A stretch of 23,732 nt of DNA, taken from positions 1 to 23,732 of the IMG/VR virus record IMGVR_UViG_3300025840_000245; one strand, given 5' to 3'. The position numbers and the translations under genes are program-made. The notes beneath the pieces were generated by a model. That model was not told where the DNA came from and ran no database searches. It saw only the letters and a program-made list of their open reading frames with translations. The stretch is from a virus. The number at the start of each line of letters is the position of its first letter. The first letter of the stretch is position 1. Positions 1 through 23,732 of the stretch are shown here, piece by piece.

Positions 1-21
1 CCGAACAAGAGGGGATATACG

Positions 22-627
22 ATGAGTGTATGGAAAACACTAAGCTCAATTAATGTTAATGAGCACACCGAACGCAAAGGTAATCTAACTTACCTATCAT
101 GGGCTTGGGCATGGGCCGTTACCAAACAGCACTACCCAGATGCTTGCTACACCTTTCACGATAACGAAGTCCACTCGGACGGAACAATGACCGTTCATTG
201 CGATGTTATTATCGACGAACTAGCGCATGAGATGTGGTTGCCTGTAATGGATCACCGCAACAATGCAGTAGCAAACCCTAATGCCTTCCAGATCAACACT
301 GCCAAGATGCGATGCCTGACCAAAGGCTTATCCATGCACGGGCTAGGCGCCTACATCTACGCAGGAGAAGATCTACCCGCACCAGAGCCAGAAAAGTCAT
401 ACGAGGATTGGTGTGCAGAAAACAAGGAGAGCATTCTAGCAGTCAAGGCTGGCATTGCTAACGAGGATCTAGCATCTGCTGCCGAGGCATGGTTTGAACT
501 AGACAACGAAACCAAGCAAGCATTGTGGAAAGCACCATCTAAAGGTGGATGTTTTACAACGCAAGAGAGGGAGATACTAAAGTCTCCTGAATTTAGACAA
601 GCACACTTTGGAGAAGATAGTGAGTGA
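22..627 (+). CDS. DUF1071 (Sak-type) single-strand DNA annealing protein
   Basis: This 201-residue protein matches the DUF1071 family, phage single-strand annealing proteins related to Sak/Rad52-like recombinases. These coat ssDNA and anneal complementary strands during phage recombination and replication. The family signature is visible near the N-terminus: a start of the type VWKTLSSINVNEHTE, then LTYLSWAWAWA at residues 22-32, and the conserved KMRCLTKGLSMHGLG block at about 95-109. The C-terminal 80 residues are acidic and look like a linker or partner-binding tail. The ATG at 22 follows a purine-rich GAGGGG at a sensible distance. The next gene starts two bases after its stop and encodes a protein with an SSB-like tail, so the two probably act together on ssDNA. 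Family assignment is by recognised motifs; the biochemical role is inferred. Confidence 0.88.
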   Translation: MSVWKTLSSINVNEHTERKGNLTYLSWAWAWAVTKQHYPDACYTFHDNEVHSDGTMTVHCDVIIDELAHEMWLPVMDHRNNAVANPNAFQINTAKMRCLTKGLSMHGLGAYIYAGEDLPAPEPEKSYEDWCAENKESILAVKAGIANEDLASAAEAWFELDNETKQALWKAPSKGGCFTTQEREILKSPEFRQAHFGEDSE

Positions 628-628
628 G

Positions 629-898
629 ATGAAATATATCAGCGGATTGTACGCCAAGAAGAAGCACAATCGTGCGCCAGACTTTGTGATCTGCAATGGA
701 TCAATCAACAAGAAACAGATGCAGGAAACACTAGATCAGATGGACGGGGAGTGGATTAACTTCCAGATCAACACACCGTTTAGCGAAGATCCTGACAAGC
801 CTGACAAGCTGGTAATCAAACTCAATGACTACAAGCCAAATGAATCTAAACAAGCACCATCTAAGCCTGCTGAAGACCTAGAAGACATTCCATTCTAA
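629..898 (+). CDS. Small protein with SSB-like acidic C-terminal tail
   Basis: This 89-residue protein starts at the ATG two bases after the stop of the annealing protein. In-frame TTG (608) and GTG (620) codons lie upstream inside that gene; GTG 620 has a GGAGAA close in front, so the exact start is uncertain. The body (residues 1-70) is a small mixed-charge domain I cannot assign to a named family. Residues 71-80 are a Pro/Ser/Lys linker, and the end reads EDLEDIPF, closely resembling the acidic tip of bacterial SSB (D-D-D-I-P-F type) that recruits replication and repair enzymes. Placed directly behind a strand-annealing protein, it is most likely a ssDNA-binding or recombination accessory protein. 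That role is inference from tail and context; no OB fold can be shown by eye. Confidence 0.75.
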   Translation: MKYISGLYAKKKHNRAPDFVICNGSINKKQMQETLDQMDGEWINFQINTPFSEDPDKPDKLVIKLNDYKPNESKQAPSKPAEDLEDIPF

Positions 899-906
899 CG
901 CACGAG

Positions 907-927
907 AAGGGGTCTACACGGCCCCTT
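907..927. terminator. Hairpin between convergent operons
   Basis: A 6-bp perfect stem, AAGGGG (907-912) with CCCCTT (922-927), closes a 9-base loop. It sits between the stop codon of the plus-strand SSB-tail gene and the stop codon of the minus-strand endolysin, overlapping the latter's last base. The position suits a shared, bidirectional terminator. The T-run following on the plus strand is short (TTTAG), so intrinsic termination may be weak. Confidence 0.5.
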
Positions 928-1274
928 TAGTATTCCCATAGTACGGGTACACTCTGACGCGTATCGACGTGTACGAAGCTCTTGTGGATTCCTATGCCAC
1001 TGAAGCCCATTGCCATAGCGTTTTTCACTATCAAGTAGCGTTGATTACCGTCTGCTACCGCAATATCTGCCGCAATACCCTGTGCATGAGTGCCTGGCTT
1101 AGACTTCTTGGCCTCAATAGAATGGTTGGGAGATCTGTAACCGCTGGTTATTTTGAACCCGAATCCACACTCATGTCTCAAGGCATCGAGGGCATGGATG
1201 AACTCGTCCTTCATCATGTTGTTGCCTGTTTCTTGGCAGTCAAATTCTTCCCGCGTGAAGTATCGGAATGTCAT
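927..1274 (-). CDS. M15-family peptidase endolysin
   Basis: This 115-residue protein is a compact zinc peptidase of the M15 (D-Ala-D-Ala carboxypeptidase-like, Peptidase_M15_3 type) family, which phages use to cleave peptidoglycan cross-bridges or stem peptides during lysis. The motifs are intact: SGYRS at residues 44-48, then H63 and D70 in the HxxGxAxD-type block THAQGIAADI, and H102 in FVHVD. These three are the expected zinc ligands. There is no signal peptide and no cell-wall binding domain, so export must depend on a holin. The ATG at 1274 overlaps the TGA of the upstream 51-residue gene as ATGA, indicating coupled translation. It is the last gene of the minus-strand unit, next to several small membrane proteins. 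Exact bond specificity cannot be read from sequence. Confidence 0.88.
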   Translation of the reverse strand: MTFRYFTREEFDCQETGNNMMKDEFIHALDALRHECGFGFKITSGYRSPNHSIEAKKSKPGTHAQGIAADIAVADGNQRYLIVKNAMAMGFSGIGIHKSFVHVDTRQSVPVLWEY

Positions 1275-1426
1275 TTCTTGTAGGCAGTCTTAGCAGATTC
1301 TCTAAATGCCTTGGCAGTAGGAGCACCAGCAGTACCAGGCTTTCTCATTTTCTCACCAGATCCAGCAGCAATACGTTTACGTTTAGCATGGATGTTTGCG
1401 TACAATCCTTTCTTGGGTTTTCTCAT
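1271..1426 (-). CDS. Small basic conserved phage protein (51 aa)
   Basis: This very short gene encodes 51 residues beginning MRKPKKGLYANIHAKRKR and continuing with IAAGSGEKMRKPGTAGAPTAKAF. I recognise the KGLYANIHAKRKRIAAGSGE pattern as a recurrent small basic protein of phages, without an assigned function. The start is fixed by context: the upstream gene's TAA and this ATG overlap as TAATG, and AAGGTG lies 8 bases before it. An in-frame ATG two codons upstream (1432) has only 2 bases to that ribosome site and is less likely. Its TGA overlaps the endolysin ATG. Strong positive charge suggests nucleic-acid or ribosome association, but this is a guess; no membrane segment is present. Confidence 0.85.
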   Translation of the reverse strand: MRKPKKGLYANIHAKRKRIAAGSGEKMRKPGTAGAPTAKAFRESAKTAYKK

Positions 1427-1704
1427 TACCATTTCACCTTGTTAGCCCAGTAAGCCGCAGACATTTTGCCTCTGGCTATGTTCTTCCTGTGACGTGCCTT
1501 GAATGATTCACGTCTCTTTCTACGAGATTCAGACTCACCTTCTTGTTTAGGAGATCCGCTGACACCCTGCTGTCCGAATCGAATAGTCTTGACTTGATCG
1601 CCAGACTTGGCTACTACCACATGAGACTTGGTAGGATGCTTAGGTGTACGCTTTGGTTTGTTATACCCAGATACACCGATACGTTTTAGTAACGACTCGC
1701 TCAC
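1426..1704 (-). CDS. Conserved basic phage protein of unknown function (92 aa)
   Basis: This 92-residue, strongly basic protein has a recognisable conserved core: KSHVVVAKSGDQVKTIRFGQ at about residues 26-45, then GVSGSPKQEGESESRRKRRESFKAR, and an end of the type GKMSAAYWANKVKW. I know this pattern as a recurrent phage protein without an assigned function. The start is a GTG at 1704, overlapping the TGA of the upstream 43-residue gene as GTGA, with AGGAAG just upstream; its TAA overlaps the next ATG as TAATG. High Arg/Lys content and lack of hydrophobic stretches suggest a soluble RNA/DNA- or virion-associated protein (inference). It lies inside the lysis-side cassette but shows no lysis motif. 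Confidence 0.85.
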   Translation of the reverse strand: MSESLLKRIGVSGYNKPKRTPKHPTKSHVVVAKSGDQVKTIRFGQQGVSGSPKQEGESESRRKRRESFKARHRKNIARGKMSAAYWANKVKW

Positions 1705-1832
1705 TTCTTCCTCGACTTACCCGCCTTGGAGTATGCAATAGCCACTGCTTGCTTGGGCTTGTAGCCTTCATCCAGCAGAGTGCGAACATTCTTCTTCATG
1801 GTCTTTTTGGCTTTACCTTTGAGTAACGGCAT
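1701..1832 (-). CDS. Small phage protein with KQAVAIAxSKAGKS motif (43 aa)
   Basis: This 43-residue basic protein begins MPLLKGKAKKTMKKN and ends with KPKQAVAIAYSKAGKSRKK. The pattern of a lysine-rich start followed by G(Y/K)xxKQAVAIA(L/Y)SKAG is a repeatedly seen small phage protein whose function I do not know. The ATG at 1832 overlaps the upstream stop as TAATG, and its TGA overlaps the GTG start of the next gene. Despite its size, the tight overlap on both ends and the recognisable motif make it a real gene. The C-terminal half would form one short helix; an RNA- or protein-binding peptide is possible but unproven. Confidence 0.8.
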   Translation of the reverse strand: MPLLKGKAKKTMKKNVRTLLDEGYKPKQAVAIAYSKAGKSRKK

Positions 1833-2014
1833 TACTTATCCTTAGCTCGGAATACGTTAAGAGCCAAAATGTCTACAACCTTGTACAGCTTAGACCATGC
1901 CTTGCCTAAGTGACTAACCATCTCATCGTCTTTAGGAGTAGGGGTCATTGCAGCTAATGAGGATGCACAAGCAATGATTACAGATACCATCTCTACATAT
2001 TCAAATATACCCAT
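1832..2014 (-). CDS. Small membrane-associated protein, possible holin component (60 aa)
   Basis: This 60-residue protein has a hydrophobic N-terminal half (residues 2-23, FEYVEMVSVIIACASSLAAM type), then a conserved-looking TPTPKDDEM turn, and a second moderately hydrophobic stretch near 46-55 (VVDILALNVF). I recognise the ...ACASSLAAMTPTPKDD... pattern from small proteins in other aquatic phages, usually unassigned or called holin-like. The arrangement, one sure membrane helix plus an amphipathic one, and a position among other tiny membrane proteins just upstream of the endolysin, fit a lysis role. The ATG lies one base after the previous gene's TGA, and its TAA overlaps the next ATG. The holin role is inference. 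Confidence 0.8.
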   Translation of the reverse strand: MGIFEYVEMVSVIIACASSLAAMTPTPKDDEMVSHLGKAWSKLYKVVDILALNVFRAKDK

Positions 2015-2015
2015 A

Positions 2016-2171
2016 TCACTTCCTTATCAATTCGTTAATGGCTTTCCACGCTTCGATCATCTTAGATTCAAGAACATCCAGACGGTTTAAGATCTTGCCA
2101 ATCGTTAGCACGAGAATGAATATGCCAGCAGCTATCGGCCAGCCTGAGACAATAATCTCCCATGTTTCCAT
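2016..2171 (-). CDS. Single-span membrane protein with C-terminal helix (51 aa)
   Basis: This 51-residue gene starts at an ATG that overlaps the upstream TAA as TAATG and ends one base before the next ATG. Residues 6-26 (IIVSGWPIAAGIFILVLTIG) form one clear membrane helix, followed by an amphipathic, heptad-like helix (ILNRLDVLESKMIEAWKAINELIRK). One N-terminal span plus a short coiled-coil-like tail recalls inner-membrane spanins or single-span holins, but it is much shorter than typical Rz proteins and no outer-membrane partner is visible. A lysis role is likely from context only. Confidence 0.75.
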   Translation of the reverse strand: METWEIIVSGWPIAAGIFILVLTIGKILNRLDVLESKMIEAWKAINELIRK

Positions 2172-2338
2172 TAGCCATCTCGTTTAACTAATTTCTGCAC
2201 CGTGTCAGACTCCCATATTCTTAGAGCCAACCAGATGATCGTGAACAAACTAGCGATACTAGGAAGCCAACCAGCTAAGGTAGCGACAGTGCCACCGACT
2301 GCTAATGAATCCATAACTGTTTTAGCTTCCTCTTGCAT
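2171..2338 (-). CDS. Putative holin (55 aa)
   Basis: This 55-residue protein has a polar N-terminus (MQEEAKTVMDS), a long hydrophobic region from about residue 11 to 42 that can form one long or two short membrane helices separated by the turn GWLPS, then the soluble tail RIWESDTVQKLVKRDG. The FTIIWLALRIWESDTVQKL pattern is familiar from small conserved phage proteins. Size, topology and position upstream of an endolysin suit a class II-like holin. The ATG at 2338 is preceded by AGGTG (inside the upstream gene's stop region), and its TAA overlaps the next ATG. Export or pore function is inferred, not shown. Confidence 0.78.
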   Translation of the reverse strand: MQEEAKTVMDSLAVGGTVATLAGWLPSIASLFTIIWLALRIWESDTVQKLVKRDG

Positions 2339-2345
2339 ACATCAC

Positions 2346-2645
2346 CTATGTCAATGAGACCCACTTGGAGCCGAATCGTATTGTAATATTGTCTCCACCA
2401 GTAAACTCTCCGGTCTTACACCCAGCACGATAGAACAATGGTTCAGGTTCAAAGCCTACATTCTCGCTGATAGACGTGAAGGTATCTACGTCAGTCCAGG
2501 TAGAATCATCAGTGCTACGTTGTACAGTAACGATAGTACCCGCGCTCAGAGTGCCTCGGATAGAGAAGTTAAAGTCTCCTTCAAAACGGAATGAATCACT
2601 GAATGTATTGGCAGCGGTTATGTTCTTCTCAATAAGCGTAGTCAT
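2346..2645 (-). CDS. Predicted beta-sandwich virion-type protein (99 aa)
   Basis: This 99-residue protein starts at an ATG overlapping the upstream TAA (TAATG). It is rich in alternating hydrophobic/polar residues and Thr/Ser/Gly: TVQRSTDDSTWTDVDTFT is the central motif, followed by a segment with FYRAGCKTGEFTGGDNITIRFG. This pattern of a strand, an S-x-D-x-S-T-W turn, and the phrase FYRAG is that of a small all-beta domain found in phage structural proteins. It sits between tailspike genes and the lysis cassette. It may be a head or tail decoration protein; I recognise the type but no named family, so the role remains inferred. Confidence 0.8.
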   Translation of the reverse strand: MTTLIEKNITAANTFSDSFRFEGDFNFSIRGTLSAGTIVTVQRSTDDSTWTDVDTFTSISENVGFEPEPLFYRAGCKTGEFTGGDNITIRFGSKWVSLT

Positions 2646-2899
2646 TATTCAGCCTCCTGAGCAGCAGCATAAGCAGCTTGTGCATCAGCCGTGAATACAG
2701 TGCCAGCAATTGCTACAACATCAGCGTCTTCGCCTGACAGATCTGCATCTGGTGCCAGTACATGACGGTGGAATGATCGTGAGATTTCTACGTCATCACG
2801 CTTAATGATCGTTGCAGTACGAACTTGGATTACTGGATAGCCAGCTCCCGTTTGTACTACCTCGATCTTGTCGTTCAATGTTTCTTCTGTAAGTGCCAT
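2645..2899 (-). CDS. Small conserved phage protein (84 aa)
   Basis: This 84-residue gene has a strong ribosome site, AGGAGG 5 bases before the ATG, marking re-initiation after the tailspike gene. The protein reads as a two- or three-strand sheet (KIEVVQTGAGYPVIQVRTATIIKRDDVEISRSFHRHVLAP) followed by an Ala-rich C-terminal helix. The IQVRTAT-I---D-VEISRSFHRH pattern is common in small proteins near tail genes of podoviruses and other phages, with no assigned function as far as I know. The stop overlaps the next ATG. It may be a minor virion or tail-associated protein. Confidence 0.82.
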   Translation of the reverse strand: MALTEETLNDKIEVVQTGAGYPVIQVRTATIIKRDDVEISRSFHRHVLAPDADLSGEDADVVAIAGTVFTADAQAAYAAAQEAE

Positions 2900-2916
2900 G
2901 TGGCCTCCTGTTTATC

Positions 2917-2947
2917 GCCCTTTTGGGCCTGTCCACCCTTTAAGGGT
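2917..2947 (-). other. Two short inverted repeats after a tailspike gene
   Basis: Directly downstream of the stop of the 682-residue tailspike (minus strand) lie two small palindromes: ACCCTT/AAGGGT at 2935-2947 with a one-base centre, and GCCC/GGGC at 2917-2928 with a four-base loop. Together with the strong ribosome site just after, they mark the gap as a transcription or RNA-processing boundary. Neither is followed by a clear U-run, so a true intrinsic terminator is not shown. Confidence 0.35.
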
Positions 2948-2948
2948 A

Positions 2949-4997
2949 TTAAAAAGAAATGAAACTAAAGTCTTTATCTGCTCCACCTGTGTATACATCA
3001 CAAGCATTATAATTCAATGGGTTTACCGTAGCGTTTGCAGTTCCAGACGTATCATTGACAGTTGCAATGCACACATAATCGTTAGCGCGTTGCCTTGTTG
3101 TAAATGTAATCCGATAAACACCAGTTCCGGTTTTGGCAACGGTACAATTATAGCCTTGTATTAAAGTACCTGTGCTACTTACTTGCGCCCAAGAGTGAGC
3201 GTTATAGGTATTCGTTGGTGTAAAATTAGCATGGTCTACGGTTACATTCAGACGACGAACATTAACTTCGTTTAGTGTTGTGTAGTTTTGATACCGAATC
3301 CCATTGTAATCTCCATAGGAAACAATGCCGCCTTGAACGTCAATATAGGCAACATCATCAATAGTATTCTGATTCGTTGCACTCGCAGATCCATAAAACC
3401 CATTGTCCTTTAAATAAACTTGAGAAGCATATTGTATCGCAAATGGTGTATTGGATTGAGCAATAAAAATATTGTCCGACATGAACAACGACCCTGTGGC
3501 ATTTGTGTATCTAGCGTAGACACATCTGCCTCTTTGGGTTACAACATAATTTCTATGAATGTTTGATACGCTAATATCAACAGTTAGTAAGGTTCCTTGG
3601 TCAATAGTTCCGATACCAACAGGAGCGCCGCTTGCTGCAATAATTGAAATTTGATTGTCATTACACTCCCAAAGCTCTACCTTCGGCGCAACAACAGCTT
3701 GAGGCTCAAACCCAATTGCAGGCCTGTTATATATCGTATTAAAAACTACAACATTGCCAGTAGTCTGAACATTTCGTATGCCAACATTATCCGCAATGTG
3801 CTTTATAACAATGCCGCCACTAGATTCGGCGGTTGTAGTTACGTTATTATTGATTGCTCTTATGTATTCGCAAGTCTTAGCCGGACGAAAACGAAGGCCA
3901 CTCAAAACTTCATCTGCAATTAAAATAGTGCAATTTTCTACAGATACATTTTGACCGCCAAAGTCTGCGCCACCGTAAATCGTGCAGTTTTCAACATGAA
4001 GTGAATCTATGTTTTCGTGGCTGTCCATAGCCGCAACGTCCAAGCTATCAACATCATTGTTCATAATAACAGTGCCGCTAACTGTTAGGAAACGATTTGG
4101 ATCATAACCTCCTGTTGCGAAAGAATGTCGGCCGCCTTTTAGAGTTCCACCACTTACGCGCACATACTGAGAACTACCAATTACTAACCCGTAAGATGTT
4201 CTATTAGGGGTAACATAAGTCTTGGATGAAAAGTTAGCGTATGGGCTAGTTATATTGACGTTAGCGCAAAACTCAACATCCATACATACGCTATTGAAAC
4301 CTTCGACCGATGGGTTTTCTAAAGTGACGTTTTGACATTCCCAGAAAGTAATCCCTCTTGCGCTGTTTTCATCATCCTGACCTGTCATTTTTAAATTGCT
4401 AATAAAAACTTCAGGCATAATTAACGGAAAAACTTTTGACGTTGCAGCCGTATAACTGTCAAACAAAGAGCAATCTAAATAAATTACATTCCCATCAACT
4501 TTTTGAATCTGGTGCAACTCGCCTTTATTGTATTGAGGACGAGTTGGCACATAATCCTCGGTTGAGGCAATGCGTATCCATGATCCTTTTGTTAATCCAG
4601 AAGCACTTGCCACCGTGATTGACAGCTCACCTTCAGCAATATCTGACGATAATGTTGTCCCGCCAACTCTTTGTGTAACGTCCCAATAAACTGCATTGTC
4701 CACAACAAACGGCAAACCAGAAATCCAAAAGCCTGTGCCAGTTAATGACGAGCTTGCAATCAGTTCTCCTTTGCTTTCAAACTGAATGTTGACTTTGTTG
4801 GGAGTTACCAAAGAAAGAACCGAACTAAAGAAATACGGCTTGTCTATAACCAACGTGCCGCCAGATGATGCGATATAATCTAGTCCGGCTTGAATGGCAA
4901 TAGTGTCATCTGTAACACCATCACCAACACCGCCAAAGTCTTCAAGGTTTACCGTAGTAGCCTGAAGCATCCTGTAGTTGACTTTTGTTAAGCTCAT
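2949..4997 (-). CDS. Tailspike protein, pectate-lyase-like beta-helix, no virion anchor
   Basis: This 682-residue protein begins with a short leader and, at residues about 16-40, the motif NLEDFGGVGDGVTDDTIAIQ, the hallmark N-terminal element of pectate-lyase superfamily right-handed beta-helix proteins (tailspike depolymerases). The following about 560 residues contain repeated short strands with N-V-x-I/V-x-N patterns, as expected of helix coils. The last about 75 residues (from GTLIQGYN to the end) look like a separate beta domain, perhaps for trimerisation or glycan binding. There is no T7 gp17-like N-terminal anchoring domain, unlike the 787-residue tailspike encoded upstream, so it probably attaches through another fibre protein. 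Such proteins bind and often cleave surface polysaccharide; catalytic residues cannot be assigned by eye. Confidence 0.85.
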   Translation of the reverse strand: MSLTKVNYRMLQATTVNLEDFGGVGDGVTDDTIAIQAGLDYIASSGGTLVIDKPYFFSSVLSLVTPNKVNIQFESKGELIASSSLTGTGFWISGLPFVVDNAVYWDVTQRVGGTTLSSDIAEGELSITVASASGLTKGSWIRIASTEDYVPTRPQYNKGELHQIQKVDGNVIYLDCSLFDSYTAATSKVFPLIMPEVFISNLKMTGQDDENSARGITFWECQNVTLENPSVEGFNSVCMDVEFCANVNITSPYANFSSKTYVTPNRTSYGLVIGSSQYVRVSGGTLKGGRHSFATGGYDPNRFLTVSGTVIMNNDVDSLDVAAMDSHENIDSLHVENCTIYGGADFGGQNVSVENCTILIADEVLSGLRFRPAKTCEYIRAINNNVTTTAESSGGIVIKHIADNVGIRNVQTTGNVVVFNTIYNRPAIGFEPQAVVAPKVELWECNDNQISIIAASGAPVGIGTIDQGTLLTVDISVSNIHRNYVVTQRGRCVYARYTNATGSLFMSDNIFIAQSNTPFAIQYASQVYLKDNGFYGSASATNQNTIDDVAYIDVQGGIVSYGDYNGIRYQNYTTLNEVNVRRLNVTVDHANFTPTNTYNAHSWAQVSSTGTLIQGYNCTVAKTGTGVYRITFTTRQRANDYVCIATVNDTSGTANATVNPLNYNACDVYTGGADKDFSFISF

Positions 4998-5008
4998 TTT
5001 ATTTAACC

Positions 5009-5824
5009 TTATTCGACGGTATAGGTTGCAGTAAATGCCACAGTAGAACTGGTTGAAATTCCAGAAATTTGAACACCAACGCTTGCAGAACCACCTGTAC
5101 TTTCAAACAAAAACAAGTCTGTAAATGCAGTATTTAGATTAAAAAATCTTGGCCCTACCGTTACATCCGCATCAGCAGTTGTTAGTGTAATATTTCCATG
5201 CCTAACTGCGCCTTGAAAAACGCTATAACCTTTGTATGCAAATGGAATATTCTCTATTCTCATCAAACTGGTACCGCCACTTGCCGCTGAAAAACCAAAA
5301 TATGCAGTGATTGTTACTTGATTGCCAATCTTCGTGTAGTAGGCCGAAACATCTGCTAGGGTGTATGTCCCAGCAGTAGTACCCCTGACAGTCGGCGTCC
5401 ACGTCCCCTCCTCGTAATCATCGAGCAGCTCAGAGGTGCCAGTGCCAGCGGTAGCAGAGAAGTCGATGCCTGAGCCAGAATTAACAATGACATTCCCTGT
5501 GATTGAAACACCAGTGTTTGCAGTTTCTATCTTGGGATCGTCATTGTACCGAAGTTGAACGGAACCACCGTCCGTTGCCAGCATGTAAGTCTTAGTAAAC
5601 GCACCATTGTTAAACGAAATGCTCGATCCGTTTATAAGCAGATTGCCTGAGCCAGTTTCCGCAATATAAGAGGAATTATTTGAAGAGTTGTGATAGATGA
5701 CAAGATCATCACCATCACCAATTTTAATACGAACATCATCAGGAACCGCAAGCTCTCCATCAACAGTTATATCATTGAATGTTGGGTTGCGACCGAAAAC
5801 GCCCCCTTGTTGTTTGATGGTCAT
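5009..5824 (-). CDS. Tail fibre protein (271 aa)
   Basis: This 271-residue fibre protein has an N-terminal segment NPTFNDITVDGELAVPDD, then a repeat-rich shaft with D-x-D-L-V-I-Y-H-N and G-x-G-N-L-L-I-N-G phrases and ETANTGVSITGNVIVNSG, typical of beta-structured phage fibres (GDGDDLVIYH, TTGVTVTGN type). From about residue 135 a distinct C-terminal domain begins with LLDDYEEGTWTPTVRG and includes YYTKIGNQVTITAYF, a module frequently found at the tip of phage fibres. It is preceded by AGGAGT 7 bases before the ATG and lies between two tailspike genes. It probably forms a receptor-binding or adaptor fibre; it may connect the anchorless tailspike encoded next. That bridging role is inference. 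Confidence 0.82.
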   Translation of the reverse strand: MTIKQQGGVFGRNPTFNDITVDGELAVPDDVRIKIGDGDDLVIYHNSSNNSSYIAETGSGNLLINGSSISFNNGAFTKTYMLATDGGSVQLRYNDDPKIETANTGVSITGNVIVNSGSGIDFSATAGTGTSELLDDYEEGTWTPTVRGTTAGTYTLADVSAYYTKIGNQVTITAYFGFSAASGGTSLMRIENIPFAYKGYSVFQGAVRHGNITLTTADADVTVGPRFFNLNTAFTDLFLFESTGGSASVGVQISGISTSSTVAFTATYTVE

Positions 5825-5833
5825 TTAATACTC

Positions 5834-8197
5834 CTAACTAGTAAAATACATTACTGATATAGTAATTTGAGATGATGCCTGAAGTTCTTGAGAACTATCA
5901 GATTGAATTGTTGTGTTATCCCCAAGGTAAACTCTTATATTACTAGAGCCTTCCTCAATAAAGCCAAGGAATTGATTAGCATTAACAGCAACAGTTGGGT
6001 AAATGCTGACTTGTGCAACAGCAGCCCTACCTGATTCTTCAGAAAGATTTGCGGCAGGAAGCGGCAGATTTATATCAAAGGCTCCGACAGGAGATGCAAC
6101 AGAACTAACAATTAAATTGCCAGTCACAATAACCAATCTGCCAATCCTTGTGTAAGCAAGAGTATTAAAAGAAGGATTGAGAGTTACTGTGCCGCTTGTT
6201 GTAGGGGTTGCGGTGGCTTCGTAAGTAGCTTCAGTATAGTTATTGAGGTCAGATCCACTAACACCAAAACGCAAATTGCTGAGGGTTTTGGTATTGTTGA
6301 CTTGATACTCAATATCAGTTGAAGTGCCGGAGATTTGAATATCGCCAGAACTAGCATTTACGACACGAGTATTGGTGATTTTAGTTCCGTCTGCATTGAA
6401 CAGATTAAACCCGTAATCATTTACGTTTGCTATAAATATATTGTTTAGGACAACATTCTTTGCGCCAGCAGAAACATTAATTCCATGATTGTAAGCCCCA
6501 TCAACAGTGACGTTTGACAGACTTAAATATTCTGTGGCTCCTGCGATGGAAACCCCACTATTGTTAGTTCCACTGCTAGCAAGATTACCCGCATCATACA
6601 CTGATATGTTTGAAGCAGACGTATAAGAAGCTGGCTTGCCAGCATGGCCAAAATTTACTGCGTGTTGGAACCCATTGCGATAGACACTAATATTTGAAAC
6701 AGATGAATGAGTAGTATCAGCATTAACCCCAGATGCGCCATTATTTCTAACAATGATATTATTCATCACATTGTTTGTGGCGTTTGGGCCAGAAATAGCG
6801 CAACCACTATAAGAAGAGGCTCCTGAGCCTTCGCAAACGACATTCGATATGCAACAGGCATAACAGTTACCTGTAGCGCCATCATCAATCTTGATACCCT
6901 CACGCTCCCAAGTGTTTAGAAACACTCCATCAACAGTGACATTGTAAGCGTCTTGAATAAATACACATCCCTCAAACCCACTTGTGGGAATTGTAGGATA
7001 AGAGTTGTTCCATTTGTTTTTACCTATTTCTCTTGTAGAAATCAGGCAGTCATTAACCTTCTTGAAGAAAATACAGCCATGCCTAATCTGAACGCTAGTC
7101 GATTGATTTGATTTGTTACCATCAATGGAACCGGAGCCAATCAGTTTGATATTAGAGTTCCCGCCTGATTGATCTGAATTTTTAATCATAACGCGTTCAT
7201 CTGGCTGGCTTGCCAACATTTTCAGTGTCCCGTTAATCTCAAGAGTTCGATTAGATGGGACTATGATTTGAGAAATCATAAATGTGTTGCCAGCGGGGAA
7301 GACAATATAACTATGTGCGTCAATAGCAGCTTGAATAGCCGCTGTATCATCTGTCACGCCATCACCAACAGCGCCGAAGTCCTTGACCGATACTGACTCT
7401 TGCAGCTTGAGCTGGACATTTCTACCGTAAGTAGATCCCGCTTGAGTGAAGGATACTTGTGACGCAGTAGTAGCGCCTACTGGCAATACTTGAATAACCA
7501 TAACCTCAATAGTGCTGAGATTAGGTGGTGCAACAGAAAATTGTAAAACCGCACCAGATACGTTATAGCCATCTTTCTGCTGGTATACACCGTCGATATA
7601 GACCTGAGTGTTGTTCTCGCCTCCAGGCTCCATGCCCAAAGTGAAATTAACCGTAGACCCATCGCCCGTAAAGTTATAGTGATTCAAGCCAGCAGCGGTG
7701 AATGCACCTGCTATGCTACCAGCTTCAGGATTACCCGTGGTATCGTTGAACTTGAGGTACTTGCCCAGACGAGTCGCCTTGTCAGGAATCGTCATGTTAA
7801 TGGACGTTGGGTCAGTATTAGGTGCTATCAGTACACGGTCTAAATCACCACCATTTTGCTGGAGTGCTAGCCATAGTCGATCAAAGTCGTTGTTTACATC
7901 TGCCGCTAGGAAGTCGCCAGCATTGGTGTAGGCAGTAAGACGCTCATAGGCCATATCACGGTAGATGGTTATGATATCGCCAGACGTTGCACCAGTGACC
8001 AGCGTGATGTTGCCACCAGTATCTACACCTACGCCACTAACTGCGTACTCGCCAGCACCAGCACCTTGGTTTATTAAAGTACCGTTCTGTAGTACCTTGA
8101 TATCCCCAGCAGCAGCAATCTCAAACGTATAGGGAAATACGGTTTGGCCGCCAGTAGCGGTATATTGGTCTCTTGGAGCGTTGTCTAATACTGTCAT
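5834..8197 (-). CDS. Tailspike with T7 gp17-like virion anchor and beta-helix
   Basis: This 787-residue receptor-binding protein has a T7-tail-fibre-like N-terminus (residues 1-110; YTATGGQTVFPYTFEI, then AYTNAGDFLAADVNNDFDRLWLALQQ), which in podoviruses attaches the fibre to the tail. Residues about 172-238 repeat the same kind of beta module (YNFTGDGSTVNFTLG ... TQVYIDGVYQQ). At 271-293 the pectate-lyase-type motif VKDFGAVGDGVTDDTAAIQ opens a long parallel beta-helix; the last about 120 residues form a separate beta domain beginning near ATPTTSGTVTLNPSFN. It probably binds and may hydrolyse capsule or lipopolysaccharide. The ATG has AGGTG 5 bases upstream, after a 54-base gap from the internal virion gene. 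Substrate cannot be inferred. Confidence 0.88.
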   Translation of the reverse strand: MTVLDNAPRDQYTATGGQTVFPYTFEIAAAGDIKVLQNGTLINQGAGAGEYAVSGVGVDTGGNITLVTGATSGDIITIYRDMAYERLTAYTNAGDFLAADVNNDFDRLWLALQQNGGDLDRVLIAPNTDPTSINMTIPDKATRLGKYLKFNDTTGNPEAGSIAGAFTAAGLNHYNFTGDGSTVNFTLGMEPGGENNTQVYIDGVYQQKDGYNVSGAVLQFSVAPPNLSTIEVMVIQVLPVGATTASQVSFTQAGSTYGRNVQLKLQESVSVKDFGAVGDGVTDDTAAIQAAIDAHSYIVFPAGNTFMISQIIVPSNRTLEINGTLKMLASQPDERVMIKNSDQSGGNSNIKLIGSGSIDGNKSNQSTSVQIRHGCIFFKKVNDCLISTREIGKNKWNNSYPTIPTSGFEGCVFIQDAYNVTVDGVFLNTWEREGIKIDDGATGNCYACCISNVVCEGSGASSYSGCAISGPNATNNVMNNIIVRNNGASGVNADTTHSSVSNISVYRNGFQHAVNFGHAGKPASYTSASNISVYDAGNLASSGTNNSGVSIAGATEYLSLSNVTVDGAYNHGINVSAGAKNVVLNNIFIANVNDYGFNLFNADGTKITNTRVVNASSGDIQISGTSTDIEYQVNNTKTLSNLRFGVSGSDLNNYTEATYEATATPTTSGTVTLNPSFNTLAYTRIGRLVIVTGNLIVSSVASPVGAFDINLPLPAANLSEESGRAAVAQVSIYPTVAVNANQFLGFIEEGSSNIRVYLGDNTTIQSDSSQELQASSQITISVMYFTS

Positions 8198-8214
8198 AGG
8201 ACACCTGTAATTCG

Positions 8215-8229
8215 TTTGATTTTATCAAA
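8215..8229. repeat. AT-rich inverted repeat in gap between ejection protein and tailspike genes
   Basis: TTTGAT and ATCAAA flank a three-base TTT loop in the 54-base gap between the 1571-residue gene and the tailspike gene. On the transcribed minus strand it is not followed by a U-run, so it is recorded as a weak structural element rather than a terminator. Confidence 0.3.
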
Positions 8230-8251
8230 AATAATGGCTAATAACGACCTG

Positions 8252-11200
8252 CTATCTTACACCCATACCATTTAATTCTAAATTTTTAATGTTTTGATCT
8301 AGCACTGCGTTAGCTCTTTTAGCCTGCTCTAAGATCAAATCGTCAAGCCTTCTTAGCTCTAGCTCTTTTTCTTCTCCAGTCATGACTAAATTGTCATAAA
8401 TAAGATTTCTACGTTTATTTAATCGTCTGATATTTTTGGTAGCCGAGTTAAATGCCGTTTCGGATCTGACTAATGCTATATTTTCTTCTCTGTATTCTGC
8501 CCGTTCTTCATTTCTAAGATCATCTAGCTTGTTGGCTACTTGCCTAATTAATGATGCAGAGTCATAAAATAATTGTGTGCTCTCTGCTACCGATCCAGTA
8601 GGCGCTCTCATTGTAAATGCCCTAATCAACGGGGTATCTACTGGGCTAGTTGGCCTGGCGGGTATTTCTTCGCCGTTCCATTTAGATGCCTCATTAAGAA
8701 TAAAGTCGCCAGCAGTAGTAACGTATTGAGCACTGCCAGCAAGCAGTCCTCGCAATGTATTGTCCACTTTTGCTGGGGATACGCCTAGTATTTTTCCTAT
8801 TTCATCGGCAGATCTGCTAGTGTATTTTGCCTTTCTTTCTTCTGGCGGCAAATCTTCCATCCAAGAAGGATAAATGTTTCTACCTTGAAAAAAATTATAG
8901 TTAGTTATATTTTCTATAGTAACTTTTACCAACGGAGGAATTGCAGCACTAGGATCGTAGATTGGGCTAATAGAACCAACAACACCTTTAACTAATTGTA
9001 TCCAAAAGTCTTGAACGTCTTTAATGCCTTTAGATTGCCCCCAGGCTAAGAACCTTTCTGGAACAGATCCGAAAAGATATCCCAATGAAAATGGTTTTGG
9101 ATATCGCACCCATTGACCATTCATCTTAAATATCCAGAACATATCCTTTTGCCACTGTGGTATTTCCGCATATTCTTGTCGCTCATCGTCTGGAGCACCG
9201 TACAAATAATATCCCGCTAAAATTAAACTAGGCATAGTGATTGTGCCTACTGCCCACATAGTAGTAGCTTTCGGGTTGTCACGCATAGATCGATACAGTT
9301 TATCGGCACCCTGCATCCCAGCATTAAAAAATGGCACATATCTATTAATAGCTTTGGATGCAGTACCACCTCTTGCAAAATCTAAAGTAGCATCCCTAGA
9401 TTCAAATGCAGCTTTAGTATCTGACATGCCTTTTCGTTTGGCGGCAGCAAATGTGCCTATCCTAACTGCTTGCTCAAACGTTAAACTAATATCTTCTGGC
9501 AGTCTTAAAGGGTTTTTAAAATACCTAGCAATTTTTCCGTCATTACTCATTAGCTCTTGTTGCGCCCTAGCCATGCCGTTATCAGTCAATTCCATATAAT
9601 TATTAAACGACCCTCCAGCTTGCATCCATTGATTGTGCAGATCAGTCTTGCCAATAATGGCAACTAATCCGCGTATTGGATCAATAATTGGAATTGGCTT
9701 AGCCTCAGACTGGATGAATGCGCTTTGCATATCTCGCAATACGTTACGAACCCAAAACTCAGGAATTAATGTGGCCCCTGCTCGCAATATTGACGCTGGA
9801 GCTTGAAAGAATTTCTGAACAAAATTAAATTGTTCTGGCCTCATCTGCTCAACAGCTTTTAATATTGGTGGTGCTACCCTGTAATACTTTCTTTTCCCAT
9901 CTTCAAATACAGTGACAGTGCCTTTAGGTGCTTCCTTGCTTGGGCGTTTTACCTTCTTCCCGTCTACTTCTATTGTCTCCATTAATGGGCCAATAGGCTG
10001 AATGTACTCAGGCATAATGTCTGCTAACGAAGATATAGATCTAGCCACCCTGTTTTGCGCTGCAAGATCCACAATTCTAAATGTGTTTCTAATAATAGAT
10101 TCAATAGGATCTTTAATTTCTCGTTCAGATCCTACAATCTTCTTAATTACTCTATTAATTGTTGCATTAGTAAATACTTTGCCTTGACCAGCAGCATTGT
10201 ATTCGCCAAATTCTTCATCTAATACACGTTGAAATGGAATGTAATTTTGGTTTTTCTCGGTAATATTTTTATACGTTTCTTCTTTCATATTGCCAGCATC
10301 AACCGCTATACGAAGGACGCGTTTCTGAAACTCATAAATTTCTTTAGCAGTCTCGTCAAACCATTTAAGACTATCACCATATTTTATAGCCAAAGAATCT
10401 AGCGTTTTGGCAGAATCTAATTTTTGCTGCTCAGTAACCTCAACGTCTTCTCGTTGTTGCAGATCGTTCCAATATCTTCTAGCTATTAGATAATCTTTAA
10501 GATCCTGATTACGTTGATTTTTGTTAGGCTCTAATCGAATAATAAGATTATCGAAATCGTCCAAAATAGAACGCAAGCCTCGGCCTGTAATTTCTATCTG
10601 CCCATCTTCATTAATAGTGTTTGTATTGACGGTTAATATCTGCTTTGCCAAACCAGCAACCGAATAATATTGTCGAATTAAATAATCCGTAGTTTGGCCT
10701 TCTGCTAATGTAGCGCCGCGTTTTACTGCTTCTCTTGACAGATCAACTAAAGCCCCAAATCTGTCAAACCATGTGTAATAAAAATCATTAAAGATGCTTT
10801 CATTTGGATCTATGTTTAATCCTTCTGCTTCTAACGCTGCATCAGTTTGTGATTCCAATACGGTGTCATCAGATGAAACTCTAGGAGATTCTTGCATAGC
10901 AATATATTCTTCCATTGCTTTCATGGAAGCATCAAATTCTTCTAGTGTAATAGTAGGATATTCTTGTTCTAATGTAGCTTCTAACTCATCTAAACTAATC
11001 TTTTCTAGTTCCGCAGTTTCGACTTCTTGCCGCTGCTGCATGTTTGCATAATAACTTTCTAGTTCTTCGTTTTTAACTTGCTCAAGAACCTCTATTTCTT
11101 TTTCAATAATGTCCAAGTCAGCTTGTTTGTCTTGGTATGCAGGCAATTTAGGGTTTTGTACTATTTGGCCAATAACCTCCATAACGTCGGCTAATGTAGA

Positions 11201-12967
11201 TTCTGGCCCCCAATACTCTGCTTCTGGCAATGATTCAATGATTTGATCAATCATCATCCCACCTTCAGCACGAAACACTGTGTACCCTAATTGTTTATTA
11301 ATAGATCTTAGCTCAGACTTTTCAGCGCCAGTTTCCATAACATATGAATCAATGTTAATGCCTGATTTAGTGTTATCTTTAACTTCTCCAGCGGGAGTTT
11401 GGATAGTTGTTTGGTTTGCAAATGCTATAAGTTTTGCAAGAGGCGTATTAGCTCTAGACGCTTTTGTTCTTGCTTTTCTTAATGCCTCAAGACTTTTTTC
11501 TTTAGCCTTGTATGCCGTATCTATTACGCCTTCTTTAAGCTGATCATAGGCTTCTAAAACTTTAGCTTGAACGCTCGTAGGAATTTTCCCTGTAGCGGCT
11601 TCTAATTCAGTTTCTACTACAGCAGACTCTAATTGTAATTGTGCTTCAACAAATGCTTCCTGCTCAGTTAGCGCCATATTACTAACAGTTTCTTCTGCTT
11701 CTTTTCTGGTAAAACCTTTGTCAATTAATAAATTTGCTGCAATGTTGGAAACACTTTTAACGCCTCCCATAGCAGAAATAAGCCCTGCCTCTAGCAATAA
11801 TTGATCTTTAGTTGGGGTAATTCCGTCTAATACTTGGTCAAATGTATAACCTTCTTCTAGTGTAAGATTAACGGTTTCTCGCAGCACATCAGCAACACGT
11901 TCTTCACCTAGCTCTGCAAGCATCCCGTTCCAACCGCCAGCAGTAAACGCTTTAGATATAGTTGCATTAGGCTTGATCTTTTTATATGCCTCAAACAATC
12001 CCAGCTTTAAACCTTCTGGCAAAGCATTAATACCGTTAATTAAAGGTGTTTTTAATCGCTTAGTGACAGGATTAATTGCATATTTAGCAATAGTTGCACC
12101 AGATAATTCACTGGCAACTTCTGCGCTTACATAAGCATAAGCTTTTAATGCGCTTACAGCAGGAGTATCTTTTGATTCTTGAAATATGATTTGACCTTTA
12201 TCGGTAACCATCCACGGGCCAAGTCTTTGTTCTCCATAGTTTGCTGCCCCCATAGGAACCATTAGGCCAGATTGTGTAGCTACTCTAGCTACTCGGCCAG
12301 CTTGTCGGGCAGCAGTTTGTTGCAATGCAGTCTTAGCTACCCCTTTGGTAATAGCTTGCACTGTAGCAGCTTGTGCAGCCTTTCCTGGCCCACCAGTTAA
12401 TGCAAACTCCAACATAAACGCTGGCATTTGTGACCCGTAATACCGAAACTGACCGCCATAAGTCATGCCTCTAATAGACATTTCTAGTTGTTTATTAACA
12501 AATTCATCAAGCGTAGATTGTTCTGAATTCGTTAATGTTTCGCCGTTTTCTACTTTGCGTGAAATAGCTGCTAGGTTTAATGATTCTGCGCCTTGCACCA
12601 AACCGCCGCCAGGCAAGACTTGCGACCAATTTAAAAATTCTCCTGTTTCAGAAAACTCAATAGGGTTATCTTGCCAACTATCTACAATTTCAGGCGGGAA
12701 CCTAGTCTTAGCTAGGTCAATCATCTGTTGTCTTTCAGCTTCAGATTCGTCTAGTAATTGACGGGCTTCTGGATCTTTAGTGTCAGGTTTAATTGTATTA
12801 TCTAAAGCTAAAGAATTGGCTTCAGGAATATTAACCGCAATAGATTCAACTTGATCGCCACGATAAGCATCAAAAACTTTTGCTAATTCTTCATCAGTTG
12901 GCGGCGTGTCTCCGGTTAGCCTTAGCGTTACTCCGGTAACAGAATCAGTAACGTCATAATCTGGCAT
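8252..12967 (-). CDS. Giant internal virion / ejection protein (gp16-like), LPD38-type
   Basis: This 1571-residue protein is the largest in the window and occupies the position of T7 gp16, the inner-core ejection protein that lines the channel through the cell envelope. The N-terminus (YDVTDSVTGVTLRLTGDTPPTDEEL) resembles short leader domains of other phage internal proteins. Residues about 620-720 are acidic coiled coil. Around 740-940 a helical region ends with NYIPFQRVLDEEFGEY. At about 1066-1080 comes PEFWVRNVLRDMQSAF and near 1210-1225 VPFFNAGMQGADKLYRSMRD, patterns of large polyvalent protein domain LPD38; a membrane-like helix follows at about 1237-1256. No lytic transglycosylase motif, such as the one at the T7 gp16 N-terminus, is evident. 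Its ATG overlaps the preceding stop. The virion location is inferred from order and size. Confidence 0.85.
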   Translation of the reverse strand: MPDYDVTDSVTGVTLRLTGDTPPTDEELAKVFDAYRGDQVESIAVNIPEANSLALDNTIKPDTKDPEARQLLDESEAERQQMIDLAKTRFPPEIVDSWQDNPIEFSETGEFLNWSQVLPGGGLVQGAESLNLAAISRKVENGETLTNSEQSTLDEFVNKQLEMSIRGMTYGGQFRYYGSQMPAFMLEFALTGGPGKAAQAATVQAITKGVAKTALQQTAARQAGRVARVATQSGLMVPMGAANYGEQRLGPWMVTDKGQIIFQESKDTPAVSALKAYAYVSAEVASELSGATIAKYAINPVTKRLKTPLINGINALPEGLKLGLFEAYKKIKPNATISKAFTAGGWNGMLAELGEERVADVLRETVNLTLEEGYTFDQVLDGITPTKDQLLLEAGLISAMGGVKSVSNIAANLLIDKGFTRKEAEETVSNMALTEQEAFVEAQLQLESAVVETELEAATGKIPTSVQAKVLEAYDQLKEGVIDTAYKAKEKSLEALRKARTKASRANTPLAKLIAFANQTTIQTPAGEVKDNTKSGINIDSYVMETGAEKSELRSINKQLGYTVFRAEGGMMIDQIIESLPEAEYWGPESTLADVMEVIGQIVQNPKLPAYQDKQADLDIIEKEIEVLEQVKNEELESYYANMQQRQEVETAELEKISLDELEATLEQEYPTITLEEFDASMKAMEEYIAMQESPRVSSDDTVLESQTDAALEAEGLNIDPNESIFNDFYYTWFDRFGALVDLSREAVKRGATLAEGQTTDYLIRQYYSVAGLAKQILTVNTNTINEDGQIEITGRGLRSILDDFDNLIIRLEPNKNQRNQDLKDYLIARRYWNDLQQREDVEVTEQQKLDSAKTLDSLAIKYGDSLKWFDETAKEIYEFQKRVLRIAVDAGNMKEETYKNITEKNQNYIPFQRVLDEEFGEYNAAGQGKVFTNATINRVIKKIVGSEREIKDPIESIIRNTFRIVDLAAQNRVARSISSLADIMPEYIQPIGPLMETIEVDGKKVKRPSKEAPKGTVTVFEDGKRKYYRVAPPILKAVEQMRPEQFNFVQKFFQAPASILRAGATLIPEFWVRNVLRDMQSAFIQSEAKPIPIIDPIRGLVAIIGKTDLHNQWMQAGGSFNNYMELTDNGMARAQQELMSNDGKIARYFKNPLRLPEDISLTFEQAVRIGTFAAAKRKGMSDTKAAFESRDATLDFARGGTASKAINRYVPFFNAGMQGADKLYRSMRDNPKATTMWAVGTITMPSLILAGYYLYGAPDDERQEYAEIPQWQKDMFWIFKMNGQWVRYPKPFSLGYLFGSVPERFLAWGQSKGIKDVQDFWIQLVKGVVGSISPIYDPSAAIPPLVKVTIENITNYNFFQGRNIYPSWMEDLPPEERKAKYTSRSADEIGKILGVSPAKVDNTLRGLLAGSAQYVTTAGDFILNEASKWNGEEIPARPTSPVDTPLIRAFTMRAPTGSVAESTQLFYDSASLIRQVANKLDDLRNEERAEYREENIALVRSETAFNSATKNIRRLNKRRNLIYDNLVMTGEEKELELRRLDDLILEQAKRANAVLDQNIKNLELNGMGVR

Positions 12968-14691
12968 TATTTAACTACCTTTACCGTAAACCTACCAATT
13001 TGCTTGGTTTCTGATACTTGTTCGTTTTGAGCTTGTTGACCACTTAAAACTGCATTAACACGCTCTATAGATTTTTCTCTGCGTCTGTTTTGAATTTCTG
13101 TAATAACTTGTGGAGCCAAATCAGACCACAATTTTATATCCTCTCGTCTTGTTAAAGGGCTACCACGCTCTGATTCTATTTGTTCTTTTTCTAATCTTAC
13201 TGCTTCAAGTAGCTGCCTTCTTGCTACACCCCATAAATCTGGTTGCAATGATCCTTTAATTTTTTGATCTGCACTATTGTAAGACATAGAAATTTCTGAC
13301 GTAGCACCAGCAATTTTAGCAGCAGTCAGTGTTTTTAATTGGTTATTTAATTTAACTTCATCATCTGCGGTTAATTGACCATTTGTTCTAGAAATAATAA
13401 TATCTTCTCTAAGATTATTGACACCTTGCAGGTAATTATTGGAATTAGCGTCCATGTCAAAATCAGCATTTAAATCATAAGCCCTAGCAATAATATCGCC
13501 CATAACTTCAGAGTTTGTAACCGCATTTAATGCTTCTGCTGAATTTACATATCGACGCAATTTTGCAGCTTCTGGGCTTCCAATTTGACCTTTCATTTCA
13601 GCCTCAGCAATAGCGGCTTTCTTTTCTTTGTCGGACAATGTTGGATCTTGCACCGTTTCTTGTGCGGCAGAATAGTTAGAAATTTGTTTAAATCTACTGG
13701 CTTCTATTTCAGCTTCAGCTTTTTTAATTTCTTCTGCCTCAAAATCCTTTAACTCTCCTTCTAATTTGCTAACTAAATCGTCTTTTTCATCAGCATCTAA
13801 CGTAATAGTTTTTTCAGGATCTATTGGATCTTTAACTTGATAAGACGGAGCTTTATTAATTTGGTCAATAATTGATTGGCCAATTTGAATTCTTTGCTCT
13901 ACTGTTTGCTCGGTATTTTGTAATACTTGCCTATTAAATGTTCCTAATGCTGTTTGTTTTGCTATTCGATCTTTTAACTGTATAGATTTTGTAGCAAATG
14001 TCCCATCGTCTAAACCTAGTGCAATGGCTTGCTTTCCTGTTTCTGCATAGATTAACCCAGCATTTAAAAGGCCTACTTCATCGCCTTGTCTAGCAAGATT
14101 AATAAAATTAACTTCTTGATCTTCTAAAGCAGTTTCAATTTCTGCTAAATTAATTTCATTCTGTCGTGTTGTCTGTGCATCAATAATACTAGATGCAGCT
14201 CGCCTATTTATTTGGTCAAAATAAATTTCAAACGCTGGCCGTAAGTCCTCATCAGTAGCACTAAGCAATCCATTTAATCCAGCCGTTACTATTTCATTAT
14301 AAGCTTGAATGTCTTGCGGATGCTGTGTAGCAGCTTTATTAACTATTTCGGTAATTTCATTTTGAATGCCAGCAGTATAAGCCGCTCGTGCTGTTTCGTT
14401 GTATGCTTGGTCGGCTTTAAAATCTCTATAACTTTCGTACTGTTTTAATTCTAAAGGCTCATTGCCAATTGCGGCAGCATTTCCTGCCAATCTTGCGGCA
14501 GCTTGTGCTTCTTCTATTTGAGTTTGTTCCTCTAAAAATCTTTGTTCAGCAACTTTCTTTTTGCCAAACGCAGTAGCAACATCACCTATAGTTCCTGCTA
14601 GACCAGCAAGCGCCTCAAACCTACGAGCAGCAGACTGATCTACTCCCGTGGGCCTGAACTCTCCGTAATATCCAATAGGCTTCTGAGCCAT
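12967..14691 (-). CDS. Internal virion protein (gp15-like)
   Basis: This 574-residue, mostly helical protein lies between the gp14-like and gp16-like genes, the position of T7 gp15, a core/ejection protein. It starts MAQKPIGYYGEFRPTGVDQS, continues with a region rich in Ala, Gln and Glu with heptad-like character (residues about 40-80 and 290-370), and ends RFTVKVVK. No catalytic motif is visible. T7 gp15 has about 750 residues, so this version is shorter. The TAA at its end overlaps the ATG of the giant gp16-like gene, and its ATG lies one base beyond the gp14-like stop, so the three ejection proteins are probably translated in coupled fashion. Assignment rests on gene order, composition and length rather than on a sequence signature. 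Confidence 0.75.
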   Translation of the reverse strand: MAQKPIGYYGEFRPTGVDQSAARRFEALAGLAGTIGDVATAFGKKKVAEQRFLEEQTQIEEAQAAARLAGNAAAIGNEPLELKQYESYRDFKADQAYNETARAAYTAGIQNEITEIVNKAATQHPQDIQAYNEIVTAGLNGLLSATDEDLRPAFEIYFDQINRRAASSIIDAQTTRQNEINLAEIETALEDQEVNFINLARQGDEVGLLNAGLIYAETGKQAIALGLDDGTFATKSIQLKDRIAKQTALGTFNRQVLQNTEQTVEQRIQIGQSIIDQINKAPSYQVKDPIDPEKTITLDADEKDDLVSKLEGELKDFEAEEIKKAEAEIEASRFKQISNYSAAQETVQDPTLSDKEKKAAIAEAEMKGQIGSPEAAKLRRYVNSAEALNAVTNSEVMGDIIARAYDLNADFDMDANSNNYLQGVNNLREDIIISRTNGQLTADDEVKLNNQLKTLTAAKIAGATSEISMSYNSADQKIKGSLQPDLWGVARRQLLEAVRLEKEQIESERGSPLTRREDIKLWSDLAPQVITEIQNRRREKSIERVNAVLSGQQAQNEQVSETKQIGRFTVKVVK

Positions 14692-14692
14692 G

Positions 14693-15106
14693 TTATACCT
14701 TCATTCCCGCAATTTGCGTTCCAGTCTGTAATAAAGTAGATGCAGCTTGCATTTTCCCAACTTGACGTGCAGATGTAGCCTGTCTGCGTAATTGAGCTTG
14801 TTTTAGTTTTTCAGATAGCCCAATAGTAGCTTCACTTAGGCTAGCTCGTTCAGCACTAGCCAATGCAATACTAGCGGGCGTACCTTCTCCAGCAATACCA
14901 GACATAGCTTGGCCTACTACATTAGCGGCTAATGCTCTGTTTAATTCTTCTCGACGTTGCAATTCACGGCTTTGAGCAGAAATTCGTTCTTCTTCAGCCT
15001 GACGTTTCAGCTCGATCTCTTGGGTTTTCCCAGCGACATATTGCGCTCTAGCAGTTGTTGCTCCACTAGCAGCAGCAAGTATTGCGAATATAGTAAAAGG
15101 ATCCAT
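14693..15106 (-). CDS. Internal virion protein (gp14-like)
   Basis: This 137-residue protein begins with a hydrophobic stretch, MDPFTIFAILAAASGATTARAQ, followed by a long charged helix (EIELKRQAEEERISAQSRELQRREELNRALAAN) and the phrase GQAMSGIAGEGTPASIALASAE. That layout, with an N-terminal membrane-seeking helix, a coiled helix and the SGI-GEGTP-S-A motif, is typical of small internal virion proteins in the T7 gp14 position, which insert in the outer membrane at DNA entry. It lies between the nozzle and gp15-like genes; its ATG overlaps the nozzle stop as TAATG. T7 gp14 is about 196 residues, so this is a shortened form. Function by analogy. Confidence 0.82.
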   Translation of the reverse strand: MDPFTIFAILAAASGATTARAQYVAGKTQEIELKRQAEEERISAQSRELQRREELNRALAANVVGQAMSGIAGEGTPASIALASAERASLSEATIGLSEKLKQAQLRRQATSARQVGKMQAASTLLQTGTQIAGMKV

Positions 15107-17652
15107 TAGCTGCTTTCAACCTCGTATTCAATCATCTGTATATGTACTGGAGTAGGATCTGGTGCCGTTATCGATGGCATTGCATCCCTAGTCCAACCTA
15201 TTGTGTTTAATACATCTTCTATTATGCCAGTTTTTGCATTAGGAGATGTATTTAATGGTGATACTGACGAGTAGCCAAACTCTCTGATAGGCACTGGTTG
15301 ACCATCTACATAGTAACCATAAGACTGGTAGACCCGAATGTTCATGCGCACGATACGCTTGATACGCATCTGGTTCTCGCCACTGCCTATATTCGTGTTC
15401 AGAGGCATACCAGTTACTTCTACAGGGAAGTTTAGGCCGACTTCTACGTTGGTATAGCCTACTTCTTCAGAAGTTAATGTAATTTCGCCAGCGTTTACAG
15501 TCCGTTCTGGCAACACAATACCGTCGGCAACTATTTGTACCGTTAATCCATTCAGATGAAACAGCCCAGCTATGGTGGTATCCGTTGGGCCAGGATTGAA
15601 TATAATAGAATCGTCCATCAAATGATCGAAAGACCACTTTTCAATGTGATATTCGGTAGTATTGTGAGCGTCTACTTTGCGCTTGACGATCATGTACAGC
15701 TCGTCATCCACTACTGAGGCATTAGTTACTATGCTGTCTTCAGGTGTGGCAGTTGGATATGTTGTAGATGCAGCAATCCATTGTGTGAAACCATTGATAT
15801 CCTGGTCTCGCAGGGTATTTAAGACTGTAACCGTACCATCGGTATTGGTTATAAATAGCCAGTTGGCATCCTCGCTAGTTGTACCAGACAACATAGCCAT
15901 GTCAGTAGGCTGTTTGATTAGATGTGACGATAGTACCGACCTATCATGCGTAACATAGGCATCTTCATTGAACGAATAGACAAAATCATAAATAGTCTTG
16001 CCGTTCCTATCTACGAATATAGTAGATCCATCTACATCTACTACCTCAATATACGATGACCCGTGATTAGTTTGTGGTGTAATACCCACAGACGTAGGCG
16101 TAACAGGCTTGCTGGTAACAGAAAACTCTGCCCCAGACGTAAATATCTGTAAGTTTCGACCTGGATAAACGTCGATAATCTCATTTAGCTTGCGTGAGGA
16201 TATGGTGGCAAATATGCCTTCATCGTCATCCCCATCGTCAATATCAAAGTCAAAGAACGATCCTGATTTAGAGAAAAAGATAGATGCAGTCTTAGATTTC
16301 GTACCACCTAGAACTAATCGGCCTTCAAAGAAACATGCAGTCTTAGGATAGCCACGAGTAGCAGACCAGACAGGTTCCTTTCTAGGAGATCCAGTAGCGA
16401 CTTTGGTAAATGTTAATAGGTTTGTAGCATTGCCTTTGGTAAAAAACCCAGAAAACAATTCAAAGTCTTTAGTCGATTCACCGCTAATTGTTATCTGATA
16501 GGTTAATACCCCTGTTCTGGCAACTGCAACACCAGTCTCCCCGAAACTAGGCATTTCTTGAAGGTTCTTCTGAATGTTAAAGACCGTAGAATTACGTTGA
16601 TCTGCCGTAGCATCACCAGCAAAAGTGATATTTTTTGACAATATGCCTTCAACATCTACTTGGAATGTATCTCCAAGCTGTAACGACCCGCCACTAATAA
16701 CCATGTTTTGTACTTCATTAACAGGCGTAGGGCTTAGATCATCATCAAAGTCATAGGTTGGCACATTGGTATATGGCGCTGCATCCAAAAACCAATCTTC
16801 GTCTGTACCCAAGTTAATTAGTCTTTGTGTAGGCACATCCTCATGGAATAACAGCATGACGCTTTCGGTTTGAGTATCACGAACAGTACGTACTTGGTCT
16901 GACGTAAACGGCATCTTAACGGACGCCACATAGGTGCCAGGATTTTTATATATATTTATGTTTTGATCGGTTAAAACTAACAAATAATTTCTGTCAGTCT
17001 CGACACTAAAGTCTATTAGCTTGGCTTCTGACGGATCAACAATACCGCCAGCTCGCATCATAAATCCAAAACCAGCCATTGTGACTGTGGTAGTGGTTAA
17101 ATCAGTAGTCCCAATACGGGCCAATCTCCAATACCTTGTAGACAATCCTAATTGTGGAAGATAAAACCTAAAGTCCTGTGGGTTAGTGCCTATTAATGGA
17201 ACGTCAGCCGCATCAGTCCACGCGATACCATCTTGCGATTTCTGTATTTTAAACTCACTAGAAGTGCCAGCAGATAAACTAATACGCCTGAGATCGATAA
17301 AGACAATAGTTTGAGATGTTACAAAGTCTAATTGAGCAACTACATAAGGATCTGTAGTAGAAATTCCTACAGTAGTAGACGTAGTAGTGGTATCGTCATC
17401 GTCTCGCAACGTAGCAGGAGTACCACCGTTAGGCATGGTCATAACGCCTAGACCAGTGCTTACGATCTTTTCTGGTGCTATGCCAATATGTTGAGTGCCA
17501 GGTCTTCTCTTGACCCCGCCTTGTGGTACTAAAACTACATTCTTGGCAGTCTGCAAGCCTTGGTAATACTGATTAATGTCAGTACGACCACGCAATAATG
17601 GAGACAACTCTCCACTGACAAAGTTATTCTGTAGAAATCTTGACTTAGCCAT
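15106..17652 (-). CDS. Tail nozzle protein (T7 gp12-like) with inserted discoidin-like domain
   Basis: This 848-residue protein corresponds to T7 gp12 (tail tubular protein B, about 794 residues), the tail nozzle. The conserved start is clear: QNNFVSGELSPLLRGRTDIN at 8-27 and NVVLVPQGGVKRRPGTQHIG at 38-57. In related proteins the next element, of the type KLIDFSVETDRNYLLVLTDQ, follows closely; here it begins only at residue 211. The intervening about 70-197 look like an F5/8C (discoidin) type beta-sandwich: NGGTPATLRDDDDTTT, FKIQKSQDGIAWTDA and STRYWRLARIG. The rest follows a beta-propeller-like pattern, including FFEGRLVLGGT and FTSGAEFSVTSKPVTPTS. Its ATG lies 8 bases inside the previous gene. 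The insertion is by-eye recognition; the nozzle assignment is firm. Confidence 0.9.
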   Translation of the reverse strand: MAKSRFLQNNFVSGELSPLLRGRTDINQYYQGLQTAKNVVLVPQGGVKRRPGTQHIGIAPEKIVSTGLGVMTMPNGGTPATLRDDDDTTTTSTTVGISTTDPYVVAQLDFVTSQTIVFIDLRRISLSAGTSSEFKIQKSQDGIAWTDAADVPLIGTNPQDFRFYLPQLGLSTRYWRLARIGTTDLTTTTVTMAGFGFMMRAGGIVDPSEAKLIDFSVETDRNYLLVLTDQNINIYKNPGTYVASVKMPFTSDQVRTVRDTQTESVMLLFHEDVPTQRLINLGTDEDWFLDAAPYTNVPTYDFDDDLSPTPVNEVQNMVISGGSLQLGDTFQVDVEGILSKNITFAGDATADQRNSTVFNIQKNLQEMPSFGETGVAVARTGVLTYQITISGESTKDFELFSGFFTKGNATNLLTFTKVATGSPRKEPVWSATRGYPKTACFFEGRLVLGGTKSKTASIFFSKSGSFFDFDIDDGDDDEGIFATISSRKLNEIIDVYPGRNLQIFTSGAEFSVTSKPVTPTSVGITPQTNHGSSYIEVVDVDGSTIFVDRNGKTIYDFVYSFNEDAYVTHDRSVLSSHLIKQPTDMAMLSGTTSEDANWLFITNTDGTVTVLNTLRDQDINGFTQWIAASTTYPTATPEDSIVTNASVVDDELYMIVKRKVDAHNTTEYHIEKWSFDHLMDDSIIFNPGPTDTTIAGLFHLNGLTVQIVADGIVLPERTVNAGEITLTSEEVGYTNVEVGLNFPVEVTGMPLNTNIGSGENQMRIKRIVRMNIRVYQSYGYYVDGQPVPIREFGYSSVSPLNTSPNAKTGIIEDVLNTIGWTRDAMPSITAPDPTPVHIQMIEYEVESS

Positions 17653-18355
17653 TGCGCGTTACTTTTACAAAGAAGTCATCGGTCTGAAGTGTGCAATTTT
17701 TATCTGCTATCGCTTTAAATTGTGCAGGAGACGTTCTCGTATCTTCATCCCTTATGGGAAAAGAAGTGTATCGAGTGGCTTCAAACAGACCAGCAAATTG
17801 GAAATTCTGTGTAGTGATAAACGGCACTTTATACTGAGCACCACCAGATCCAAGAAACAAATCCAATTCTATTTCGGTGTTGTTGCTGGTAGTTGTAGGC
17901 TGGACAATAATCCTCATTTCAACAGCATCGCCTACTGCTAACTCACTAAAATCAAACGAGCTTGTCCCAGCATTCCACAAATTAGTCACGCCCAATGGAA
18001 GATAGGCGTTAGTGGTATTTGTTCCTAGCGCATCATTGGGGATTATGGTGAACACACCCGCAGCCAAGGTCGTCGTTGTAACCTTAGAATCTTCGTAAAC
18101 AGCATATCCCGCGCTAGTAAGACCGCTTCTAGCTATTGTCACAGACTTTTTACTGACAGCCGTTACCACGACCGTGTAAACAAGCGTTGTGTTTATGATA
18201 TTAATTAGATCATTAACTTGTAATTTTGTAGACGCTTCGCTGAAATAATTTGCCGAAGTGACAGTCGCTTGAGAGTCATTAGTGTAATAGGTGTAGATCC
18301 TTGGCGCTGGAGAAGACCCACCAACATGAGACAGTGTTTCATTGGTGAAAGCCAT
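17645..18355 (-). CDS. Accessory virion protein with duplicated N-terminal domain (236 aa)
   Basis: This 236-residue protein lies between the gp11- and gp12-like genes, where T7 has no gene. Its first about 55 residues align without gaps to the 85-residue protein encoded at 18956-19213: both begin MAF, share LS-x-x-GGS, then DS-ATVT and YF, and then LQVND. I count about 24 identities over 52 positions. After this domain comes a second region (about 85-236) rich in beta strands, including a VEMRIIVQPTTTSNNTEIEL segment and an end of the type DDFFVKVTRNG. It is probably a head or tail decoration or connector accessory protein. Its ATG overlaps the adaptor's TAA (TAATG) and its end overlaps the nozzle gene by 8 bases. 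No known family recognised with certainty. Confidence 0.82.
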   Translation of the reverse strand: MAFTNETLSHVGGSSPAPRIYTYYTNDSQATVTSANYFSEASTKLQVNDLINIINTTLVYTVVVTAVSKKSVTIARSGLTSAGYAVYEDSKVTTTTLAAGVFTIIPNDALGTNTTNAYLPLGVTNLWNAGTSSFDFSELAVGDAVEMRIIVQPTTTSNNTEIELDLFLGSGGAQYKVPFITTQNFQFAGLFEATRYTSFPIRDEDTRTSPAQFKAIADKNCTLQTDDFFVKVTRNG

Positions 18356-18912
18356 TAGTACCTCACATTAACAAATGGGTTACTCGTGATGGGGGTCGTT
18401 GGGTATTGTTGTGAATCCGTGTAGCGGGCCATCCTAGAAGCATTGACGTACTCGGCAGACATTTCCATTCTGGATGCAGAGCTATCTCTGATGCTGGTGG
18501 CAAAGTCTTTAGCCAGAGCATACTCGATCATCTTGGAGAAATAAGAAGGCCAGTTTGCTTCAGGAACATTGTAAATATAGTCGCAATAAAGTGGGCCATT
18601 GTTATTGGTATACACCTTGTTGCCATAAATCTGGTAGTTGACGCTAGGGTACAACTTAATTAAGAACAATATATCAGCAGGAAGCTGGTAGATTGATTGC
18701 CATTCTTGATCGACTGGCGTATCGGTAGTCAATGCCAACTGAGCCTTAGCCCTAGCAAATCCCCAGCGATGCTTAGTCAATTCATTCTGGACTATGCTGT
18801 CGTAAAGGGCATTAGCAACTTGTTGTGCTCGTGAGTTACCGATCAATGAGTTAATGGGTGTGTCGCCTATTAAGACTAACGCAGCACTAACTAAATCAAT
18901 TTTAGTTGCCAT
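18355..18912 (-). CDS. Tail adaptor / tail tubular protein A (T7 gp11-like)
   Basis: This 185-residue protein matches the T7 gp11-type adaptor that joins portal and nozzle (T7 gp11 is 196 residues). The diagnostic N-terminus MATKIDLVSAALVLIGDTPI and the following ALYDSIVQNELTKHRWGFAR block are clear, with YQLPADILFLIKLYP and a helix (YFSKMIEYALAKDFA) later. I chose the ATG at 18912 rather than an upstream in-frame TTG at 18951, because a GGTAGGA ribosome site lies just before it and the extra 13 residues would read through a terminator-like hairpin. Its TAA overlaps the next gene's ATG. Confidence 0.9.
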   Translation of the reverse strand: MATKIDLVSAALVLIGDTPINSLIGNSRAQQVANALYDSIVQNELTKHRWGFARAKAQLALTTDTPVDQEWQSIYQLPADILFLIKLYPSVNYQIYGNKVYTNNNGPLYCDYIYNVPEANWPSYFSKMIEYALAKDFATSIRDSSASRMEMSAEYVNASRMARYTDSQQYPTTPITSNPFVNVRY

Positions 18913-18933
18913 ATTCCTACCTGTAAGAATGAT

Positions 18934-18949
18934 GGGGGCCGAAGCCCCC
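18934..18949 (-). terminator. GC-rich hairpin with UUCG tetraloop
   Basis: The minus strand reads GGGGGC-TTCG-GCCCCC, a perfect 6-bp GC stem closed by a C(UUCG)G tetraloop, beginning six bases after the stop of the 85-residue gene and followed by ATCATTCTT. This is the most stable short hairpin in the window. It probably acts as a partial terminator or as a 3' end stabiliser for the abundant capsid-region mRNA; the weak U-tract means some readthrough into the tail genes. Confidence 0.7.
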
Positions 18950-18955
18950 AATCAC

Positions 18956-19213
18956 TTAGGCATCGCCTAATGCGGTACCAGATGCACAGTCAATGCTAGT
19001 GCCACTGTTAGTTTTCACAAACGTGATTGTAACAGCAGCCGCATCGCTATCACTTACGATGATAACGTCATTAACTTGCAGCTCATTGATTGCTGGAAGG
19101 AAGTAATCCGTACCAGTAACCGTGGCGATTGAGTCAGGAGACGCATAAGCGAATACCTTTTGTGAATCACCACTCCCACCAATGCGGGACAGTTTCGTGT
19201 AATCGAAAGCCAT
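18956..19213 (-). CDS. Small head protein, probable decoration or stabilising protein (85 aa)
   Basis: This 85-residue protein follows the capsid gene by 13 bases with a strong AGGAG ribosome site 9 bases before its ATG, and is itself followed by a UUCG hairpin, so it probably shares the capsid's high expression. It is a Thr/Ala/Val-rich beta-type domain beginning MAFDYTKLSRIGGSGDSQ, with ATVTGTDYF and ELQVNDVIIVSDSD. It is a paralogue of the N-terminal third of the 236-residue protein encoded beyond the adaptor gene. Size, expression context and position suggest a capsid decoration or head-completion protein; that is inference, and no named family is recognised. Confidence 0.82.
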   Translation of the reverse strand: MAFDYTKLSRIGGSGDSQKVFAYASPDSIATVTGTDYFLPAINELQVNDVIIVSDSDAAAVTITFVKTNSGTSIDCASGTALGDA

Positions 19214-19226
19214 TGTTAGTTACTCC

Positions 19227-20060
19227 TTAAGCAGTCTTGTCGTATTGAACTTTAACCAGACCACCCTCGTCGCGAACGACAGAGCCAGCTTTCAGCATAC
19301 CGTTGCTTAACCAAGAGGTACGCTCAGGAATCCAGTTAATTTCAGTTTTCATGTCGATGCCGACAGCCAAGCCAACAGCAGGACGCTGGTAGAACCAAGA
19401 GTCAACAATGTTCGCTGCCTCAGTCAAACCACCTTCAGTACGAGTTTCGATAATGATGAACTGGAACCCTACGAGAGTGTTCACTTCACCAGAAACAAGT
19501 GCCTTGATAGCTTGATAGTCAGAAGACGTTGCCTTCTCATCGTTCAACAACCCACCCAAGCCTTCTGCTTCAATAGCAGCAAATAGCTCAGTGTTAGGTA
19601 CACCTTGGTCACGTAACTCAACTTGAGCTTGGATTACCTTGGCCATAGTCAGGTTAGCTGCTCCAGCAGGAACCGTAGTGGTCAGCGGAGTAGAAGCGTC
19701 CATAGCGTCGATAACCAACTGATCGCAACGACGACCCAAAGCACCAGCAATAGTCATTGCCAATTCTTGCTTCTCATCGAAGTTTACGTCAGCCTGGTCA
19801 AAGATGTCAGTGTACTCAGGAGCGTTCCAGTTGGCCAAAGTAGCCGTCTTGAACTCGTGAGCAACATCCATCGGAGTTACCAGATCAGAAGTTGATTTTT
19901 GGTTTGCAAGGCCTTTGCCCATGCGACGGAATTTGTAGGTATCACCTACAACGTTGTTTCGGACAGTGACAGAATTCTTCAGCAAGCCCATACCTTGGTA
20001 GGCATGTTTTACCATGCTGTCAAACTCTGTTACTGCTACAGCAGATAAAGTTTTTGACAT
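19227..20060 (-). CDS. Major capsid protein
   Basis: This 277-residue protein lies directly after the scaffold gene and is recognisable as a podovirus major capsid protein. Informative stretches are AVTEFDSMVKHAYQG near the N-terminus, VGDTYKFRRMGKGLANQK, ANWNAPEYTDIFDQADVN, and a C-terminal part with SWFYQRPAVGLAVGIDMKTE and KAGSVVRDEGGLV. These are compatible with an HK97-fold coat protein, although it is shorter than T7 gp10A (345 residues). I place the start at the ATG at 20060 (MSKTLSAVAV), 9 bases after GAGGAA; an in-frame TTG at 20075 overlaps that ribosome site and is unlikely. A long structured leader with a promoter-like sequence precedes it, fitting high expression. Fold is inferred. 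Confidence 0.9.
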   Translation of the reverse strand: MSKTLSAVAVTEFDSMVKHAYQGMGLLKNSVTVRNNVVGDTYKFRRMGKGLANQKSTSDLVTPMDVAHEFKTATLANWNAPEYTDIFDQADVNFDEKQELAMTIAGALGRRCDQLVIDAMDASTPLTTTVPAGAANLTMAKVIQAQVELRDQGVPNTELFAAIEAEGLGGLLNDEKATSSDYQAIKALVSGEVNTLVGFQFIIIETRTEGGLTEAANIVDSWFYQRPAVGLAVGIDMKTEINWIPERTSWLSNGMLKAGSVVRDEGGLVKVQYDKTA

Positions 20061-20098
20061 TAGTCTATTCCTCAAATTGTCAAATAATTCAACGCGAA

Positions 20099-20114
20099 TG
20101 TTTCATGTGAAACA
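20099..20114. promoter_or_regulatory. parS-like 16-mer in capsid leader
   Basis: The plus strand reads TGTTTCATGTGAAACA, differing at one base (T for C at position 8) from the bacterial ParB recognition site parS, TGTTTCACGTGAAACA. Seven-base arms TGTTTCA/TGAAACA are perfectly complementary around a two-base centre. It lies 39 bases upstream of the capsid ATG. It may be a ParB-binding site, another dyad operator, or simply a hairpin in the capsid mRNA (stem GUUUCA/UGAAAC); sequence alone cannot decide. Confidence 0.4.
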
Positions 20115-20135
20115 CTTGCATGTTATGAGGTTTTC

Positions 20136-20184
20136 GACTGAGTGCCCGACAGATCGGTCAGTCTTCAACCCAAATCTGTCAGGC
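20136..20184 (-). promoter_or_regulatory. Structured capsid mRNA leader: 11-bp stem and possible pseudoknot
   Basis: On the minus strand GCCTGACAGAT (20184-20174) pairs with ATCTGTCGGGC (20154-20144) in an 11-bp stem with one G-U pair around a 19-base loop. The loop contains GACTGA (20163-20158), which is complementary to TCAGTC (20141-20136) just after the stem, giving an ABA'B' order: a pseudoknot or two alternative hairpins. It lies between the promoter-like sequence and the capsid ribosome site. By analogy with T7 it could be an RNase III processing or stability element; it has no U-run, so it is not a typical terminator. Confidence 0.5.
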
Positions 20185-20202
20185 CCATAGAGGGGTATCC
20201 GA

Positions 20203-20238
20203 CTCCCTATATAATATCAGTTAGTTATATAAAAGCAA
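20203..20238 (-). promoter_or_regulatory. Candidate promoter for the capsid gene
   Basis: Immediately after the scaffold stop codon the minus strand carries TTGCTT (20238-20233), a 16-base spacer and TATTAT (20216-20211), followed at initiation distance by GGGAG (20207-20203). The -10 matches sigma-70 consensus in five of six bases, the -35 in only three. The TATAGGGAG-like start also recalls single-subunit phage RNA polymerase promoters, but the upstream specificity bases do not match T7. It lies in the only sizeable non-coding region of the minus-strand unit, upstream of the gene needing the most expression. Confidence 0.45.
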
Positions 20239-20239
20239 A

Positions 20240-20986
20240 CTATCCAAATGTCTGCACATAAGGCTTGTCGCCTCCATACTCCTTCATCATTCGCTGGATC
20301 TTGGCTTCATGGTTGCGATCTACTGATCTCATCAAGTTACCGTTCTCGTCTTTACGGAACATTTCACGCTCGATATCCTCCCAAGTAATGCCTCCAGGTT
20401 GGATATATCCGTCAATAGGTAACTTAGCAGGGGCAGTAGCGTTGATTAATGCCTCTACTAGCTCTACTGATTCAGCACTATTGACCGCATAGCGTAGACG
20501 TTCGTAGGTATCACTATCGAGATTGTTCTTCATGAACTGCTCGACAGTCTTGATTCGTTCTATACCGTTGTCACCAAGTTTAGCTATTTCGACTTCAGCG
20601 GAAACTTCTTCTACTGCCTCGGATTGTGCAGACAGAATCTCCCATGCCTTGTTGAAATAGTCTTGCGACATATTAGATTCGTTGGCAAAATTAACTAACT
20701 CTTGCAATAACTCGTCGTCGGACTCTACACCTTCAGGCATTGAGTATCCGTCTTTAGGCGCACCCTTAAATGCACCAAACTTTTTCTCCAGCTCTGTGTA
20801 CGCAGCAGCTTGATCCGCAACTGACTTGTATTTGTCAGCCTTGTACCATTCTGGACGTTCGCCAGTACCTTTGATTCCTTCCGTTAAGAAGTATTCGTTC
20901 TCCCCTAACTGCGGTTCAGCAGCATCTACCAGACTAACTGGTTGCGCTTCTTCCAGGGTATCGTTTTCTACGGCCTGTTCGCTCAT
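20240..20986 (-). CDS. Capsid scaffolding / assembly protein
   Basis: This 248-residue acidic, helical protein lies between portal-proximal genes and the capsid gene, the position of T7 gp9. The N-terminal half carries the pattern of podovirus scaffolds: EYFLTEGIKGTGERPEWYKADKYKSVADQAAAY, then LEKKFGAFKGAPKDGYSMPEG. A coiled, Glu-rich middle follows (about 100-150), and the C-terminus is basic and amphipathic (EAKIQRMMKEYGG), as expected of a coat-binding end. I set the start at the ATG at 20986, 7 bases after GGAG; the in-frame TTG at 20998 overlaps that site. It should direct procapsid assembly and then leave. Confidence 0.87.
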   Translation of the reverse strand: MSEQAVENDTLEEAQPVSLVDAAEPQLGENEYFLTEGIKGTGERPEWYKADKYKSVADQAAAYTELEKKFGAFKGAPKDGYSMPEGVESDDELLQELVNFANESNMSQDYFNKAWEILSAQSEAVEEVSAEVEIAKLGDNGIERIKTVEQFMKNNLDSDTYERLRYAVNSAESVELVEALINATAPAKLPIDGYIQPGGITWEDIEREMFRKDENGNLMRSVDRNHEAKIQRMMKEYGGDKPYVQTFG

Positions 20987-20988
20987 AT

Positions 20989-21312
20989 TTATCTCCAAGG
21001 ATATTGAATGACAGCCCTTCTAGGACTGACCGCTTGATGTTTCAAACGGATTTCTACAAGTCTCCTGCCTCCATTAATTAGAGACAGGTCATTGATATCT
21101 ACCCAATCCACATGCTTGCCTGCTCGGTAGCATCTGAACGCTCGGAACTTATGGATGTACTCAAACTTCTCGAATCCATACTGTTCTGCTAGGTCATATA
21201 GCCATTCAAATTTAAACCCTAGATCAATTAGGTAAGGCTTTTCATCACAGGCAATTTCTGGCCCTGTGGGGTCTTCTCTCTTGACACGTCTTTTCTTAAC
21301 TGCTTCTGTCAT
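20989..21312 (-). CDS. Conserved small phage protein between Bbp19-like and scaffold genes (107 aa)
   Basis: This 107-residue protein has a basic N-terminus (TEAVKKRRVKREDPTG), then a compact aromatic-rich core (PYLIDLGFKFEWLYDLAEQYGFEKFEYIHKFRAFRCYRAG) and an end of the type RLVEIRLKHQAVSPRRA. I do not recognise a named family. Its ATG overlaps the Bbp19-like stop as ATGA, and its own stop forms part of the scaffold gene's ribosome site, so it is tightly embedded in the head-assembly block. A role in head assembly or DNA packaging is suggested by location only. Confidence 0.78.
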   Translation of the reverse strand: MTEAVKKRRVKREDPTGPEIACDEKPYLIDLGFKFEWLYDLAEQYGFEKFEYIHKFRAFRCYRAGKHVDWVDINDLSLINGGRRLVEIRLKHQAVSPRRAVIQYPWR

Positions 21313-21584
21313 AGTTTCTCCGCTTGCTGGATTTGGTGAACAATGTACCGCATGACGCCAGCCTCACCGTTATGGTAGGCAGCTTCATAGTTTATGTTCT
21401 GTGCCGCAAGAGAGGTGTCGTTTTCTAAGAGGAATCGTTTGGTCATATCCTCTAATACTTTTTGCCCATCGTCAGTGCCGAAGCATCGGTTGTAAGCCTT
21501 AGCTAACTCAACCTGTCTTTCTCTGATTGCACTTTGAGCTTCCCTCGCCTTGTCCTCGTTTACCTCTAAATCATCCCAACTCAT
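21309..21584 (-). CDS. Bbp19-like phage protein (91 aa)
   Basis: This 91-residue protein carries the pattern of Bbp19-type phage domains, small proteins next to the portal gene in podoviruses such as Bordetella phage BPP-1: a helical, charged N-terminus, then AYNRCFGTDDGQKVLEDMTK at about residues 30-49, and later AAYHNGEAGVMRYIVHQIQ at about 69-87, matching the family's F-GT-DGQ-VL ... G---V---I pattern. The ATG overlaps the portal's TGA as ATGA. Function of the family is not established; location suggests a role near the portal or in assembly. Confidence 0.78.
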   Translation of the reverse strand: MSWDDLEVNEDKAREAQSAIRERQVELAKAYNRCFGTDDGQKVLEDMTKRFLLENDTSLAAQNINYEAAYHNGEAGVMRYIVHQIQQAEKL

Positions 21585-23167
21585 TGCACCGCCTGTAGTT
21601 GTGGTGGTTGTTGAGGTTGTTGGGCTTGTGCTTCCATCTGTTTAGCCTCTGCCCCAGCTTGAATAATGCGTTGTTTCTCGGCATCATCTCGTACCAGATC
21701 GGAACTCATGCCTGTTTTCTCTGCTACCCAAGTACCAAAGTCTTCAATCTTGAACGCCATCTGCACTTGATCCGGCCCAGCAGTAGCTAAAACAAACTCT
21801 ACGGCTTGCTGAACTGCTAGAATGTCCTCAGAATCCTGTGCTCGTGCTAGTGGTGACGTAAATTTAATTTCTACATCTCTACCATCTAACTCGATAGGGG
21901 TGATTAAGCCCCTACGGATCAGGATAGATACCACGCGCTTAAGGATTGGGATCAATACTTCAGTCTGTAGTCGTCCGAATGCACTACCAATTCTCTTGGC
22001 TAACTCTCTGGACTCGATAGCAATCTCAGTTGCTGTCCTAACTGGCCCTGCTGGATCGCGCAAGTCGTTAAACATGGCAATCTTGATAGCATTTTGCAGC
22101 TCTACTATCTCGAATTGGGCCAATGCCAAGCTAGATGACGTGTCTAAACGCTGTATAGACGGATTATTGGTGTTGTTAGAACCAACTGGAATAACAATTC
22201 CTGGTGCTATAACCATATTGTATGGATTAGTAACCCCATCGTCGGTTGCAGTGTACATTCCTGCTAGGTCAATAGCGGCCTTCTGCAATACGAACTCTTT
22301 AGACTTGTTTAGTGACTTAACATCGGGCAGTGTTTGCATCGCTGGCCCTCTACCGCGTACCTCACCAGAGACTTTGGTGTACCGTCCAGTCACCCAAGGG
22401 GATGAATTACCAAAATCTTCTACCCATGACAGCCTTTCTTCCTGTTTAACCCATAGGCAACCGTAGTATTTCTTGTCTTTAGGGTCATAAACCACGCCTT
22501 CAGACACTTCTACCTCGGTATCAGGCTTGTTATCAATCATGTTTTGGACGTTGGTAGATGGTTGGAACCCTTTCCACATCCTTTCAAGCAATCTAGCCTT
22601 GACCTTGAACCGTCTCCAATGGGTTTCGATGGTACCGTTTGGCCCTTCTTCAAAGGCTATACCCTTCTGAGGAATACAGTTAAAGACAATAGGCATGGAA
22701 TCGTCTTCTGTTTCGTCAATCTTGAGCGTAGCAGTGCCGATTAACAGGTCTAATGCGGCCTCATAGAACTGAGTACCGAAGTTAGACCGATTAATATAGT
22801 CAAAAACTATCTCTGCTTGCTTCTCTAGGTTCTCTCTGATCTGCTTCTCGGTGACGTTGAAGTCTCCGGTCTCCAGTAGATTGAGAATTTCGTTCGACGG
22901 GTTGAATGTAGCCCATCTAGCCCAGATCGGAGCGATGTTTTCTTGGAGTTTGCTAGCGCCCTGCTGGATAGCAGTTAATGACGTAGAGTCAAATATGCGA
23001 TCCATCTTCTTTTGACCCTTGTCTTCGATCTCAAACAGGTTTCTTTGGGGTAAGAAGTACTCGTAAACGCTTGTTAGTTGATCGTGCCACTTGGCCTCAG
23101 AATCAAACGCCCTACTCTCTCGGCTCTTTAGGTCTTGGAGCGAACCAAGATGCGGGGGAAGTTTCAT
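21581..23167 (-). CDS. Portal protein (head-to-tail connector, T7 gp8-like)
   Basis: This 528-residue protein is the podovirus portal (T7 gp8 is 536 residues), the dodecameric ring through which DNA enters the head. Typical elements are LKSRESRAFDSEAKWHDQLT near the N-terminus, MDRIFDSTSLTAIQQGASKL at about 55-75, NFGTQFYEAALDLLIGTATL, LNKSKEFVLQKAAIDL, and the C-terminal region with GPVRTATEIAIESRELAKRIG and FGRLQTEVLIPILKRV. The C-terminal about 20 residues are Gln/Pro-rich and probably disordered. The ATG overlaps the preceding TAA as TAATG. This is the most secure assignment in the window; no terminase lies beside it here. Confidence 0.93.
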   Translation of the reverse strand: MKLPPHLGSLQDLKSRESRAFDSEAKWHDQLTSVYEYFLPQRNLFEIEDKGQKKMDRIFDSTSLTAIQQGASKLQENIAPIWARWATFNPSNEILNLLETGDFNVTEKQIRENLEKQAEIVFDYINRSNFGTQFYEAALDLLIGTATLKIDETEDDSMPIVFNCIPQKGIAFEEGPNGTIETHWRRFKVKARLLERMWKGFQPSTNVQNMIDNKPDTEVEVSEGVVYDPKDKKYYGCLWVKQEERLSWVEDFGNSSPWVTGRYTKVSGEVRGRGPAMQTLPDVKSLNKSKEFVLQKAAIDLAGMYTATDDGVTNPYNMVIAPGIVIPVGSNNTNNPSIQRLDTSSSLALAQFEIVELQNAIKIAMFNDLRDPAGPVRTATEIAIESRELAKRIGSAFGRLQTEVLIPILKRVVSILIRRGLITPIELDGRDVEIKFTSPLARAQDSEDILAVQQAVEFVLATAGPDQVQMAFKIEDFGTWVAEKTGMSSDLVRDDAEKQRIIQAGAEAKQMEAQAQQPQQPPQLQAVQ

Positions 23168-23484
23168 TATCTTGTGCCCATTGTTGAAGTCATGAGTCCA
23201 GCACGAGCAGCAGCAGCAGCTCCACGTCTACCAGCACCAGCTAAACCGCCTAACATTGAGCGTCCAGCAGATCCAGCAGCACCTCTAGCACCACGAGCAC
23301 CAGTAGCAGCCTCGGCCCTAGTACGGGGAGCACCACCAAGCAATGAGCCTGACCCTAACTTGCCTCTAGCCAATGCCTTAAAGCGTTGTTCCTGTTCTGC
23401 TATCTCCTCATCGAGTGCGCGTTGTTGTCTTTCTGTTACCGCTACTTCTTGAGCCGTTGGTTTAGGTGCCTTTGGTTTCTTCAC
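23167..23484 (-). CDS. Low-complexity Gly/Ala/Arg-rich phage protein (105 aa)
   Basis: This 105-residue protein has two parts. Residues 1-50 form a charged helix ending in EQRFKALARGKLGSGSLLGG, a motif I have seen in small proteins encoded just before podovirus portals. Residues 55-100 are almost only Ala, Gly, Arg and Ser, encoded partly by a run of GCT repeats (minus strand, 23220-23206). The start is a GTG overlapping the upstream TGA as GTGA. The positive, disordered tail might bind nucleic acid or another head protein; this is conjecture. The repeat is a possible site of length variation. Confidence 0.75.
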   Translation of the reverse strand: MKKPKAPKPTAQEVAVTERQQRALDEEIAEQEQRFKALARGKLGSGSLLGGAPRTRAEAATGARGARGAAGSAGRSMLGGLAGAGRRGAAAAARAGLMTSTMGTR

Positions 23485-23732
23485 TTTGTTCTCTCCAGAT
23501 ATTTGTATAACTGAAACGGTGTCCAGATGAATGGTCGGTTAATGCCTAGGATTTGTTTTGCATGTCCTACGCATGTATTGAGCATGAATAACGATTGCCT
23601 TGTGGTCTTACGATCGATTTTAACAATGATAACCTCCTCGATTTTATCCATTTGTCGATCGATAGTAAACAAGTCCACATAGTGTACGGTCTTGGCGTAT
23701 ATGATCCATCGGCCTCTATCTGCTATGGTGAT
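23481..23732 (-). CDS. Partial phage protein running off the right end (possible permuted papain-like fold)
   Basis: The frame is open from the right edge of the window to its TGA at 23481, so the 5' part of the gene is missing; an internal GTG at 23678 is not necessarily the start. The visible 83 residues read through RGRWIIYAKTVHYVDLFTID, then IEEVIIVKIDRKTTRQSL, and end FMLNTCVGHAKQILGINRPF followed by WTPFQLYKYL. A histidine strand followed about 45 residues later by a cysteine at the start of a helix (NTCVGHAK) resembles circularly permuted NlpC/P60 (papain-like) peptidases, and the GI---F-WTP-QLY-YL end is familiar from phage proteins. The enzyme suggestion is weak; calling it a conserved phage protein is safer. 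Confidence 0.7.
   Translation of the reverse strand: MTIADRGRWIIYAKTVHYVDLFTIDRQMDKIEEVIIVKIDRKTTRQSLFMLNTCVGHAKQILGINRPFIWTPFQLYKYLERTK

Follow-up and report, generated by a model that had tools for sequence, protein, structure and literature searches.

The internal and prohead core proteins of phage T4 are small, basic and located inside the head. In the cobaviruses, the available portion of the describing text presents membrane genes near the endolysins as potential holins and antiholins (PMC6775973). Within the same portion, two features recur in the stretch of DNA analysed here, a 23,732-base virus record referred to below as the window: an endolysin accompanied in the late arm by small membrane genes, as in the lysis regions of SIO1 and ICBM1/2, and a terminator between the two arms, which in the cobaviruses is bidirectional (PMC6775973). 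The endolysin types differ, being lysozyme-like in ICBM1, an amidase in ICBM2 and an M15 peptidase in the window (PMC6775973). The window additionally encodes three small basic proteins (p4, p3 and p2, together the basic trio), of which the available cobavirus text makes no mention (PMC6775973). Among the papers listed in a search of the open-access literature, none dealt with this trio, and none named DUF6321, DUF6496, phrog_2423, phrog_7595 or phrog_16028.

Layout and coding status of the cassette

The minus strand of the window carries one long gene series whose 3' end is formed by the cassette and an M15 endolysin (Table 1), and a Sak-type annealing gene, recognized by profile search, lies on the opposite strand, facing that end. 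A terminator-like hairpin separates the convergent arms; the fold of 896-934 gave z -3.1 on the plus strand and z -0.7 on the minus strand, and the hairpin was not picked up by the pattern scan. Portal, major head and tail genes were assigned by profile match, and fibre and internal-protein names were given from gene order and size. Within the part of the window's genes that was scanned, the 252-aa gene occupying the scaffold's position gave a weak match to phrog_458 'protease' (E 9.5e-5), and two further genes had no profile match. The 99-aa beta-rich gene directly upstream of the cassette precedes TM1 in many close relatives and has no significant family in Pfam, PHROGs or NCBIfam.

Table 1. 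Features of the window, with the junction to the next gene 5' to 3' where one was read
Feature	Position	Strand	Length	Junction to next gene	Basis
Head-tail adaptor (portal)	21581-23167				Profile match
252-aa gene in the scaffold's place	20240-20998		252 aa		Weak match to phrog_458
Major head protein	19227-20075				Profile match, phrog_3437
Tail protein	18355-18951				Profile match
Tail protein	15106-17652				Profile match
Beta-rich gene	2346..2645	-	99 aa	7-nt gap	Directly upstream of cassette
TM1, membrane protein, holin/antiholin candidate	2171..2338	-	55 aa	TAATG	Position and KD19 1.82
TM2, membrane protein, holin/antiholin candidate	2016..2171	-	51 aa	1-nt gap	Position and KD19 2.35
TM3, possible N-terminal membrane segment	1832..2014	-	60 aa	TAATG	KD19 1.67
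p4, two-helix basic protein, net +12	1701..1832	-	43 aa	GTGA	phrog_2423, AlphaFold2
p3, conserved basic protein, net +18, GTG start	1426..1704	-	92 aa	TAATG	phrog_7595, AlphaFold2
p2, basic protein, net +14 in 53-aa form	1271..1426	-	51 aa (53 if start 1432)	ATGA	phrog_16028
Endolysin, Peptidase_M15_3	927..1274	-	115 aa		PF08291, phrog_894
Terminator-like hairpin between convergent arms	906..928	.			Fold of 896-934

The cassette comprises six genes of 43-92 codons, running on the minus strand from 2338 to 1271 and joined by TAATG or GTGA overlaps or a 1-nt gap. Its junctions and overlaps, which were read directly from the sequence, are those given in the original prediction, as are the number of genes and the four of fewer than 60 codons (TM1, TM2, p4 and p2); only the upper end of the length range, put at 115 codons, had to be corrected, that figure being the length of the endolysin. 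An in-frame ATG at 1432 provides an alternative start for p2.

The original prediction had expected the reading frames to persist in related phages, and all six are kept. Values of pN/pS, measured relative to the window over relatives of at least 60% identity and with synonymous sites near saturation for most genes, ranged from 0.11 to 0.36 across the cassette: 0.19 for TM1 (65 distinct sequences), 0.11 for TM2 (33), 0.11 for TM3 (9), 0.36 for p4 (26), 0.24 for p3 (115) and 0.23 for p2 (128), the relatives of the last three including non-syntenic ones; the endolysin gave 0.26 (95). The six tiny genes are thereby confirmed as real, coding and under purifying selection. Lengths below the usual cut-offs, and the lack of an annotated feature for p3 in SIO1, could suggest that the short frames are spurious; that reading is already contradicted by purifying selection on every frame, by relatives numbering at least in the hundreds among the matches listed, by the recurrent overlaps of the basic genes and by the confident predicted fold of p3, and its probability is negligible.

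Membrane genes and the lysis module

The endolysin belongs to Peptidase_M15_3, scoring 44.7 bits against PF08291 (curated cut-off 23.2), and matches the endolysin family phrog_894 at E 1.8e-30. Three membrane-protein candidates, as originally predicted, were called from the best 19-residue hydropathy (KD19), and TM3 is the weakest call because its value is the lowest. Searches of Pfam, PHROGs and NCBIfam returned no holin profile for any of them: TM1 and TM2 had no match even with E relaxed to 1, and TM3 matched only PHROGs of unknown function, including phrog_9685 (E 3.6e-14). Relatives of TM1 are encoded in 355 of 377 pattern stretches of viral contigs; among 50,697 phage records, TM1 matched four, all labelled hypothetical, and TM2 none at E 0.01. 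Length is strictly kept, all 33 distinct TM2 relatives having 51 aa and all nine TM3 relatives 60 aa.

Of the best 80 loci retained from the TM1 scan, 27 have p2 and/or p3 and 53 have neither, some of the latter lying on contigs that simply end. Three of the 27 (L311, L313 and L314) carry p4 too and follow the window's gene order with extra DNA; no TM3 match was obtained in these three. Since TM1/TM2/endolysin clusters devoid of basic genes also occur in other contigs (e.g. L263, L276 and L289), TM1 and TM2 with the endolysin appear able to form a lysis unit alone. From their position and hydropathy, TM1 and TM2 are regarded as putative holins.

Families and genomic contexts of the basic proteins

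Near-full-length profile matches place p4 in phrog_2423 (E 3.1e-17), p3 in phrog_7595 (E 2.3e-40) and p2 in phrog_16028 (E 1.3e-26), all of unknown function, with p2 also falling inside larger PHROGs; the original description of three strongly basic peptides with recurrent phage motifs is thus upheld. The AlphaFold2 model of p4 (pLDDT 87.7) consists of helices at residues 9-21 and 26-37, and a PDB fold search with it gave nothing at E 0.001 or better. A relationship of p4 to TALE DNA-binding repeats was rejected, the summed E of 4.7e-8 reflecting many weak repeats (best single repeat 9.1 bits) and TALE proteins being absent from the 50 listed fold matches. Three other p4-like proteins match DUF6496 in Pfam, and the window p4 has no match to it above the cut-off.

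For p3, the AlphaFold2 model is confident (pLDDT 91.2, pTM 0.79) and comprises a beta hairpin and helices. No PDB entry was matched at E 0.001 or better, and VIA-align gave none at Z >=2 among the 323 chains aligned; by sequence, neither p2 nor p3 had a significant match to solved proteins. Against viral structure models, ten matches were obtained at E 0.001 or better; ICP1 ORF125 and proteins bearing the names ChaB and XkdF are among the hits at E 0.0016-0.0055. Three further proposals for p3 were discarded: kinship with KOW/uL24 or baseplate proteins (E 0.3, not significant), an active site built on histidine (the ICP1 domain conserves neither His28 nor His72) and homology to DUF6321, for which profile comparison reached only 20.8% over 15 columns. 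In Pfam, the window p3 has no DUF6321 match, and the p3 of contig L120 scores 15 bits against a cut-off of 28.5. The titles of the 74 genome contigs with p3 loci (70 MAG, three 'Water_Bin34' and one apparent single-cell assembly) are consistent with a virus-borne family. The p2 family occurs in 108 phage records, cyanophages and pelagiphages included. In L104, a single open frame encodes both p2 and p4, and in L342 and L398 one frame joins p2 to a DUF6321-type stretch. In T7-like marine phages, DUF6321 (PF19846), with RR-SF-AR and a C-terminal Trp, adjoins p2 where p3 would be.

Clustering was assessed in the best 80 loci of each scan, near-identical loci being dropped (79 to 75 for p2, 80 to 78 for p3 and 79 to 74 for p4), with the nearer-versus-farther comparison serving as internal control. 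Around p2 (n=75), p3 or DUF6321 lies within 400 bp on the same strand in 48 loci and at 400-5000 bp in 11; the corresponding figures for p4 are 22 and 3, the p4 counts including DUF6496-like proteins (non-MPL type in 6/28 in the p2 scan and 7/23 in the p3 scan). Partners on the strand opposite p2 were never seen (0/60 for p3/DUF6321 and 0/26 for p4). Seen from the other two genes, a partner within 400 bp is absent from 59 of the 74 dereplicated p4 loci and from 66 of the 78 p3 loci. The association of the trio is therefore loose; in the window's order it recurs in 3 of the 80 TM1 loci. Among adjacent pairs of basic genes (p2, p3, p4 or DUF6321) less than 300 nt apart, counted over all loci without dereplication, 70 of 129 overlap by 1-14 nt, by 1 nt in 41 cases and by 4 nt in 26; overlap was seen in 26/26 pairs from the endolysin/TM1 scans and in 44/103 from other loci. 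The order of the basic genes varies among loci. A survey of neighbouring PHROGs, listing the top 25 families per scan, is only indicative, since head genes turn up at distances above 3 kb as well.

Several contexts place these genes among head genes. In L120 the order is portal, MuF, p4, p2, p3, scaffold and the start of the coat gene, and p4/p2 and p2/p3 each overlap by 4 nt. When 24 reference head/tail proteins were matched against the basic-gene loci, reference loci excluded, 27 loci also carried a match: MuF precedes p4 in eight (within 170 nt in seven and at 757 nt in L079), a T7-like scaffold precedes p2 in six (with DUF6321 between in five), p3 lies beside or near the portal in three, two are protease fusions, and in eight the match is farther away. 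We also examined 17 annotated phages, chosen to spread lineages rather than at random. Seven have a clear head-block arrangement. The pair p2 and DUF6321 is flanked by scaffold and capsid genes in HTVC022P and uvMED S45-C4, by the connector gene and a gp10-like gene in KBS-P-1A, and by capsid and tail-tube genes in P-SCSP1o; in KBS-S-2A, p4 and p3 are enclosed by the minor head protein and coat genes; the remaining two are Lbo-JY16 and ICP1. An eighth, MED4-184, is placed in the head block by gene sizes resembling those of KBS-S-2A. In four phages (P12053L, SIO1, CRP-5 and D274) a basic gene closes a co-oriented arm, and in two there is a lysozyme nearby, which p3 adjoins in CRP-810 and lies close to in S-EIVl. 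In Synechococcus phage Sf-FR1, p2 forms part of a 272-aa protein among DNA-metabolism genes, and the contexts in HMO-2011 and S-CBS2 are ambiguous. A place in a head block, or fusion to a head protein, was accordingly found elsewhere in part of the loci only. The window's own trio is flanked by the membrane genes and the endolysin, outside the head block and some 17 kb away from the capsid gene, and this position speaks against a head model, as do the contexts in Sf-FR1, CRP-810, S-EIVl and L113, the last with p3 fused to a LysM protein. The loose association of the trio and the smaller share of overlapping pairs beyond the window's own relatives count against it too.

The strongest functional hint comes from two protease families, each of which carries one of the three small families. 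In three DUF2213 head-maturation proteases, those of L138, L145 and Leptolyngbya phage Lbo-JY16, residues 1-44 belong to the phrog_2423 family. In the ICP1 capsid protease, encoded between portal and scaffold, residues 184-261 match phrog_7595 (E 5.8e-11), and PF14550 spans 36-160. The p3 family co-occurs with four major-head-protein families (phrog_3437 in the window, phrog_247 in KBS-S-2A, phrog_1328 in CRP-810 and phrog_29 in ICP1), a pattern unexpected for a protein that binds the coat and just as compatible with a DNA, scaffold or host target.

Proposed role of the basic proteins

We read the cassette as the translationally coupled 3' end of the late operon, in which two modules are interleaved: a lysis unit with candidate holin and antiholin, and three tiny basic proteins that may serve as small head-accessory proteins, their molecular act being suggested by sequence and context. 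The probability of this joint reading, the most likely of those considered, is roughly one half. Under it, TM1 and TM2, with TM3, would act as holin and antiholin and thereby let the M15 endopeptidase reach the cell wall. The products p4, p3 and p2 would be made late and in matched amounts via coupled translation, would enter or act on the growing prohead, and could bind acidic scaffold and/or incoming DNA inside it; in other phages, where the p4 or p3 domain is part of the maturation protease, that domain may anchor the enzyme inside the prohead. Virion proteomics of p2, p3 or p4 was not encountered in the accessible part of the open-access literature.

The original prediction had envisaged a mixture of functions beside the endolysin, holin-like on the one hand and host takeover or nucleic-acid binding on the other. 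The mixture itself is retained, and given their charge the basic proteins may bind nucleic acid, but the contexts and protease fusions of the basic families favour head assembly over host takeover, even though not every context fits. A cytoplasmic action on some conserved component of the host, for example RNA polymerase, the ribosome or the chromosome, would agree with the high charge, with the conservation of p3 across phages of different coat families and with basic genes at late-arm ends, away from head genes. We nevertheless consider it unlikely: in the records examined the genes lie mostly among late structural genes, the fusions are to head proteases, p3 matches no solved fold, and neither p2 nor p3 significantly matches a solved protein by sequence. 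About as improbable, in our view, is encapsidation of the basic proteins with the DNA and ejection into the next host, where by analogy with the T4 internal proteins they might protect the genome or disable defence. Small size, strong charge, head-linked contexts and protease fusions would all suit such a role, as would a weak match of p3 to phrog_220, 'minor head protein and DNA pilot'. However, anti-defence proteins usually diverge fast, and p3 is well kept: of 70 aligned relatives, 67 share 56-94% identity with the window protein, and the remaining three share 52, 46 and 43%. A role in lysis timing, for instance by binding the membrane or the holins, is more doubtful still: the basic genes do lie between membrane genes and endolysin in the window and its relatives, and p3 adjoins the lysozyme in CRP-810, but elsewhere they sit within head modules with no lysis gene between, and TM1/TM2/endolysin units exist without them.

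The head-accessory reading can be extended, tentatively and with the odds somewhat against it, to a mobile, coupled prohead-interior kit of p4, p2 and p3 (or DUF6321), common to aquatic phages of different capsid families and hosts, either standalone or welded onto the maturation protease, and performing one common capsid-interior job, such as recruiting enzymes or organizing DNA, for which textbook phages have either no counterpart or another solution. If this were true, p3 would represent a fold without a solved match among its components. These small basic proteins number at least in the hundreds in viral contigs, yet they form families without an assigned function and are sometimes unannotated. 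A link to head assembly turns such families into a testable question, namely the role of small basic proteins inside proheads, and raises the further question of why some phages fuse the basic domains to the protease.

Compared with described systems, the DUF2213 head-maturation proteases carry the p4 domain at the N-terminus and ICP1 Gp125 (Peptidase_S78_2, XkdF type) carries the p3 family as its C-terminal domain, whereas both proteins are standalone in the window. Net charge is +1 in the ICP1 domain and +18 in the window p3, so charge is not a fixed feature of that family. The trio is small and basic like the T4 internal and prohead core proteins. By profile, p4, p3 and p2 are direct members of PHROG 2423, 7595 and 16028, to which PHROGs assigns no function; what is new here is the coupling of these three families, together with their fusion to proteases.

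Portal region of the window

The portal protein has its best match among phage records in OM43 phage MEP301, at 33.5% identity, and the window phage, judged by sequence, is therefore distant from the sequenced records searched, from which very near records were possibly omitted. Between portal and capsid, the gene occupying the scaffold's place matched phrog_458, 'protease', weakly (E 9.5e-5), and the profile search returned no further match for it.

Annotation of the basic proteins in other phages

In SIO1 (AF189021), the frame of p3 (phrog_7595) is open and 60% identical, with no annotated feature at that place. The p3 gene of HMO-2011 shares DNA with the initial stretch of an annotated CDS of 345 codons that is read in a different frame; either one of these two overlapping annotations or a start site is doubtful. 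In Roseobacter phage CRP-810, the p2 (phrog_16028) protein gp49 (~52 aa) carries the label 'ribonucleotide reductase A subunit', and ribonucleotide-reductase labels likewise overlap p2 in S-B28 and WH11-B; the label looks like a copied mislabel.

Features discussed. L numbers denote loci outside the window, with coordinates given within each locus.
Feature	Source	Coordinates
Portal	window	21581-23167
Gene in scaffold's place	window	20240-20998
p4	window	1701-1832
p3 frame	SIO1, L003	5962-6216
p3 gene	HMO-2011, L405	2524-2817
p2, gp49	CRP-810, L411	3755-3913
LysM-p3 frame	L113	2-2047
Frame with CWK[GD]Y...VPNC	L087	4650-5465
Frame with CWK[GD]Y...VPNC	L163	95-730
Frame with CWK[GD]Y...VPNC	L035	6146-6280

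Associated domains and motifs

Locus L113 holds a 682-aa open frame combining a LysM domain with a p3 domain at the C-terminus. Another short motif that recurs, CWK[GD]Y...VPNC, lies in larger proteins alongside p2 or p4 (phrog_2423), or in a short frame close to p3. The p4 helix G..P.QAVAIA resembles helix 1 of the TALE repeat and the C-terminus of the Pfam family DUF6496, a likeness that probably reflects a common helix motif and nothing more.
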